NCBI RefSeq assembly: GCF_014200045.1
Contig: NZ_JACHOV010000003.1
Location: 204,001-268,000, forward strand
Direction: 5' to 3'
Origin: Rhizorhapis suberifaciens
Lineage (GTDB): Bacteria; Pseudomonadota; Alphaproteobacteria; Sphingomonadales; Sphingomonadaceae
DNA: 64,000 nt
Made by a program: the position numbers and the translations under genes. Below are positions 1 through 64,000 of this stretch, in pieces. The notes under the pieces were generated by a model. That model saw nothing but the letters and a program-made list of their open reading frames with translations. It was not told where the DNA came from and searched no databases. The stretch's first letter is position 1. Every line of letters starts with the position of its first letter.

Positions 1-703
1 CCTCCTGATCGACGGATATCGGCACCACTTCGGCTCCGACCGCTTCTAAAATGCGACGCGCCCGCATATATCCCGGATCTTCCAGGGCGACCCGGTCGCC
101 ATTTCCGATCATGGCGTCGCAGATCATCGACAAGGAATCTTGATAACCCCCGGTAATGAGCACCTGTTCGCTGTTACATACGACCCCGCGAGCCAAGGCT
201 AGATAGTTAACGATTTCCTGGCGCAACCTTGGAAGTCCCGTCGGGGGCGGGTAATGCATAGACTCCGCGCCAATCATTCGAGCCCGCTTGACCAATAGCC
301 GCGACCAAATCTTGCGCGGAAACTCGTCGAATGCCGGCAAGCCTAATTGGAAGGGAAGAGGCGGACTGGGCTCATCCCGCACATCGGCGTCCGCAAGAGC
401 TGCTATCCTGCTTTTCGGGTCTCCAACTATCCGCTCCAGCCACTCCTTGGCATGCGCTGTGATGATTGTCCCAGCACCGGCACGCGATTCCACAAAGCCC
501 TTGCCGGCCAGAAGCGCATAGGCCGCCTTCACTGTACCGCGAGCAAGTTTGAGCTGGCTCGCGAGCGCCCGCGTCGAAGGTAAGCGATCCCCGGTTGAAA
601 GACCGCCGTTGAGGATCGCGCTCTCAATTCGCCTGGCGATCTCTTCATAGGCGGTGCCCTGATGCGTGACGTCGATGACGAAATCGAAACAAACGGCGCC
701 CAT
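1..703 (-). CDS. MocR/PdxR-family GntR-HTH aminotransferase-like regulator, partial
   Basis: The minus-strand frame opens with ATG at 703 and stays open to the window edge, so the C-terminal half of the protein is missing. Residues about 10-75 form a GntR-type winged helix (LPSTRALASQLKLARGTVKA is the recognition part). A linker follows, and from about residue 115 the fold-type-I aminotransferase-like region begins (LGLPAFDEFPRKIW, then TGLPRLRQEI, ITGGYQDSL and LEDPGY). MocR/PdxR proteins bind PLP in this domain and commonly control PLP or amine metabolism. The gene is divergent from the carboxymuconolactone-decarboxylase-like gene at 812, its likely target; this is inference from position. 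The PLP lysine lies outside the window, so whether the domain is intact cannot be judged. Confidence 0.9.
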   Translation of the reverse strand, partial: MGAVCFDFVIDVTHQGTAYEEIARRIESAILNGGLSTGDRLPSTRALASQLKLARGTVKAAYALLAGKGFVESRAGAGTIITAHAKEWLERIVGDPKSRIAALADADVRDEPSPPLPFQLGLPAFDEFPRKIWSRLLVKRARMIGAESMHYPPPTGLPRLRQEIVNYLALARGVVCNSEQVLITGGYQDSLSMICDAMIGNGDRVALEDPGYMRARRILEAVGAEVVPISVDQE

Positions 704-811
704 CGGCTTCACCTTGGATCATGTCGCTAGGCGGGATTTGGGCCACGACAAATCGAATGTAAAATATAAATTGGAGAAACCTCTCCCACTTAGAAAGGGA
801 ATATTCCGTAC

Positions 812-1252
812 ATGACAGCTAATCGTTTGGTCCCGAGCAAGGCCTCCCCGGATCTCTATCAGGCCGTATTGCAAGTCGATGCCCTTATCCAGAAATCAGA
901 CCTCCCTCCGCAGCTTATGGAGTTGGTAAAAATCCGCGCTTCCCAGATCAATGGCTGTGCCTTCTGCCTGGACTTGCATAGCCAAGCTGCCCGTAAGGCC
1001 GACGAGACCCAGAGACGGCTCGACGTTCTGAGCGGATGGCGCGAGGCTGATATTTACAGCCCTGCCGAAAGAGCCGCGCTTGCCTGGACCGAGAGCTTGA
1101 CGAATATCAGCCAGACCGGAGCAAAGGACCAAGATTATGAGCCGCTCAAGGCGCACTTTAGCGACAAGGACATTGTCGACCTGACGATCCTCATCGGCCT
1201 GATAAACCTTTTCAACCGCCTTGCCGTTTCGATGCGCTACGTGGTCGCTTGA
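812..1252 (+). CDS. Carboxymuconolactone decarboxylase/AhpD-like protein
   Basis: This 146-residue protein carries the AhpD-type redox core: Glu37, then Cys49-x-x-Cys52 with His56 (CAFCLDLH). That signature marks the alkylhydroperoxidase branch of the carboxymuconolactone decarboxylase superfamily and not the true aromatic decarboxylases. The expected role is thiol-dependent peroxide reduction in the cytoplasm, although the substrate of such stand-alone members is generally unknown. It is divergent from the MocR regulator and overlaps the next gene's start region, suggesting a short regulated operon with the acetyltransferase. Confidence 0.85.
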   Translation: MTANRLVPSKASPDLYQAVLQVDALIQKSDLPPQLMELVKIRASQINGCAFCLDLHSQAARKADETQRRLDVLSGWREADIYSPAERAALAWTESLTNISQTGAKDQDYEPLKAHFSDKDIVDLTILIGLINLFNRLAVSMRYVVA

Positions 1253-1254
1253 TC

Positions 1255-1734
1255 ATGACACATCTGCCAAAAAAAGGCGGCTCCTGCACGGCTGACAATA
1301 TAATTATAGAGCCAATGCTGATAGAAGCGATCGGCATGGACGGTTTTGGGCTGATAAGGCAGTTGCGTCCGCATCTTCGTTCCATGTCGCAATTCAAAGA
1401 GGCGCTTTGGCGATTAGACCGCCAAGGATATCGGTTGATTGGCGCAGTTAATGACCGTGCCAGCCTTGTCGGACTCGCGGGCTATCGCCGCGTTGAAAAT
1501 TTCGTACACGGCCGCTTTTTTTACGTTGACGATCTCGTCGTCGATGAAGCCTGGCGCGGCCGTGGGATCGGTCGTCGATTGCTCTCAGCTCTATGCGTCA
1601 ACGGGAAAGCCAAGAAATACGACAACCTTGTCCTGGACACCGGTGCCGACAATCGGGCAGCGCAAACCTTTTACAACAGTTTCGGTCTTGTGGCGTCGGC
1701 GGTTCATTACATTGGTTCACTTTCGGAACAATAG
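1255..1734 (+). CDS. GNAT-family N-acetyltransferase
   Basis: The acetyl-CoA-binding motif A is clear: VVDEAWRGRGIGRRLL, with R-G-R-G-I-G around residues 101-106, followed by the NRAAQTFYNSFGL segment typical of GNAT C-termini. I chose ATG 1255; an in-frame TTG at 1249 also exists and would overlap the stop of the preceding gene. The substrate cannot be read from the sequence. The gene follows the AhpD-like gene with essentially no gap, so the two are probably co-transcribed. A 95-base gap separates it from the LuxR-type gene. Confidence 0.85.
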   Translation: MTHLPKKGGSCTADNIIIEPMLIEAIGMDGFGLIRQLRPHLRSMSQFKEALWRLDRQGYRLIGAVNDRASLVGLAGYRRVENFVHGRFFYVDDLVVDEAWRGRGIGRRLLSALCVNGKAKKYDNLVLDTGADNRAAQTFYNSFGLVASAVHYIGSLSEQ

Positions 1735-1829
1735 TCGAGCGATTCATGACGACGGCTTCGCCATGCTTTCTCGGCGCGATATCGCAACATTCCGGAGCGT
1801 TGCTACAGTGCAATTGACGGAGGATCGTC

Positions 1830-2552
1830 ATGGTTGGCCACATCGCTGACTACCCTTCTGCGACCACATCGCCAAATCTTCTCGTTTCACTGTTTCGCGC
1901 GGACCGAAAGGAAGCTGTGCGTCATACGCTTATCGAGTTGGCGAAAACCTACGGTTTCCTCGGAACGTCCTATCTCCTGATCAAAGGTGGCTCGGCGATG
2001 AACCTCTCCACGCTACCTGAACTCACCAGCGTTGAGCTTGAGCAAAGCCTGACGATAGCGACGCAACCATTCATGGCAGCGATGGGAAAAGCGGGGGCGC
2101 CCATTGAGTGGGAGCTGTCACAGGATTGCGACGCGATCGATTGCGGTATTGTGCTGCCTTCGACCGCGCGGCGGCTCAGCGACATTGGGGTAGATTACGG
2201 CCTGAGCCTCTTAATTGACCTGTCCGACGAGGAAGGTGGCTTACTGACGCTATATGCCCGATCCACAGACAATCCCGATCTCGCCAGCGCGCGCACGGCT
2301 ATGCCGTTGATTGGCTTTGCGATTCACACCAAGATTCAATCGCTTCCAGAATTCCGTTTTGCGCAGTCGACGGCCCGGCTCTCATGCCGCGAGAAAGAGT
2401 GCATCGCATGGGCCGCGCAGGGCAAGAACATTGCCGGAATCTCGGCTATAATGGGCATTACCGAGCGCACAGTTCTCTTTCATATCTCGAACGCCAAGCG
2501 CCGCCTCGACGCCGATACAATTGCACATGCAGTCTTCAAGTCTTACGCATGA
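1830..2552 (+). CDS. LuxR-family transcriptional regulator (solo)
   Basis: The C-terminal residues 183-235 are a clear LuxR/FixJ helix-turn-helix (LSCREKECIAWAAQGKNIAG, then GITERTVLFHISNAKRRL). The N-terminal 175 residues have the size and position of an autoinducer-binding domain. The usual invariant aromatic/acidic ligand residues (W-x3-Y, D-P, second W) are not obvious, so the ligand may not be an acyl-homoserine lactone. No luxI-type synthase is in the window, making it a solo regulator. The start at 1830 is supported by a GGAGG Shine-Dalgarno just upstream. It may control the GNAT/AhpD pair or distant genes. Confidence 0.85.
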   Translation: MVGHIADYPSATTSPNLLVSLFRADRKEAVRHTLIELAKTYGFLGTSYLLIKGGSAMNLSTLPELTSVELEQSLTIATQPFMAAMGKAGAPIEWELSQDCDAIDCGIVLPSTARRLSDIGVDYGLSLLIDLSDEEGGLLTLYARSTDNPDLASARTAMPLIGFAIHTKIQSLPEFRFAQSTARLSCREKECIAWAAQGKNIAGISAIMGITERTVLFHISNAKRRLDADTIAHAVFKSYA

Positions 2553-2661
2553 GTTGGCGCCACTCGTCCCCGCCACGGATTTACCCTCGCCTCAGGGCCA
2601 ATTTCCGATAATCTAGCTTCAACTGTGCAGCAGCCGACCTCGCAATCCTCGCGGCATGCTC

Positions 2662-3978
2662 CTACCCCACCATTTTCAATGCCTGGGCGAAGTCGGCAAT
2701 CAGATCGTCCGCATCCTCCACACCAATCGATATGCGGACCATATTGTCGGTGATGTCGAGCGCTTTCCGCCGCTCTGGCGCGACTGACAAGTGGGTCATC
2801 GCCGCCGGATGGCTGGCCAATGTCTCCGTTCCGCCCAGACTGACCGCAAGCTTGGCGATTTTGAGGGAATCGAGGAAGGCGAAGGCCTCCTTTTCACCAC
2901 CCTTCAGGTAAAGCGAGAAGGTAGAGCCTGCCCCTGAGCAATGACGGTCATAAATATGGCGCTGCCGTTCGCTGCTGGGGAAGCCCAGATAGACGACACG
3001 CTGCACTTGCGGCTGTTCGCGCAGCCAGGCGCAGATGCGGGCAGCGTTTTCCCCCGCGCGCGTCATACGCAACTCCAGTGTCTCCAAACTCCGCAGCAGC
3101 ATCCACGCACTATGGGGATCCAATATGGTGCCGATAGTGTTCCGCATGGCACGGACCTGATCAATCATGCTTTTCGCGCCGAGTACACAGCCAGCCACCA
3201 GATCGCTGTGGCCCCCGGCATATTTTGTGAGCGAGTAGACCACCAGGTCCACACCGAACTTCAGCGGCTGGTGCCACAGCGGTCCAAGAAAGGTGTTGTC
3301 GATGACGATCGGCGGCTTTTCAGCCTCATTGGCGAACAGGCTGTTGCGAGCCTCGACTACGGCCTCGACGTCCACCAGCACATTGGTCGGGTTGGCGGGG
3401 CTTTCCAGATAGATCATCGCCAGACGGCCCATGCCCTTTGCCTTCTTCAGCACGGCATCGATTTCCTCACGGCTCGCGCCTGCAGGAAAATCCAGCCAGT
3501 GAACGCCGAACTTGCCCAAAATCCGACCGATCAACGCTTCGGCGGCGGCATAGAGCGGGGCGCTGTGCAGGATCACGTCTCCCGGATGAACGAAGGTGAG
3601 AAGCGTGGTAGCGATGGCCGACATTCCGCTGGAGAAGGTCAGCGCGTCCTCGGCATCCTCCCAAACGCCCAGCCGATCTTCGGCAATTTCCTGGTTGGGA
3701 CCGTTGAAGCGTGAATAAACCAGGCCCTCCGCGCCGCCTGGCCTTATGCCGGTCACTCCTTCAAAATGGCGCTTCCCCGCCTCCGCGCTTTCGAAGACGA
3801 AGGTGGAGGTCAGGAAGATAGGCGGCTTTAATGCGCCTTCCGACAGACCCGGGTCGAAGCCGTGTCCCATCATCAACGTGGAGGGCCTTAGCCGCCTTCC
3901 GTCAATTTCCAATATGTCCGGCTTGGGCCGTCTGCGGGGCGTTGTTGAGGGGGCAGCGCCTTTTTTCTCACCGGTCAT
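2662..3978 (-). CDS. Cystathionine gamma-synthase family PLP enzyme
   Basis: This is a Cys/Met-metabolism fold-type-I PLP enzyme of about 438 residues. Numbered from an in-frame upstream TTG (3996), it shows YSRFNGP (94-100, phosphate-binding Tyr/Arg), SSGMSA (122-127), the PLP-ring Asp233 in VIDNTF and the Schiff-base lysine K258 in YSLTKYAGGHSD. I start at ATG 3978 because an AGAGGA Shine-Dalgarno lies about 8 bases before it; the upstream TTG has none. Members make or break the thioether of cystathionine or act as gamma-lyases, and the reaction cannot be assigned by motif. The roughly 30-residue basic N-terminal extension is unusual. It ends the lgt-to-SLC13 operon. Confidence 0.85.
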   Translation of the reverse strand: MTGEKKGAAPSTTPRRRPKPDILEIDGRRLRPSTLMMGHGFDPGLSEGALKPPIFLTSTFVFESAEAGKRHFEGVTGIRPGGAEGLVYSRFNGPNQEIAEDRLGVWEDAEDALTFSSGMSAIATTLLTFVHPGDVILHSAPLYAAAEALIGRILGKFGVHWLDFPAGASREEIDAVLKKAKGMGRLAMIYLESPANPTNVLVDVEAVVEARNSLFANEAEKPPIVIDNTFLGPLWHQPLKFGVDLVVYSLTKYAGGHSDLVAGCVLGAKSMIDQVRAMRNTIGTILDPHSAWMLLRSLETLELRMTRAGENAARICAWLREQPQVQRVVYLGFPSSERQRHIYDRHCSGAGSTFSLYLKGGEKEAFAFLDSLKIAKLAVSLGGTETLASHPAAMTHLSVAPERRKALDITDNMVRISIGVEDADDLIADFAQALKMVG

Positions 3979-4034
3979 ATTTCCGTTCCTCTTCAATACC
4001 GCTGCGTGGCGCAGTCATCCGCATGGGGAACAAT

Positions 4035-5438
4035 CTAACCGGCTATGGGTGCCAAAACAAAGACGGTTAAAACAATGAGCGCGACCCCTGCGGTATCAAG
4101 CAGCAATCCGGCCTTCAGCATTCGGGGCAGCGCAATATGCCCGGTGGCCCAGGCTATGGCATTGGGGCCCGTACCCGATGGCAGCATGAAGCCCCAACTG
4201 GCCGCAAAGGCAGCCGGCAGGGCCAACGTGAGCGGATCGGCGCCCGTCGCCGCAATCAGTCCGGCAACCACTGGCATCATGCCGCTGGCGCTGGCGACGT
4301 TGGACGCAAATTCCGTCACCACGACAACCAGCGCCACCAGAGCCAGTGCAATGAAGAGCGGCGGCACGCTTCCCAACGGCTCAAGCGCCGAGCCAAGCCA
4401 GCTGTCGAGGCCTGAAGCCGTAACGCCTTCGGCCAGCGCCAGTCCGCCGCCGAACATCATGATCACGCCCCAAGGCGCGCGATTTGCCTCTTGCCAGTTG
4501 AGTAGCGGGCGTCCCGTGCCGTCCGGGATAATGAATAGCAGCAGCGCGCCAGCAATGGCTATGCTACCGTCCTCAATGCGGCCTCCCGACAAGGCGGACG
4601 GGAAAAGCGGCAACAGCACCCACATTGCCACTACGGCCATAAGCAAGGGAACCAGCCGCTTTTCGGCCACAGACCAGGGGCCCGGCGTACCGATGGCGCC
4701 ATGCAGGCTGTGCCCATCGAAGCTCTTCGCATCAACGCGCTGGACCCTCATCAAAATGCACCAGCAGAGCGGGACGCCAATGAGCACCAAGGGCATGCCG
4801 AAGATTGCCCAGGTCAGGAAATCGATGCGATAGCCGAGGAGCCGCTCGATCAGGCCCGCGGCAATGGCGTTGGTCGGCGATCCCACCAGTGTGCCCAGGC
4901 CGCCTATGCTGGCGGCAAAAGCAATCCCCATGGCCAGAGCGCCTGCAAACCCTTCCGTTTCTTCCTTCTCAACGCCAGCAGCCGCGATAACGGCCAGCCC
5001 GATCGGCATCATGATCAGGGTTGTAGCAGTGTTGGAGACGATCAGGCTGAGTATTGCTGTGGCCGTCATAAAGGCGAGCAACAGGCCGCCGGGCGTTCGC
5101 CCGCCGCGCGCGACAACAGCCAGCGCAAGCCGCCGGTGCAGGCCCGTGCGCTCGATCGCCAGCGCCAGGAAGGCTCCCCCCAACACCAGGAACAGGATCG
5201 GCGAATAATAAGCGGCGGCGATTTCCTTGGGCGACATCATTCCCGTCAGTGGAATGACCAGGAAGGGCAGTAAAGCCGTGGCGGTAAGCGGCAGCGCCTC
5301 TGTCATCCACCAAGCCGCCATCAGCACAAGAAGCGCGACCATATGCCAGGCGTTGGCAGTCATGCCCGCAGGGGCAGGCAGTGCGAGCAGGACGAAAAAG
5401 GCCAGGATGCCGCCCCACAGGCCCATTGTTTTCGTCAT
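4035..5438 (-). CDS. SLC13/DASS-family anion:sodium symporter
   Basis: This 467-residue integral membrane protein has about a dozen hydrophobic segments. It carries both diagnostic half-site motifs of the divalent anion/sodium symporter family: SNTAT at about 135-139 and TEFASN at about 375-380, followed by ASASGMMPV. Family members take up dicarboxylates, sulfate or related anions with sodium. The start overlaps the end of pgeF by 4 bases and 56 bases separate it from the downstream cystathionine gamma-synthase-like gene. Sulfate or a thio-organic anion is therefore worth considering as substrate, but that is only inference from context. Confidence 0.88.
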   Translation of the reverse strand: MTKTMGLWGGILAFFVLLALPAPAGMTANAWHMVALLVLMAAWWMTEALPLTATALLPFLVIPLTGMMSPKEIAAAYYSPILFLVLGGAFLALAIERTGLHRRLALAVVARGGRTPGGLLLAFMTATAILSLIVSNTATTLIMMPIGLAVIAAAGVEKEETEGFAGALAMGIAFAASIGGLGTLVGSPTNAIAAGLIERLLGYRIDFLTWAIFGMPLVLIGVPLCWCILMRVQRVDAKSFDGHSLHGAIGTPGPWSVAEKRLVPLLMAVVAMWVLLPLFPSALSGGRIEDGSIAIAGALLLFIIPDGTGRPLLNWQEANRAPWGVIMMFGGGLALAEGVTASGLDSWLGSALEPLGSVPPLFIALALVALVVVVTEFASNVASASGMMPVVAGLIAATGADPLTLALPAAFAASWGFMLPSGTGPNAIAWATGHIALPRMLKAGLLLDTAGVALIVLTVFVLAPIAG

Positions 5439-6199
5439 TCGGGGGCAAGGCCGATGAGCGAGATCTGACGTCCATATCCCGGCTCACCCTGATGGCAGGA
5501 GCGGCGATAGCTGTAGAAGCGGCTGGGCTGCGAATAAGTGTCCTCGCCCAACGCCTCTATGCGGGTCACCCCCGCTTGCGCCAGGCGGGCCACGACATAG
5601 GCTTCGATATCGAACTGCTGATGAAAGGGTCTGCCCGCGGTGAAGAAGCGCTCATTGTCGGGATCGGCGCGCAGGAAAGTCGATGCGAAATCGTCGGCCA
5701 CCTCATATGATGACCGTGCGATGCAGGGACCGACCGCGCATCCGATCCGATCTCTTCGCGCGCCCTGCTTTTCCATCGCCTGCAACACGGCGTCAGTCAC
5801 CCCGCCCAAAGCGCCCTTCCAACCAGCGTGAGCCGCACCGACGACGCCCGCCTGCTGGTCTGCGAAAAGCACCGGCACGCAATCGGCCGTCAAAATGCCT
5901 AGCAACAGCCCTGGCTGGTTGGTCACCATTGCGTCGGCGCTGGGTCGGGCATCCTCCGATATGGGCTCGGTCACGGTCACGACATCAGGAGAATGCACTT
6001 GATGAACTGTCACCAGGATCGACCCAGGCAACACCGCTTCACGCGCCAATATACGGTTCTGGTTTATCGCCGTACGATCATCCGCAGAGCCCAAACCGAC
6101 ATTCAGACCGCCATATAGGCCAATGGACACGCCGCCTCGCCGCCCCAGAAAGCCATGCGGCACGCCACCCAATGCGCCGCTACGCAAGATTTCGATCAC
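5435..6199 (-). CDS. pgeF: Peptidoglycan editing factor PgeF / YfiH (LACC1-type laccase-domain protein)
   Basis: The 254-residue protein has the metal-binding triad of the YfiH/DUF152 family: His69 (VTVHQVHSPD), Cys107 (ILTADCVPVLFAD) and His124 (GAAHAGWKGALGG), plus the GPCI motif near 157-160. Characterised members act as purine nucleoside phosphorylase/adenosine deaminase or prevent mis-incorporation into peptidoglycan precursors. It starts at GTG 6199, overlapping the preceding methyltransferase stop by 4 bases, which indicates translational coupling. Position after lgt and the MidA-like gene is a familiar alphaproteobacterial arrangement. Confidence 0.92.
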   Translation of the reverse strand: MIEILRSGALGGVPHGFLGRRGGVSIGLYGGLNVGLGSADDRTAINQNRILAREAVLPGSILVTVHQVHSPDVVTVTEPISEDARPSADAMVTNQPGLLLGILTADCVPVLFADQQAGVVGAAHAGWKGALGGVTDAVLQAMEKQGARRDRIGCAVGPCIARSSYEVADDFASTFLRADPDNERFFTAGRPFHQQFDIEAYVVARLAQAGVTRIEALGEDTYSQPSRFYSYRRSCHQGEPGYGRQISLIGLAPE

Positions 6200-7272
6200 C
6201 CGTTAAACCCCTCAGCCGATGCCCAGTCCGGGTGGACGAAGGCCATCGCCTTGAAAAGGGTGCCCATCTGATCGTCCGCGGTCAACCGGGATCGTGCGTT
6301 TTCAATTTCTTCCGCCCGTTCCGGTGATTTTTGGGCCAGCATTGCGGCGCGAGCATCGATGCCGACAGCTTTGAGCCAGGCACCTTGTCCTACCGGACCG
6401 AATACCTTCAATCCCGCCTGCCGCGCCATATTGCCAAGGCAAGTGAAATCCACATGTGCGGTAAGGTCGCTTGCACCTGGATCGGCAAAGGGGTTGGAGG
6501 CCATGTGTCCGCGCACAGCCTGCAGCGTATCTCCCAACGCCGGACCTTCATAGCCATAGTCGATTATGATGGCGGCCCCGCCCTGCCTGGCGATTCGTAG
6601 CGCCAGCGCGTAAGCGACTGTGGCGCTTGCCGGCGAGCTTTCCAGTATCGCGCCTTCAGGGACGTAGCGCAGGGCGTCCGGAACCGCGCTGTCCATCGGG
6701 CGAAATCCCGCCATGGGCTCGAACAAGCCCGGCTCGCCATTCAACGCGCGGATCACTACCCGCTCCCGCCAGCCCTTGGGAGTCGCAACCATCTGACGCA
6801 CGGGAAGCGCGTCGAAAAACTCATTGGCTACAGCGAGGATGGGTCCGCTGGTTGGCAGGCTGTCCAGATCATCGTGCCAGTCTGCATGAGAAATATTGGC
6901 CTTCTGCTTGGCCCGGAGAGCCTCGCTGGTTTCGACCAGATGCACCTTTGGCGCAAGCGCCGCCATCTCCATCGCACGCAACGCATCTACAGCGAGCGTG
7001 CCGCGACCCGGTCCCAGTTCCACATAAAGGGGATCGGCTTTGCGGCCGCTGCGCATCCAGAGGTCTGCAAGCCAGAGCCCGATCAGTTCGCCAAACATCT
7101 GGCTGATTTCTGGCGCAGTGATGAAATCGCCCCCCGCGCCCAGCGGATCGCGACTATTATAATAATGCGCGTTTGCCTCGGCCATATAATGGGCGACCGA
7201 TATTGGCCCACCGGCATCGATCTGTCGCGCGAGGCGATCGGGAAGTGGCAGCTCGTCAGCCTGCACGCGCAC
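6196..7272 (-). CDS. SAM-dependent methyltransferase, MidA/NDUFAF7 family
   Basis: This is a DUF185/COG1565 class-I methyltransferase of 358 residues. The N-terminal [20 protein letters not shown] (about 42-61) is diagnostic, and the SAM-binding motif I is VELGPGRG (84-91). The eukaryotic relative NDUFAF7 dimethylates an arginine of complex I during assembly; the bacterial target is not established. Translation starts at GTG 7272 inside the end of lgt (17-base overlap) and ends in a 4-base overlap with pgeF, so the three genes are one transcription unit. Confidence 0.9.
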
Positions 7273-8122
7273 TCCCGTCCGGAAATGCGCCCCGCACGGC
7301 CCGGCTGCGAGCGGTGGCGATGAGATACAGGCCGCCCATTATCATGGGCAAGGTGAGCCATTGACCCATATGCAGGCCGGTGCGCGCGGCAAATTCCATC
7401 AACTGCGCATCTGCCTCTCGAAAGAATTCCACGGTAAAACGCGCAACGCCATAACCCAGCAGGAAAATGCCGACCAGCATGCCCGGCTGGTAGCGTGCCC
7501 GCGTCTTCCAGAAGGCAAACCACAGGATGACGCCGAGCACGACGCCTTCAAGCGCCGCTTCGTAGAGTTGGCTGGGATGACGAGGCACTTCGCCACCTGT
7601 GGGAAAGACAATCGCCCATGGCACCTCGCTTGCCTTACCCCAGAGTTCACCATTCACGAAGTTGGCAAGGCGGCCGAAGAACAGCCCGAAGGGTACGCAG
7701 CACGCCACATAATCATGTACGCGCAGCCAACTCAGCCCGTTCTTGCGCGCCAGATATAATATGCCGAGCGATACGCCCAAAACGCCGCCGTGGAAAGACA
7801 TGCCGCCTTCCCACAATTTGAATATGTCGAGCGGCCGTTCGAGAATCGCAGGCTGATAGAAAAAGACGTAGGCCAGTCTTCCGCCCAGAATGATGCCGAG
7901 CGTCGCATAGAAGATCATGTCGTCAGCATGACGCCGGGCCAAAGGGGCACCGGGCTGGGCGATCAGCTTCAGCAAATACCAATAGCCGATCAGTATTCCC
8001 GACAGATAGGCGAGGCTGTACCATTTGATAGTGAAGAATCCGAGATCCAGCGCGACAGGATCCAGTCCCAGATTTTCAAAACGGACATGAGCCGTGGCAG
8101 CGGCGAAAATGGTTTCGATCAA
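7256..8122 (-). CDS. lgt: Prolipoprotein diacylglyceryl transferase
   Basis: The gene encodes the inner-membrane enzyme that moves diacylglycerol from phosphatidylglycerol to the lipobox cysteine of prolipoproteins. The 288-residue product has several membrane segments, the HGGVLGV region and the Lgt signature [13 protein letters not shown]. Translation appears to start at TTG 8122; no in-frame ATG fits the conserved N-terminus. It heads the minus-strand operon and is divergent from the O-demethylase gene, sharing a 189-base intergenic region. Lipoprotein substrates in this window include the SIMPL, DUF3576 and LptE products. Confidence 0.95.
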
Positions 8123-8238
8123 GGCACTTCCCCAGCAATTTCGGCCTGCATAGAGGATGGCGCTGGTAAGACCAAGGGGGAGCGGGATGAAAATGGCCCT
8201 CGCACCACGATCGGCAAGGGGATCGAACTGGACATAAC

Positions 8239-8270
8239 TTCATAGATATGAAATATTCTGGTACATGAAT
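8239..8270. promoter_or_regulatory. Palindromic operator candidate before the O-demethylase gene
   Basis: Between lgt and the demethylase gene lies a perfect inverted repeat, TTCATA-GA-TATGAA (8239-8252). It is followed at 8255-8270 by a second, imperfect 16-base palindrome (12 of 16 positions symmetric). The pair sits 42-73 bases before the GTG at 8312, where a promoter would be. IclR-family regulators bind short palindromes of this kind, and an IclR gene lies 2.3 kb downstream. Assignment to that regulator is inference. Confidence 0.4.
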
Positions 8271-8311
8271 TAACTGCCTGGCTTTGCGCCCCTATCACGA
8301 GGAGAGTTGAA

Positions 8312-9700
8312 GTGAAAAATCTGGACGAGGTGCTGACCGGCGCCGGCAACATAGTGGAATTGCTTCGCAATCAGCAGACCGGTCCCAATGTCTACCCTGG
8401 GGTTCCCGCAGAATATAGCAATTGGCGCGACGAGCAGTGGGGATGGCAGCACAGCGCAGTGCTGTTCAATCAGTCCTATCATATGGTGGACTTGGCGGTT
8501 GAGGGTCCGGACGCCTTCGCCATGCTGAACTATCTCGGCATCAACAGCTTCAAGGGCTTTAGGGTCGACAAAGCCAAGCAATGGGTGCCGGTGACCCCTG
8601 AAGGATATGTGATAGGCGACGTCATTCTATTCTATCTCGCGGAGAATTCGTTCAATCTGGTGGGCCGCGCGCCTGCGATCGAATGGGTGGAATATCACGC
8701 CGCGACCGGCCAATGGAATGTGAGTGTCACGCGCGATGAACGCTGGGCGATGCGCTCCGACGGAAAACGAAAATCCTATCGTTTTCAGGTGCAGGGCCCC
8801 AACGCGATGAAGGTGATCGGACAAGCCATTGGCGCAACTCCGCCCGACCTCAAATTCTTCAACATGACCACGCTCACCATCGCGGGAAAGCAGGTGCGCG
8901 CGCTACGCCATGGCATGGCAGGGCAACCGGGATTTGAGCTGTTTGGCCCCTGGGATGAGGGCGAGGAAGTACGCCAAGCCCTGATCACCGCAGGGAAGGC
9001 GTTTGACCTGAGGCTGGTTGGCGGTCGCGCCTATTCCTCCAACACGCTCGAGTCCGGCTGGATCCCCTCCCCCTTGCCTGCCGTTTATACCGGCGACAGC
9101 ATGAAGGCTTATCGCGAATGGCTGCCCGCCGATTGCTATGAGGCCAAGGCGTCGATCGGCGGCAGTTTCGTCTCCGGCAATATCGAAGACTATTATCTGA
9201 CACCATGGGATCTGGGTTACGGCCCATTCGTCAAGTTCGACCATGACTTCATCGGCCGCGAAGCTCTTGAGAAGATTGCTCAGGGACCGCATCGCCAAAA
9301 GGTGACGCTGGCTCTCGACAATGAAGACGTCATGCGGGTGATGAGTTCGATGCTGACCAAGGGCGAGCGCGCGAAGGCGTTCGAATTTCCTTCGGCCGTC
9401 TATGCCATGCACCCCTTCGACAGGATATTGGCAGGCGGCGAGACGGTGGGCCTTTCAACCTGGATCGGATATAGTGCAAACGAAGGCCGGATGTTGGCCT
9501 TGGCCATGGTTGATGCAGAACGCGCGACGCCCGGCACCCAAGTGACTCTACTCTGGGGTGAGCCAGATGGCGGTTCGGCAAAGCCAACGGTCGAGCGCCA
9601 TGTCCAGACCGAGATCAAGGCGGTGGTCAGCCCCGTCCCCTATGCGGAAGTGGCCCGGGATTCCTATGCCGAAGGCTGGCGGCGGCGTCAGCCCGCCTGA
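8312..9700 (+). CDS. Tetrahydrofolate-dependent O-demethylase, LigM/DesA-like (GcvT fold)
   Basis: This 462-residue aminomethyltransferase-fold protein resembles Sphingobium LigM/DesA, which transfer the methyl group of vanillate, 3-O-methylgallate or syringate to tetrahydrofolate. Shared stretches include GINSFKGFRVDKAKQWVPVT, ALRHGMAGQPGFELFGPW, SNTLESGWIPSPLP, YTGDSMKAYREWLP and GYGPFVKFDHDFIGR. Tyr241 in RAYSSNT is where I expect the catalytic tyrosine of LigM (about Tyr247, from memory). The length is much longer than GcvT (about 370) and close to LigM (about 470). It starts at GTG 8312 after a GAGGAGA Shine-Dalgarno. The MetF-like gene follows after 19 bases, as in ligM operons. The methoxy substrate is not determined. 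Confidence 0.85.
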   Translation: MKNLDEVLTGAGNIVELLRNQQTGPNVYPGVPAEYSNWRDEQWGWQHSAVLFNQSYHMVDLAVEGPDAFAMLNYLGINSFKGFRVDKAKQWVPVTPEGYVIGDVILFYLAENSFNLVGRAPAIEWVEYHAATGQWNVSVTRDERWAMRSDGKRKSYRFQVQGPNAMKVIGQAIGATPPDLKFFNMTTLTIAGKQVRALRHGMAGQPGFELFGPWDEGEEVRQALITAGKAFDLRLVGGRAYSSNTLESGWIPSPLPAVYTGDSMKAYREWLPADCYEAKASIGGSFVSGNIEDYYLTPWDLGYGPFVKFDHDFIGREALEKIAQGPHRQKVTLALDNEDVMRVMSSMLTKGERAKAFEFPSAVYAMHPFDRILAGGETVGLSTWIGYSANEGRMLALAMVDAERATPGTQVTLLWGEPDGGSAKPTVERHVQTEIKAVVSPVPYAEVARDSYAEGWRRRQPA

Positions 9701-9719
9701 GAGGAAGGGATAGGCGAAC

Positions 9720-10592
9720 ATGCCCAGGCATCCTTATGGCGGATCACAGGCGCTGTGCGCACTGCTCAACAATTATTCGGTTGAAATGACCGCCAAGGAT
9801 GTGCCTGAGCTTGAAGCGGCAGCAGACAGCATTCCACCCGGCACGAAGATTCCAGTCACCTTCCTGCCGGGCGAAACCTTCGATGACCGCATTGCCGCTG
9901 CAAAACATGTGCGGGAGTTGGGCTTCATCCCCATTCCGCACATTTCAGCCCGCAGTTTGGAGTCGCAGGAAGAGTTGGAAAGCTTCCTGTCTGGCCTGCA
10001 ACGGGAGGCCGCCGTCGATCACGCATTTGTGGTGGCCGGCGATCCACCCCAACCAATGGGACCCTATGAGGATGCACTCAGCATCATCCGCACCGGCCTC
10101 CTCGCCCAATATGGCATTCGCCGCGTCGGCATTTCAGGCTATCCAGAGGGTCATCCGGACATAGGCAATGACAAGCTTTGGCGTGCCAAGCGGGACAAAC
10201 AGGCCGCACTGCACGATCGGGGCCATGACTTTGCGGTCGTAACGCAATTCGCCTTCGATGCTGAACCGGTGCTAAGCTGGCTTGAGCAGGTGCGAGCCGA
10301 GGGCGTGGATGCTCTGGTGCGGATCGGGGTTCCGGGCCCTGCGAGCGTGAAGCGGCTGTTGAGCTTTGCCGCTCGTTGCGGTGTAGGCGCATCAGCTAAG
10401 GTGATGCGCAAATATGGTCTTTCCATTACCAAATTGCTCTCCACCGCAGGACCGGATGCGCTGATCAAGGACCTTGCCGATGGCCTTGATCCGTCAAAAC
10501 ATGGCGACGTATTGCTGCATTTCTATCCGTTCGGCGGGTTAAGGACGACCGCTGAATGGATACGCGAATTTCGGCGCCGGCAGGGCTGCTAA
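9720..10592 (+). CDS. metF: Methylenetetrahydrofolate reductase family protein
   Basis: This 290-residue MetF-family TIM-barrel flavoprotein shows VTFLPGETFDDRIAAAKHV near the N-terminus, the VVAGDPPQPMGPY loop (about 102-114), GISGYPEGHPD (about 140-150) and TQFAFD. The enzyme interconverts 5,10-methylene- and 5-methyl-tetrahydrofolate. Beside a THF-dependent demethylase the expected direction is oxidation of methyl-THF, regenerating the acceptor and feeding the C1 pool. The start ATG 9720 has a GGAAGGGA ribosome site within the short gap. It converges on the IclR gene with only 7 bases between stops. Confidence 0.87.
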   Translation: MPRHPYGGSQALCALLNNYSVEMTAKDVPELEAAADSIPPGTKIPVTFLPGETFDDRIAAAKHVRELGFIPIPHISARSLESQEELESFLSGLQREAAVDHAFVVAGDPPQPMGPYEDALSIIRTGLLAQYGIRRVGISGYPEGHPDIGNDKLWRAKRDKQAALHDRGHDFAVVTQFAFDAEPVLSWLEQVRAEGVDALVRIGVPGPASVKRLLSFAARCGVGASAKVMRKYGLSITKLLSTAGPDALIKDLADGLDPSKHGDVLLHFYPFGGLRTTAEWIREFRRRQGC

Positions 10593-10599
10593 CACCTAT

Positions 10600-11349
10600 T
10601 CAGTGTGTGGCCAAAGCCTCGGCCGCGCGGGTCAGGAGGCGGATGCAGCGTTCCTCGACGCCCGGATCAAAGCGCGCGACCGGGATGGCGACGCTGAAGG
10701 CCCCTACCGCGACACCATCGACCAGAGCCGCGCATCCGATGCCGATGATCCCCGGCGTGTGCTCCTCGCACGTACGCGCGATGCCGGCGCGCCGCGCTTC
10801 TTCTATGTCTGCGCGGAGGGCCTGCTCGCTGACGAGTGTTTTGGGGGTGAATGCCATTCGTTCGATGGAGTTGAAATAGCGGCTGAGTTCGTCCTCATCC
10901 AGCCTTGCCAGCAGCGCCTTGCCCGCAGCAAAGCTGTGCAAGGGGGCACGTTGTCCCACCTCCAGGGTATAGCGCAATGCATGTTGGCCGACCTCGCTTG
11001 CGACAGCCTCAATCTCAAAACCCCGGCGCACGAAAAAGCTGGCGGTTTCGTTCAGTTGATGCCGGAGCGACGCCACCAGCGGAACCGCACGCTCTGCCAC
11101 TGTCGGAGCGGCCCTGCGGGGCTGCAACCGCCGGATCGCATCTCCGATGCCATAGAAGCGCCCTGATCGTTCAAGATAGCCGCGCTCTGCAAGCGTGGAG
11201 AGCAAATAGGAAAGACTGCTCATGGGAATAGCCAGCGCTGCCGCGATTTCGTGAGCGGCCATTGGCCGTGCCTGACCGACCAGCAGTTCAAGCACGTCGA
11301 GCGTCCGCATGGCGGATTTGACGCTGCCGCCTGGTTCAACGCCCGCCAT
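10600..11349 (-). CDS. IclR-family transcriptional regulator
   Basis: The 249-residue protein has an N-terminal winged helix at about 10-70 (VKSAMRTLDVLELL, then MAAHEIAAALAIPMSSLSYL) and an IclR effector domain from about 85 (LNETASFFVRRGFEIEAVAS, PLHSFAAGKALLA, GIIGIGCAALVDG). IclR proteins commonly regulate aromatic and C1 catabolic operons. It overlaps the MetE-like gene upstream by 14 bases, so the two are co-transcribed, and it faces the O-demethylase operon. It is the natural candidate for control of both arms, possibly through the palindromes at 8239-8270. The effector is unknown. Confidence 0.92.
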   Translation of the reverse strand: MAGVEPGGSVKSAMRTLDVLELLVGQARPMAAHEIAAALAIPMSSLSYLLSTLAERGYLERSGRFYGIGDAIRRLQPRRAAPTVAERAVPLVASLRHQLNETASFFVRRGFEIEAVASEVGQHALRYTLEVGQRAPLHSFAAGKALLARLDEDELSRYFNSIERMAFTPKTLVSEQALRADIEEARRAGIARTCEEHTPGIIGIGCAALVDGVAVGAFSVAIPVARFDPGVEERCIRLLTRAAEALATH

Positions 11350-12487
11350 CGGCGCCAGTCAGCAGCAAAGCGTCCATCTGGTCGGCGCCGTCGCGAAGCG
11401 CCCGTAGCTTCATCCAGGTCACCGCCGGGTCGATCTTGCCGTAATTGGCAAAGGTTCCGAAACCACAGTCAGTGCTTGCCAGAACCCTTTCCGGCCCCAT
11501 GAATGAGATGAAACGCTCCAGCCGCTGGCGAATGAGGGCGGGGTGCTCGACATAGTTGGAGCAGCTGTCGATCAATCCCGGAGCAAGGATCTTGTCCGAA
11601 GGCAGTCGCGCATCCCGCCACACTTCCCATTCATGTTCGTGGCGCGGATTGGCCGCTTCAAACAGGATGGTCGAGGGGCGGGCGGCAAGTACGATGCCGA
11701 TCACCTTCTCCAGCGGGATGTCGTGATGATGCGGCCCTTCATAATTGCCCCAGCAAATGTGCATCCGCATTCTGTCGGGCGATATGTTGCGCGTGGCGGC
11801 ATTCAACGCTTCAACATTCTGGGCGGCGCGCTTGAGGAAATCAGACTCGCTCAAGCCTTGAAAACCCGTATGCGCCGCCATCGCCAGGTCGGGGCAGTCC
11901 AATTGCAAATCGAAGCCGGCATCGACAATAGCTTCATATTCCGGACGCATCGCCCCGACCAAGTCCGCAAGATAGGCTTCATGGGTGCCATAATATTGAT
12001 TGGGCTGAAACGCGGTCACCAGCCCTGGGGATGCGGCGTTGAGGAAGCCGCGCGCGCCGCCGCCATGACGGTCCATCGCCGCCCGGAAGCGGCGGATGTC
12101 ATCGCGGCAAGGCTCCAATGTGCGCAATTTTACAGGGCCTACGCAAGCCGCCCGAACGAACTCCTGCGCACCCATGATGGCGGTGAGCTTCTTTCGCAAG
12201 TCAGGAAGGTCGGCAAGGTCCCGCGCCGGGGTGCGGTCCACATGACCGCCAAATCCTTCCAGCCGCTCGGTAATGTAGGTGGCGTAACCGACCTTGCCGA
12301 GTTCGCCATCGCTCATGATGCCAACTCCTGCCGCTGCTTGACGGGCAACGGCATCGTCGATTGCAGCTTGTACCACCCGCTCGAATTCAGTGGAGTCGAC
12401 CTCCTCGCCATGATCTCGGGCAAGCAACAGGGTTGCCAGTTGATCACCTCTTGGGAGACTGCCGACATGGGTGGTCCGAATGGACAT
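11336..12487 (-). CDS. Short MetE-core (cobalamin-independent methionine synthase-like) methyltransferase
   Basis: The 383-residue protein corresponds to only the C-terminal catalytic barrel of MetE. The zinc/homocysteine site looks intact: His-x-Cys in MRMHICWGNYEG (about 240), a Glu in ILFEAANPRHEHE, and the distal Cys in ASTDCGFGTFA. The N-terminus TTHVGSLPR is the usual substrate-loop start. Full-length MetE (about 750 residues) needs its N-terminal domain for polyglutamyl methyl-THF, whereas core-only proteins use other methyl donors or partners. Co-transcription with IclR and proximity to the demethylase/MetF pair suggest a role in disposing of or re-using methyl groups. An AAGGAGAG Shine-Dalgarno precedes ATG 12487. 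Confidence 0.85.
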   Translation of the reverse strand: MSIRTTHVGSLPRGDQLATLLLARDHGEEVDSTEFERVVQAAIDDAVARQAAAGVGIMSDGELGKVGYATYITERLEGFGGHVDRTPARDLADLPDLRKKLTAIMGAQEFVRAACVGPVKLRTLEPCRDDIRRFRAAMDRHGGGARGFLNAASPGLVTAFQPNQYYGTHEAYLADLVGAMRPEYEAIVDAGFDLQLDCPDLAMAAHTGFQGLSESDFLKRAAQNVEALNAATRNISPDRMRMHICWGNYEGPHHHDIPLEKVIGIVLAARPSTILFEAANPRHEHEWEVWRDARLPSDKILAPGLIDSCSNYVEHPALIRQRLERFISFMGPERVLASTDCGFGTFANYGKIDPAVTWMKLRALRDGADQMDALLLTGADGGR

Positions 12488-12632
12488 TTGGGTCTCTCCT
12501 TGAGTCGTCCTGCGTATTCACTCATTCGAATAATTCAACTACGCGAACGACGCCAGCACTGAGTAGCGATCCACTGCCTGTCCCGCACCGGCACATTCTG
12601 GGGTTAACTACCTTTCCGGCTAGGCAACAGAG

Positions 12633-12647
12633 TTAAAAGTCCGTTAA
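12633..12647. promoter_or_regulatory. CtrA-type binding site TTAA-N7-TTAA
   Basis: The sequence TTAA, seven bases, TTAA (followed by C at 12648) matches the full Caulobacter CtrA consensus exactly. It ends 10 bases before the ATG at 12658, which is close for a promoter, so it could repress or activate from a start nearby. CtrA is the cell-cycle/motility response regulator of alphaproteobacteria. In sphingomonads it controls mainly motility and envelope genes. Confidence 0.5.
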
Positions 12648-12657
12648 CATCCGTCCT

Positions 12658-12837
12658 ATGAAACGGCGACTTGTCCTTGGCATGGAAACAGCGCGGCATC
12701 CTTTCCGCCGAACACTGCCTCCTACCTCGCTGAGTGTGAACAAGAAGGATTTGCGGGCCTCAGACGATCAAGACTGGAAGCTCTTCGCCCTCAGTTTCTC
12801 TGCCTTCTTCACGGCATTTTACACCTTTATTGCCTGA
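12658..12837 (+). CDS. Small membrane protein (59 aa)
   Basis: An ATG at 12658 opens a 59-residue frame ending with TGA at 12837. The N-terminal 35 residues are basic and polar. They are followed by DDQDWKLFALSF and a single hydrophobic, aromatic-rich helix ending SAFFTAFYTFIA at the extreme C-terminus. That layout suggests a small tail-anchored inner-membrane protein. I recall similar short C-terminal FFTAFYTFI endings among unannotated sphingomonad proteins, but cannot check. It lies directly behind a perfect CtrA-type box and is convergent with the MFS gene. Function unknown. Confidence 0.6.
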   Translation: MKRRLVLGMETARHPFRRTLPPTSLSVNKKDLRASDDQDWKLFALSFSAFFTAFYTFIA

Positions 12838-12864
12838 GCCGTTCACGCGAGGGGGGCAACCTTT

Positions 12865-14133
12865 TCAAACGCACGCCTGATGCAGTTTCCATGCGAGCCA
12901 AGCCGACAGCAAGCACATGGCCGCCACCAGCAGCAGCGCACCGGTGATCGAAAGTCCTAGCCCGGTGGCGCCTAATATTGCCAGGGCGCCGATCGTCATT
13001 GCGCCTGAATTCACAACATTGTTGGCCGCCACCGTACGGGCAGTCTCGCTCTTGCTGACGGTTGTGGTGAGAAAGGCATAGAGCGGCACGACAAACATCC
13101 CGCCGCTGATCGCGATGCCGAGAAGCGCGATAAGCACTTGCCAGGCCCCGCTATGGTCGATGAAGGTCCAGACGTCGTACAGCTCACCCTCCGGCGCGCC
13201 GATCCAGCTTCTGGCGACGACATACAGAAAGAGGATGAAACCAGCCATCAGCACCACCGACAGGGGACCAAATTTCGCCGATACCTTGCCCTGCAGCAGC
13301 CGGTTGATCAGCACTGAACCCAGGGCCACGCCGATTGAAAAGATAGCGAGGAAGAGGCTGGCCACTTCCTTGCTAGCTGTGAAGACATTCTTCACGAGCG
13401 GCGGGAAGATTATGATGAGGATGGAACCGATCATCCAGAAGAAGCTGATGGCGCAGATTGCCAGGAAGAGCCTGGGAATGTGCATAGTTACGCTGATCAG
13501 CCGCCATGATGACCGGAACACATGATGGTCGATCTTGATAGGATCGCCCACGGGCGGCGCAGGCGGAATCTGCCGCCCGCTATAATAACCGAGCAACGCC
13601 ACAAGGACGACGCCGATGGCGGTCGCTTCCGCATTGATCCAGCCAGCCGCTATGGTGCCGGCAAGAATGGCGAGGTAGGTCCCCGCCTCGACCAGCCCGG
13701 TGCCGCCGAGCACCTCGTCATCATTGAGATGCTGAGGCAGGATGGCGTATTTTATAGGCCCGAAAAACGTCGAATGTACGCCCATCGCCAATACGGCTAC
13801 CAGCATTAGCGGGATGTTCTCCAGCAGCAGTCCCGTCGCGCCCACCGCCATGATGATCACTTCCGCCGCTTTCACTATCCTGACGATCCGCGCCTTGTCG
13901 GTGGCGTCCGCCAGCTGGCCGGAAAGGGCCGAAAGCAGGAAGAAGGGCAGAATGAAGAGCCCCGTCGCCAACGCATTGAAATTGGATTCCATGCGCGGGT
14001 CATCATAGATCGCATAGGTTGCGAACAGCACCATGGCGGTCTTGAACAGATTGTCGTTGAAGGCCCCCAGGAACTGAGTGACGAAGATGGGCAGGAACCT
14101 TCGCTTGCCAAGAAGCCTAAGGGATGCCTGCAT
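12865..14133 (-). CDS. MFS transporter, lysophospholipid-transporter (LplT)-like
   Basis: The 422-residue product is a 12-segment major-facilitator protein. The N-terminal FVTQFLGAFNDNLFKTAMVL is typical of the LplT group and of the MFS half of acyltransferase fusions, which flip lysophospholipids inward for re-acylation. I start at ATG 14133, just before the conserved segment. The frame is open further to 14394, but that extension overlaps pgsA and is low in hydrophobicity. An ATG at 14178 is also possible. It is divergent from the phospholipid gene pgsA, which agrees with a membrane-lipid role. Confidence 0.8.
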   Translation of the reverse strand: MQASLRLLGKRRFLPIFVTQFLGAFNDNLFKTAMVLFATYAIYDDPRMESNFNALATGLFILPFFLLSALSGQLADATDKARIVRIVKAAEVIIMAVGATGLLLENIPLMLVAVLAMGVHSTFFGPIKYAILPQHLNDDEVLGGTGLVEAGTYLAILAGTIAAGWINAEATAIGVVLVALLGYYSGRQIPPAPPVGDPIKIDHHVFRSSWRLISVTMHIPRLFLAICAISFFWMIGSILIIIFPPLVKNVFTASKEVASLFLAIFSIGVALGSVLINRLLQGKVSAKFGPLSVVLMAGFILFLYVVARSWIGAPEGELYDVWTFIDHSGAWQVLIALLGIAISGGMFVVPLYAFLTTTVSKSETARTVAANNVVNSGAMTIGALAILGATGLGLSITGALLLVAAMCLLSAWLAWKLHQACV

Positions 14134-14282
14134 GTGGGGATGTTCTCGTTGTTGCCGGAAGGTAAGGTGAGGTGCCATGTAGCCTGTGCGAGCGGCGCGG
14201 CCAATAGGGTTTATGCTCATCCACCAACATTCACCCGACGGATTTCCATTGTTTGAGAAAAGCATTATGGCGGTGGGCGACA

Positions 14283-14834
14283 ATGCTGACGCTGCCGAAC
14301 ATATTAACGCTCTCCCGGATTTTCGCGGTGCCTTTGCTCGTTGGCCTATTGTGGTTTCCACAATGGGAGACGGGCTATGCCTTCGGCTTTGCATTATATT
14401 GCCTGATGGGCGTCACCGATTATTTCGATGGCTATCTGGCACGCGCCAAGGGCACGGTGTCGAAGCTGGGTATCTTCCTTGATCCCATTGCGGATAAGAT
14501 CATGATCGCGGCGGTGATCCTGATGTTGGCGGCGACGCGCGATATTGCAGGCATTCATATCATTGCGGGCATCATCATCCTGCTTCGCGAAATCGCCGTA
14601 TCCGGGCTCCGCGAATTTCTGGCCGATCTACGGGTTTCGGTTCCCGTGTCGAAACTGGCAAAGTGGAAAACGGCTTTTCAGCTGATTGCGCTTGGAGCGC
14701 TTATCCTGGCCGGCGCTTTGCCCCAGTTTGCCATGGTGAAGCAAATCGGGCTGACGACGCTTTGGGCAGCGGCGATTCTGACGCTGGTCACGGGGTGGGA
14801 TTATCTTCGCGTCGGCGTGAAGCATATGGATTGA
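14283..14834 (+). CDS. pgsA: CDP-diacylglycerol-glycerol-3-phosphate 3-phosphatidyltransferase
   Basis: This inner-membrane enzyme makes phosphatidylglycerol phosphate. The CDP-alcohol phosphotransferase signature D-x2-DG-x2-AR-x8-G-x3-D-x3-D is complete, running from DYFDGYLARA to FLDPIADK, about residues 48-74. The protein (183 residues) begins MLTLPNILTLSR, the usual PgsA start, so ATG 14283 is preferred to the in-frame TTG 30 bases upstream. moaD follows after only 4 bases, so this housekeeping gene and the molybdopterin synthase genes are probably co-transcribed. Confidence 0.93.
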   Translation: MLTLPNILTLSRIFAVPLLVGLLWFPQWETGYAFGFALYCLMGVTDYFDGYLARAKGTVSKLGIFLDPIADKIMIAAVILMLAATRDIAGIHIIAGIIILLREIAVSGLREFLADLRVSVPVSKLAKWKTAFQLIALGALILAGALPQFAMVKQIGLTTLWAAAILTLVTGWDYLRVGVKHMD

Positions 14835-14838
14835 TACG

Positions 14839-15099
14839 GTGGCAAAGCTCGAAATTCTATATTTTTCATGGGTGCGTGAACGCATCGGCCTGGATGGGGA
14901 AACCATCGACCATCCCGGCGGAGAGATGCAGGTCATCGATCTTATCGCAATGCTCGCGCGGCGGGGCGGAGGCTACGCCCAGGCTTTTGCCGAGCCGGCT
15001 CGGCTGCGTGCAGCATTGGACCAGAAGTTCGTGTCTCTTGAGACGTCTTTGGGTTCGGGGAGGGAACTGGCGATCTTCCCGCCAGTTACCGGGGGATGA
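14839..15099 (+). CDS. moaD: Molybdopterin synthase sulfur-carrier subunit
   Basis: This 86-residue ubiquitin-fold protein ends in Pro-Val-Thr-Gly-Gly; the terminal Gly-Gly is adenylated and thiocarboxylated to deliver sulfur for the dithiolene of molybdopterin. The start FYFSWVRERIG-like region (YFSWVRERIGLDGE) is typical of MoaD. It begins with GTG 14839 and its stop overlaps the moaE start by 4 bases, so both subunits of the heterotetramer are made together. Confidence 0.93.
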   Translation: MAKLEILYFSWVRERIGLDGETIDHPGGEMQVIDLIAMLARRGGGYAQAFAEPARLRAALDQKFVSLETSLGSGRELAIFPPVTGG

Positions 15100-15542
15100 T
15101 TTCGGTTTCTGTCCAGACCGACACATTCGACCCCGGCACCGAACAGGCGGCGCTGGAGGCGAGCGGCGGCGGCGCGGTCGCAAGCTTTACAGGGCTTGTG
15201 CGCGGCGACGGTGGCTTGGTTGAACTGCACCTGGACCATTACCCGGCGATGACGCAGTCGCAGCTTGAGGCGCTGGCGAGGGAAGCCGCCGAACGCTGGT
15301 CCTTGCTTGGGGTTCGGCTCATCCATCGCGTCGGTGCGCTGGCGCCGGGCGACCGCATCGTATTCGTCGCGACGGCCGCGCGACACCGGCAAGCGGCTCT
15401 TGAAAGCTGCGCTTTCCTGATCGATTGGTTGAAGACCAGCGCCCCTTTCTGGAAACGGGAACGCTTTGCTGACGGTCGCACCAGCTGGGTGGAATCACGC
15501 CAAGCGGACGAGGAACGCGCCGCTCAATGGCGCCAAACTTAG
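15096..15542 (+). CDS. moaE: Molybdopterin synthase catalytic subunit
   Basis: MoaE of 148 residues, the usual length, converts cyclic pyranopterin monophosphate to molybdopterin using MoaD thiocarboxylate. Recognisable parts are GGGAVASFTGLVRGDGG (about 26-42), ELHLDHYPAM, HRVGALAPGDRIVFVATAA and the C-terminal CAFLIDWLKTSAPFWKRE carrying the catalytic lysines. ATG 15096 overlaps the moaD stop (ATGA). The following 217 bases to 15759 contain no convincing gene. Confidence 0.95.
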   Translation: MISVSVQTDTFDPGTEQAALEASGGGAVASFTGLVRGDGGLVELHLDHYPAMTQSQLEALAREAAERWSLLGVRLIHRVGALAPGDRIVFVATAARHRQAALESCAFLIDWLKTSAPFWKRERFADGRTSWVESRQADEERAAQWRQT

Positions 15543-15759
15543 ATTGATGTCGAGCCAGATGGAAGCATCGGCGACTTGCTGGATATGTACCTCGGACACA
15601 TTGGCCATGATCGATCACCAGCGAGGCCCAGGGCTCAACGACCAACTGCTTCAGCGCTTTCCGTGATCGAAGCAGGAACGGCTAACCTTTGTCAGCCGCC
15701 CTTCATCTTCGTTCATGCAGACTGTCCCGTACTTTCGGCAAGAAGTCAGGAGAGTGCAG

Positions 15760-16488
15760 ATGTTGAGGATCCCGTTCATTGTAGGTTTGGCCACTGCGCT
15801 CGCCAGTTGCGGTGACGCGTCATATGATTCTCGCGGTGTAGAGCATGAAGAAACTCTCCTTTCGGTCAGTGCTATCGGTCAGTCAGAAACCCAACCCGAC
15901 CAGGCGCAATTTCAAGCAGGCATAAACACCTGGGATAAAACGGCCAAAGCGGCTAGCGAGGCCAATCTAAGGAAGATTCAGGAAATCTTGAGTGCTTTGA
16001 GGAGGGTGGGAATTGCCCAAAAGGACATTCAGACGCGTGCTATGAATGTCCAGCGGATCGATTGGGGGGAACGGAAAGGTCAATATCAGGCAAGCAACAT
16101 CGTGAATGTTACTGTGAGGAATGTTGACAAGGCCGGTGCTGCGGTCACCGCTACCACGACCGCCGGCGCAAATATCGTCAGCGGACCGGATTTGCGGATG
16201 GCAAACCCCGAAAGGGCCGCAACAAGCGCCTATACCAATGCATATAAGGCCGCGTATGCACGAGCCGAAGCCTATGCCAAGGCAGCGGGAATGAAGATCA
16301 GCCGTGTACTGACGATCCGGGATTCTGGAGGGATGCAGGGGAGCCGCTATCTGCCCGGCGCCATTCCGGCTGCTCCGCCTCCTGTGGTCATGGCTGAGCA
16401 GGCCGCGAATGCATCAGCGGGCATCATGGCTGGTCAGACGACCAGCGCTGTTGCCATTCAGGTGGATTTCGCCCTTACCCGGCAATAG
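15760..16488 (+). CDS. SIMPL-domain (DUF541) lipoprotein
   Basis: The product is 242 residues with a lipoprotein signal: hydrophobic IPFIVGLATALASCGD, lipobox L-A-S-C. It is followed by a SIMPL/DUF541 domain with a variable loop (LSVSAIGQSETQPDQAQFQA, then repeated-helix SAYTNAYKAAYARAEAYAKA). I chose ATG 15760 because AGGAG lies 8-12 bases upstream and the signal peptide begins there. Family members are periplasmic/outer-membrane proteins of unclear function, linked to oxidative stress in some species. It stands alone between moaE and the convergent mlaA. Confidence 0.85.
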   Translation: MLRIPFIVGLATALASCGDASYDSRGVEHEETLLSVSAIGQSETQPDQAQFQAGINTWDKTAKAASEANLRKIQEILSALRRVGIAQKDIQTRAMNVQRIDWGERKGQYQASNIVNVTVRNVDKAGAAVTATTTAGANIVSGPDLRMANPERAATSAYTNAYKAAYARAEAYAKAAGMKISRVLTIRDSGGMQGSRYLPGAIPAAPPPVVMAEQAANASAGIMAGQTTSAVAIQVDFALTRQ

Positions 16489-16581
16489 AGCCGCTCCGTA
16501 TCAGGTAGCCATTGCGGTCTGCCCCAGGTCGATCTTGCGGGGGCGCTGGCAGGCATGGACTGGGAAGCAGGCAGCTTCAGC

Positions 16582-17466
16582 TTACTGCGGCACCGCCCCA
16601 CCTTCTCCCATCCGCCGTCCATAAACCGGCACCACGTCATCGCTCGTCCGTCCGTGCAACGCTTCGATCTCCGCCTTGCGCTGCTTCAGGTACAGCTCGC
16701 GATAGGCCGCATAAGGGTCATCCTCCTTGCGGATCTGCTGGACGGTATCGTCAAAGGCGGCACGCTCGCCGAGTTGGTTGAGGATCGTCGCTGGGATGAC
16801 ATAGGCTGGCTCGGTGAAGGGCTTCCCGACCAGGAAGGGCACTGCCATCTTGTCCACCGTATCGCCAATAATATCGCGCAGCGTCGTCGGCCCGACGATC
16901 GGCAGATACATGTATGGCCCGGGTCCTACGCCATAATAGCCGAGCACATTGGCAAGGCCGTTGGGACGGTAGGGCAGGTAAAAGGGCTTGCGCTTGGCGA
17001 CGTCGAACAGCCCGGCGACGCCCAGCGTAGTGTTGAGGGTGAAGCGCCCCGCCGTCTCAAACGCCTTGCCTGGCTTCAGCTGGAGCATATAAGCGGCGAA
17101 CACCACCGGCTCTTGCAGATTGGCGAAGAAGTTGCGGAAGCCCTTGCGCACGGGTTTAGGCAGGCCCTTGTTATAGGCCTTTGCCACCGGCTCGACCACT
17201 GCCTTGTCGACCGACTGCACCGCCTCGAAGCTTTTCGCGTTGAGATTTTCCAACGGGTCCCCAGGCGGCGCCCGCTCCGCGCCGGTCACCACGATGTCGT
17301 GCTGTGGGTCCGTGTCGTTCGTCGATGGGGGAGCCGCAGGAGCGTCCAGCGTGGCCCCGGCCCCCGCATCATCGACCACCGGCGGCTTTTCTGGCGGCGG
17401 CGCATCGACCGTTGCCATCTGCGCGCCCATCATCAACATTCCCGCAGCGATGCCCGGCAGCAGCAT
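16582..17466 (-). CDS. mlaA: MlaA/VacJ-family phospholipid-asymmetry protein
   Basis: MlaA removes misplaced phospholipids from the outer leaflet of the outer membrane. Family features are DPLENLNAKSFEAVQSVDKA, the FFANLQEPVV segment, RFTLNTTLGVAGLFDVA and YLPIVGPTTLRDIIG. ATG 17466 is chosen because AAAGGA sits 7 bases before it and a signal-like hydrophobic stretch (MLLPGIAAGMLMMGAQMA) begins there. Unlike E. coli MlaA, no lipobox Cys follows the signal, and a Pro/Ala-rich linker of about 50 residues precedes the domain. No other mla genes are nearby. Confidence 0.88.
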   Translation of the reverse strand: MLLPGIAAGMLMMGAQMATVDAPPPEKPPVVDDAGAGATLDAPAAPPSTNDTDPQHDIVVTGAERAPPGDPLENLNAKSFEAVQSVDKAVVEPVAKAYNKGLPKPVRKGFRNFFANLQEPVVFAAYMLQLKPGKAFETAGRFTLNTTLGVAGLFDVAKRKPFYLPYRPNGLANVLGYYGVGPGPYMYLPIVGPTTLRDIIGDTVDKMAVPFLVGKPFTEPAYVIPATILNQLGERAAFDDTVQQIRKEDDPYAAYRELYLKQRKAEIEALHGRTSDDVVPVYGRRMGEGGAVPQ

Positions 17467-17820
17467 AGTCCAGTCCTTTGCAGCGGCCGATCGCCACGTG
17501 CGGCTGGGCCCTTCGAAATTCATGACGGATCCACGGATATGTTCCATGGACCATCCAGCACAGCGCGGCTAAAGAGGATGCGGCGCTCAGTCAATAGAGC
17601 GGGCCTGCCGGAAAGGGCTACGGAGGCATTTCAATCGGCCTGGAATGCTCCCGATATGGAAGCTTTTGGATCCTCGACTTTAGATGATGGGTCGTTGCGA
17701 TGACGTGCATTAGTATTTTTCCCTCGGGTACGAGCAGCCCAAAAAGGGGGACCCATTCATGCATTCCGCCGCCCGTAGTCTTCTATCGACCAGCGCGTTT
17801 CTCCTGGCCTGCGCGGCGCA

Positions 17821-17889
17821 CAGATCATCGGATGGGGCTGGATGTACCTGTCGACCGTGCTCGACGACTTCTCGCGCTGCATCTCAATG
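17821..17889 (+). pseudogene. IS3-family transposase (OrfB, rve core) remnant
   Basis: In one frame this stretch reads QIIGWGWMYLSTVLDDFSRC, matching the segment of IS3-family OrfB integrase cores around the first or second catalytic Asp (usually ...GWGWxYLSTVLDDFSRYI...). Nothing recognisable as transposase precedes or follows, and stops soon occur, so only about 23 codons survive. It lies within a gene-free stretch of 545 bases (17467-18011) between mlaA and tRNA-Thr. In the rest of that stretch I see no gene or clear terminal inverted repeats. Confidence 0.6.
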
Positions 17890-18011
17890 CATGAGCCGCC
17901 AAGGGAACGGCAGTTTCTGGGATCAACCATGCCCGCCTAACCCTCGGACATCGCGGGAGAATATACTGGCCACTTGGCCGGGCCGGGACATGGGGGAATT
18001 TAAGAGGATAG

Positions 18012-18087
18012 TGGTGCCGCTTAGGTGACTCGAACACCTGACCCCATCATTACGAATGATGTGCTCTACCGGCTGAGCTAAAGCGGC
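18012..18087 (-). tRNA. tRNA-Thr(CGT)
   Basis: On the minus strand this 76-base segment folds as a complete tRNA. The acceptor GCCGCTT pairs with AAGCGGC, the D-arm contains AGCTCAGCCGGTAGAGC, the anticodon stem-loop CATCATTCGTAATGATG has anticodon CGT, and the T-arm is CAGGTGTTCGAGTCACCT. CCA is encoded. Anticodon CGT reads the ACG threonine codon. It is divergent from the PAS-like gene and borders the IS remnant. Confidence 0.95.
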
Positions 18088-18156
18088 CCTATCCTTTGGC
18101 GGCGCTTACCAAGGTCCGGGGCGTCTGACAAGCCGCCATTGCAGCTATTCCATCGG

Positions 18157-18168
18157 TTTACGGTTAAC
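18157..18168. promoter_or_regulatory. CtrA half-site-like motif before the PAS-like gene
   Basis: On the minus strand the bases read GTTAACCGTAAA, close to the TTAACCAT-type half-site reported for alphaproteobacterial CtrA. It lies between tRNA-Thr and the gene starting at 18180, about 12 bases before that ATG, or 81 bases before the alternative start at 18249. A half-site this short can occur by chance. Confidence 0.25.
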
Positions 18169-18179
18169 GTCTTCGCAAT

Positions 18180-19541
18180 ATGATTCACCCGATCTTTACC
18201 CTCGCCATGCGAGACTCAGGGTTGGAACAGTTTGCGACGGGACGGGCAATGGACAATCCGCTTGGGCACGACATGGCCCATCATCTGGAGGATCTGGATT
18301 ATGCGGCGGAGGATTCGGCCATAGAGCCACCGCCCGAGATCAGCACCGACGAGCGCCGGATGCATGTGCGCGCTTATAATCATTGGGCATCGCTGCTGCA
18401 GGACCGCCGCTTTCCTTCCATCGAAGATCTGGAACCTGCAAGCATAGAGGATTTTGCGCCCTACAGCGTATTGCTGGACTTCACCGCCAGCCTGGAAAAT
18501 CCGGCCGTGCCCTATCTCGGATCGGCCCTACGGCAGGAATGCGACATTCATGGGGAAATAGAGCATATCGCCGATGTGCCCAGCCGTTCCTTGCTGTCAC
18601 GGCTAACGGACCATTATCTTCAGATCATCGCCAATGGAGCGCCGATCGGTTTCGAGGCCGAGTTCCTGAACCAGCGCGGCACCGAAATATTGTATCGCGG
18701 CATATTGATGCCCTTTTCATCCGACGATGACACGATCGATTTCATCTACGGCGTCATCAACTGGAAGGAAATGGCCGACCGCAATCTGACCGACGAGCTG
18801 ATTTTGGAAGTAGGTCAGGCCCTGCGCAGCGCGCCCTCTGCCGCCATTAATACGCCGATATGGGCGGATGGGCCCTCGGCTGTTTTTCCCGAACCGCTGC
18901 TTCCGGCCGAACAGGACGGAACGCTTGTCCTTGCCGAGCCTGACGCCGACGCCCCGCTTGCCGATTGGCTGGCGCTTGCCCGCGATTTTGCGGGCGAAGC
19001 CCAGGCCGTGGAGGATCGTAGCCATTCCGCGCTCTATCGCGCTATTGGCCTTGCCTATGATTTCGCCCTCTTGGCTCGGAACAACGCGCAGGAATATGCT
19101 GAACTGCTGCAGGATGCCGGGATAAAGGTGCAGGCGCGCGCGCCGATGACGCCGATCGTCAAGCTGATCTTCGGGGCAAATTACGACAAGACGCGTCTTG
19201 CCGAATATGCCACCGCCCTTGATCACGGAATGGCCGGACAAATAGAAAAAAGCACTTTGGCGGCCTATCTGGAAGCCTATCCGGGCGGTCTGAAGGCGCT
19301 GGTGCGAAATGAGCGCCTTGCCCGCAAGCAGCAGCGTACCAGCCAGTCCAATCCTGTACATGAAGCGCGTCGGAAACTCTGCAGCGCGCTTGCCATACCG
19401 TTCGAGGAAATCGCTACAGACGAAGAAGGACTTGCCGTTATGGTGGGCCGCCGCGAGGCCGACGGGAGCCTTTCCATAGTCGCAGCCATCGATGGAAATT
19501 CGGTGCTTGCGGAGCGAGTCGTCCGCAAGGCTGCGGCGTAG
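18180..19541 (+). CDS. PAS-like domain protein, function unknown
   Basis: This 453-residue soluble protein has no signal peptide or membrane segment. Residues about 60-210 look like the atypical PAS_5/DUF1488-like sensor fold of alphaproteobacteria (RAYNHWASLLQDRRFPSIED, FAPYSVLLDF, RSLLSRLTDHYLQIIANGAP, ILYRGILMPFSSDD, DFIYGVINWKEM). The remaining C-terminal half is helical and acidic, with no recognisable kinase, cyclase or DNA-binding motif. ATG 18180 has no strong Shine-Dalgarno, and ATG 18249 (MDNPLGHDMA) is an alternative start. It lies upstream of gdh on the same strand with a 153-base gap. Confidence 0.65.
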   Translation: MIHPIFTLAMRDSGLEQFATGRAMDNPLGHDMAHHLEDLDYAAEDSAIEPPPEISTDERRMHVRAYNHWASLLQDRRFPSIEDLEPASIEDFAPYSVLLDFTASLENPAVPYLGSALRQECDIHGEIEHIADVPSRSLLSRLTDHYLQIIANGAPIGFEAEFLNQRGTEILYRGILMPFSSDDDTIDFIYGVINWKEMADRNLTDELILEVGQALRSAPSAAINTPIWADGPSAVFPEPLLPAEQDGTLVLAEPDADAPLADWLALARDFAGEAQAVEDRSHSALYRAIGLAYDFALLARNNAQEYAELLQDAGIKVQARAPMTPIVKLIFGANYDKTRLAEYATALDHGMAGQIEKSTLAAYLEAYPGGLKALVRNERLARKQQRTSQSNPVHEARRKLCSALAIPFEEIATDEEGLAVMVGRREADGSLSIVAAIDGNSVLAERVVRKAAA

Positions 19542-19582
19542 AGCGAGTTTCGGTGACGAGTAACTAAGGAATTCTTGATAAT

Positions 19583-19606
19583 ATAGTTTCTTCTGATCGA
19601 AACTAT
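19583..19606. repeat. Inverted repeat upstream of gdh
   Basis: ATAGTTTC and GAAACTAT form a perfect 8-base inverted repeat around an 8-base loop, in the AT-rich gap between the PAS-like gene and gdh. There is no following T-run, so it is a poor intrinsic terminator. It could be an operator for gdh or an RNA hairpin in its leader. No regulator can be named from the sequence. Confidence 0.4.
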
Positions 19607-19694
19607 GTTGCCATATTAGGGTTGGGGGCTGCGCAAGCACCGGTTATAGTAGGGCCATAATGATGAATGGAGCAGCCTCGACGCTCCAGACAGG

Positions 19695-22600
19695 ATGACC
19701 TTTTCAATGGCCACTACAGTCGCCGAGTCCAAGTCGCATCTGATCGCGCGGGCCCTTCAGGCTGCTTTGCACAGCGGCGCTCTTCCAGGCGAAGACGAGG
19801 GCTTTGACCAAGAGGCGCTTTCAGAAGCAGCAAGGTTCCTTGCCGATGCCAGTCATATTCGTCCTGCATCGGAGCCGATTATAGCGCTCGATACCCTGGC
19901 CAGACGCGACGGCCGGCGGCTGATGCGTTTGGCCGTCATCAATGATGACATGCCCTTCCTGGTCGATTCGGTTGCGGCGACGCTTTCATCCGAGGGGATT
20001 GCGATCCATCGGTTGATACATCCGGTGGTGTCGGTCGTCCGCGATGCGCAAGGTACGCTGACCCAAATCCTTCCCCCGGACAGCAGCGGAGCGCGCCGCG
20101 AATCCATCATCTATTTCGAGACGGATCGCGCCGACGCAAAGCAACGGCGAGCCCTGGTAGAGCATGTCCGCAACACGCTCGCCCATGTCCGGGCAGCTGT
20201 TGCCGACTGGCTGCGCATGCAACAAGCGATGAGCGCCGATGCTGAACGGCTTCATGACGTAGAGGGCGCGGCGCTGCTGCGCTGGTTTCTTGATCGCAAT
20301 TTTACCCAGCTCGGCCATGAGGTCCGCGCTCGTTCCGGCGAAGCGGAGGGGCAGCTTGGTATTTGCGCGGTGTCGGATGAACCGCTGCTTTCTTCTGCTT
20401 CGGTGGAGGCTGCTTTTCACTGGTTCGAGGAGGGTAAGCCCAGTCCGCTGATCATAAAGTCCAATCGCCTGTCGCCCGTCCATCGGCGCGTTCTGATCGA
20501 TCTCATCATCCTTCCAGTACGCGACGGGCGAGAGATTACCGGACTTTCCATTCACGCCGGCCTGTGGACCAGTGCGGCGCTGAGCGCATCGCCGGAAAAA
20601 ATCCCGCTGCTTCGCTCTGCCCTGTTCGGCTTGGTGGAGAAATTCGGCTTCGATCCGATGGGTCATGCGGGAAAAGCGCTGGCGCATGCGATGACAGCAT
20701 TGCCACACGACCTGCTGATCAGTTTCGATCAACAGTCGCTTGAGGAGGTCGTGCTGACCTCCATGTCGCTTTCCGACCGTCCGCGGCCGAAAATGGCGTT
20801 GGTACAAAGCCCGCTCGGCCGACACCTGTTCGCTTTCGTTTGGCTGCCACGGGACGATGTATCCACCGGGCGGCGCTCCGCCATAGCCGAAATGCTGGAG
20901 CGGGCCGCTAAGGCCCGTTTGCTGAGCTGGTCCATCGCGCTGGAGGAAGGCGGAGTGGCGCTCATTCGCTATGCGCTGGATCTTCGCGAAGGCGGTCAGA
21001 TGCCCGACGCGGCGCGACTGAACCGTCTGCTCGAAGAAATGGTGCGCGGTTGGGTGCCCGCCGTTGAAAGTGGGTTGGCGGAAATAGGCGAACAAAGCCG
21101 TGCGGCCGCGTTGGCGGCGCGCTATGCTTCTGCATTTCCGGACGCTTATCGCGCGGGCGCGGGTCCGGATGAGGCCGCGATTGACATATTGCAGATGCAG
21201 GCGCTGGCCGGTCAGGGCAGCCGGGGAGCCCGGCTTTATCGGAACCCCGATGATGCCCCCTCCCGCTTGCGCCTGAAACTGTACAGCCTGGATCCAATTA
21301 CACTGTCGGATGCCGTTCCGGCTCTTGAGAATTTCGGCTTTCGTGTGGTCGAGGAAATGTCGACGCCGTTAAGCGGGGGAGAGCTGGGCCATGTGCAGAA
21401 GTTCGTCCTCGATCTTCCCTTGGGCCGTGAAGCGCCCGATCTCATTGCTCGAAGCGAGACGCTGCAACGGGCCATTATCGGGGTGTTGGAGGGCACTGCG
21501 GAGAATGACCGCTTCAACGAACTGCTGATTTCCGCGGCGCTTGAGCCTCGGTCCGTTATTCTGTTCCGCGCGATTTTCCGCTATCTGCGGCAGACGGGCG
21601 TTGCTTATGGCCTGTCCACTTTTGTCGACGCGCTGCAACGGGAACAGGGCATCGCACGGGACTTGGTCCGGCTGTTCGAGACCCGGCATGACCCTGCTCA
21701 AGCCGGACAGGAAGCAGAGGCAGAAGTCGGCCGGGCGATCGATCTGGCGCTGGAGCGCGTCACCGCAATCGACGAAGACCGTATCCTGCGTCTGACGCGC
21801 GCGGTGATCATCGCCACGCTTCGCACCAATTTCTTTGCCCCGGCTGCTGCCGAAGCCATCGCTTTCAAGATGGACAGCGCGATGGTGCCCGGCCTTCCAG
21901 CGCCTCTGCCATGGCGCGAAATCTGGGTTTACAGCCCGCGCGTGGAAGGCATCCATTTACGCGCGGGGCCTATTGCGCGCGGCGGACTGCGGTGGTCAGA
22001 CCGGCGCGACGATTTCCGTACCGAGATACTCGGCCTGATGAAGGCGCAGCGTGTGAAGAATGCCATCATCGTGCCGACCGGCGCGAAGGGGGGCTTCTTT
22101 CCCAAGATGCTGCCCGATCTGGCCAAGGATCGTGACGGTTGGCTGGCCGAAGGTACCGAAAGCTATCGCATTTTCATTCGGACGCTGCTGTCGGTCACCG
22201 ACAATATCGTTGGAGGCAAGGTAGTCCACCCAGAGGCTGTAATGGTTCATGACGGGGAGGATCCCTATTTCGTGGTCGCTGCGGACAAGGGCACGGCTTC
22301 TTTTTCCGACGTGGCCAACGCCATTGCGCTGGAGCGGGACTTCTGGCTTGGCGATGCCTTCGCCAGTGGCGGCAGCCAGGGATATGACCATAAGGCAATG
22401 GGCATCACAGCAAAGGGCGCCTGGGTCAGCGTACAGCGCCACTTTCTGGAAATGGGAGTCGACGTTCAGAAGGATCGGATACGGGTTTCAGGTTGTGGGG
22501 ATATGTCGGGAGACGTGTTCGGCAATGGCATGTTGCTCAGCAAAGCCATTAAGCTGGTGGCGGCGTTCGACCACCGCCACATCTTCCTAGATCCCGATCC

Positions 22601-24356
22601 CAATCCGGCCATGAGCTGGCAGGAACGCAAGCGACTGTTCGATCTGCCAAGGTCAAGCTGGGACGATTATGACCGATCCTTGATATCGGCGGGCGGCGGC
22701 GTTTTTCCGCGTAGCCAGAAGATCATCCCCTTGTCGCCGCAGGTCAGAACGCTTCTGGATGTAGCCGATGAACAAATGGAGCCCACGCAGCTGATTTCGG
22801 CCCTGTTGAAGGCGCCTGTGGACCTGCTCTGGTTCGGCGGGATCGGCACTTACGTCAAGGCGGCCGCGCAAAACCATGTGGACGTTCGCGACCCGGCCAA
22901 CGATCGCGTTCGCGTGGATGCCGAACAGCTTCGCGCAAAAGTCGTGGGAGAGGGCGCCAATCTGGGCGTCACTCAAGCAGCGCGGATCGCCTATGGCCTG
23001 CGCGGCGGGCGCATCAACGCCGATTTCATCGACAATAGCGCGGGCGTCGATTGTTCCGACAATGAGGTCAATATCAAGATCGCGCTCAATAAGGAGATGC
23101 GCGAAGGCAAGCTGAGTTTCGAGGATCGAAACGCATTGCTGGTCTCCATGACGGCGTCCGTGGCTGAAATTGTGCTGGAGGACAATCGCCTCCAGGCACT
23201 CGGTCTTTCGATTGCCGAAGCGGGCGGGGCGGCAAACCTGCCATCCTATGTCCGACTCATCGAAATATTTGAAAGCAATGGGCGGCTGGATCGAAAGGTC
23301 GAAGGACTTGCGAGCAATGAAGAACTGCTTCGCAGGGTTCAGGAGGGACAAGGCCTGACCCGTCCCGAACTGGCGATCCTGCTTTCAACGGCAAAGCTGG
23401 CCCTGCAGGACGCCATAGAGCGGCGCGATCTTTCCGGCGATCCCACAATGGGAAGCGAATTGACGGCATCTTTCCCGCCGGCAATGCAGGCCACACATGC
23501 CGAGGCGATACAGACGCATCAACTGCGCCGCGAGATTGTCGCAACGGAGCTCGCCAACCGCATCGTCAATCGGCTGGGCATCATTCATCCATTCGAATTG
23601 GCCGAAGAGGAGGGTTGCTCACTCTCCGACCTCTCATCCGCCTTCGTCATTGCAGAGCGCCTGTTCCATGTGCCGTCGCTTTGGAAAGACATTGATGATT
23701 GCGCCATGCCCGAAGTGGCCAGACTGGCGCTGTTCGCAGAAATCGCGGGGGCGATGCGCGGCCAAATTGCGGACTTGATCCGCAGCCTCCCGTCAGGAAC
23801 AATGCCAGGCGAGGGCGTTGCGATGTTGAAATCAGGCGTTGCACGACTTTCCGACCTGGTCGACAAACTGCTGCGCCCTGAAAGCGCACGCAGGGCAGAA
23901 GCGATTGCCGCCCATCTGCTCACCCTGGGAGCGCCGGCGGAACTCATTAGCCGATCCGTCGGCCTCTTCAAGCTGGACGGCGCGGTCGGGCTGGCGCTGC
24001 TCGCAAGCAAGCTGCAGGTTGAAGAAGCGGAGGTTACCCGCGCCTTCACCCGCATCGGCGAAACACTGGGCATCGATTGGGTGCAATCCACCGCCGCGCG
24101 AATGCAACCAACCGACCCGTGGGAACGGCTGCTGGTGGCCGGGATTGCGCGTGATTTACAGCAAATCAGGCTCGAATTCCTGAGCGAAGCCAAGGGCAAG
24201 GACGTGGCGGCCCATGTGGATGCCTGGCTACGCGCTCAGGAGAAGCGGGTGGAGCAATACCAAGCCTTGGTGAAACGCGCCCGTGCCGCCCCTACGCCTA
24301 ATACCGCCATGCTGGCCGAACTCACCGGGCAGGCCCGCGGTCTGTTAGGCAAATAG
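19695..24356 (+). CDS. gdh: NAD-specific glutamate dehydrogenase, large (about 180 kDa) type
   Basis: At 1553 residues this is the bacterial L-GDH class (Bac_GDH), which oxidatively deaminates glutamate to 2-oxoglutarate for catabolism. The N-terminal 700 residues are ACT-like regulatory modules ([20 protein letters not shown] near 80-100). The catalytic core follows: [20 protein letters not shown] (about 758-777), the substrate-lysine region [20 protein letters not shown] (about 795), [13 protein letters not shown] (about 936), and the NAD-binding [16 protein letters not shown] (about 1084). A long helical C-terminal domain completes it. The start may be ATG 19695 or 19707. The last 12 bases overlap the end of the convergent ung gene. 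Confidence 0.95.
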
Positions 24357-25058
24357 CGGCGGATCAGGTGTCTGCTCCTCCGGCAACGCCCACTCGATAG
24401 GCCGCATGTTTCTGCTTTCCAGAAAGGCGTTGGCCTTTGAAAAATGCCGGCAGCCGAAAAACCCGTTATGTGCCGATAGGGGGGAGGGGTGCGGCGCCTT
24501 CAGAACCAAATGCCGGCCGGCATCGACGAAACCCGCCTTGCGCTGCGCATAGCTGCCCCACAGCATGAAGACCACCGGCTCGGTGCGCCGGTTTATCTGG
24601 GCGATGACGGCATCGGTGAAGCGCTCCCAGCCCTTGCCCTGATGCGAAGCCGCTTGTCCCATTTCCACGGTCAGCACGCTGTTGAGCAGCAATACGCCTT
24701 GGCGCGCCCAATGCTCCAGATGCCCGTGAGCAGGACGCGCGATGCGAAGGTCGCTTTGCAGTTCCTTGTAGATATTGACCAGCGAGGGCGGCGGTCGGAC
24801 GCCATGTTGAACCGAGAAGCATAATCCATGCGCCTGGCCCGGCCCATGATAAGGATCCTGGCCAAGGATCACGACCCGCACTTCATCCAGCGGCGTCAGA
24901 TCCAGTGCGCGAAAATACTCGCTGCCTTTGGGAAAGATGCGCTTTCCCTTGGTCTTTTCCTCTGTCAGAAAAGCGCGCAGCGACCGCATATAGGGTTGTT
25001 CGAACTCAGCGGCGAGGGGCTCAAGCCAGCTATTGTGGAGTTTAACCTGCGTGCTCAT
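24345..25058 (-). CDS. ung: Uracil-DNA glycosylase, family 1
   Basis: Ung excises uracil from DNA arising by cytosine deamination or dUTP incorporation. The 237-residue product has the water-activating loop [17 protein letters not shown] with Asp68 and the Leu/His loop [14 protein letters not shown] with His190, plus [12 protein letters not shown] and [11 protein letters not shown]. All catalytic residues of family 1 are present. Its 3' end overlaps that of gdh by 12 bases, so both stop codons lie inside the opposing gene and no intrinsic terminator separates them. Confidence 0.97.
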
Positions 25059-25108
25059 GGGGGATCATCTAAAGCATCGAACGCAAATGTGGGAACAGCT
25101 TTTGCGCT

Positions 25109-25537
25109 TCACCCCAGCAAGCGCATGGTTGCGGCGTCCTTTTCACCGCCGAAAAATCTGGCGAGGCAAGCAGCAAACGGATTGGCAGGTTCTGCCACCG
25201 CATCGAACAGCGTCAGACTGGATTTGAGCTTCATGGCGTCGATTTCCCCGAAAATGGCGACAGGGTCGCTTTCAGGGCGTCTATTCACGGCCAGCGTACA
25301 TTCCCTTAATCGCGGACCCAGCAATGAGTGAGCCAGATAGGCTTTGGCTTCCTCCCGACCGCTGATCGCATATAGTTGCGCCATCGGACTGTGCCCCAGC
25401 CCCTCGATCTGCGGGAAAATAAACCACATCCAGTGACTTCTCTTCCGGCCGGCCCTGATCTCAGCCAGAGCATTATGGTAACTGTTCGCCTGGGCCTCAA
25501 TAAAATGTTGGAACGTCCAGGGGCCCGAAGTGCTCAT
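25109..25537 (-). CDS. DUF1810 family protein
   Basis: About 142 residues. The conserved DUF1810 pattern is visible: FIEAQANSYHNALAEIRAGR, then SHWMWFIFPQIEGLG, AYLAHSLLGPRLRECT, FGEIDAMKLKSSLTLF and a C-terminal FFGGEKDAATMRLL. The family is a small soluble protein with unknown function, distantly related to the NADAR fold. I use ATG 25537; an upstream in-frame GTG at 25564 is possible, and neither start has a well-spaced Shine-Dalgarno. It follows ung on the same strand with a 50-base gap. Confidence 0.85.
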   Translation of the reverse strand: MSTSGPWTFQHFIEAQANSYHNALAEIRAGRKRSHWMWFIFPQIEGLGHSPMAQLYAISGREEAKAYLAHSLLGPRLRECTLAVNRRPESDPVAIFGEIDAMKLKSSLTLFDAVAEPANPFAACLARFFGGEKDAATMRLLG

Positions 25538-25672
25538 CGCGATATCCGATAAAGGGATCGACACTCTCCCATAATGCCCCTTGCCAAAATGACAGGTCGA
25601 AAGGAAGGCTTACAACGCGCGCGAACCCGCATTGGTGGATAATCTTCCGGGCTGGTGCGGAAGGGCCGATAA

Positions 25673-26398
25673 TCAGAACTTGAAGGCAGTTCCGATATAT
25701 ACGGCTTGACTATCCTGCCGATCATCCGTCAGCGGCGCCAGGCGGTTCATGGGCCCACGGTAGCGGACACCCGCCTTGAGGTCGAGATTGCGGGTCAGGG
25801 AATAGGATCCGGCCAAGTCCACCGATATGGCCTCTTCGCCTGCCAGCGTCTGGGGCGATGTCGCGATGGGCCGTTCGCTGTCCAATTGGACACTGGTGCT
25901 GAATTTCCGCTTACCGCTCAAGCTGAAGCCATCCGCACCATCAATCTTGCCAGACCCGGTTTCCACGGCAACGGGAGGCAGATCAAGCTTGCCGACAAAT
26001 TCGGGCGTCGCAAACTTCTTCCAGCCGCGCGATACCCCAAGATTATAGGCGACCGGCGTAATTGAAAGAATGGACGGAATTCCGCGATCCTGAAGGGAGC
26101 CATTGGCCCGGACGGCAATAGTGATCGACCGCGTGCCGCTCATTGAGCCGCTGGTCGGTGTAAAGCGGAAACCCCGGCTGGAGTTGAGAGCGGCTTTGGC
26201 GTAGTTGGAGACCAGCCGCGGGTCGCCATTCGTTGGCGTGAAGGACCCAATGCCTCCCAACTTGCTCAACGATACATTGGGAGCCTCTTTCGAAGCGCGC
26301 ATCAAGCCGGCCACTGCGCCGAAAGCTGGCGACAGCGCAAGGGCGGCCACGGCAAAAGCCGCTCCGCTCCAAAGCATATGTCCCCGACGCACGCGCAT
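25673..26398 (-). CDS. Exported protein, probable outer-membrane/envelope (unknown)
   Basis: The product is 241 residues beginning with a basic N-terminus and a hydrophobic signal (MLWSGAAFAVAALALSPAFG). The mature part is rich in Ser/Thr/Gly with alternating polar/apolar stretches (RSITIAVRANGSLQDRG, AISVDLAGSYSLTRNLDLKA, GVRYRGPMNRLAP). It ends in YIGTAFKF; a C-terminal aromatic is characteristic of outer-membrane beta-barrels. I prefer ATG 26398 because GGAGG lies 10 bases upstream; the ATG at 26407 is too close to it. I do not recognise a named family. It stands alone, divergent from the DUF3576 gene. Confidence 0.65.
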   Translation of the reverse strand: MRVRRGHMLWSGAAFAVAALALSPAFGAVAGLMRASKEAPNVSLSKLGGIGSFTPTNGDPRLVSNYAKAALNSSRGFRFTPTSGSMSGTRSITIAVRANGSLQDRGIPSILSITPVAYNLGVSRGWKKFATPEFVGKLDLPPVAVETGSGKIDGADGFSLSGKRKFSTSVQLDSERPIATSPQTLAGEEAISVDLAGSYSLTRNLDLKAGVRYRGPMNRLAPLTDDRQDSQAVYIGTAFKF

Positions 26399-26614
26399 GA
26401 GCGCCATTCCTCCGCTGATTTTGTTTCTTGAGTTGATCTATATCATCTTTCTCCGCCGTTTAGCTAGTCCATGAGTCCGTTTTCCGCGGCTTTGTTGCAA
26501 TAAACACACAGGCTAAGGACAGCCGTTTCCGCATGGGCGCGCCTGACGGGCTTGCTCAAGCGCCAAGACCAACTATAGAAGCCGGAACAGCTTCAGATCT
26601 TCAAGGAAAAGCGC

Positions 26615-27064
26615 ATGCTTCGCCAGTTCACCGCGCCGGCCGTTCGTACCGTTCTCATTCTTGCCGGGCTGGCCGCCCTTTCGGCATGCGGGTCCAAGAA
26701 TGAACGTCCAGCGGCGGACCTTGCTGCCTCTCGCGTGACGACCATCGGCGTTAACAGCTATTTATGGCGGGCAAGCCTTGAAACCCTGTCTTTCATGCCG
26801 TTGCTTCAAACCGATTCCAATGGCGGCGTTATCGTTACTGACTGGTACGCCAATCCGACCGCGCCCAATGAACGGATGAAGCTCACCGTGTCGATCCTTG
26901 ATCAGGATTTGCGTGCCGATGCACTTCGAGTCGCGGCCAGCCGGCAGCTCAACCAGACGGGGACATGGGTGGACGCCCCGGTGCAAGCCTCGACCGTTCA
27001 GAAGATTGAGGAAATCATTTTGTCCAAGGCCCGCGACCTTCGCCGCAGCGCGATTGGCGGCTAA
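26615..27064 (+). CDS. DUF3576 lipoprotein
   Basis: This 149-residue lipoprotein has signal [15 protein letters not shown], lipobox L-S-A-C. The mature domain ([20 protein letters not shown], then [32 protein letters not shown] and [13 protein letters not shown]) matches the DUF3576 family, which alphaproteobacteria carry immediately upstream of leuS. Its job is unknown; a role in outer-membrane or LPS assembly is plausible because lptE lies in the same operon. leuS follows after 38 bases. Confidence 0.88.
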
Positions 27065-27102
27065 GGCACGCGCCTGGACGGACCCTGTTTTTGGGAGTGA
27101 CT

Positions 27103-29682
27103 ATGCAAAGGCGCTTCAACCCGCTTGAGGCCGATGCCCGCTGGCAGAATATCTGGGATGAACGGCAGACCTTCCGTGCGTCTGACGATACCGACAAGCC
27201 GCGCAGCTATGTGCTGGAGATGTTTCCCTATCCATCCGGCCGGATCCATATCGGCCATGTGCGCAACTATTCCATGGGCGACGTGCTTGCGCGTTTCCGG
27301 CGGATGACGGGACATGAAGTGCTGCATCCCATGGGCTGGGATGCTTTTGGCATGCCCGCCGAAAATGCGGCGATGGAAAAGGGCGTGCACCCCGGCAATT
27401 GGACGCGCGACAATATCGCGTCGATGCGGGCGCAGCTCAAGAAACTCGGCTTCGCGCTTGATTGGTCGCGTGAACTCGCCACTTGCGAGCCCGATTATTA
27501 CGGCCATGAACAGGCGCTATTCCTCGATCTTTACGAACATGGGCTCGTCTATCGAAAGGAATCGGCGGTAAATTGGGACCCGGTCGACATGACCGTGCTC
27601 GCCAACGAACAGGTGATCGATGGCCGGGGTTGGCGGTCGGGTGCGCTGGTCGAAAAGCGCAAGCTGTCCCAATGGTTCCTGAAGATCACTGACTTCGCCG
27701 ATGAGTTGCTCGATGGCTTGAAAACGCTCGATCATTGGCCTGAAAAGGTCAAGCTGATGCAGGAAAACTGGATCGGCAAGAGCGTCGGACTGCAGTTTAA
27801 ATTTGAAATAGAACGCCCCTCGGCTGCCCTTGGGACAAACGGCGTTTCAAAGGATCGGTTCGTGTCGAGCGAAGTTGAGACACTATTGGCGGAAGGTCTC
27901 GAAGTCTTCTCCACTCGTCCCGACACCATATTCGGGGCAAGCTTCGCCGCCATAGCCGCCGACCATCCGATCGCGCTCGCGCTGGCGGAAGGCGACCCGC
28001 AGCTTGCCGCTTTTGCCCTGGAGTGCCGCCGGTCGGGCACCGCTGCGGCCGAGGTGGAAACTCAGGAGAAGAAGGGCTATGACACCGGTCTTTCCGTAGT
28101 CCATCCCTTCAATCCCGAATGGAAGCTGCCGCTCTTTGTCGCCAATTTCGTCCTGATGGACTATGGCACGGGCGCAGTTATGGGCGTGCCTGCACACGAC
28201 CAGCGCGACCTCGACTTCGCCCGCAAATATATGTTGCCGGTGGAGCGCGTCGTTGCGGCAAGCGGCGACGAAGCCAAGCCTATCCACGACGAGGCCTATA
28301 CCGGTCCCGGCAAGCTGGTGAACTCCGACTTCATCAACGACATGGATGTCGAGGCCGCCAAGCAAGCGGTGATTGCCCGCGCCGAAGCAGAGGGCTGGGG
28401 GCAGGGGACCACCGTGTGGCGGCTGCGCGACTGGGGCGTTTCGCGCCAGCGCTATTGGGGCACACCCATTCCAATCATCCATTGCGAGGATTGCGGCCCG
28501 GTGGCGGTGCCAAAGGACCAGCTACCCGTCAAACTGCCCGAAGATGTCAGTTTCGACATTCCCGGCAATCCGCTTGACCGCCACGCCATGTGGAAGCATG
28601 TCGCTTGCCCCACATGCGGTAAGGAAGCGCGGCGGGAAACCGACACGCTCGACACGTTCGTCGATTCAAGCTGGTATTTCATCCGCTTTGCCAGCCAGCC
28701 CGGCGACAAGGCTTTCGATCGCGAAACCGTCGAGAAATGGATGCCGGTCGGTCAATATATCGGCGGCGTGGAGCACGCGATCCTTCACTTACTCTATGCC
28801 CGCTTCTGGACCCGCGCCCTGAAGCGCATTGGTAAGCTGGATGTAGCGGAGCCTTTCACCGGCCTGTTCACCCAGGGCATGGTGACACACGAAACCTATA
28901 AGGCTCCTGACGGCCGCTGGCTCGCTCCCAACGAAGTGGAGAAGCGCGACGATCAGGTGATTATCATTGAAACCGGCGAAGCGGCGACTCTGGGACGCGT
29001 CGAGAAGATGTCCAAGTCGAAGAAGAACGTCGTCGACCCGGACGAGATCATCCAGCAATATGGCGCGGATGCGGTGCGCTGGTTCATGCTCAGCGACAGT
29101 CCGCCTGAACGCGACCTGCCCTGGACGGAGTCAGGCATTGACGGCGCATGGCGCTTCGTCAATCGCCTTTGGCGGCTGTTCGGTCAGATAGATAAAACCG
29201 CCACCGGCGAAGACAAGGCGCTCGACCGCAAGCTGCATCAGACCATTGATGGCGTGGCCAAAGACATAGAGGCGCTTTCGTTCAACAAGGCGGTGGCAAA
29301 AATCTACGAGCTTGCCAACGCGGTGGAAAAGGCGGCGCCATCGGTATCGCGTACTTGCGCCATCCGCACGCTCGCTCTGCTGGTCGCGCCCATGATTCCG
29401 CACCTGGCCGAAGAGGCATGGGCCGACATGGGGGGGCAAGGCCTGATTGCCGACGCTGCCTGGCCTGCCGTCAATCCCGCCTTGCTCGTCGACGATGAAG
29501 TCACCGTTGCCGTTCAGGTTCAGGGCAAGCTTCGCGACATTCTGACCGTCGCCAAAGGCACGCCCAAGGATGAACTGGAGCGTCTAGCGCTCGCTTCCGT
29601 CAAGATTGTCCGCACACTGGACGGGGCGACGCCCAAGAAAGTGATTGTCGTGCCCGACCGTTTGGTCAATCTAGTGATATGA
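27103..29682 (+). CDS. leuS: Leucyl-tRNA synthetase
   Basis: This class-I synthetase of about 859 residues has the HIGH motif in [15 protein letters not shown] (about 45-59), the connective editing domain at about 230-420 ([25 protein letters not shown] with the editing Asp), KMSKS in [15 protein letters not shown] (about 630) and a C-terminal anticodon/leucine-specific region ending [17 protein letters not shown] 27103 begins the conserved [15 protein letters not shown]; the in-frame GTG at 27091 is unnecessary. The stop overlaps the lptE start by 4 bases. Confidence 0.97.
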
Positions 29683-30179
29683 AGCTCCTAGCGCCTCTCC
29701 TGCTCATGACGGCCGCCCTTTCGGGCTGCGGTTTGCGCCCCCTTTATTCCGGCGGCAGTCAAGGAGCGGTGGCCCAAACCCTTCGTGATATTGAGGTAGC
29801 ACCGGTCGAGGGCAAGGCGGGTTGGCTGGTGCGCAATGCGATTAACGACCGTTTGGCGGCAGCCGACGGCTCCGCCCCGCGCTATCGGCTCGTGATCAAG
29901 CTGGACGACGATATTGAAGGTTTCGGCGTCCGCGCCGACGATACCGTGACTCGTGAGCGGCGAACCCTCCGCGCCCGCTATCAATTGGTCGAGATCGGCC
30001 GCGATGCCGTTGTGCTCGACGCCACGGCCGGATCGGATGCCGGCATCGACGTGACCAGTTCTGAATATGCAACGATCGCAGCGGAAAACACCGCGCTTGA
30101 GCGGCTGGCTCAAACCGTGGCCGATCAGATCATATCCCGGCTAGCGCTCTATGCGACGCGCAGCGCCGACGGCCAGTGA
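29679..30179 (+). CDS. lptE: LPS-assembly lipoprotein LptE
   Basis: The 166-residue lipoprotein has signal [22 protein letters not shown]; the lipobox is L-S-G-C and GLRPLY immediately after it is the LptE hallmark. LptE plugs the LptD barrel that inserts lipopolysaccharide (or the glycosphingolipid-bearing surface of sphingomonads) into the outer leaflet. The order leuS-lptE-holA is conserved across proteobacteria, which confirms the assignment despite weak sequence conservation. It overlaps both neighbours by 4 bases. Confidence 0.92.
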
Positions 30180-31201
30180 AGGCCAATAAGGGGCAGATCG
30201 AACGCGCGCTCGACGCGCCGCCGCCCGACATTCGCCTGTTCCTGTTATACGGGCCGGACGATTCCGGCGGTCAAGCGCTCGTACGCCGCCTGGAAGGGGC
30301 CATGGGTTCAGAAGCCGAGCGCATTGACCTGGATGCGGCAACGCTGAAATCTGACCCCGCCCGATTGGCCGACGAGGCTGCCTCCCTCTCCCTGTTCGGC
30401 GAGGCACGATGGATTCGCCTGACCCTCACTAACGATGACACGCTTCCTGCTATACAGGGTCTGCTGGAGGCTGAGCAGGCAGGCAACCCTGTCGTTGCTT
30501 TGGGCGGCGCGCTCAAGAACACGTCAAAAATCCTGAAGCTGGCGCTCGATCACAAGGCCGCGATGGCCTGCGCAAGCTATGTGCCGGAGGGACGGGACGC
30601 GGAAAATCTCGCGGCCGCCATTGCGCGCGAAAAGGGACTTCGGCTCGCCTCCGATCTTGCAAGGCGCATCGCAGAATTGACCGGCGGCGATCGCACGCTG
30701 ATGGCGATAGAGATCGAAAAGCTCTGCCTGTACCTGGATGCCGACCCGGAACGGCCGGTTGATGCCACGCACGAGGCTGTGGATGCACTCGCGGCCCAGG
30801 CTCCTGAAGAGGATATCGCCGCACTCGTCAATGCGGTGATGGGAGGGGATGTCCCTACCCTTCTGCGCGAATTGCGCCTCCTTGTGCAGCTGGGAACCAG
30901 CGAAGGCAGCATGCTTTGGCCCCTGCTGCGCCGGGCCCATTTGCTCGCCGCAATACGGGCCGAGTTCGACCAGAACGGCAATCTGGATGGGGCCATGGCG
31001 TCAGCGGGCAAAGCCGTTTTCTGGAAGGACAAGGCGGCGGTGCAAAGCCAGGTGCGGCTATGGACCGCGCAAGGCATTGCCCGGGTCATTCATCGCCTGG
31101 CGGAGGCCGAACGGCTTTCACGTTCCAGCCTCAATGCAGGACCAATATTGGTGGAACATGAACTTCTGGTCATAGCCAGGCAGGCGGCAAAAGGGCGGTA
31201 A
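30176..31201 (+). CDS. holA: DNA polymerase III delta subunit
   Basis: HolA opens the beta clamp within the clamp loader. The 341-residue protein starts at GTG 30176, overlapping lptE's stop (GTGA), with [20 protein letters not shown] and then FLLYGPDDSGGQALVRRL where AAA+ homologues have a Walker A. It lacks a functional P-loop, as expected for delta. Later signatures are ARWIRLTL, CASYVPEGRDAENLAAAIA, LTGGDRTLMAIEIEKLCLYL and the C-terminal collar domain. It is the last gene of the leuS operon; 144 bases separate it from the polyketide synthase. Confidence 0.93.
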   Translation: MKANKGQIERALDAPPPDIRLFLLYGPDDSGGQALVRRLEGAMGSEAERIDLDAATLKSDPARLADEAASLSLFGEARWIRLTLTNDDTLPAIQGLLEAEQAGNPVVALGGALKNTSKILKLALDHKAAMACASYVPEGRDAENLAAAIAREKGLRLASDLARRIAELTGGDRTLMAIEIEKLCLYLDADPERPVDATHEAVDALAAQAPEEDIAALVNAVMGGDVPTLLRELRLLVQLGTSEGSMLWPLLRRAHLLAAIRAEFDQNGNLDGAMASAGKAVFWKDKAAVQSQVRLWTAQGIARVIHRLAEAERLSRSSLNAGPILVEHELLVIARQAAKGR

Positions 31202-31331
31202 GCGATCTGCTGGGGCACCAAGTTACAGGTGACGCTTGTCCGGGCGTAAAATCCCGTTTGTCCTTGGCCCTGCACCCGTATATCATCCGTCAGGACAGGG
31301 CAGGCGCCGCCATCACCCGGCGGCTCGACAT

Positions 31332-31336
31332 GGAGG
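31332..31336 (+). promoter_or_regulatory. Shine-Dalgarno GGAGG deciding an ATC start
   Basis: GGAGG is followed by a 9-base spacer and then ATC at 31346, in frame with the polyketide synthase and exactly where the conserved N-terminus begins. No ATG, GTG or TTG exists in that frame between the upstream stop region and TTG 31436. The spacing makes ATC the most natural initiation codon, or the site of a base error. Confidence 0.55.
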
Positions 31337-31345
31337 GTTCGACCC

Positions 31346-32407
31346 ATCGCCACAGCTGCCTTTATCAACGCCATCGGTACGGCCGTTCCGGGTCATGACA
31401 TTCACCAGCCATTTCTCGCCTGGGCAGAAGCGCGGTTGGCGAGCGATACCGAACGTATGCTGTTCCGGCGCATGGCGCGGCGCTCGGGGATTTCGCACCG
31501 CTGGTCGATATTGCCAAAGCCCGGCGGAACCGGATCGCCGATCGATCCCGGCGGATTCTATGCTGGCGATCCCTTTCCACCCACTTCGGCACGAATGAAT
31601 CTTTACGGCCGTGCCGCGCCGGAATTGGCGATACAGGCCGTCCAAAACCTTCCGGAGCCTGTCGGCGGCATCACCCATTTGGTGGTGGCAAGCTGTACCG
31701 GCTTTGTTGCGCCCGGCGTGGACCAGATTATCGCGCGTCAACTGGGGCTTTCGGCTTCGGTCGAACGGTTACTGGTCGGCTATATGGGCTGCTATGCCGC
31801 CGTCGCAGCATTGCGTTCCGCCCGGCACATCGTTCGCTCCGATCCGGAAGCGCAGGTGCTGGTTATCTGCGTCGAACTGTCCAGCCTGCACCTGCAGCCT
31901 TATGAAAGCCTGGAAACGCTTCTGGCGGCATTGCAGTTCGGCGATGGGGCAGCCGCGGCACTGGTGACATCGGAGCCACGGGGCTTCCGGATCGACGCGC
32001 CCTTCGCGCTGACCCTGCCTGACAGCGGCGAACTCATTCAATGGCATATCGGCGATCAAGGATTTTCCATGTATCTTTCCGGGGAAGTGCCGGGCCGGAT
32101 TGCGGCGTCTCTGGCGACACCGGAGATTCGCAGTGTGATATGCCCCTTTGGCGCTGCCGAAGAGGAAGGTTGGGCCGTGCATGCGGGAGGGCGATCCATC
32201 CTGGACGCAGTCGCCCATGGCCTAGAATTGAACGATCATGCATTGGACGACAGCCGGGCGGTGCTCGACGCGTTCGGGAATATGTCCTCGGCAACGCTGA
32301 TGTTCGTCCTTGCCCGAATGTTGGAGGGCGAGCCGCCGGAATCGGGCGTCGCCCTCGCCTTCGGTCCCGGCCTCGCGGCTGAGGGCTTTCGATTTTCCCG
32401 GCCATGA
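31346..32407 (+). CDS. Type III polyketide synthase (chalcone/alkylresorcinol-synthase fold)
   Basis: With an ATC start the product has 353 residues, the usual size. The Cys-His-Asn triad is intact: Cys117 in LVVASCTGFVAPG, His279 in GWAVHAGGRSILDAV and Asn312 in FGNMSSATLMF. The C-terminal loop LAFGPGLAAEGF is the GFGPG equivalent. These enzymes extend an acyl-CoA starter with malonyl-CoA and cyclise to pyrones or resorcinols. The conserved N-terminus AAFINAIGTAVPGHDIHQPF lies in frame only upstream of TTG 31436, so a TTG start would give a 30-residue truncation. Its stop overlaps the methyltransferase ATG by 4 bases, giving a three-gene coupled operon. The starter unit is unknown. Confidence 0.88.
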   Translation: MATAAFINAIGTAVPGHDIHQPFLAWAEARLASDTERMLFRRMARRSGISHRWSILPKPGGTGSPIDPGGFYAGDPFPPTSARMNLYGRAAPELAIQAVQNLPEPVGGITHLVVASCTGFVAPGVDQIIARQLGLSASVERLLVGYMGCYAAVAALRSARHIVRSDPEAQVLVICVELSSLHLQPYESLETLLAALQFGDGAAAALVTSEPRGFRIDAPFALTLPDSGELIQWHIGDQGFSMYLSGEVPGRIAASLATPEIRSVICPFGAAEEEGWAVHAGGRSILDAVAHGLELNDHALDDSRAVLDAFGNMSSATLMFVLARMLEGEPPESGVALAFGPGLAAEGFRFSRP

Positions 32408-33087
32408 GGCAAATTCAGGCAGAGGAACAGATGGACGCGCCGGACCTGCCGGAAAGCGTCTATGCCAAGGTACTGGCGGGACTGGGGCGGGTCAATGCCG
32501 CCACCTTGGCCGCCCGGCCCACGTTGAATTTTCTGAAGCGCACCGTTCGGAAGGGCGAACCTTTCCGGCTTCTTGACGTCGGTTTCGGCGATGGCGGCAT
32601 GTTGCGCAGCATCCATCGCTGGAGCAGAAGGCGGGGTTACGATCATGAATTGGTCGGGATCGACCTCAACTTACGCAGCGAGGCGGTGGCGCGGGCGCGG
32701 CATCCGAAAGACGCACCGATTTCCTACCGAACCGGAGACTATGCCGATCTTGCAAATGAACATTGGGATTTCATCATCAGCAGCCTTGTCACTCACCATA
32801 TGGACGATGAGCAGCGGCACGCCTTTTTGCTGTTCATGGAAGGCCACGCCGCCCGAGGATGGTTTGTGAACGACCTTCATCGGCACGCCTTTTCTTATTA
32901 TGGATTCCCGCTGCTCGCCCGGCTGCTAGCGGTGCACCGCATCGTACGGCAAGATGGGCAGCTTAGCATCGCCCGGTCCTTCGAGCCAGGCGAATGGGCG
33001 TTAATCCTGGACAAGGCGGGTCTCGGCGAGGTGACCAAAATCCGCCGCTACTTCCCGTTCCGCCTATGCGTCGAACGAATCCGCTGA
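32404..33087 (+). CDS. Class-I SAM-dependent methyltransferase of the type III PKS operon
   Basis: The 227-residue product has motif I LLDVGFGDGGMLRSI (about 57-71), the acidic end of beta2 in ELVGIDLNLRSEAVA, and a motif-IV-like DFIISSLVTHHMDDE. The C-terminal half includes the aromatic segment FSYYGFPLLARLLAVHRIVR. Sitting between a type III PKS and a flavoprotein, its likely job is C- or O-methylation of the polyketide product. It overlaps the PKS stop by 4 bases and the flavoprotein start by 22 bases. Confidence 0.85.
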   Translation: MRQIQAEEQMDAPDLPESVYAKVLAGLGRVNAATLAARPTLNFLKRTVRKGEPFRLLDVGFGDGGMLRSIHRWSRRRGYDHELVGIDLNLRSEAVARARHPKDAPISYRTGDYADLANEHWDFIISSLVTHHMDDEQRHAFLLFMEGHAARGWFVNDLHRHAFSYYGFPLLARLLAVHRIVRQDGQLSIARSFEPGEWALILDKAGLGEVTKIRRYFPFRLCVERIR

Positions 33088-34178
33088 TCATCGGCGGCGG
33101 GCCGGCGGGAGCCGCCGCCGCGCTCCACCTGCTGCGTTTCGGGGCGGAACCAACCATCATTGAGCGGCAGGTAGACACTGGCGACGCGCTTTGCGGCGGG
33201 TTCCTGAGCTGGCGGACCCTGGAACAGCTGGCGGCGCTGGGAATCGGACAAGACGAGCTCGGCGGCCATGCCGTCACCACGCTTCGCTTGTTCGTGGGCA
33301 AGAGACCGTATGAAATTCCACTGCCAGCCCGCGCAATGGGCCTGTCTCGTCGGCGGCTGGACCGCCTGTTGCTGGCAACGGCAGAGCAAATGGGTGCTGT
33401 CGTCTGGCGCGGCATAGCCGTGCAAAGCTTCGGTCCCGATGGCGTCCGGCTCGACAATGGCGGACAGCTGGCGAGCGATAGCCTGTTCCTTGCTACCGGA
33501 AAGTATGATTTGCGCGGGCTTCAACGTCCGCGCCTGGCGGCAGGCGAAGATCCCATGCTTGGTTTGCGTGTCAGGCTGCCGCCATTGGAGGAGCGAACCA
33601 GGCTGATCGGCGGCCACATCGAAATCCATCTGTTCGAAGGCGGCTATTTGGGTCTGGTGCTTCAGGAGGATGGATCGGCCAACGCCTGCATGGCCGTCCG
33701 AAAGAGCGTAGTTGCGAAGACGCAAGGACAACCGGCAACGCTCTTCATGAACTTGGCTGATAGCCGTCCGGCCCTCGCCGACCGCCTCGCCGGACTTATC
33801 GCCACTACGCCCGTCGATTCCGTAGCGCACATCCCCTATGGATGGCGCGCGCGCAATGGGATGTCAGGATTGTTCCGACTGGGCGACCAAGCTGGCGTCA
33901 TTGCGTCGCTTGCTGGAGAGGGTATCGGACTGGCACTGGCGAGCGCCGAGTCTTCGGTGCGCTGTTGGGGGAATGGAGGAGGGGCTGCGGCTCCCATCTA
34001 TCAGCGCGCCTTTTCCCAAAAGTTGCGCCGGCCATTGGCCATTGCCGGGTTGATTTCTGATCTGGCAGACAAGCCGCCTTTGGGACGGATCGCTGCCGAA
34101 ATACTAAGCCGCGTACCGGCACTGAGCGACCTCATTTCCCAAGCGAGCAGGGTATGGTCCGCTCCACAAACATATTGA
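33066..34178 (+). CDS. FAD-dependent oxidoreductase/hydroxylase of the type III PKS operon
   Basis: This is a 370-residue protein of the geranylgeranyl-reductase/PHBH-like flavoprotein superfamily. The dinucleotide-binding motif [18 protein letters not shown] is at about 6-23, an [15 protein letters not shown] loop follows, and the second FAD motif [20 protein letters not shown] (G-D, G-E-G-I) is at about 268-287. ATG 33066 starts the conserved fold, inside the end of the methyltransferase gene. A probable reaction is hydroxylation or reduction of the aromatic or pyrone product made by the upstream enzymes. In Streptomyces griseus the srs operon combines the same three activities. Confidence 0.85.
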
Positions 34179-34210
34179 TCCGCCGGCCGACGGGGCCCAT
34201 ATTCCGCCGC

Positions 34211-34615
34211 ATGGAAAAAAAGATCCTCTCCGAAGCCGAATGGAAGGCCCGCCTTACCCCCGAACAATATCATGTCCTGCGGGAGGCAGGGACTGAGCGG
34301 CCGTTTACCGGCGAGTACAACAGCAACAAGGCGGATGGGCGCTATTTCTGCGCCGGGTGCGGTGCAGAGTTGTTCGACAGTCATGAAAAATATGACAGCG
34401 GTTCCGGTTGGCCAAGCTTCACCGCCCCGGTCGATCAGGAAGCGGTAAGCGAGCATGTGGATGTCAGCCATGGAATGCGCCGGGTGGAGGTCCGCTGTGC
34501 CTCTTGCGAAGGGCATCTGGGTCATGTTTTTCCTGACGGACCTGGCGAAACAGGCATGCGTTATTGCATGAACAGCGCCTCGCTGGACTTCAAACCTCGC
34601 GACGATAACGCATAG
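34211..34615 (+). CDS. msrB: Peptide-methionine (R)-S-oxide reductase
   Basis: MsrB of 134 residues repairs oxidised methionine in proteins. Both zinc Cys pairs are present (FCAGCGAE and [13 protein letters not shown]), along with GSGWPSF and the C-terminal catalytic motif [11 protein letters not shown] with its active Cys. ATG 34211 is preferred because [15 protein letters not shown] is the conserved N-terminus; the frame is open further upstream, into the end of the flavoprotein gene. It is 32 bases after the PKS operon and could be transcribed with it. Confidence 0.96.
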
Positions 34616-34700
34616 AGTTCGTCGAAAATCCCCTCCATTCATGCCTGGTACAGCCGCAAAGCGCTTGTAGGCTAAATGGATAGCGCGTAGTCGGGCAGCA

Positions 34701-36806
34701 ATGGCTAAATCCAACGAGACAGGATCACGGGGACGGGTGCGCCACTTTTCCAAGCGCATTTTCCACATAGCATTGTTCGGCGGCATCGCGGGCATAGTCG
34801 CGCTGGTGGTGGCGGTGGCCGTCGCCATGTCCTCACTACCCAGCTATGAGGCGATGAAATCATCTCCCAATGGGCAGATGATCCGCGTACATGCGTCCGA
34901 TGGCTCCGTGATCGTGTCCCTTGGACCCAGTTTCGGAAAATGGCTGCCCTATGACCATATCCCCAAGATCATGGTCGACGCCATGGTCTCGGTCGAGGAC
35001 AAGCGCTATTACATGCATCCCGGTGTCGATCCCATCGGCCTGACCCGCGCAACCTGGCTGGCGCTTGAAAATCGCGGTACCGGCCGCCGCATGCAGGGTG
35101 CCTCCACCATTACGCAGCAGGTCGCTCGCAACATCTTCCTCAACAACAGCTACAGCTTCGGCCGCAAATTGAGGGAAATGGTGCTGGCGCTGGCGCTGGA
35201 ATGGAAATTTTCCAAGCAGCAGATCCTGGAGCTGTATCTCAACAAGGTCTATTTCGGCGGTGGCGCTTATGGGATCGATGCGGCCAGCCGCAAGTTTTTC
35301 GGCCATCCGGGCACCGAGCTGAGCCTGGGAGAAGCCGCCATCATTGCCGGTCTGGTAAAGGCCCCGTCGCGCTATTCCCCCACGGCAGACGCTGAGGCCG
35401 CCGTTGGAAGAGCTGGCGTAGTGCTTGACGTCATGGAGGAGAATGGCGCCATCACAGCGACCCAGGCCGCGGAAGCCAGGCCCGAAGACGTGACCATGGC
35501 GCCGGAAGCGCCGCAGAACAGCGTACGTTACTTTACCGACTGGGCATTGCCACAATTGGACATGCTGGTGGACGAACAGACAGAACCGCTGGAGGTGTGG
35601 ACCACCATCGATCTTCGTATGCAGCGTGCCGCCGCCAATGCGCTGAAGGCGAACGTCCCTTCAGGTGCGCAGGGCGCGCTGGTATCGCTCGACCGCGATG
35701 GCGCAGTCCGCGCTATGGTGGGCGGCCTCGACTATGTCAGCTCCAACTATAATCGCGCGACCCAGGCAGTGCGACAGCCGGGATCCGCATTCAAGCTGTT
35801 CGTTTATCTGGCCGCGCTGGAGGCAGGCTTCACTCCCGATACAGCGGTGGTGGATGAACCGGTGGACATCAACGGCTGGCAACCACGGAACAGCTCGCGC
35901 AATTACAACGGCCAGATCGACGTGCGTACCGCCTTTGCCTATTCGATAAACACGATCGCCGCCAAGATGGGCGTCGACGTCGGCTTTCCCGCCATTGCCG
36001 ACATGGCGCGGCGGTTCGGCATAACGACGCCGATCAACACCCATCCTTCCATGGTGCTGGGCACCTCAGACGTGCGCCTGATCGACATGACCCGCGCCTT
36101 CGCCTCCGTCGGCCGCAAGGGTGTGGCCGTCGTCCCCTATGGCATCACCAAGGTGACGACGGCCGAGGGCGACGTGCTGTATGAGCACCAGGACGATACC
36201 AGCCGCGTGCTGGTTGCTCCCTGGGTAGCGGCGGGAATGACCGACCTGCTGCAGACGGCGGTCAACACCGGCACGGGCCGTTCGGCCCAGATCGGCCGCC
36301 CTGTCGCAGGCAAGACGGGAACGACCAGCAGCAACAAGGATGGCTGGTTCCTGGGGTTTTCAAGTGGAATCACGACCGGGGTTTGGATGGGCAAGGATAA
36401 TGCCCATGCGGTCGGCGGCCTTCAGGGTGGCCGCGCGCCGGCTCAGGCCTTTGCCCAATATATGAAGATAGCCGTGGCTCGCCGTCCGGTTGAGGAATTC
36501 GATACGCAACTGACGCTGCCAGAATGGCAGCTTGAGCCGGATGACGAGGCTTATTTTGGTGCTCCGGACAATGGCATGTACGTCGATGAGAACGGCATGC
36601 CCCTGGAAACCGAACCGGGTGCGGGAAGCGAAGAGGCTGTCCCCGAAGACCCCGCGCCACCCACATCGGCTCCTCAGCGCCTGGACCAGGGATGGATTGA
36701 CGAAGTATTGGGCCGGGAGAACCGCAGGCCCGGCAACAGCACGCCGCCGCCCCGAGCGAATGCGCAACGGCAAGGTTCGACAGGAACCGCAACGCCGCCT
36801 CAATAA
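34701..36806 (+). CDS. Penicillin-binding protein 1A-type bifunctional transglycosylase/transpeptidase
   Basis: The 701-residue class-A PBP has one N-terminal membrane anchor (about 21-44). The GT51 domain shows SVEDKRYYMHPGVDPIG with the catalytic Glu at about 99, GASTITQQVARN and LELYLNKVYFGGGAYG. The transpeptidase domain has the Ser-x-x-Lys GSAFK at about 360, SINT near 415 and KTGTTSS at about 536. The C-terminal tail of about 60 residues is Pro/Glu-rich and low in complexity. It polymerises and cross-links peptidoglycan in the periplasm. It is alone between msrB and the outer-membrane protein gene. Confidence 0.93.
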   Translation: MAKSNETGSRGRVRHFSKRIFHIALFGGIAGIVALVVAVAVAMSSLPSYEAMKSSPNGQMIRVHASDGSVIVSLGPSFGKWLPYDHIPKIMVDAMVSVEDKRYYMHPGVDPIGLTRATWLALENRGTGRRMQGASTITQQVARNIFLNNSYSFGRKLREMVLALALEWKFSKQQILELYLNKVYFGGGAYGIDAASRKFFGHPGTELSLGEAAIIAGLVKAPSRYSPTADAEAAVGRAGVVLDVMEENGAITATQAAEARPEDVTMAPEAPQNSVRYFTDWALPQLDMLVDEQTEPLEVWTTIDLRMQRAAANALKANVPSGAQGALVSLDRDGAVRAMVGGLDYVSSNYNRATQAVRQPGSAFKLFVYLAALEAGFTPDTAVVDEPVDINGWQPRNSSRNYNGQIDVRTAFAYSINTIAAKMGVDVGFPAIADMARRFGITTPINTHPSMVLGTSDVRLIDMTRAFASVGRKGVAVVPYGITKVTTAEGDVLYEHQDDTSRVLVAPWVAAGMTDLLQTAVNTGTGRSAQIGRPVAGKTGTTSSNKDGWFLGFSSGITTGVWMGKDNAHAVGGLQGGRAPAQAFAQYMKIAVARRPVEEFDTQLTLPEWQLEPDDEAYFGAPDNGMYVDENGMPLETEPGAGSEEAVPEDPAPPTSAPQRLDQGWIDEVLGRENRRPGNSTPPPRANAQRQGSTGTATPPQ

Positions 36807-37007
36807 GCCCCGGGCTTCCCAAGGGTCCCTTTATAAGAAATCCGGAGCTCTACGAAGGCGGTGCCAGACCGTGATCGCCGGGCCAGTCTAAATGTCTCTT
36901 GACCTTAACATGGTGTCAGGTCCTACACGCGGCGGCGTTGCCAAGGGAACGGTAGGATGAAGCACGGGCTAGATGACCATTAATTCCGCAGAAGGAGTTC
37001 GTCTGAA

Positions 37008-38585
37008 ATGCGATCGATTTTGTCTCTGTCCGCAGCAACGGTCGCGCTGATCCCCGCCCCGCCGGTTGTTGGACAAGGCATGGATATGCCGATGCACCAT
37101 CCTATGCCCGCGCCGAAGCCGGAAAAAGCTGCGTCCCAGTCCAAGAAAACTGCTTCGCCGGTTAAGAAGGCGGCGCGGACACGAAAATCGGCGACCGCGG
37201 CCAAACCAACCCCGCCCCTGCAAGTCATGCGGTCGACGGATCATTCGCCGCCGGGTCACGAACAGCATGGGCCGCCTGCAGAGTCGGCCAGTCCTTCCGC
37301 GCGGCCCGCTGGCGATGCGGTCACTGGCCACGAGATGCCCGCCACGCCCGCGATGAATCATGTGATGCCTGTACCAGATGCCCCGTCAATGGAGCACAAG
37401 GCCATGGGCGATGAGATGGCCCACGTGATGACCGGTGCCCTCGGTCCCTATCCGATGAACCGCGAGGCTTCAGGAACGGCATGGCAACCCGACACGTCCG
37501 AACATTCCGGGGTTCAAGTCATGGCGGGTAACTGGATGGTGATGGGGCATGCCGTGCTGAACGGCGTATATTCATGGCAAGGGGGGCCGCGTGGCGGCCA
37601 CAAGACATTTGCCTCGGGCATGGTAATGGGCATGGCGAAACGCGACTTCGCCAATGGCAACGCTCTCCAGCTGCGCGCAATGCTCAGCCCGGATCCGCTG
37701 ATGGGCAAAAGCGGCTATCCACTCCACCTCGCCTCGGGCGAGACGGCAGACGGGGAAACGCCACTTGTCGACCGTCAGCATCCCCACGATCTCTTCATGG
37801 AGCTTTCGGCGAGCTACAGTCAGCGCCTCTCCGGTCAAGACAGTATGTTCCTTTACGCAGGCCTGCCGGGCGAGCCAGCCTTCGGTCCTCCGGCCTTCAT
37901 GCACCGCATGTCGATCATGGACAGTCCCGAGGCGCCCATCAGTCATCACTGGCTGGATTCAACGCATATCACTTTCGGCGTGGTCACTGTCGGATTCATT
38001 CACAATGCTATGAAGATCGAGGCTTCGCGTTTCCATGGCCGCGAGCCTGACCAGCACCGCTACGACATCGAGACGGGGCCGCTGGATTCGACGGCAGTGC
38101 GGTTGTCATGGAACCCCGCGTCAGAACTCTCGCTGCAGGCAAGCTGGGCACATCTAAAAAGCCCGGAACAGCTCGAACCCGATGAGAATCAGACGCGCTG
38201 GTCGGCGAGCGCCATCTACACGATGCGCATTGCGGCCGAGGGGCTGTGGTCGACGACGCTCGCTTGGGGAAGGCGAACCAGCGGCCATGAGAATCTGGAT
38301 GCCTGGGTGCTTGAGAGCGCGGTAAAGCTGAAGCACTGGACGGTTTTCGGACGGGCCGAGCGAACGCAAAATAATGAGCTGGTGTCAGCGGGTGGCCACC
38401 ACGGCCCCACTTATGACGTCGGCAAGCTCTCCTTGGGAGCCGTGCGCGACTTCCAGGTCGCGGACCATGTGAAATTTGGCGTCGGCGGCCTATACGCCTT
38501 TAATCTCGTGCCCTCTGCCCTTGAAGAGGCCTATGACGGTGCTCCCAAGGGAGCAATGGGGTTTTTCAGGCTCAAGATTGAGTAG
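37008..38585 (+). CDS. Met/His-rich outer-membrane beta-barrel protein, possibly metal (copper)-linked
   Basis: The 525-residue product has a signal peptide (about 1-22), then a long low-complexity region to about 165. That region has clustered Met and His (GMDMPMHHPMP, DHSPPGHEQHG, MEHKAMGDEMAHVM) mixed with a Lys/Ala/Pro stretch. From about 165 to the end the sequence alternates like a beta-barrel (VQVMAGNWMVMGHAVLNGVY, RQHPHDLFMELSASYSQRL, FGVGGLYAFNLVP). I recall similar barrels beside copper-resistance genes, but none is near here. Met/His clusters bind copper or silver, so a metal role is inference. GAAGGAG precedes ATG 37008. Confidence 0.65.
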   Translation: MRSILSLSAATVALIPAPPVVGQGMDMPMHHPMPAPKPEKAASQSKKTASPVKKAARTRKSATAAKPTPPLQVMRSTDHSPPGHEQHGPPAESASPSARPAGDAVTGHEMPATPAMNHVMPVPDAPSMEHKAMGDEMAHVMTGALGPYPMNREASGTAWQPDTSEHSGVQVMAGNWMVMGHAVLNGVYSWQGGPRGGHKTFASGMVMGMAKRDFANGNALQLRAMLSPDPLMGKSGYPLHLASGETADGETPLVDRQHPHDLFMELSASYSQRLSGQDSMFLYAGLPGEPAFGPPAFMHRMSIMDSPEAPISHHWLDSTHITFGVVTVGFIHNAMKIEASRFHGREPDQHRYDIETGPLDSTAVRLSWNPASELSLQASWAHLKSPEQLEPDENQTRWSASAIYTMRIAAEGLWSTTLAWGRRTSGHENLDAWVLESAVKLKHWTVFGRAERTQNNELVSAGGHHGPTYDVGKLSLGAVRDFQVADHVKFGVGGLYAFNLVPSALEEAYDGAPKGAMGFFRLKIE

Positions 38586-38750
38586 CGAGGCGGTTGAGCA
38601 TGGCATTGAGCCTATCCATACGCCTCATCGCGCTTGTGGCCTGTGGGGGACACCGGCTGCCGCTCGCAAAAAACATCATCCCGAAGAAACTGCTACGGTC
38701 GCTGCGCCAGTTCCACGGAGAACGCTCACCCGAATCGCCCGAACAAGCCA

Positions 38751-38784
38751 AACGGCCCGCTACCGATTCGGTGCGGGCCGTTTT
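38751..38784. terminator. Bidirectional intrinsic terminator between the OMP gene and rpmG
   Basis: AACGGCCCGC (38751-38760) and GCGGGCCGTT (38773-38782) form a perfect 10-base GC-rich stem with a 12-base loop, flanked by AA before and TTTT after. It lies in the 237-base gap between two convergent genes and can stop transcription from either side. Nothing else convincing is present in that gap. Confidence 0.8.
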
Positions 38785-38822
38785 GCAATGCAACCGCAGT
38801 CGGTGAAAGCTGGTCGGCGCGA

Positions 38823-38990
38823 TTACTTGATCTTGGCTTCCTTGAACTCGACATGCTTCCGCACGACGGGATCATATTTACGGAAGGTCAGCTTTTCCGT
38901 CAAATTGCGCGGATTCTTCTTTGTAACATAGAAGAAGCCGGTGTCGGCGGTGCTCACAAGGCGGATCTTGACGGTGGCTGGCTTGGCCAT
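38823..38990 (-). CDS. rpmG: 50S ribosomal protein L33
   Basis: The minus-strand frame from ATG 38990 to TAA 38823 encodes 55 residues beginning [20 protein letters not shown] and containing YVTKKNPRN and the C-terminal [18 protein letters not shown], a textbook L33. The zinc-ribbon cysteines found in C+ paralogues are absent, so this is the zinc-independent type. It is convergent with the outer-membrane protein gene across the intrinsic terminator, with its own 216-base upstream region. Confidence 0.97.
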
Positions 38991-39151
38991 GGCCCATTCC
39001 CTTTAAAAACAAACGGTCGAAAGACACAAAAAAATAAAAGCGGCCACGGTGCCGCTCCATTCAGGCTGCGCCAATGGGGGAATCGGGCAGGATTGTCAAG
39101 GGAGGACGCTCCCCGGACCATCCTGAACCGATGGCCGCGGATAAGAGGTCG

Positions 39152-39162
39152 TTAACCATTAA
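39152..39162. promoter_or_regulatory. CtrA half-site-like motif TTAACCATTAA
   Basis: TTAACCAT is the half-site form reported for CtrA in alphaproteobacteria, and here a second TTAA overlaps its end. It lies 44 bases before the chosen start of the downstream small gene and about 160 bases upstream of rpmG on the other strand. The position suits a promoter for the small gene. Confidence 0.35.
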
Positions 39163-39206
39163 GGGTGCATTATTCACGCACGGGGACCTTTGAAAGGAGC
39201 ATGGGC

Positions 39207-39524
39207 ATGAACAGGAATGCCATGGTGCTGGTACGTTCCGATCTGCTTGACCGCATTGATGCGTTGGCATCGCAATCAAGCCATTTGAAATTAGCCCAGC
39301 TATGTGAGCAGGTAGACGCCATCCGCCACATCGCCCGAGTTTATGGATTGGGACCGGTCGAACAGATGGCGAGTACGCTTGAATCCGCTCTCGCCTTTGA
39401 CGGGCACGGCGCCATGATCCTGTCCTACCTCGATCTGATGCGCGACGCAGTGGGATGTGAGGCTGTCGGGCCACACGTCAACGCTGCATATATGGGCGCC
39501 ATGTCTTTGCGCATGGGCGTCTAA
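39207..39524 (+). CDS. Small helical protein, possible HPt-like fold (unknown)
   Basis: The product is 105 residues, all predicted helical from its heptad-like pattern, with no signal or membrane segment. The segment VDAIRHIARVYGLGPVEQMA followed by STLESAL resembles the HPt-domain helix pair in which a His precedes a Gly-containing turn and then an LE-rich helix; the candidate His is in IRHIARVYGL. This resemblance is by eye only. Start 39207 rests on the GGAG at about 39195, well spaced for it and too close for ATG 39201. A CtrA-like half-site lies upstream. The transporter gene follows after 15 bases. Confidence 0.6.
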   Translation: MNRNAMVLVRSDLLDRIDALASQSSHLKLAQLCEQVDAIRHIARVYGLGPVEQMASTLESALAFDGHGAMILSYLDLMRDAVGCEAVGPHVNAAYMGAMSLRMGV

Positions 39525-39539
39525 GGAGCCAATCTGTTC

Positions 39540-40106
39540 ATGGACGCGCTGCTTATCGCTTTGCTGGCCAGCGCGTTCGCTGAAATGGGCGACAAGACGC
39601 AGTTGCTGGCGCTGCTGCTGGCGGTCCGGTTCAGGAGCGATGGCGCTGTGCTGGCGGGGATCGCCCTCGCAACCATCCTCAATTGTGCACTTTCTGCGGC
39701 TGGCGGCTGGCTGATCTCCGGTTTGATCGGCAGCAATGCGCGCACCTTGTTCTTCGGCTTGCCCTTCCTGTTCGCCGGCGTAGGCATGCTCCTCCCCCTA
39801 AAACCACCCGAGGACGCGAAGGGATGGCGAATTGGGCCATTTTTCACTGCATTCCTGACAATGTTCATCCTCGAATTCGGCGACAAGTCGCAATTCATCA
39901 CCGCTGGTGTGGCAGTGCACACGGCCGATCCGCTGATGGCGGCCGCAGGCGCCAGTACGGGGATTTTCCTAGCCTTGTCGCCTGTGGTGCTGATGCGGAA
40001 GCAATTCTTCCTCGACGTGCCTTTGGGACTCATCCGTCGCGTGGCGGCCGTCTTGTTTCTGCTCATCGGAGTAATTCTAGCTCTGAAGGCGTTCGAGCTC
40101 CTGTAA
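39540..40106 (+). CDS. TMEM165/GDT1 (UPF0016) family cation transporter
   Basis: The 188-residue inner-membrane protein has six hydrophobic segments in two repeats. Each repeat carries the family signature E-x-G-D-K-T/S: AEMGDKTQLLALL near residue 15-27 and LEFGDKSQFITAG near 116-128. Bacterial members such as MneA export manganese; eukaryotic ones move Mn/Ca in the Golgi. It closely follows the small helical gene and precedes dps, so a metal- or oxidative-stress context is plausible. Confidence 0.9.
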   Translation: MDALLIALLASAFAEMGDKTQLLALLLAVRFRSDGAVLAGIALATILNCALSAAGGWLISGLIGSNARTLFFGLPFLFAGVGMLLPLKPPEDAKGWRIGPFFTAFLTMFILEFGDKSQFITAGVAVHTADPLMAAAGASTGIFLALSPVVLMRKQFFLDVPLGLIRRVAAVLFLLIGVILALKAFELL

Positions 40107-40225
40107 TCGCTCTTGTCGATCAGTCTCGCCAAATTAGTCGTTTTGCAAAATCTTCCTGCATGCGGCACTTTTAAGCATCAAATCCGTTGAAGGCGCGTAA
40201 TCGCGGGCACAACGCAGGAGGAATC

Positions 40226-40717
40226 ATGTCCATAGAAGAACTCCAGACGCCAACCGATCTCAGGAGCAATGCTACGAGGACCGTGGCCGAGGCGCTGAAC
40301 GGCATTCTTGCCGACAGCTATGCGCTGTACCTGAAGACCAAGAACTTCCACTGGCATGTATCGGGCCCGCATTTTCGCGACTATCACCTCATGTTGGATG
40401 ATCAGGCGACCCAAATTCTCGCCACCACCGATCTCATTGCCGAACGCGTCCGCAAGACGGGCAATATGACCTTACGATCGATTGGCGACATCGCACGCCG
40501 GCAGACGACCAAGGACAATGACGCTGAATATGTGTCGCCGGACGACATGCTGGCGGAATTGCGCGAAGATAATTTGAAGCTGGTGGAATCCCTGCGTGCG
40601 GCCAAGGACGCCGCTTCGGAAGCCCGCGATAACGCTACCGACAGCCTGATCGATGACTGGACCGATCAGGCCGAAGAACGCGCCTGGTTCCTGTTTGAGG
40701 CAAGCCGCAAAGGATAA
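40226..40717 (+). CDS. dps: Dps-family DNA-starvation/ferritin-like protein
   Basis: Dps forms a dodecamer that oxidises and stores iron using peroxide, protecting DNA. The 163-residue protein has the inter-subunit ferroxidase motif KNFHWHVSGPHFRDYHLMLDD (about 41-61; His, His, Asp and Glu ligands) and later DLIAERVRKTG. ATG 40226 follows a strong AGGAGGA; the upstream in-frame extension has no such signal. It is convergent with the SleB gene across a GC-rich hairpin. Confidence 0.92.
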   Translation: MSIEELQTPTDLRSNATRTVAEALNGILADSYALYLKTKNFHWHVSGPHFRDYHLMLDDQATQILATTDLIAERVRKTGNMTLRSIGDIARRQTTKDNDAEYVSPDDMLAELREDNLKLVESLRAAKDAASEARDNATDSLIDDWTDQAEERAWFLFEASRKG

Positions 40718-40730
40718 GCAGCCCCAATAG

Positions 40731-40753
40731 GGCGAGGTCACAAGCGCCTCGCC
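40731..40753. terminator. Weak terminator-like hairpin between dps and the SleB gene
   Basis: GGCGAGG and CCTCGCC form a 7-base GC stem with a 9-base loop, located between two convergent stop codons. No T-run follows on either strand, so it may only slow polymerase or protect 3' ends. Confidence 0.4.
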
Positions 40754-40785
40754 GGGTTTAGGCAGCTCAAACTCTTCTAAAGAGC

Positions 40786-41463
40786 TCAGCGATAGAAAAT
40801 GTGATTATCGATGGCCGCCATGCGGGTGCGATTCCAGCCGGGCGACACGCGCCGAGCGTGGAAATAGAGCGCGCCTTCGACTTCGCTGTCCCAGCTATTG
40901 TTAAGCGCTATCTGTGCGATTGCGACAGCTTCGCGCCAGGACTGGCTGGTGGTTTTCGCTTGCGGCATACGGCCGTCTTTCACGAAGGAAAACTGGCTCG
41001 GCTGCTGGACGACTCCGCAAAGATCGGAGGGAAAGTGACCGGACTTGGCACGGTTTATGACCACGCGTGCCACGGCAAGCTGGCCTGCGAGCGATTCGCC
41101 CTTGGATTCGAAATAGACGGCGCCTGCCAGGCACTGCATGTCCGAACTTAGATTTTCGGGAATGACCTGCTCTTCGACCAGTTCCGCCAAAGTGGAGGCG
41201 GATGATGGAACGGCAGCTTCGTTCGCGCTGCGCGGCGTCACGGTAACGGAGCCGTCGGCATTGTGAACGATAGAAACGGAATTTTCGGTCGCGGACGATG
41301 CGGCCGGATTGACCTCGGCGACCGAAAGGGCGCGGCTCGAAACAGCTATAGCACTTGCAGTATCGTTAGTACCGGATGCGAGTGAGGGATCTGTTGCGGT
41401 AAATGTGGCAACAGCGGATAGGGCGACCGCCACCGTATAGGCGGCCTTCAGACGGAAACTCAT
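40786..41463 (-). CDS. SleB/hydrolase_2-type cell-wall hydrolase
   Basis: The 225-residue exported protein has a signal peptide at about 8-30. A Ser/Thr/Val-rich linker to about 90 is followed by the hydrolase_2 domain: MQCLAGAVYFESKGESLAGQ with the candidate catalytic Glu, VARVVINRAKSGHFPSDLCG, VVQQPSQFSF, and WDSEVEGALYFHARRVSPGW. This domain is that of the spore-cortex lytic SleB and of many alphaproteobacterial wall-remodelling enzymes in non-sporulating cells. It is preceded by a 182-base gap after DUF1491 on the same strand, which holds no other gene. Confidence 0.88.
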   Translation of the reverse strand: MSFRLKAAYTVAVALSAVATFTATDPSLASGTNDTASAIAVSSRALSVAEVNPAASSATENSVSIVHNADGSVTVTPRSANEAAVPSSASTLAELVEEQVIPENLSSDMQCLAGAVYFESKGESLAGQLAVARVVINRAKSGHFPSDLCGVVQQPSQFSFVKDGRMPQAKTTSQSWREAVAIAQIALNNSWDSEVEGALYFHARRVSPGWNRTRMAAIDNHIFYR

Positions 41464-41645
41464 AGGTCCACTTGTTCATGCGGTTGGTCGACCATTGAAC
41501 GCCAAGAATAAAAACTATGCGACCCGCTGGCGTTCGGTCGCCCCCCGTCTGCGTGTTTGCCGATCCCTGTCCCCCTGGACCATGTACGGCAACCTGCGCG
41601 TTGAGCTGAAGGGCTCTTCCTTCGGCTGACCTATGGAGTCAATGC

Positions 41646-41981
41646 TTAGCAGATTATTTCAGCGGCGAACCGTTCCGGTTGCGGGATATCAAGCTCTATA
41701 ATCCAGATATCGGGGTCCGTTTTGACCCGCCGCTCTAAATATGGGGGGGATTCGGCGGAAAAAGCCTCCACGTTCGGCCCACAGCGCACCAGCCGATACC
41801 CGCCCTCATAATCGGGCATGCGTTCGAACAGCCCCAGAGCCTCACCTTTTTCCATGCAGAGAAGCAGGATAGTGCCCGCCACTTCGTCGCCTTTGCGCAT
41901 GATTGTAGCGAAACCTCCGTCCTGCCCGGCGCGGCGGACAAGCGCGCTGGCGAGCATCCGGCTGGTCAGCCGTTCACGCAT
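41646..41981 (-). CDS. DUF1491 family protein
   Basis: A 111-residue soluble protein with the DUF1491 pattern: RLTSRMLASALVRRAGQDGG, GDEVAGTILLLCME and the C-terminal YLERRVKTDPDIWIIELDIP. The family is confined largely to alphaproteobacteria and has no known function. It overlaps the thioesterase gene upstream by 8 bases, so it belongs to the same transcription unit. Confidence 0.85.
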   Translation of the reverse strand: MRERLTSRMLASALVRRAGQDGGFATIMRKGDEVAGTILLLCMEKGEALGLFERMPDYEGGYRLVRCGPNVEAFSAESPPYLERRVKTDPDIWIIELDIPQPERFAAEIIC

Positions 41982-42489
41982 GCGGCGGCTGGATATAGCC
42001 CGGTAGGGAGGAAAGCGGAATGTGGGACCGCATGAAGGTTCCGGTTCCGCGGGCTACTTCTTCGCCGTCGGAATCAACCAACCGCGCATCAGCGACATAG
42101 ACCCGCCTCTTGCCGCTGATCCACCGACCCTCCGCCACGACCGGTCCTCGCAACAGCGGCTTGGTGAACAATAGGTTGAAAGCAGTGGTAAGCAGGAAAC
42201 GGTCACTGACAAGGCTGTTCGCCGCGTAAAAGGCCGCATCGTCCAGCATCTTGAAATAGCTGGTGCCATGTACGGCCCCGGCGGCGTGATAGAATTGCTC
42301 GTCCAGCATGAAATCGATCCGGCTGACCCCGGATTCGACAATTGTCAGTTGCGACTGAAAAAGCTGATTGATCGGCGCGGACGAATACAGGCGCTCAAGT
42401 GCGCGAAAGTGGGCCGTCTGGCCGCTGTCGGGCACACTGGCAGCGGCCCCCGCGGCGGTTTTGAGGTCAGGCCGCGTCACGCGCCTCAT
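41974..42489 (-). CDS. Hotdog-fold thioesterase (PaaI-like)
   Basis: About 171 residues with the hotdog pattern: FHAAGAVHGTSYFKMLDDAA-like text (reads FYHAAGAVHGTSYFKMLDDA) giving the HG-x3-x-LDD active region, then LTTAFNLLFTKPLLRGPVVA and RVYVADARLVDSDGEEVARG. Such proteins hydrolyse acyl- or aryl-CoA esters; the substrate cannot be told. I chose ATG 42489, overlapping the end of ptsN by 23 bases; the frame is open to 42558 and the start is uncertain. Confidence 0.8.
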   Translation of the reverse strand: MRRVTRPDLKTAAGAAASVPDSGQTAHFRALERLYSSAPINQLFQSQLTIVESGVSRIDFMLDEQFYHAAGAVHGTSYFKMLDDAAFYAANSLVSDRFLLTTAFNLLFTKPLLRGPVVAEGRWISGKRRVYVADARLVDSDGEEVARGTGTFMRSHIPLSSLPGYIQPPHA

Positions 42490-42934
42490 TGCCGCCAAGC
42501 AAGGCAAACAACGCCTCGTCCGATCCAACACCCCGTAGCCTGGCCAAATGCCGTTCATCGCGCAGGTAACGCGAAACGCGAGCCAAAGCCTTCAAATGCT
42601 CGGCCCCGCTGTCCACGGGAGAAAGAAGGGCAAAAATCACGTCTACCGGCACCCCATCGACCGCATCGAACGCAATCGGTTCTTCCAACAGCACCACAAC
42701 GCCACACATTTGCGTGAGCTGGTCCAACTTGGCATGCGGAATGGCGACACCGCCGCCGAAACCCGTCGATCCCAACCGTTCGCGTTCCATCAGCCGTTCA
42801 TAGACGGCCTGTTCGTCAAGATCATAGGCCACGGCCGCGATTTCCGACAGACGCTGAAAAAGCTGTTTCTTGTTACTTACTGTCAAGCCACTGTTCAGCG
42901 CTTGCGGCTCAAGAATATCATCAAAATGGGACAT
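42467..42934 (-). CDS. ptsN: PTS IIA-like nitrogen regulatory protein
   Basis: EIIA-Ntr of 155 residues has the phosphorylatable His67 in GFGGGVAIPHAKLDQ, followed by VVVLLEEPIAFDAVDGVPVD and the conserved FALLSP. It receives phosphate from the nitrogen-PTS and regulates potassium, nitrogen and stringent-response functions. It lies 103 bases downstream of hpf on the same strand, as in many proteobacteria where both follow rpoN; rpoN itself is not in the window. Confidence 0.95.
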   Translation of the reverse strand: MSHFDDILEPQALNSGLTVSNKKQLFQRLSEIAAVAYDLDEQAVYERLMERERLGSTGFGGGVAIPHAKLDQLTQMCGVVVLLEEPIAFDAVDGVPVDVIFALLSPVDSGAEHLKALARVSRYLRDERHLARLRGVGSDEALFALLGGNEARDAA

Positions 42935-43037
42935 AAAGAACTCTGGACCCGGCCGGCGAACCGAAAACGGCCGAGCTGGGATAAATGTTTCGCCTTAAAT
43001 CCAAGGCCCGGCCACTTATCGGCTGGGCGGTGGAAGG

Positions 43038-43616
43038 TCAACCGTTTCTGGGTTCCACCCACCCAATGGTCCCGTCGTGACGACGGTACACCATATTGTA
43101 ATTGCTTGTTCCGCTGTTGAGGAACAACAGCGCATTGGTATTACGCAGGTCGAGCATCATGACCGCATCCGATACACTGGTTTCGGGAATGTCCACGCGC
43201 GTTTCAGCAACGATCAGCGGAGCATCGGGCGCTTCCTCATCCTCATGCCCTCCATGGAAGATCGTGTAGGCTGCTCCGTCCACGACCTCACCGTTGACCC
43301 GCGCGACTTCGGCCTTACCATGCTTGTCCTTCAGCCGCCGCATGTAGCGCCGCAGTTGCTTTTCGATCCGATCCGCCGCCTGTTCAAAGGCGAGATGTGC
43401 ATCTTGTGCTTCACCGGCCCCTTTCAGCACAAGGCCCTGCATCACGTGGCAAATGATGTCGCAGCAAAAGCCCTTGTGGGGCGCTAATCCGAACGTCACC
43501 TGTGCCGATATTGTACGCGAAAAGAATTTCTCGGCCATGGTTTGCAATCGATCGATCACGTGGATCCTGAGAGCCTCACCCGTGTCGACCTGATGCCCGG
43601 AAACACGAATATCCAT
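43038..43616 (-). CDS. hpf: Ribosome hibernation-promoting factor, long form
   Basis: The 192-residue protein has the S30AE domain at about 1-105 (MDIRVSGHQVDTGEALRIHV) and the C-terminal dimerisation domain at about 135-190 (TSVSDAVMMLDLRNTNALLF, NMVYRRHDGTIGWVEP). Long HPF dimerises 70S ribosomes into 100S particles in stationary phase. ATG 43616 is preferred: GAAGGAG precedes it and MDIRV is the family start. It has a separate gap of 52 bases after dnaQ. Confidence 0.95.
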   Translation of the reverse strand: MDIRVSGHQVDTGEALRIHVIDRLQTMAEKFFSRTISAQVTFGLAPHKGFCCDIICHVMQGLVLKGAGEAQDAHLAFEQAADRIEKQLRRYMRRLKDKHGKAEVARVNGEVVDGAAYTIFHGGHEDEEAPDAPLIVAETRVDIPETSVSDAVMMLDLRNTNALLFLNSGTSNYNMVYRRHDGTIGWVEPRNG

Positions 43617-43668
43617 CGTTTCTTCTCCTTCAGCCGGCCATCCCACGCGAAGATGGCCACGTAATCAA

Positions 43669-44367
43669 TCAACCCGAATGCCGGATCTCCAGCCACAGGG
43701 GTTTTTCCAAGGCCATGATGAAAGCGGCATGCCGCTCCAATTCTTCAGGCGAAGCCCGATGCGGCCTTGCGGGCCGAATGGGTCGGCTGTGGCGTGGAAT
43801 GATGCTTTGCACTTCGATCCGCGCTTCGATTTCGACACCCAGGACCAAGCCGATTTGCCGTCCGCCGGTCATCTCTATGTAAAGCTGCGCCAGCAGTTCT
43901 GCGTCGAGCAACGCTCCGTGCTTGATGCGGTGGCTACGGTCGATCCCGTAGCGAGTGCAGAGCGCATCAAGGCTATGCTTTGCACCGGGATGCAACTGCC
44001 GCGCCATGGCCACTGTATCGATCATTCGTTCCATCGAAATGGGCGAGCGTCCGCACAGGGTCAATTCATGGTTGAGGAAGCCGAAGTCGAACTTTGCATT
44101 ATGCGCGACCAATGGACTGTCGCCCAGGAAATCCAGCAACTCGTCCACGCCATGGGGGAAGAGCGGCTTGTCCGACAGGAATATGTCGGACAGTCCGTGA
44201 ACCGCCTCGGCCGCCGAGGGCATGGATCGTTGTGGATTATAATAGGCGTGAAAGCTTTGTCCGGTTGGAACCCGGTTGACGAGTTCTATACAGCCGATTT
44301 CGACGAGCCTGTCCCCACTCAAAGGATCGAATCCCGTAGTCTCGGTGTCGAAGATGATTTCGCGCAT
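43669..44367 (-). CDS. dnaQ: DNA polymerase III epsilon subunit (3'-5' proofreading exonuclease)
   Basis: The 232-residue product has the DEDDh exonuclease motifs: Asp7 and Glu9 in IIFDTETTGFDP, the ExoII Asp in LVAHNAKFDFGFLNHEL and the ExoIII His/Asp in HGALLDAELLAQLY. The C-terminal 50 residues bind the alpha subunit. ATG 44367 gives the conserved MREIIFDTETTG. It ends the tightly packed run ppsR-maf-aroE-coaE-dnaQ; the intergenic gap to coaE is 23 bases. Confidence 0.96.
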   Translation of the reverse strand: MREIIFDTETTGFDPLSGDRLVEIGCIELVNRVPTGQSFHAYYNPQRSMPSAAEAVHGLSDIFLSDKPLFPHGVDELLDFLGDSPLVAHNAKFDFGFLNHELTLCGRSPISMERMIDTVAMARQLHPGAKHSLDALCTRYGIDRSHRIKHGALLDAELLAQLYIEMTGGRQIGLVLGVEIEARIEVQSIIPRHSRPIRPARPHRASPEELERHAAFIMALEKPLWLEIRHSG

Positions 44368-44390
44368 CGATTCTGAGTCTCTCCCGTCCC

Positions 44391-44984
44391 TTATCGGCCC
44401 GTGCGGCGACTTAGACAAGCGGTCAGACGCCGAACGGCCGTCCTTGTTCGCTCAAAAGTCGTGCCGGTGTCGATAATATAATTCGCCCGCTTGCGTTTTG
44501 CAGTGTCCGGCAACTGCAATTTCTTGATTCTGTTGAATTTTGCTACCGTCATTCCGGGTCTGGCAAGCACACGTTTACGTTGTTTCCATGCGGGCGCGGT
44601 GACCACAATGACGCCCGCCAAAGTCCTTGGCGGACCCTTTTCAAAAAGAAGCGGGATATCCAACACCACCATCGGTCGCGAACGGTGGCGGCGCAGAAAC
44701 GCCTCTCGCGATTTGGCAATCATGGGATGCACGATGTGTTCGAGCGCGCGCAACTCTTCAGGGTGGGTCAGGACCGCCGCTCCCAGCTTTTGCCGATCGA
44801 CCCCCCGTGCGTCGGTAGTGCCGGGGAAGCGCGCCTCAATGGCGGCTACCAGCGCGCCGCCGGACCCTTGCAACCGGTGCACCTCGGCGTCCGCGTCGAA
44901 CACCGGCACGCCCTCCTTGCGCAGCATGGCGGCGACGGCCGACTTTCCCATGCCGATAGAACCAGTCAAACCATAGACACTCAT
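44391..44984 (-). CDS. coaE: Dephospho-CoA kinase
   Basis: CoaE phosphorylates the ribose 3'-hydroxyl of dephospho-CoA, the last step of CoA synthesis. The 197-residue protein has the P-loop GLTGSIGMGKSAVA, FDADAEVHRL, LEHIVHPMI and VVLDIPLLFEKG. The 4-base overlap with aroE couples their translation. The C-terminal tail is Arg/Thr-rich and slightly longer than in E. coli. Confidence 0.95.
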   Translation of the reverse strand: MSVYGLTGSIGMGKSAVAAMLRKEGVPVFDADAEVHRLQGSGGALVAAIEARFPGTTDARGVDRQKLGAAVLTHPEELRALEHIVHPMIAKSREAFLRRHRSRPMVVLDIPLLFEKGPPRTLAGVIVVTAPAWKQRKRVLARPGMTVAKFNRIKKLQLPDTAKRKRANYIIDTGTTFERTRTAVRRLTACLSRRTGR

Positions 44985-45802
44985 GCGGCGAGCAACACTC
45001 TTAGTTCAAAATCATGATCTCGCGGCGCGTCGGCTCCAAAGAAAAGCTGAAAAGCCTTTGCAGCCTGGCCGATCAGCATATTGAGGCCATCCAGTGTCCT
45101 TAGGCCCCGGCCGTTCGCTTCCGACAGCAGTTCGGTTTCCAATGGTGAATAGACGATATCGTAGATGATCGCTTCGCTCGGCAGGGTGGAAAGATCCGGA
45201 CGCAGGCTGTCATAGCCCGTCATGCCCAGCGCAGTGCTGTTCACCACCAGTTGGACCGAGGGCAGCGGAGCCAGCAAGGGCAAAACCTGTCCCGCCATAT
45301 CGAACTGGTCCAGCAATGCCTGCGCGCGATCCTCGCTGCGATTCAAAATGGTGACGTGGGCAATTCCCATTTGCTTCAGGGCAAAAAGCACTGCGCGCGC
45401 AGCCCCGCCCGCGCCATACAGGGCAGCACATTTCCCTTTCAGGTCGACATTGTCGAGGGGTTCGGCAAATCCATCGACATCGCTGTTAAAGCCGCAAGGC
45501 GAGCCCTGCACCCCCGGCACGACAATGTTCATGGCGCCCACGCTGGCGGCAAGACCTTCCGGATCTTCCACCAGCGGCAATATCTTTTCCTTATGCGGTA
45601 TCGTAAGGTTCGCGCCCCGCCAAAGGGGATCCGAGCGGCGTTGCTGAAGCCATTGCGACAGATCCTCCGGTGATATCCGGCTCCTGCGATATTCGGCGTG
45701 AATACCAAGCTTTTTGAGCCAGAATTGATGAATCAACGGCGATTTGCTGTGAGCAATAGGGTCGCCGATCACTTCGGCATAGGGCAGCGTCGCTTCCGTC
45801 AT
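44981..45802 (-). CDS. aroE: Shikimate dehydrogenase
   Basis: AroE (273 residues) reduces 3-dehydroshikimate with NADPH. The N-terminal substrate motif GDPIAHSKSPLIHQFWL, the catalytic lysine region NLTIPHKEKILP and the NADP loop ALYGAGGAARAVLFAL are all present. ATG 45802 is favoured because the conserved domain begins there and it overlaps the maf stop by 4 bases; the frame is open upstream, but that extension is a shadow of maf. Confidence 0.96.
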   Translation of the reverse strand: MTEATLPYAEVIGDPIAHSKSPLIHQFWLKKLGIHAEYRRSRISPEDLSQWLQQRRSDPLWRGANLTIPHKEKILPLVEDPEGLAASVGAMNIVVPGVQGSPCGFNSDVDGFAEPLDNVDLKGKCAALYGAGGAARAVLFALKQMGIAHVTILNRSEDRAQALLDQFDMAGQVLPLLAPLPSVQLVVNSTALGMTGYDSLRPDLSTLPSEAIIYDIVYSPLETELLSEANGRGLRTLDGLNMLIGQAAKAFQLFFGADAPRDHDFELRVLLAA

Positions 45803-46392
45803 GACGCCAATACTCCGCGTGTGCGAAGATAATCCAGCAGGGGGATCAACGGCAATCCCTGAATTGCAAATTGACTGCCCTCGACCCGCGAAAACAGCTG
45901 CACGCCCGGCCCCTCGATCCGATAGCAGCCAACGCACCAGCAGACATGGTCCCACTCGGCGGCCAGATATTGCTCGATGAAGGCATCGGAAAGCGGACGG
46001 ACAGTCATTTTGACCCGCTCCAACTGCCGCCAGATCGGCTCACCACCTAGCGAAATCACCGCTGCGCTATGAAGATAATGCACTTTGCCGGACAGTTGCC
46101 GCAGGATAGCGGCCGCCTCATCCGGGTTCTGTGCCTTGTCGATCATTTCACCCGATTCAAGGCTTAAGGTCTGGTCACATCCAAGCACCAACGCGCCCGG
46201 AACCCGTCGGGAAACACGCAAGGATTTAAGCTCCGCCAAGGCGTCCGCCAGGCTGCGAGCATTGAGGCCCTCGGCACGCAGGGCGGCTTTGGCGGCCTCC
46301 TCGTCGACGCCCGCGGCCATGGCTTCGTGCGGCACGCCGGCAGCTTTCAACATCTCCCGGCGGCTGGCGCTTTCAGATGCAAGGATGATCAT
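45799..46392 (-). CDS. Maf-family nucleoside triphosphate pyrophosphatase
   Basis: The 197-residue Maf protein has the N-terminal LASESASRREMLKAAGVPH, the middle VLGCDQTLSLESGE and a C-terminal YRIEGPGVQLFSRVEGSQFA segment. Maf enzymes hydrolyse non-canonical NTPs (m7GTP or dTTP/UTP types) and can affect division. The last base overlaps the ppsR stop region, so it is part of that operon. Whether it is YhdE- or YceF-like is unclear. Confidence 0.92.
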   Translation of the reverse strand: MIILASESASRREMLKAAGVPHEAMAAGVDEEAAKAALRAEGLNARSLADALAELKSLRVSRRVPGALVLGCDQTLSLESGEMIDKAQNPDEAAAILRQLSGKVHYLHSAAVISLGGEPIWRQLERVKMTVRPLSDAFIEQYLAAEWDHVCWCVGCYRIEGPGVQLFSRVEGSQFAIQGLPLIPLLDYLRTRGVLAS

Positions 46393-47222
46393 TAGTCACG
46401 TCCCTCCACCTGCGCCACAAGCCGCTCATTATAGATGTTGATGATCGCGGCAGCGGTTTCTTCGATCGATCGGCGCGTCACATCGATCACCGGCCAGCCA
46501 TTATCCGCGAACATCCGCCGGGCATAGGTCACTTCCTCCTTGACCTTCTCCTGGTCGACATAGGTCGTCTCTGGCATCTGGTTCAAGGACAGCAGCCGGT
46601 TGCGCCGCACCTGAATCAGTCGTTCGGCACTGGTGGTAAGCCCCACGATCAGTGGATGTTTCAGGTTGAAAAGCGATTGCGGCGGCGGGGATTCCGGTAC
46701 GATCGGGATGTTTGCCGTTTTATACCCCCGATTGGCGAGATAGATCGACGTTGGGGTTTTGGACGCGCGCGATACCGCCACCAGCACGATATCGGCCTCC
46801 TCCCAATTTTCCCAGTTCACCCCGTCATCATGGGCAATGGTGAACTGGATAGCATCGATCCGCGCAAAATAGGCTTCGTCCATGATATATTTGCGGCCGG
46901 TGCGGTTGCGCGTCTCCTGCCCCAATATATTGGACATGGCGTCGGTCACCGGATCCAGCGCCGCCACCACCGGCAGACCCAGAGCCCGGCAGCGATTTTC
47001 AAGCTTTCGCCGGAGCGGCTGATTGGCGAGGGTGAACAGCACCAGTCCCGGATTCTGGGAAATCTCCTCCAATATCCTTTCGAGATGCACTTCGGAACGC
47101 ACCATGGGCCAAAAGTGCCGGATCGTTTCCACATTATCGAACTGCGCAATTGCCGCCTTGGCGATATTCTCCAATGTCTCACCCGTGGAGTCCGAGAGAA
47201 GATGAAGGTGCAGCCGTGTCAT
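46392..47222 (-). CDS. ppsR: Pyruvate,phosphate dikinase/PEP-synthase regulatory protein (DUF299)
   Basis: The 276-residue bifunctional kinase/phosphorylase controls PpdK or PpsA by ADP-dependent phosphorylation. The signature VSRASKTPTSIYLANRGYK (the family P-loop) is at about residue 145-165, with LHLLSDSTGETLENIAKA at the start. ATG 47222 is chosen for that conserved N-terminus. In Rickettsiales and Caulobacter this family (RP001) sits beside the replication origin opposite hemE, exactly as here. Confidence 0.94.
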   Translation of the reverse strand: MTRLHLHLLSDSTGETLENIAKAAIAQFDNVETIRHFWPMVRSEVHLERILEEISQNPGLVLFTLANQPLRRKLENRCRALGLPVVAALDPVTDAMSNILGQETRNRTGRKYIMDEAYFARIDAIQFTIAHDDGVNWENWEEADIVLVAVSRASKTPTSIYLANRGYKTANIPIVPESPPPQSLFNLKHPLIVGLTTSAERLIQVRRNRLLSLNQMPETTYVDQEKVKEEVTYARRMFADNGWPVIDVTRRSIEETAAAIINIYNERLVAQVEGRD

Positions 47223-47632
47223 TCGGGCATCTTTGTGGACTGGCTGTGGATAAAGCAAGGGATAGTCGTTCCGTGGTCATCAGAGACGGATTCCATCCTC
47301 GCTACCCGAAAATTCATCCACAGGGTGCCAACAGGCTGCATTTTCCATCCACAGCCTGTGGATATCGGGCACAGAGAGAAGGACTCCTGCCAAAGTCGAT
47401 CTTCAACGCGAGTCAAGCTGTTGGCGAGCATGGGCATGGCCGATAAATCCCGCTCTCCACGCCCCTACTATCCTCATCTACTTTGAATCATTCTTAAGAG
47501 TTATTGGGAAGGACATAGAGCGCTGGCCCCCTTGGCTTAGCGATCGTGGTCCGGTAGGGGATCGCACGCTGGCCAAGGCGGTTATGCGGGGCCTGTCAGG
47601 ACCGCACGCGATGCGCTTGAAGGGAATGATGT
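47223..47632. other. Probable chromosomal replication origin (oriC)
   Basis: This 410-base region lies between divergent ppsR and hemE, the position of the origin in Caulobacter and other alphaproteobacteria. It carries DnaA-box-like 9-mers: a perfect TGTGGATAA (47245-47253), TCATCCACA (47314-47322, 8/9), CCATCCACA (47345-47353, 7/9) and TGTGGATAT (47357-47365, 8/9), plus a partial TGTGGACTG at 47234. An AT-richer stretch at 47475-47510 next to hemE could be the unwinding element. Three GANTC sites (47382, 47410, 47485) suit CcrM methylation. No CtrA box is evident inside. parS sites and parAB lie 7-11 kb away. Confidence 0.82.
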
Positions 47633-48664
47633 TTGACCAAGCCCAAGAAATTGCTTTCGGTCCTGAATGGTGAGAAAAAGGACATCCCTCCTGTCTGGCT
47701 GATGCGGCAGGCCGGTCGTTACCTGCCTGAATATCGTGAATTGCGCGCAGAAAAGGGTGGGTTTCTCGAACTTGTCTATGACAGTCCGGCGGCGGCGGAA
47801 GTTACGCTCCAACCCTTGAAACGGTTCGGCTTTGACGGTTCCATCCTGTTTTCCGATATATTGATCATACCCTATGCGCTTGGACAGGACCTCTGGTTCG
47901 AGGCGGGGGAGGGGCCTCGCTTGGCGCCGCCGTTGGCCGAAGCGGGTCTTGCAGCCTTGACGCCGCGTAGGGAACGGCTGGAGCCGATCTATGAGACGGT
48001 CCGGCTTGTAAAGGCCGGCCTGTCCCCTGAAACCACCTTTCTGGGCTTTGCTGGCAGCCCCTGGACCGTGGCGACCTATATGGTGGCGGGTCAGGGCAGC
48101 AAGGACCATAGTCTTGCCCGGCGCATGGCTTATGCCGACCCAGTGCGGTTTGGAGCGATCATCGATTCCATTGTGGATCTTAGCGTCATCTATCTTGAGG
48201 GACAGATAGAGGCTGGGGTGGAGGCGGTGCAGCTGTTCGACAGCTGGTCAGGCAGCCTCTCGCCGCTTGAATTTCAAAGATGGGTGATTGCACCCAACCG
48301 CGCCATTGTGGATCGTCTGCGTGAACGGTGTCCCGGCACTCCCATCATCGGCTTTCCCAAGGGGGCCGGGGCAAAGCTGGTCGCCTATGCAGAAGGTACG
48401 GGTGTCGATGCGGTCGGGCTCGACGAGACAGTAGATCCGCATTGGGCCAATGCAGTCCTCCCCAAACATTTGCCAGTGCAAGGGAATCTCGATCCGCTGG
48501 CGTTGATTGCGGGCGGTGAAGCGCTGGAGAAGGGCGTGGCCAACATCCTGTCCGCATTCAGGGATAGGCCGCATATTTTCAATCTCGGCCATGGCATATT
48601 GCCTGACACGCCGCTCGATCATGTCGAAACGCTGCTGACCCTCATCCGCAAGGAGCGCTCATGA
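47633..48664 (+). CDS. hemE: Uroporphyrinogen decarboxylase
   Basis: HemE (343 residues) removes four acetate carboxyls from uroporphyrinogen III. PVWLMRQAGRYLPEYRELRA near residue 20-40 contains the Arg/Asp substrate clamp, and FSDILIIPYALGQDL, GFAGSPWTVATYMV and LFDSWSGSLSPLEF are diagnostic. Translation starts at TTG 47633; the nearby ATGs at 47626 and 47629 are in another frame. The 4-base overlap with hemJ couples two successive heme-pathway genes. Confidence 0.97.
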   Translation: MTKPKKLLSVLNGEKKDIPPVWLMRQAGRYLPEYRELRAEKGGFLELVYDSPAAAEVTLQPLKRFGFDGSILFSDILIIPYALGQDLWFEAGEGPRLAPPLAEAGLAALTPRRERLEPIYETVRLVKAGLSPETTFLGFAGSPWTVATYMVAGQGSKDHSLARRMAYADPVRFGAIIDSIVDLSVIYLEGQIEAGVEAVQLFDSWSGSLSPLEFQRWVIAPNRAIVDRLRERCPGTPIIGFPKGAGAKLVAYAEGTGVDAVGLDETVDPHWANAVLPKHLPVQGNLDPLALIAGGEALEKGVANILSAFRDRPHIFNLGHGILPDTPLDHVETLLTLIRKERS

Positions 48665-49104
48665 CCGGTTTTCTTGGCGCCGCTTATCCCTGGGTTCTGG
48701 CCGGGCACATCATATTCGTCATATTTTTGATGTCCGCCCTGTTCATGATGCCCCGTTTTTTCATTTATCACCAGGAATGCGTGCCGGGATCGCCAGAGGA
48801 GACGAAATGGATCGGTCGCGAAGCGCGGCTGCGCCAGATCATCCTCAATCCTTCCCTTGTCTTGGTGTGGATATTCGGCCTCATGCTGGCCTTCAATACC
48901 GGCGCCTGGCCACAAGGCTGGTTCCAAATCAAATTTTTGTTCGTGCTGATTTTATCGGCCTACCATGGTTGGGCGGTCGGCTATTCGAAGAAGCTGGCAC
49001 AGGGCCTGCGCCCGTTCGACGACCGCAGGTTGCGCATGTGGAACGAAGCTCCGGGCATCCTGGCGGCCGTCATCGTAGTGCTGGCCATTGTTCGCCCATT
49101 CTGA
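48661..49104 (+). CDS. hemJ: Protoporphyrinogen IX oxidase HemJ
   Basis: The 147-residue, four-helix membrane protein belongs to the HemJ/UPF0093 family that oxidises protoporphyrinogen in most alphaproteobacteria. The conserved His in LAGHIIFVIFLMSALFMMPR, the polar loop with the RQIILNPSLVLVW region, and the conserved Trp/Lys of WFQIKFLFVLILSAYHGW (Lys needed for activity, His as heme ligand) are all visible. It is coupled to hemE; a 153-base gap with no gene leads to rho. Confidence 0.93.
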   Translation: MTGFLGAAYPWVLAGHIIFVIFLMSALFMMPRFFIYHQECVPGSPEETKWIGREARLRQIILNPSLVLVWIFGLMLAFNTGAWPQGWFQIKFLFVLILSAYHGWAVGYSKKLAQGLRPFDDRRLRMWNEAPGILAAVIVVLAIVRPF

Positions 49105-49257
49105 TCCGCTTTTGATCTCTCTCCTGTAAACCCCGTTGACTAAAGCGGAACAGCGTCGTAACGTACGCTTTATCTTCTTTGCCGTTCGTGCACGAGAATC
49201 CCTTTCCAAATAGCGCGATCCGGCCCTCCAAACATTCCTGTTCCCGGAAATACATAC

Positions 49258-50514
49258 ATGCATTTGAAAGAGCTTAAGCGAAAAACTCCTGCTGATCTCG
49301 TGTCCATGGCCGAGGAACTGGGCGTGGAGGGCGCGTCAACCCTCCGCAAGCAAGACTTGATGTTCGCCATTCTGAAAGCTGAGGCTGAAAATGGCGAACA
49401 GATCATGGGGCTTGGCACCATCGAGGTCCTTCCCGACGGTTTCGGCTTTCTCCGCTCACCTGAAGCAAATTATCTCGCTGGTCCCGACGACATCTATGTC
49501 TCGCCCAATCAGGTTCGCAAATTCGGTCTGCGCACTGGTGACACGGTGGAAGGCGAAGTACGTGGTCCCAAGGATGGTGAGCGCTATTTCGCCCTGACCA
49601 AGCTGACCGCGGTGAATTTCGACGATCCGGAGGTGGTCCGCCACCGCGTCAACTTCGACAATTTGACGCCGCTTTATCCTGATGAGAAGCTGCGCCTCGA
49701 TACGCTCGATCCCACGGTCAAGGATAAGTCGGCCCGTGTGATCGATATCATCGCCCCCCAGGGCAAGGGTCAGCGCGCCTTGATCGTCGCACCACCGCGC
49801 ACCGGTAAGACCGTTCTGCTGCAGAACATCGCCAAGGCGATCACGGACAATCACCCCGAAGTCTATCTTCTGGTGCTGCTTATCGACGAGCGGCCGGAGG
49901 AAGTGACCGACATGCAGCGCAGCGTGAAAGGCGAAGTGATAAGCTCGACCTTTGACGAACCTGCGTCACGCCACGTTCAGGTGGCTGAAATGGTGATCGA
50001 AAAGGCCAAGCGTCTTGTCGAGCACAAGAAGGACGTCGTCATCCTGCTCGACTCAATCACTCGCCTTGGACGCGCATATAACACCGTTGTGCCCAGCTCC
50101 GGCAAGGTGCTGACCGGTGGTGTCGACGCCAACGCCTTGCAGCGTCCCAAGCGATTCTTCGGCGCCGCGCGTAACATTGAGGAGGGCGGTTCGCTTTCCA
50201 TCATTGCAACAGCCTTAATCGATACCGGCAGCCGCATGGACGAAGTTATTTTCGAAGAGTTCAAGGGCACCGGTAACAGCGAAATCGTTCTTGACCGCAA
50301 GGTCTCCGACAAGCGCATTTTCCCGTCGCTCGACGTCGGCAAGTCCGGCACCCGCAAAGAAGAGCTGCTGGTCGAAAAGGACAAGCTTTCGAAGATGTGG
50401 GTCCTTCGTCGCATACTCATGCAGATGGGTACGATCGACGCCATGGAATTCCTGCTGGACAAGATGAAGGACAGCAAGACCAACGAAGATTTCTTCGACA
50501 GCATGAACCAATAA
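49258..50514 (+). CDS. rho: Transcription termination factor Rho
   Basis: The 418-residue hexameric RNA helicase is the normal length. It has the Rho N-terminal domain ([20 protein letters not shown]), the cold-shock-like primary RNA site ([12 protein letters not shown]), Walker [18 protein letters not shown] (about 176-192), Walker [17 protein letters not shown] and the Q-loop [10 protein letters not shown]. hemE-hemJ-rho beside the origin is a common alphaproteobacterial order. Few intrinsic terminators are visible in the window, which suits a Rho-dependent genome. Confidence 0.98.
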
Positions 50515-50537
50515 GCCACTAGAGCATTAGGTCCCCC

Positions 50538-51257
50538 ATGTTTGCCTTCCTCGCAGCCAGCGCCGCCGCCGCGTCAGGTGTCGGATCGCCCGCAGAAATC
50601 TGGGCAGCGATTGTTCATGATTTCACCAATCTGGATAATCCAGCTGCCTTCGGCGCATTCGGCCAGGTGCTGATGATCGACCTGGTGCTGGCAGGCGACA
50701 ACGCTATTGTCGTGGGTGCGCTTGCAGCGGGCCTACCTGCGGAACAGCGTCGCCGTGTTATCCTGATCGGAATAATTGCGGCACTTGTGCTGCGCATTTT
50801 CTTTGCGCTCATGGTCAGCCTGCTTCTCGGGATCGTCGGCCTTATCCTCGCGGGTGGGCTGCTCCTACTGTGGGTGGCATGGAAGATGTGGCGCGAGCTG
50901 CGTGAGACAGGGCAAAGCGGCGGATTACCGGAAAGCGGAGAGGGTCATAGCGGTCTCCGTCCCGCCAAAAGCTTCGCTGGCGCGGCCTGGGCCGTAGCGT
51001 TGGCCGACGTATCGATGAGCCTGGACAACGTCCTTGCTGTTGCTGGAGCTGCGCGCAATCACCCCGGAATCCTGATCATTGGTCTGCTATTGTCGGTCGC
51101 TCTGATGGGCCTTGCGGCCAATCTCATCGCCCGATATATCGAGCGCTATCGCTGGATAGCCTATGGTGGGCTTGCGATCATCGTTTATGTAGCCGTGAAA
51201 ATGATCTATGACGGCTTTGTCGATCATCAAGTGGGCATATTGACGCTGCTGGCGTAA
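50538..51257 (+). CDS. TerC-family integral membrane protein (YjbE-like)
   Basis: The 239-residue protein has about seven membrane segments and the two acidic TerC signatures: MIDLVLAGDNAIVVGALAAG at about 48-67 and ADVSMSLDNVLAVAGA at about 155-170. TerC/YjbE proteins are linked to manganese or other metal handling and may support metallation of exported enzymes. It follows rho by 23 bases and may be read through from it. It is convergent with the quinone oxidoreductase gene, with no clear intrinsic terminator between. Confidence 0.88.
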   Translation: MFAFLAASAAAASGVGSPAEIWAAIVHDFTNLDNPAAFGAFGQVLMIDLVLAGDNAIVVGALAAGLPAEQRRRVILIGIIAALVLRIFFALMVSLLLGIVGLILAGGLLLLWVAWKMWRELRETGQSGGLPESGEGHSGLRPAKSFAGAAWAVALADVSMSLDNVLAVAGAARNHPGILIIGLLLSVALMGLAANLIARYIERYRWIAYGGLAIIVYVAVKMIYDGFVDHQVGILTLLA

Positions 51258-51307
51258 GCAATTTGGAGACCCGGGGGCTGGCTTCCTTGAGCATTCGTAG
51301 CTGCTGA

Positions 51308-52282
51308 CTATATGAGCAGCACCGTAGAGCCAACCGTCATCCGGCTTTCCAATGCCCTATGTGCGTCCGCTGCTTCACCCAACGCAAAACGCCGGCCGAT
51401 ATCGGCGCGCACCACATCGCGCGCAATGCGGTCGAACAGGCGATCACCCATATGGTGATATTCTGAATCTTCAGCGATATAGTCGAACAGGGTCGGCCGC
51501 GTCAGGAATAGCGATCCCGCACGGCTCAGATCGAGGAGGTCGATCGGCGGTACGGGTCCCGATGCATTGCCAAAGCTCACCATTAATCCCCGTCGCTTCA
51601 AAGATTTTATCGATGGAAACCATCCGGTTTTGCCTACACCGTCGAACACCGCGTCGACTCCCTTTTGGCCGGTAAGTTCGCGCACCGTCTCTGCCAGTTC
51701 CTCGTAAGGCATATGCAGACTATGGGTGGCCCCAGAAGCCTGCGCCTTGGCGGCCTTTTCACTGGACCCGCTATGGGCGATCACGATGACGCCCATATCG
51801 CGCAGCCAAGGGACGAGTAGCGAACCAACCCCTCCGGCTGCAGCATGGACCAAGGCTGTCTGCCCTGCTTCCATCTTCGCGCAATCTTCAGCCAGAAAGC
51901 AGGCGGTCATGCCCTTTAGCATGATCGCCGCCGCAACTTCGCAAGAGACGCTCTCCGGCAATTTCAGCACCCGGACGGCCGGCATGATCCTGTGCGTGGC
52001 ATAGCTCCCATGACTGCCGCCGCAATAGGCCACTCTATCTCCTGGCCGCAGGGTCTGGACACCTTCTCCCACCGCTTCGACCGTCCCCGCCGCTTCGACA
52101 CCAAGGCCAGTGGGAAGCGAAGCCGGGTAGAGTCCTGTTCGCACATAGGTGTCGATGAAGTTTAATCCGACCGCTTCCTGAGCGATCAAAACCTCACCGA
52201 AAAGAGGGGCGGGCGGATCGAAATCCTCCCGCTCCATAACCTCCGGCCCTCCAGTGGAACGAATGATCAGCCGCCATGCCAT
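51308..52282 (-). CDS. qor: NADPH:quinone oxidoreductase (Qor-like, MDR family)
   Basis: The 324-residue medium-chain dehydrogenase/reductase lacks the zinc ligands of alcohol dehydrogenases. It has GLNFIDTYVRTGLYP, GVEAAGTVEAVGEGV and the NADP-binding ALVHAAAGGVGSLLVPW (the A-A-G-G-V-G motif, about 142-158). Qor enzymes carry out reduction of quinones or alkenals. It lies 5 bases after the dienelactone-hydrolase gene on the same strand, so the two form a small detoxification-type operon. Confidence 0.92.
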   Translation of the reverse strand: MAWRLIIRSTGGPEVMEREDFDPPAPLFGEVLIAQEAVGLNFIDTYVRTGLYPASLPTGLGVEAAGTVEAVGEGVQTLRPGDRVAYCGGSHGSYATHRIMPAVRVLKLPESVSCEVAAAIMLKGMTACFLAEDCAKMEAGQTALVHAAAGGVGSLLVPWLRDMGVIVIAHSGSSEKAAKAQASGATHSLHMPYEELAETVRELTGQKGVDAVFDGVGKTGWFPSIKSLKRRGLMVSFGNASGPVPPIDLLDLSRAGSLFLTRPTLFDYIAEDSEYHHMGDRLFDRIARDVVRADIGRRFALGEAADAHRALESRMTVGSTVLLI

Positions 52283-52287
52283 GAATT

Positions 52288-52989
52288 TTATTCCAAATGC
52301 TGCGCAAAAAACTCGGCTGTGCGTTTGTCGGCCAGTTGCGCCCCCTCTTCATGACGTCGCTGCCCCATTGCGGCGGCAAAACCATGGTCCAAACCGGGAT
52401 AATCGTAGATGGTCACCTTGGGATGGGCGTCCAGCCCTTCATGGACAGCCTTCTGCTGCTCCGGCGGTACGAAATGGTCGGTGCCGGCGATATGCAGCAT
52501 GACGGGATGTGCGATCGCATGCGATTCCCGCAATAAATTGTCGAGGCCCACGCCATAATAAGCAACGGAGCAACTGATATCCGTTCGTGCGGCGGTCATG
52601 AATGCCAACCTTCCGCCCAGGCAATATCCTACGCAGCCGACCTTGGCCTGATTACCTAGTTCCCTGCGGGCGGCATGAATTGTCGCTTCGATATCGCGTA
52701 CGCCTGCGTCCTGATCGAACTGTCCGAACAATCCCAGCGCCCGGTTCATTTCCTCTGGGATATCTGGATCAAGTTCAATGCCAGGTTCGATTTGCCAGAA
52801 TAGGTCGGGCGCATAAGCGATATATCCCTGGTCCGCCCAGACGTCGCATTTAGCGCGGATTCCCGGATTTACCCCGAATATCTCCTGGATGACGACAATG
52901 GCGGCCTTAGGTTCTCCAGCTGGTCGGGCAACATAGCAGTTGAAGCTTTGGTCTTTTTCCAGTGTGGGGATGGAGGTCATTTCGCTCAT
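52288..52989 (-). CDS. Dienelactone hydrolase family protein
   Basis: The 233-residue alpha/beta hydrolase has the complete triad: Cys123 in CVGYCLGGRLAF, Asp171 in IAGTDHFVPP and His202 in GLDHGFA, plus the Glu36 of IQEIFGV that primes the Cys in true dienelactone hydrolases. Enzymes of this family open dienelactones in chloro-aromatic degradation, but many have other esters as substrates. ATG 52989 gives MSEMTSIP; the frame is open to 53076. It precedes qor with a 5-base gap. Confidence 0.9.
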   Translation of the reverse strand: MSEMTSIPTLEKDQSFNCYVARPAGEPKAAIVVIQEIFGVNPGIRAKCDVWADQGYIAYAPDLFWQIEPGIELDPDIPEEMNRALGLFGQFDQDAGVRDIEATIHAARRELGNQAKVGCVGYCLGGRLAFMTAARTDISCSVAYYGVGLDNLLRESHAIAHPVMLHIAGTDHFVPPEQQKAVHEGLDAHPKVTIYDYPGLDHGFAAAMGQRRHEEGAQLADKRTAEFFAQHLE

Positions 52990-53147
52990 CTCGGATCCTT
53001 TCCTGTTGTAGAATCGCGCCCGCTGGTGGCTCGAGGCTACTATGTCATGCCAGTATGATAGTTCAAACCTTACCAAGGCGCGAAAAACTGGTATTCTGTC
53101 TCATCTTCCGTCATGAAGAGCTTATTAATCGGGTCGGAGTGAAACGC

Positions 53148-53396
53148 ATGAATGTCACCCTAAATGTAGAATGCACTCCGCAGGAGGCGCGCAGTTTCCT
53201 GGGCCTGCCCGATGTGGCGCCCATCCATGAAAAATATGTTCAGACGATGATGGAGGCGATAAACGGGACGAATAGCGTCGAACAAATGGAAAATCTGTTC
53301 AGGAGCTTTTCGCCGATGGGAGACGCTGGCATGCGCTTGTTTCAGCAAATGATGAGCATCGGTATGGGCGGCGGTCAGGAGAAATCCTCCAAGTGA
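53148..53396 (+). CDS. DUF6489-type small protein
   Basis: The product is 82 residues starting MNVTLNVECTPQEARSFLGL, with a central helix VQTMMEAINGTNSVEQMENL and a Met/Gly-rich tail (QQMMSIGMGGGQEKSSK). I know this as a short uncharacterised alphaproteobacterial family (DUF6489), usually just upstream of mnmE. GGAG at about 53134 places the start at 53148 and not at upstream in-frame codons. mnmE begins 26 bases later. The Met-rich amphipathic tail could mediate self-association; no function is known. Confidence 0.8.
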   Translation: MNVTLNVECTPQEARSFLGLPDVAPIHEKYVQTMMEAINGTNSVEQMENLFRSFSPMGDAGMRLFQQMMSIGMGGGQEKSSK

Positions 53397-53421
53397 CCAA
53401 GCGCTGGGTGATGACGCCGAC

Positions 53422-54708
53422 ATGACTGCGCGCGCCACCATCTTTGCTCTTTCAAGCGGACTTCCTCCGGCCGCGATTGCCGTGGTCAGGATCAGCGGCC
53501 CGATGACGGCAACTGCGATCACTGCGGTTTCGGGAAAGTTGCCGCCTCCTCGTCACGCGAGCCTGCGGAAATTGAGGGATCCAAAGAGCGGCGTCGATCT
53601 CGACCAGGCGCTCGTGCTCTGGTTTCCAGGGCCCGCCAGCGCCACGGGAGAGGACCTCGCTGAACTGCATTTACATGGGGGGAGAGCGGTTGTTCACGCG
53701 GTGCTTGCTACCCTGGCTCAATGCGATGGATTGCGTGAAGCCCAGCCCGGCGAATATACCCGCCGTGCGTTTGAAAGTGGCCGTATCGATCTCAATGAAG
53801 CAGAGGGTCTGGCTGATCTCCTGTTCGCGGAGACGGAGACGCAGCGGCGAAGTGCAATCGCCATGGCGGAGGGGCATTTTTCCCGGCGCGTTGCATTATG
53901 GCAGACAGAGCTTCTAAGGATCTCAGCGCTCGTTGAGGCAGAGCTGGATTTTTCGGACGAGGATGATGTGCCCGTAGGCGCGGTGGAGCGGGTGAGCGCC
54001 ATGCTTACCGCGCTTCGGGATCTACTGGAGGTGGAGTTGGCCCGCCCTCAAGCCGAACGGTTGAAGGACGGTGTGCGGGTGGTGCTCGCAGGACCGCCCA
54101 ACGCGGGGAAGTCGACGCTTCTCAATGCGCTGGTCGGACGTGAGGCCGCTATCGTATCTCCCATCGCTGGAACTACGCGGGACCGGATCGAAGTTCCTGT
54201 GTCGATTGCCGGAGTGCCTTTTGTTTTTACCGACACCGCAGGCCTTCGAGGCGAAGGCACCGACGAAATTGAAGGCATTGGCATCGGCTTGGCGCGACGA
54301 GCTATGGATGAGGCGGACGTCGTCTTGTGGCTGGGTCGGCCGGGTGACTGTCCTGACAATGCCCGGGTCATCCGCCTTTCGCCCAAATGCGATTTGGGAG
54401 GTGGAGAGGACGAGGGTATCAGAGTTTCGGCGGTCAGCGGTCTCGGTATGGAAGAACTTCGTTTCTTGCTGATCGAACGGGCGAGGACATTGTTGCCGCG
54501 CGATGGCGAGTATGCGCTTAACAAGCGGCAGCGGGATGCGCTTCGCAAAGTTTATGATGAAGTTTGCGGTGCGGCGGGGAGTGGCGATTATCTTATCCTT
54601 GCCGAACATCTTCGTGCGGCCCGGCTTGCTCTGGATGCCGTGACGGGCAGGGCGGGGACGGAGGATATGTTGGATGCGCTGTTTGGTAGTTTTTGCATCG
54701 GCAAGTAG
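53422..54708 (+). CDS. mnmE: tRNA modification GTPase MnmE
   Basis: With MnmG, MnmE installs the carboxymethylaminomethyl group on U34 of tRNAs reading split codon boxes. The 428-residue protein has the formyl-THF-binding N-domain ([20 protein letters not shown]), G1 [16 protein letters not shown] at about 220, G2 AGTTRD, G3 DTAGLRG and the C-terminal CIGK with its conserved Cys. It is a little shorter than E. coli MnmE (454). mnmG follows after a 74-base gap that contains a parS site. Confidence 0.96.
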
Positions 54709-54732
54709 CGTTGGGGCGATGCTTCTGCATTA

Positions 54733-54748
54733 TGTTCCACGTGGAACA
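54733..54748. promoter_or_regulatory. parS: parS site 1 (mnmE-mnmG gap)
   Basis: TGTTCCACGTGGAACA is a perfect 16-base palindrome and one of the two usual sequence forms of the ParB-binding parS. It lies 34 bases before the ATG of mnmG, in the only sizeable gap of the mnmE-parB run. Confidence 0.9.
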
Positions 54749-54782
54749 TCAACAGCTTTTGACCCTTAAACCGAAACCGGCT

Positions 54783-56645
54783 ATGAGCCGCCCTATGCAG
54801 ACAAGCTATGATGTGATCGTGGTCGGGGGCGGCCACGCTGGCTGTGAGGCCGCCGCGGCTGCTGCGCGCAAGGGTGCGCACACGGCGCTTGTCAGCTTCG
54901 CGCGGAAAACCATCGGCGCGATGTCTTGCAATCCCGCCATCGGTGGACTGGGCAAGGGTCATCTGGTCCGGGAAGTCGATGCGCTTGACGGGCTCATCGG
55001 CCGTGCCGCCGACGCGGCTGCTATTCATTATCGCATGCTCAACAGCAGCAAGGGCGCAGCGGTTCAGGGCCCGCGCATTCAAGCCGACCGCAAGCGTTAC
55101 AAGGCGGCGATCCATGCGCTGCTCGATGCCGAGTTAAATCTCGAGATCGTCGAAGCGGAGGCGGCGGCGCTGGAGATACAGGGGGAGCAAGTCGTGGGCT
55201 TGCGGCTTGCCGATGGCATATTGTTATCGGCCGGCGCGGTCGTCCTTGCGACGGGCACGTTCCTCAACGGCAAACTGTTCCGGGGCGAGGAGGTCAGTCA
55301 AGGGGGGCGGACCGGCGAGCGCGCGGCCGTGTCGCTCGGCCAACAGCTTCGCGATGCCGGACTCCCCATTGGCCGTCTCAAGACGGGGACCCCACCTCGC
55401 ATCGATGGCCGGACGATTAACTGGGCCGGGCTGGAAGAACAACCTTCCGACCCGGCGAGTTGGACGATGTCGGCCCTGTCGGAGCGGCGTCCGCTGCCAC
55501 AAGTCTTTTGCGCGATCACACGAACCAATGAGCGCACCCATGAGATCATTCGATCGGGACTGAGCCGATCACCGCTGTTCAGTGGTGCGATTGAGGGACG
55601 AGGCCCCCGCTATTGCCCGTCCATCGAGGATAAGATCTTTCGCTTTGGCGACCGTGATGGTCATCAGATCTTTCTGGAGCCCGAAGGCCTCGACGATCAT
55701 CTTGTCTATCCCAATGGCATCAGCACCTCGCTTCCCGCGGATGTGCAGCTCGCAATGGTCCGCACAATGGACGGACTGGAGCAAGCCGAAATCGTGGTTC
55801 CTGGCTATGCAGTTGAATATGATCATATCGACCCGCGCGCGCTCGACGCCACCATGGCGGTTCGCGCACTGCCGGGTCTTTATTGTGCCGGACAGATTAA
55901 TGGCACCACCGGCTATGAGGAGGCCGCCGCCCAAGGACTTATCGCAGGTATCAACGCAGCCGCCTTTGCGCGCGATGAAGAGCCGCTGATCCTGGATCGG
56001 GTGAGCAGCTATATTGGCGTGATGATCGATGATCTGACTCTGCAGGGGGTGACGGAGCCTTATCGCATGTTGACAGCTCGCGCGGAATATCGCCTGCGTC
56101 TGCGGGCAGACAATGCTTCGACGCGCCTTACAGGTCTGGGGTTGGGGCATAATGTCATCGGCGCGGAGCGTGCGGCATGGTTCCGCAACCGCTGCGCCGC
56201 GCGCTCAAAGGCAGAGACGCGGCTGGCCGAGCAAGTAACCGCTTCGGAAATGGCCAAGCGCGGCTGCGCAGTGCGTCAGGATGGCACCCGCCGTTCACTG
56301 TTCGAGTGGGCTCGCTTTCCCGAAGTTGGGCCAGCGCAACTTTTCGCCATGGCCCCAAGCTTGCAGGATATGCCCCCCGACCTGCGCGAGGAACTTTTTG
56401 AGGACGCGCATTACGCCCCTTATCTGGAGCGGCAGGAATCGGAGATCAGGGAATTGCGCGCCAATGAGGGAGTGACGATTCCGGCGTCTCTTGATTATCG
56501 CGCCGTCGCTGGGCTCTCTGCCGAGATGGTAGAGCGACTTGAAGCGGCGCGGCCGGAAACGCTGGCCGCTGCCGGCCGCATGCGCGGTGTGACCCCGGCC
56601 GCTCTTGCAGCCATTCTAGTTCACGCACGGCGGAAGGCCGCGTGA
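54783..56645 (+). CDS. mnmG: tRNA uridine-5-carboxymethylaminomethyl modification enzyme MnmG
   Basis: The FAD-dependent partner of MnmE has 620 residues from ATG 54783 (ATG 54795 also possible). The N-terminal [20 protein letters not shown] binds [23 protein letters not shown] follows, the catalytic-loop Cys lies in [15 protein letters not shown], and the C-terminal helical domain binds tRNA ([17 protein letters not shown]). Its last codons overlap the rsmG start by 4 bases, continuing the coupled origin-side operon. Confidence 0.97.
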
Positions 56646-57277
56646 CCGAAGAAGAGGCCAAGGCTTGGCTGGCGGATCGTTTTGCTGTTTCACGTGAAAC
56701 ATGGGAACGGCTGGACGGCTTTGTCGGTGATCTGTTGGAAGAGAGCAAGCAGCAGAATCTGATCGCCACGTCGACGGCTGAACATGTGTGGAGCCGCCAT
56801 GTCGTCGATAGCGCTCAACTCCTCCTCCACGCTCCGGTCAATGATGGCGGAAGCTGGCTCGATCTGGGTTCGGGACCCGGCCTGCCAGGGATCGTAATCG
56901 CTATCCTGTCGGACTGGAAAGTGGGGCTGGTCGAATCCCGACGGGGACGCATCGCCTTTCTCAAAGCGATGCTGGAGAAGTTTGATCTGACCAATGCCCA
57001 AGTGCACGGCTGTCAGCTTGAAGCGATGCAAAACACTGTCCCGGTTTCGGTCATATCCGCTCGCGCCTTCGCTCCGCTCGACCGATTGCTCGAAAAAGCC
57101 GTCAGATTTTCGGATGATGGAACGATTTGGCTTTTGCCCAAGGGCAAAAATTGCAAGAATGAGTTAGAGCAGGTGCGCCCCGCATGGCAGGGGGTGTTCC
57201 ACGTGGAACAAAGCGTCACTGATCCGGAAAGCGCTATCTTGGTGGGCCGGTCAGTCCGGAAAAGGGGCAAGAAATGA
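56642..57277 (+). CDS. rsmG: 16S rRNA (guanine527-N7)-methyltransferase
   Basis: RsmG methylates G527 of 16S rRNA; its loss gives low-level streptomycin resistance. The 211-residue product has [18 protein letters not shown] (motif I, about 76-93) and [16 protein letters not shown]. It starts at GTG 56642 (GTGA with mnmG) and overlaps parA by 4 bases. Two of the three parS sites lie inside this coding sequence, so bases 56686-56701 and 57195-57210 serve both as codons and as ParB-binding DNA. Confidence 0.96.
56686..56701. promoter_or_regulatory. parS: parS site 2 (inside rsmG)
   Basis: TGTTTCACGTGAAACA is the classical perfect parS palindrome. It encodes residues near 16-20 of RsmG (within AVSRET) and is therefore constrained both as protein and as ParB target. 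Confidence 0.95.
57195..57210. promoter_or_regulatory. parS: parS site 3 (3' end of rsmG)
   Basis: TGTTCCACGTGGAACA is a perfect palindrome with the same sequence as site 1. It lies near the 3' end of rsmG and 64 bases upstream of the parA start, where ParB binding could also influence parAB expression. Confidence 0.92.
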
Positions 57278-58056
57278 CTCGCTTGGCAGTTGCGAACCAA
57301 AAGGGCGGGGTGGGCAAGACGACGACCGCCATCAACCTCGCCACCGCGCTGGCCGCCACTGGGTGGAAGACGCTGTTGATCGATCTCGATCCGCAGGGAA
57401 ACGCATCCACCGGCCTGGGCATCGGCCAGTCGGAACGCAATTGGTCAAGCTATCATCTGCTCACGGGCGAATGCGGCCTTGATGAGTCGGTCATTCCGTC
57501 GCGGGTTCCGCTGCTGGACGTGATCCCATCTACCCAGGACCTGTCGGGTGCGGAGATTGAACTCATCGACTTTGAAGACCGGGCTCACCGGTTGGGCAAC
57601 GCGTTAGACCAAGCCCCCAAGGGCCGCTGGGATATCTGTCTTATTGATTGCCCGCCCTCGCTGGGCCTGCTCACCGTCAACGCCATGGTCGCCGCCAATG
57701 CACTGCTCGTGCCGCTGCAATGTGAGTTTTTCGCGCTTGAGGGGCTCAGCCAATTGCTGCAGACGGTCGAGAGGATTCGGGGCCGCTTTAACCGCACCCT
57801 GTCGATCATGGGCGTGGCCCTCACCATGTATGATCGGCGCAACCGCCTGACGGAACAGGTGTCGGACGATGTCCGCGCATGCCTGGGCGATGTGGTGTTC
57901 GATACCGTGATTCCCCGGAATGTGCGACTTTCAGAGGCCCCCAGTCATGGGGTCCCGGCGCTGCTTTATGATTATCGCTGCTCGGGTTCGGAGGCTTATA
58001 TGCAATTGGCGCGCGAACTGATCGGTCGCTTGCCGGCTCAGGATATTGCGGCATGA
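57274..58056 (+). CDS. parA: Chromosome-partitioning ATPase ParA
   Basis: The 260-residue Walker-type ATPase has the deviant Walker A KGGVGKTTTAINLATAL (about 10-26), Walker A' LLIDLDPQGNASTGLG, the switch DICLIDCPPSLGLLTVNA and a C-terminal region for DNA binding. It drives segregation of ParB-parS complexes. It lacks an N-terminal helix-turn-helix, which marks it as a chromosomal and not plasmid type Ia protein. ATG overlaps rsmG's stop by 4 bases and its own stop overlaps parB. Confidence 0.97.
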   Translation: MTRLAVANQKGGVGKTTTAINLATALAATGWKTLLIDLDPQGNASTGLGIGQSERNWSSYHLLTGECGLDESVIPSRVPLLDVIPSTQDLSGAEIELIDFEDRAHRLGNALDQAPKGRWDICLIDCPPSLGLLTVNAMVAANALLVPLQCEFFALEGLSQLLQTVERIRGRFNRTLSIMGVALTMYDRRNRLTEQVSDDVRACLGDVVFDTVIPRNVRLSEAPSHGVPALLYDYRCSGSEAYMQLARELIGRLPAQDIAA

Positions 58057-58976
58057 GCGATATGGACGACACCGCGGAAAAGGCGGCAAAGCCACAACGC
58101 CGGGCACCCAGCCTGGGCCGGGGACTCAACGCTTTGTTGGGCGACATCACCCGCGAAGAACCGGTTGGGGCTCCTCAGTCAAATTCGTCGCGCTCGGTTC
58201 AGAGCATCGACGTTTCGCTGATCTCACCCCATCCGGAACAGCCAAGACGTCATTTCGATTCCGCCGCGCTGGACGAGCTTGCCGAAAGCATAGCGCGACG
58301 CGGCGTGATTCAGCCGATAATCGTCCGTCCACAGGGCCGGGGTTATCAAATCGTTGCAGGCGAGCGGCGCTGGCGTGCCGCGCAGCGGGCGCAACTGCAC
58401 CGGATTCCCGCGCTGGTCCGGGATTTCAACGACGCCGAAACGCTCGAAATCGCGATCATCGAGAATATTCAACGCGAAGAGCTGAATCCCATTGAGGAGG
58501 CGGAGGCTTATCGCAAGCTGATCGCTGAATTCGGCCATGGCCAGGATGCGCTTGGCCGGCTCGTCGGCAAATCACGCAGCCATGTCGCCAATCTGATGCG
58601 ACTGCTCGACCTGCCCAATCCGGTCCAGCAGATGGTGGTGCGTGGCGAACTCAGCATGGGCCATGCACGTGCGCTGATTGGCGCGCCCGATTGCGAGGCA
58701 TTGGCGCGGAAAGTCACCGATGATGGCCTTTCCGTCCGCGAAACCGAAAAGCTGGCCAGCAAGGCCAAACCTGGCCGGACGTCAAAAAGCTCTGCCACCA
58801 AGCCGGGCAGCAGCGACGATGCCGACATCGCCTCGCTCGAACAGCATCTGGCTGACCTTTTGGGACTGCACGTCCACATCAGTCACAAAGCCGGAAAGGG
58901 CACGCTGTCTCTCAGCTATTCCAACCTGGACCAGCTCGACATGATCTGTCTTCGCTTGAGTGGCGAGGGTATTTGA
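58053..58976 (+). CDS. parB: Chromosome-partitioning protein ParB
   Basis: The 307-residue CTP-dependent clamp has the N-terminal LGRGLNALLG that contacts ParA and the CTP-binding/nuclease-fold block IARRGVIQPIIVRP, QIVAGERRWRAAQ (the GERR(W) motif) and IENIQREELNPIEEAEAY. The helix-turn-helix LVGKSRSHVANLMRLLDLP binds parS, and a C-terminal dimer domain is LLGLHVHISHKAGKGTLSLS. All motifs required for sliding on DNA are present. It ends the mnmE-parB run; 107 non-coding bases follow. Confidence 0.97.
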   Translation: MSDMDDTAEKAAKPQRRAPSLGRGLNALLGDITREEPVGAPQSNSSRSVQSIDVSLISPHPEQPRRHFDSAALDELAESIARRGVIQPIIVRPQGRGYQIVAGERRWRAAQRAQLHRIPALVRDFNDAETLEIAIIENIQREELNPIEEAEAYRKLIAEFGHGQDALGRLVGKSRSHVANLMRLLDLPNPVQQMVVRGELSMGHARALIGAPDCEALARKVTDDGLSVRETEKLASKAKPGRTSKSSATKPGSSDDADIASLEQHLADLLGLHVHISHKAGKGTLSLSYSNLDQLDMICLRLSGEGI

Positions 58977-59083
58977 AGCGGTCAGCTGGGCATGTTCATC
59001 TGAAATTGATGACCCCGTTCGTGTCGAGCCCCCTCGACTATGCTGGGGACGAACGGTTCAAGCAAAAATGATCAGGCTCTAAT

Positions 59084-59665
59084 TCAGTCGTTGCCAACGC
59101 TCGTCAGCGCATCGATAGCGGCCCAGCCATAAGCACCCCGGGGGCGCAATATTCTGGCCCGTGCAGCATCCATTCCGCCCAGCGCTATCAGGGGAAGCTT
59201 GGTAGAACGGGCGAGAATGCCAAACCGCAATCTGCCCAGCGGCCTTGCATCCGGGTGAGAGCGGGTCGGAAAGACCGGCGACAGAAACAGCAGATTTGCC
59301 CCTAATCGTTCGGCGCAACGGATTTCCCGCAAATCATGAACCGGAGCGCTGTGCAGTAGCCTTCCGCGTGTCGAGCCGCGAGGAATCCGTCCATGAAAAC
59401 CGTCCGCACCCCACGCCTTTGCCTGACCGGCGGCGCCTGCGAGAATTACGACCAGGCGGCGGCGAACGGCGATGGCCTGCACTTGATCGAACAGACGACG
59501 CCGTTCGTTGTTGGCGAGGCCATAGTGGCGTAACACGACGCCGCTTTCCCTCGGCAGGCGTTTGATGGCGCTCAGCAAATGCACTTCGGGGACGCGCTCA
59601 TCCGTCATCAGCCAAAGGCGGGGGAGGGGTCTCTTACTGCCATGTCGGGACTGGAAGCATTGCAT
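59084..59665 (-). CDS. Thiamine-phosphate synthase/TenI-like protein
   Basis: A TIM-barrel of about 193 residues resembling ThiE/TenI. It has LPRLWLMTDERVPE at the start, LHSAPVHDLREI (the S-x-x-H region), LLFLSPVFPTRSHPDARPLG and the phosphate loop LIALGGMDAAR. ThiE couples HMP-PP and thiazole phosphate; TenI is a thiazole tautomerase. The Asp/Lys motif that binds pyrophosphate in ThiE is not evident here (the DIH/GQ-E-D loop is missing), so TenI-like or an altered activity is possible. It is divergent from yggS with little space (22 bases). Confidence 0.72.
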   Translation of the reverse strand: MQCFQSRHGSKRPLPRLWLMTDERVPEVHLLSAIKRLPRESGVVLRHYGLANNERRRLFDQVQAIAVRRRLVVILAGAAGQAKAWGADGFHGRIPRGSTRGRLLHSAPVHDLREIRCAERLGANLLFLSPVFPTRSHPDARPLGRLRFGILARSTKLPLIALGGMDAARARILRPRGAYGWAAIDALTSVGND

Positions 59666-59687
59666 CTCTCCGCCTATAGCAGCCGCC

Positions 59688-60368
59688 ATGACAGGTGAAA
59701 GCAAGGAAGATGCCGCCGCGCGGCTGAGCGAGGTGAAGCAGCGGATCGCTCGGGCCGCACGTGATGCGGGCCGGAAGAGCGATGATGTCGCGCTGATCGC
59801 GGTATCAAAAACCTATGAGCGGCCGGAAATCGAACCTCTCATCCTGGCGGGACATCGGTTGTTCGGGGAAAACCGGGTTCAGGAGGCCCAGGCGAAATGG
59901 CCAGTCTTGAAAGAAACCTATCCTGACCTTTCGCTCCATCTGGTGGGGCAATTGCAATCGAACAAGGCAGCGGAAGCCGTCGACCTGTTCGATACGATTC
60001 ATTCGGTGGACCGGTTATCGCTTGTCACCGCCCTTGTTCGTGCGATGGACAAGAGCGGGCGGAGGCCCGACTGCTTCATTCAGGTTAATATCGGCGACGA
60101 ACCGCAAAAGGGCGGCTGCGTCATAGCGGATGTTGAAGCCCTTCTCAGCGAAGCCGGTCGGATGGATCTGCCCGTGGCCGGCCTGATGTGTGTTCCTCCA
60201 GCGGATGTGGAAGCCGCGCCCTATTTTGCGCTTTTGAGCAAAATTGCGCGCGATCAGGGGCTTGGCGGCCTCAGCATGGGAATGTCAGGCGATTTCGAAA
60301 CGGCGGTTATGCTGGGCGCGACCCATGTTCGCATTGGATCGGCCTTGTTCGGCGCTCGGTCAATTTAG
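59688..60368 (+). CDS. YggS-family PLP homeostasis protein
   Basis: The 226-residue alanine-racemase-fold protein has the PLP lysine in VALIAVSKTYERPEIE (about residue 37), FGENRVQEAQAKW, LHLVGQLQSNKAAEAVD and the C-terminal GMSGDFETAVMLGATHVRIG phosphate-binding block. YggS/PROSC proteins carry PLP and keep its level and amino-acid pools in balance, without known catalysis. ATG 59688 begins the conserved region; the frame is open upstream, but that part is the reverse of the ThiE-like gene. Confidence 0.95.
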   Translation: MTGESKEDAAARLSEVKQRIARAARDAGRKSDDVALIAVSKTYERPEIEPLILAGHRLFGENRVQEAQAKWPVLKETYPDLSLHLVGQLQSNKAAEAVDLFDTIHSVDRLSLVTALVRAMDKSGRRPDCFIQVNIGDEPQKGGCVIADVEALLSEAGRMDLPVAGLMCVPPADVEAAPYFALLSKIARDQGLGGLSMGMSGDFETAVMLGATHVRIGSALFGARSI

Positions 60369-60369
60369 C

Positions 60370-61689
60370 TCAATCCATCAGGGAAAGCATCTTCGCAATC
60401 GGGACGAACGCGAAGGCGACGGAGCTGTCGGCGACACCATAGGGCAGGAACAGGAGGTCGCCATGTTTCATCGCGCCGCAAGTATAGACCACATTGGGCA
60501 CATAGCCTTCGCGGTCCTGATGCGCGGCGGACAGGATCGGCTCCCGGCTGCGCGCCAGCACCTTTGACGGATCCTGCTTGTCGAGCAAAACCGCGCCAAT
60601 GGAATATTTACGCATGGCGCCGACGCCATGGGTGAGCAGCAGCCAGCCATCGTCCAGTTCAATGGGCGATCCGCAATTGCCCATCTGCACCAATTCCCAC
60701 GGATATACCGGCTCAAGCAGCTTCTGACCCTCGCCCCAATGGTCGAGGCAGTCGGATTTCAGCAGAAAGACATTCTCGCCATCCTGGCGACCGATGGCCA
60801 GATATTCACCGCCCACCGTCCGAGGGAAGAGGGCAATTCCTTTGTTACGGGAGGCAGAACCCGACATCGGCACCAGATCGAAACTGCGAAAATCACGGGT
60901 GCGCAGCAGTTCGGATTGAATTTCGCGGCCGCTATAGGCGGTATAGGAGCCAAGCCATTCCAGCGAGCCGTCGTCATGGGTGAATTGGACCAGACGAAGG
61001 TCCTCCAGCCCATTGGCCTGGGCTCGGGTGATGGGGAAGATCACCGTCCCCGAAAGCGTGGCATCTTCGTGACGGTAAACCGTGACGGGACCGTGCAGGG
61101 ATTTGTCCTCGTCGGAATGCGCGTCCGTGGCGGTGGCAAAAGGGGGCTGAGGAGCAAGGCGCAATTCCGCGTCCTGCGTGATAATGCCCTCCCGGAATAC
61201 CACCGAACTTATATGGCCTTCGCCTACTGCCCGTAGCGACATGATGATGCGTTGCGATCCTTCCGGCATTCCGCTTTGATCATGATGGGGCACGACGCTG
61301 GGGTTCATCAGGGCTGCTGCGGCATAGCTATATTCGTGACAGAAATAGGCGCCGATCAACTGGCGTCTTTCCTCACTGATTTTACTGCTGTCGATAGGAA
61401 GCTGAGCAGCAATTTCTTCATAACGGGTCATGAAGACGCGCCGTGTCTGCCAATGACGTTCCTCAAAATCCTTCAGCACCGCGGCCAGTTGCGCCTGCGC
61501 GGTGCGTTCGTCCATATCCAGCACTTCGCGCACCAAGCGCTCGGTACGGCTAGGTGCGGAACCGTTGGCTTGCCAGGCAAGGTGAAACGGCCGGACCACC
61601 ACGCGCGATGGATCGGCATAGAGACGAAGAAAATGGTTATGGATGCTCAGCACCGTGCGACCCCCCAAGCACTTCGGGTTTTTTAGCAT
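60370..61689 (-). CDS. GH130-like beta-mannoside phosphorylase/hydrolase family protein
   Basis: About 439 residues. The five-bladed propeller pattern of GH130 is seen in the C-terminal 300 residues: FRSFDLVPMSGSASRNKGIA, LFPRTVGGEYLAIGRQDGEN, QMGNCGSPIELDDGWLLLTH, YSIGAVLLDKQDPSKVLARS and FLPYGVADSSVAFAFV. The N-terminal 130 residues, with a helical DERTAQAQLAAVLKDFEERH, are longer than usual. The catalytic acid was not located. ATG 61689 is used because the neighbour ends at 61694; the genes are coupled. The GT4/toroid partner next to it suggests a role in a mannose-containing glycan. Confidence 0.8.
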   Translation of the reverse strand: MLKNPKCLGGRTVLSIHNHFLRLYADPSRVVVRPFHLAWQANGSAPSRTERLVREVLDMDERTAQAQLAAVLKDFEERHWQTRRVFMTRYEEIAAQLPIDSSKISEERRQLIGAYFCHEYSYAAAALMNPSVVPHHDQSGMPEGSQRIIMSLRAVGEGHISSVVFREGIITQDAELRLAPQPPFATATDAHSDEDKSLHGPVTVYRHEDATLSGTVIFPITRAQANGLEDLRLVQFTHDDGSLEWLGSYTAYSGREIQSELLRTRDFRSFDLVPMSGSASRNKGIALFPRTVGGEYLAIGRQDGENVFLLKSDCLDHWGEGQKLLEPVYPWELVQMGNCGSPIELDDGWLLLTHGVGAMRKYSIGAVLLDKQDPSKVLARSREPILSAAHQDREGYVPNVVYTCGAMKHGDLLFLPYGVADSSVAFAFVPIAKMLSLMD

Positions 61690-61693
61690 CGCC

Positions 61694-63973
61694 TTAGGCG
61701 GCGACGCCGGCCCTATGTGCCACGTCCACGCCGCCTTGGGAAAGACGGAAAATAGCGCAGGATGCCAGCTGCAGCGCCAAAACCGATTCCGCGCCCTGAT
61801 TGCGATTGACGCCGGTGGGCATGAGCCCGTCATAGCAGCCGCCGTCATCCCGGCTGCTCAACGGGATATCCAGGTCGTTTCGACCGAGGAACCATTGATA
61901 GGCTTTCTCCGCCTCAAGGCTCCAGCGTGAATTGCCGGTTACCTCGAAAGCCGCCGCACAGGCATCGATTGTCGCCTGCGCTTCCAGTGGCTGCTGGTCG
62001 AAGGGCAGGGGCGATTGATATTCGCGGCCGAAGCTGTCCGTACCGACAGCGCGGAAATGGCCTTCTGGGGCGGTTTGCTGGCCGACGATCCATTCCAATG
62101 TGGTGAGGCCGCATTCCAGAAAATCGCTCCTTCCCAGGGCCTTACCCGCGCGAAGGAGGGTTTCTGGAAGGCGGGCATTGTCATAGGCCAGAACCGCTTC
62201 GAACCAGGCCCAATCAGGCCGGCGGGATTCGTGGAGCATGGAGAGAAGCTCTTCGCCAAATTCTTCCAGCAACTGCCGCGACAGGGCATGGCCAGGCTGG
62301 GCCGCCTGCATGGCTGCGGCGCCCAGCATGACGAAGGCCTGGGCCCGGGGGGCGCCAAGGTCGCGGGCGGGGCCTGCGATCTTGTCGAACAAGGCGCAAG
62401 CCCAGTCGCGGTGCTTTGCTGCCGGTGCCTCAAGGGCGGTGGCGCCGATGGCCCAGACCGCTCGTCCGAAGCTGTCCTCCGACCCTTCTTCCTCGATCCA
62501 GCTACGGTCGAAGCGCATGAAATTACGGAACCGCGCACGCTCTGCGTTCCAGGCATGCTGAACGAATGAGGCGTAGATGCTGGTTAGCCGATCCCGTTCG
62601 CCTTCATCCATGGCAGGCATTCTGCTCATCAGGATCAGGGCGCGTGCATTGTCGTCCAGGCAGTAGCCATGGGTCCTATCAGGCACGGAATAGATGCTGT
62701 GCTGCAACATACCCGTCGCGTCCGTCATACGGATCACAGCGCTGAGATTAGGGGGCAGCGGCTGGAAGCGGGTTGCCGGGGCTATCTTTGTCAGCGGAGC
62801 ATTTCCAAGCCCGCCCAAAAGGAGCGCAGCGCGCTGCGCGAGCTTTGACCAAAGCATCGTGCGGCCGCACGCATAAGCCTTCGCGGCCAGCGCCGCCCGG
62901 CTGTTATCGTCCGAAAGCAACGCATTGATTTCCCGCGCCATGGCGTCGCTATCGTGGAACCCGACCAATATGCCATGTCCTTTGTCCAATATCTCGGTCG
63001 CGTGGACATAAGGCGTGGACACCACCGGCTTGCCCAAGCCTATGGCATAGGAAAGCGTGCCCGAGGTGATTTGGGCGGGATTATTGTAGGGCGTGACATA
63101 GACGTCGGCGGCCTGCAGATAATCCAGCAAGTCCCCCAGGCCGACATAGGTGTTTACGAAGCGCACATGATCGGCAACGCCCAGTTTTTCTGTCGAGGCC
63201 TGAAGCGCCTCACGCAGTGCCTCGCCATCGCGACGCAGGACATTGGGATGGGTCGCCCCAAGCACCACATAAAGAGCGTCAGGATGCTGTTCGACGATCG
63301 CCGGCATCGCGCGGATCATATGGTCGATCCCCTTGTCGGGCGCGATCAGCCCAAAGGTCAGCAAGATTTTGCGCCCTTCAAAGCCGAATGCAGGCTTCAT
63401 GCTGTCCGGTTCGACATAGGGCCGATCCGGCACCCCATGAGGAATGATTTCCATCGTGTGCGCAGGAACCGCATGGACCCGAAGCAAGATGTCATAGCCC
63501 TTTTGGGACATGACAATGAGCTTGGCCGAGCGGCGGATGACCGCATCAAGCACCCGACGCTGGTCGGGGTCGGGACGTTCCAGCACGGTATGCAGCGTCG
63601 TGAGCAACGGCACATCGGTCCGATGCAGGATCTTCAACAGCATGTCCCCCGCCACACCGCCAAAGATTCCATATTCATGTTGAAGCCAGATCGCCTTCGC
63701 CTCGCTCGCCTCAATGGCCTGCGCGGCGGCGACATAGCTGCTGGGGTCGAATTGGGAGATGGTGTTGATGCCTGCGGGATAGGCGAGGTCGTCCCGGCCG
63801 TCATCCATGGCGTAAAGGTCGATCCGCATTCCGGGGAAGCGCGCCCGAAGCGCATTGACCGTGTCTGTGGTAAAGGTGGCGATCCCGCAACGGCGGGGCA
63901 CGCTGTTTCCGATGATCGCTATATGGTCCGGCACGCCGGCAAAAGATTGGCTTAGTGAGGTGAACTCATTCAT
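61694..63973 (-). CDS. GT4-family glycosyltransferase fused to an alpha/alpha-toroid domain
   Basis: The 759-residue protein has an N-terminal GT-B glycosyltransferase of family 4 at about 1-400: PRRCGIATFTTDTVN, the hinge HEYGIFGGVAGDML, FGLIAPDKGIDHMI, and YNNPAQITSGTLSYAIGLGK with the conserved Glu/Gly-rich donor site. Residues about 430-750 form an alpha-helical (alpha/alpha)6-type domain (TDATGMLQHSIYSVPDRTHG, GYCLDDNARALILMSR, DSFGRAVWAIGATALEA, RDDGGCYDGLMP) like those of glycoside hydrolases of the toroid clans. It starts at ATG 63973 after AAGGA and overlaps nothing upstream in this window. A GH130-like gene follows. The fusion suggests synthesis and trimming of one glycan; product unknown. 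Confidence 0.82.
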   Translation of the reverse strand: MNEFTSLSQSFAGVPDHIAIIGNSVPRRCGIATFTTDTVNALRARFPGMRIDLYAMDDGRDDLAYPAGINTISQFDPSSYVAAAQAIEASEAKAIWLQHEYGIFGGVAGDMLLKILHRTDVPLLTTLHTVLERPDPDQRRVLDAVIRRSAKLIVMSQKGYDILLRVHAVPAHTMEIIPHGVPDRPYVEPDSMKPAFGFEGRKILLTFGLIAPDKGIDHMIRAMPAIVEQHPDALYVVLGATHPNVLRRDGEALREALQASTEKLGVADHVRFVNTYVGLGDLLDYLQAADVYVTPYNNPAQITSGTLSYAIGLGKPVVSTPYVHATEILDKGHGILVGFHDSDAMAREINALLSDDNSRAALAAKAYACGRTMLWSKLAQRAALLLGGLGNAPLTKIAPATRFQPLPPNLSAVIRMTDATGMLQHSIYSVPDRTHGYCLDDNARALILMSRMPAMDEGERDRLTSIYASFVQHAWNAERARFRNFMRFDRSWIEEEGSEDSFGRAVWAIGATALEAPAAKHRDWACALFDKIAGPARDLGAPRAQAFVMLGAAAMQAAQPGHALSRQLLEEFGEELLSMLHESRRPDWAWFEAVLAYDNARLPETLLRAGKALGRSDFLECGLTTLEWIVGQQTAPEGHFRAVGTDSFGREYQSPLPFDQQPLEAQATIDACAAAFEVTGNSRWSLEAEKAYQWFLGRNDLDIPLSSRDDGGCYDGLMPTGVNRNQGAESVLALQLASCAIFRLSQGGVDVAHRAGVAA

Positions 63974-64000
63974 CTCTAATCCTTCGCAAACGCAACTATC

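Follow-up and report, generated by a model that had tools for sequence, protein, structure and literature searches.

We studied the start of a type III polyketide synthase (PKS) gene of Rhizorhapis suberifaciens within a 64,000-nucleotide stretch of its genome (hereafter the window). The gene is most probably translated from an AUC codon at position 31346, by way of a strong Shine-Dalgarno (SD) sequence, and an AUC or AUU start appears to be a conserved trait of the lineage in which the PKS operon lies directly behind holA; we put the probability of this reading at about 87%. From comparison of sequences it is very likely that the ATC start as such is real and conserved. Having an AUH codon after an SD motif, in an arrangement found across species, the gene seems to belong among those with a conserved non-canonical start, and would be a new case of a known phenomenon in which such a start leads a biosynthetic operon.

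The PKS reading frame and its putative start

The PKS frame of the window was open from 31250 to 32407 on the positive strand, with an in-frame stop at 31247-31249 upstream and TGA at 32405-32407 closing it. The initial annotation had stated that the frame lacks ATG, GTG and TTG ahead of TTG 31436, and the sequence bore this out: none lay in the interval from the upstream stop to the conserved N-terminus, and TTG 31436 was the first canonical codon of the frame. That annotation had also correctly placed a GGAGG (31332-31336) nine bases before ATC 31346, the intervening bases being 31337-31345, and a conserved N-terminus upstream of TTG 31436. The latter corresponds to the peptide AAFINAIGTAVPGHDIHQPF, encoded at 31355-31414, whose residues P14, H19 and F22 were invariant in 41 aligned proteins. 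A start at ATC 31346 would give the N-terminus (M)ATAAFINAIGTAVPGHDIH, i.e., (Met-)Ala-Thr-Ala-Ala-Phe. The features of the region were as follows:

29679-30179, positive strand: lptE, in the conserved order lptE-holA-PKS (PF04390; synteny)
30176-31201, positive strand: holA (DNA polymerase III delta), with a GTG start, directly 5' of the PKS (TIGR01128 above cut-off; synteny)
31247-31249, positive strand: in-frame stop before the PKS frame (sequence)
31258-31286, positive strand: promoter-like site TTGTCC-17-TATCAT (consensus match only)
31332-31336, positive strand: Shine-Dalgarno sequence GGAGG (matches the genome's own 16S tail; duplex energy)
31337-31345, positive strand: nine-base spacer (sequence)
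31346-31348, positive strand: ATC, probable PKS initiation codon (in frame, with usable SD spacing; ATC/ATT aligned in 13 Sphingobium orthologues)
31346-32407, positive strand: type III polyketide synthase, 353 codons including ATC, then the stop (Chal_sti_synt_N and Chal_sti_synt_C)
31436-31438, positive strand: TTG, first canonical in-frame codon, rejected as the start (would delete the conserved N-terminus)
32404-33087, positive strand: methyltransferase (Methyltransf_11), its ATG overlapping the PKS stop (ATGA)
33066-34178, positive strand: FAD-dependent oxidoreductase, overlapping the end of the methyltransferase; start chosen by homology

The 16S tail GGATCACCTCCTTT was present in the window's own genome, so that GGAGG suits this organism as an SD sequence. 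The SD duplex for ATC 31346 was calculated at -9.8 kcal/mol, which exceeds in strength every one of the 96 orthologues that have a single canonical candidate. One promoter-like site was found, compared with a mean of 0.1 in shuffled sequences, as a match to the consensus only. RNA folding of 31300-31390 as a whole gave a stability no better than that of shuffled sequences (z 0.34). At 31335-31345 (GGGTTCGACCC) a possible 4-bp hairpin, GGGU-UCG-ACCC, overlapped the SD and was part of the minimum-energy fold, and by eye short GG...CC pairs seemed possible at the same place in several relatives. The SD also overlaps with an ATG at 31330, which lies in a different frame that, by eye, opens only 22 codons.

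The gene product matched the profiles PF00195 (87.2 bits) and PF02797 (71.5 bits), both with cut-offs of 27, and gave chalcone-synthase-like matches in the PDB (best E 3.5e-39). Residues C148, H278 and N311 (numbering from codon 31349), which we take to be the Cys-His-Asn catalytic triad of type III PKS, were invariant in the 41 aligned proteins. Judged by its sequence, the protein is a member of the type III polyketide synthases (chalcone synthase superfamily). The narrower identity of DpgA (3,5-dihydroxyphenylacetyl-CoA synthase) was rejected, NF042429 scoring 107.9 bits vs a cut-off of 425. Downstream, the ATGA overlap of the methyltransferase start with the PKS stop means that translation of the two genes may be coupled, and for the oxidoreductase the nearest NCBIfam models were of the geranylgeranyl-reductase type, with scores below the cut-off.

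An AlphaFold model of the full PKS (41 sequences) had a mean pLDDT of 94.0, with a strand at residues 5-12 and a helix at residues 19-29. This bears on the conventional choice of start, namely that translation begins at TTG 31436 or at a later ATG and yields a protein 30 or more residues shorter. As TTG 31436 is the first canonical in-frame codon, a standard gene caller would presumably pick it, and the prediction of the initial annotation that automatic annotation would cut 30 residues from the PKS is plausible. A real start at this codon is nevertheless very unlikely. TTG 31436 corresponds to residue 30, so that a start there loses this first strand and first helix, together with the invariant P14, H19 and F22; selection at the protein level acts on the preceding residues, as seen from low dN vs dS against seven relatives (see below); and the TTG codon itself was present in only 3 of 17 compared rows. 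Orthologues starting at this position, which would have argued for the shorter protein, were not seen.

Start codons in orthologous operons

Several searches were combined, of which the family search alone matched 242 of 397 genomes, and the closer matches, not every match, were taken to compare PKS 5' ends. These comprised 150 loci with usable matches and 133 distinct 5' ends, after dropping one locus without the N-terminus (L003). Matches were present in 46 of the 94 genomes of the Sphingobium genus group, whose 42 close places (at least 54% identity, in 41 genomes) were all included. Seventy-three of the 133 orthologues had at least 900 bases upstream: holA lay directly upstream in 16 (the window, L033, L037, L038, L040, L041, L043, L044, L045, L046, L052, L058, L064, L065, L081 and L088), and the remaining 57 were at other loci. 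All 16 holA-linked loci had lptE, holA, PKS, methyltransferase and oxidoreductase in common, and leuS too where the locus reached that far. Within its genus, a 5' end was available for the window's species alone, the assembly of the one genus-mate (G001) covering just the C-terminal half of the gene; the ATC or ATT codons at the matching place come from 13 Sphingobium genomes, one per species.

By our judgement of the aligned sequences, an ATC or ATT start probably follows an SD motif in 14 of the 16 holA-linked orthologues. The codon was ATC in the window, L033 and L037, and ATT in L038 and L040, while the other nine presented AAAGG, then a spacer ending in ATC (AAC in L046), and then ATT; L045, one of these nine, is from S. 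xenophagum. In this nine-row subgroup ATT is preferred over ATC as the start because L046 has AAC instead of the latter and keeps the ATT. In L088 an in-frame TAA precedes the ATC by four codons, just before the block, so that ATC and ATT are the near candidates for its start. From the 5' stop to the conserved N-terminus, a canonical start was wholly absent in 7 of the 133 distinct 5' ends (the window, L043, L045, L065, L081, L088 and L130). Six of these seven, the window included, belong to the 16 holA-linked loci, vs 0 of the 57 at other loci, a pattern that goes beyond chance. At all 16 of these loci holA has a canonical codon where its first residue aligns, and the methyltransferase has one close to its aligned start (16/16 each). 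The comparison of orthologous start codons that the initial annotation had proposed as a check thus found ATC or ATT in independent genomes at the same locus, several of them lacking any canonical start, and gene callers limited to ATG, GTG and TTG would miss the right PKS start in at least 6 of these genomes.

The SD motifs of the Sphingobium ATT subgroup had duplex energies of -4.2 to -4.3 kcal/mol, which is average, the canonical median being -4.2. Four members of this subgroup (L044, L046, L052 and L058) had a canonical codon farther out, 20-31 codons ahead of the anchor of the alignment, within sequence that behaves as non-coding. In four others of the 14 (L033, L037, L038 and L040) an in-frame GTG was found inside AAGGTG. 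Taken as the SD for the ATC or ATT, AAGGTG gave -6.2 to -6.4 kcal/mol, vs -2.7 to +0.3 kcal/mol for the GTG itself as the start. Further GTGs occurred in L038; one of them, which precedes the anchor by four codons and would use the same SD at a spacing of 11, may be its start.

The GTG of these four rows aligns with GTT 31337 of the window, and GTC and GTT starts are described for sigR in excerpts of PMC5472188; hence one could propose a GUU start at 31337 like that inferred for some Streptomyces sigR genes. We consider this as improbable as the TTG start. The window SD would touch GTT 31337, with zero spacer, the relatives' GTG in the same column shows little SD pairing (the weak values given above), and all nine rows of the ATT subgroup read CAG at this position of the alignment (in L088 once a one-codon shortening is taken into account). 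The least probable alternative that we considered is initiation at ATG 31330 in its own frame followed by a shift into the PKS frame. That ATG exists and overlaps the SD, but an SD of its own was absent by eye, and none of the 15 holA-linked relatives has an ATG equally far from the anchor. AUC 31346 remains the preferred start over both.

Canonical starts were found in 2 of the 16 holA-linked loci, ATG in L041 and GTG in L064. Compared by eye with L038 and L040, L064 (genome G451) carries a one-base deletion that shifts its ATT out of the PKS frame; it also contains a GTG in frame, and judged from its sequence this locus is possibly a natural switch back to a canonical start. L130 (genome G225), which stood apart in the tree, had no canonical in-frame start and a CTG where three relatives have TTG; this CTG could represent a further non-canonical start, or else a fault of the assembly. 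The 96 rows with a single canonical candidate, all outside the 14, comprised 44 ATG, 36 GTG and 16 TTG, so that GTG and TTG together made up over half. The PKS family in general may perhaps be tilted towards weaker starts.

Selection on the gene and origin of the start

Whole-gene dN/dS values (NG86) for the PKS ranged from 0.095 to 0.19 in 9 pairs, and the window compared with its genus-mate over 184 codons gave dN 0.16 and dS 2.6, the latter saturated. For 24 of the codons that a TTG start would lose, comparison of the window with seven relatives gave dN 0.16-0.25 and dS 0.78-1.84; in an eighth comparison dS was not usable. These values also bear on the possibility that the ATC is a sequencing error for ATG, from which it differs by one base, or a recent start loss in a dying gene. 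Such an explanation is, if anything, even less probable than the TTG or GTT starts: ATC or ATT occupies the matching place in 13 Sphingobium genomes, the PKS frame is intact with its catalytic residues invariant, and dN/dS is low both in the relatives and against the genus-mate. The initial annotation had offered a rare AUC start and a base error or disabled gene as alternatives. The first was favoured by the ATC/ATT codons at the same locus and by the purifying selection, and the second was not.

Within the ATT subgroup we compared differences per codon position (first/second/third) along the 5' region, using eight rows before the anchor (L088 was left out for its shorter spacing) and nine after it. 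Upstream of the SD the values were.34/.24/.33 (eight rows), in the four codons just before ATT they fell to 0/.125/0, with two single changes, in L065 and L046, and the ATT itself was identical in all nine rows. The five codons after ATT (.27/.21/.38) showed little protein-type constraint, which fits a variable N-terminal tail and by itself is no proof of translation. From the anchor on, 36 codons gave.10/.09/.36, with median dN.09 and dS.76 (nine rows). Therefore, the pre-start block has hardly changed, and constraint of the protein type becomes clear once the conserved N-terminus is reached.

A quick tree of the PKS only (133 rows) placed the window with the holA-linked rows plus L066, a group of 17 rows with an SH-aLRT of 89, and a more careful PKS-only tree (61 rows) did not resolve the window's placement. 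When PKS, methyltransferase and oxidoreductase were combined (57 rows), the 16 holA-linked rows formed one clade (SH-aLRT 95), and a careful operon tree of 36 of these 57 rows likewise recovered the 12 holA-linked rows it contained as a clade (bootstrap 99, SH-aLRT 94). The start codon required a minimum of 3 changes on the careful operon tree, one gain plus two losses being as short as two gains plus one loss, and a minimum of 4 on the careful PKS-only tree. AUU gains are very rare elsewhere, with 1 among 61,358 ancestral AUG starts and 1 among 5,080 ancestral GUG starts according to excerpts of PMC5622118, and this rarity favours one gain. Given the equally short three-change histories, a shared origin is likely for the ATC of the window, though not proven. 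Overall, the start was kept in 14 species of at least 2 genera, in both ATC and ATT form, with two apparent returns to ATG or GTG.

Known AUH starts and possible consequences for expression

Binns and Masters (2002) reportedly found that the AUU start of E. coli pcnB limits its expression; the codon is that of several PKS relatives, and the gene is a different one. Further examples are the AUU, AUC or AUA starts of infC, found in E. coli and Streptomyces (excerpts of PMC5472188), in Xanthomonas as ATT (excerpts of PMC5559785) and in S. aureus as AUA (excerpts of PMC13009471). We inspected infC in the genomes compared here. That of the window's genome (L153, G000:C4:48508-49005) reads GATAGGAGATACTGCT ATA CGT CCC CCG ATG, and an ATA eight bases after GGAG was found in this genome and in 14 of 14 Sphingobium genomes (L155-L168), i.e., in 15 of 15, in each of which a canonical ATG follows four codons on. 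Since the ATA after GGAG is kept across genomes, it is probably the infC start, as in S. aureus; the later ATG is a less probable one. The window PKS thus resembles infC, apparently AUA-started in these genomes, in having an AUH codon after an SD; they differ in that infC encodes IF3 itself and autoregulates, whereas no connection between the PKS and translation is known.

Other conserved non-canonical starts offer further parallels. Streptomyces sigR starts with GTC in 32 of 34 species and with GTT in 2 (excerpts of PMC5472188). According to the same excerpts, sigR resembles the PKS in its conserved non-canonical start and strong conserved ribosome binding site, and it had been misannotated; it differs in codon, phylum and gene class (a sigma factor), and in its demonstrated repression by IF3. 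The staphylococcal genes cvfC1 (AUU) and ccpN (AUA) have conserved starts with strong SD sequences, and in S. aureus reporters AUU and AUA gave about 10% of the AUG level in poor medium (both in excerpts of PMC13009471). As described there, cvfC1 is, like the PKS, the first gene of an operon with a conserved non-canonical start and a strong SD; but cvfC1 encodes a small putative regulator and ccpN a repressor, whereas the PKS is a biosynthetic enzyme of an alphaproteobacterium, with a start codon that varies with genomic location. In Borrelia burgdorferi, pncA has an AUU start, and its annotation removes a needed N-terminus (excerpts of PMC13398362). This case is similar to the PKS in being a metabolic enzyme with an AUH start, and different in being, as far as those excerpts go, a plasmid gene in one species with no tie to synteny. 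From the excerpted sources, conserved non-canonical starts outside infC appear to be few among the cases found, and mostly in regulators. Searches on AUC/AUU starts, IF3 and sphingomonad type III PKS, covering few subscription journals, yielded no mention of the PKS start codon among the matches listed, and the excerpts of PMC11445065 and PMC11497404 held no AUC/AUU start case.

By analogy, expression of the window gene could proceed as follows. The strong SD GGAGG would position the ribosome so that AUC 31346 is selected as the start, fMet-tRNA would pair imperfectly with AUC, and the full-length enzyme would begin with formyl-methionine. IF3, which disfavours initiation complexes on such codons (excerpts of PMC5472188), would disfavour the AUC complex and keep PKS output low, and the ATGA overlap would pass this low rate on to the methyltransferase. 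In other bacteria AUC and AUU are inefficient starts, which makes it probable that this one limits PKS output, and the AUC codon may set expression of the operon very low, as the initial annotation had suggested. In the lineage with the operon behind lptE-holA (the window plus part of Sphingobium), AUC or AUU probably serves in most members.

It is a more tentative idea, and on balance an unlikely one, that selection has made the AUC/AUU start into an IF3-dependent brake on the whole polyketide operon, fixed when the operon arrived behind leuS-lptE-holA. If this were true, secondary metabolism and infC (apparently AUA) would be under the same control of initiation fidelity, and a fall in IF3 would raise both the polyketide operon and infC. 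The system makes it possible to ask why so poor a start has been retained, whether for a constant low output, for a switch that responds to IF3, or through historical accident once the operon had moved. As a separate observation, annotated relatives were also found on plasmid records, the best of them from Sphingobium, under the names chalcone synthase or type III polyketide synthase.
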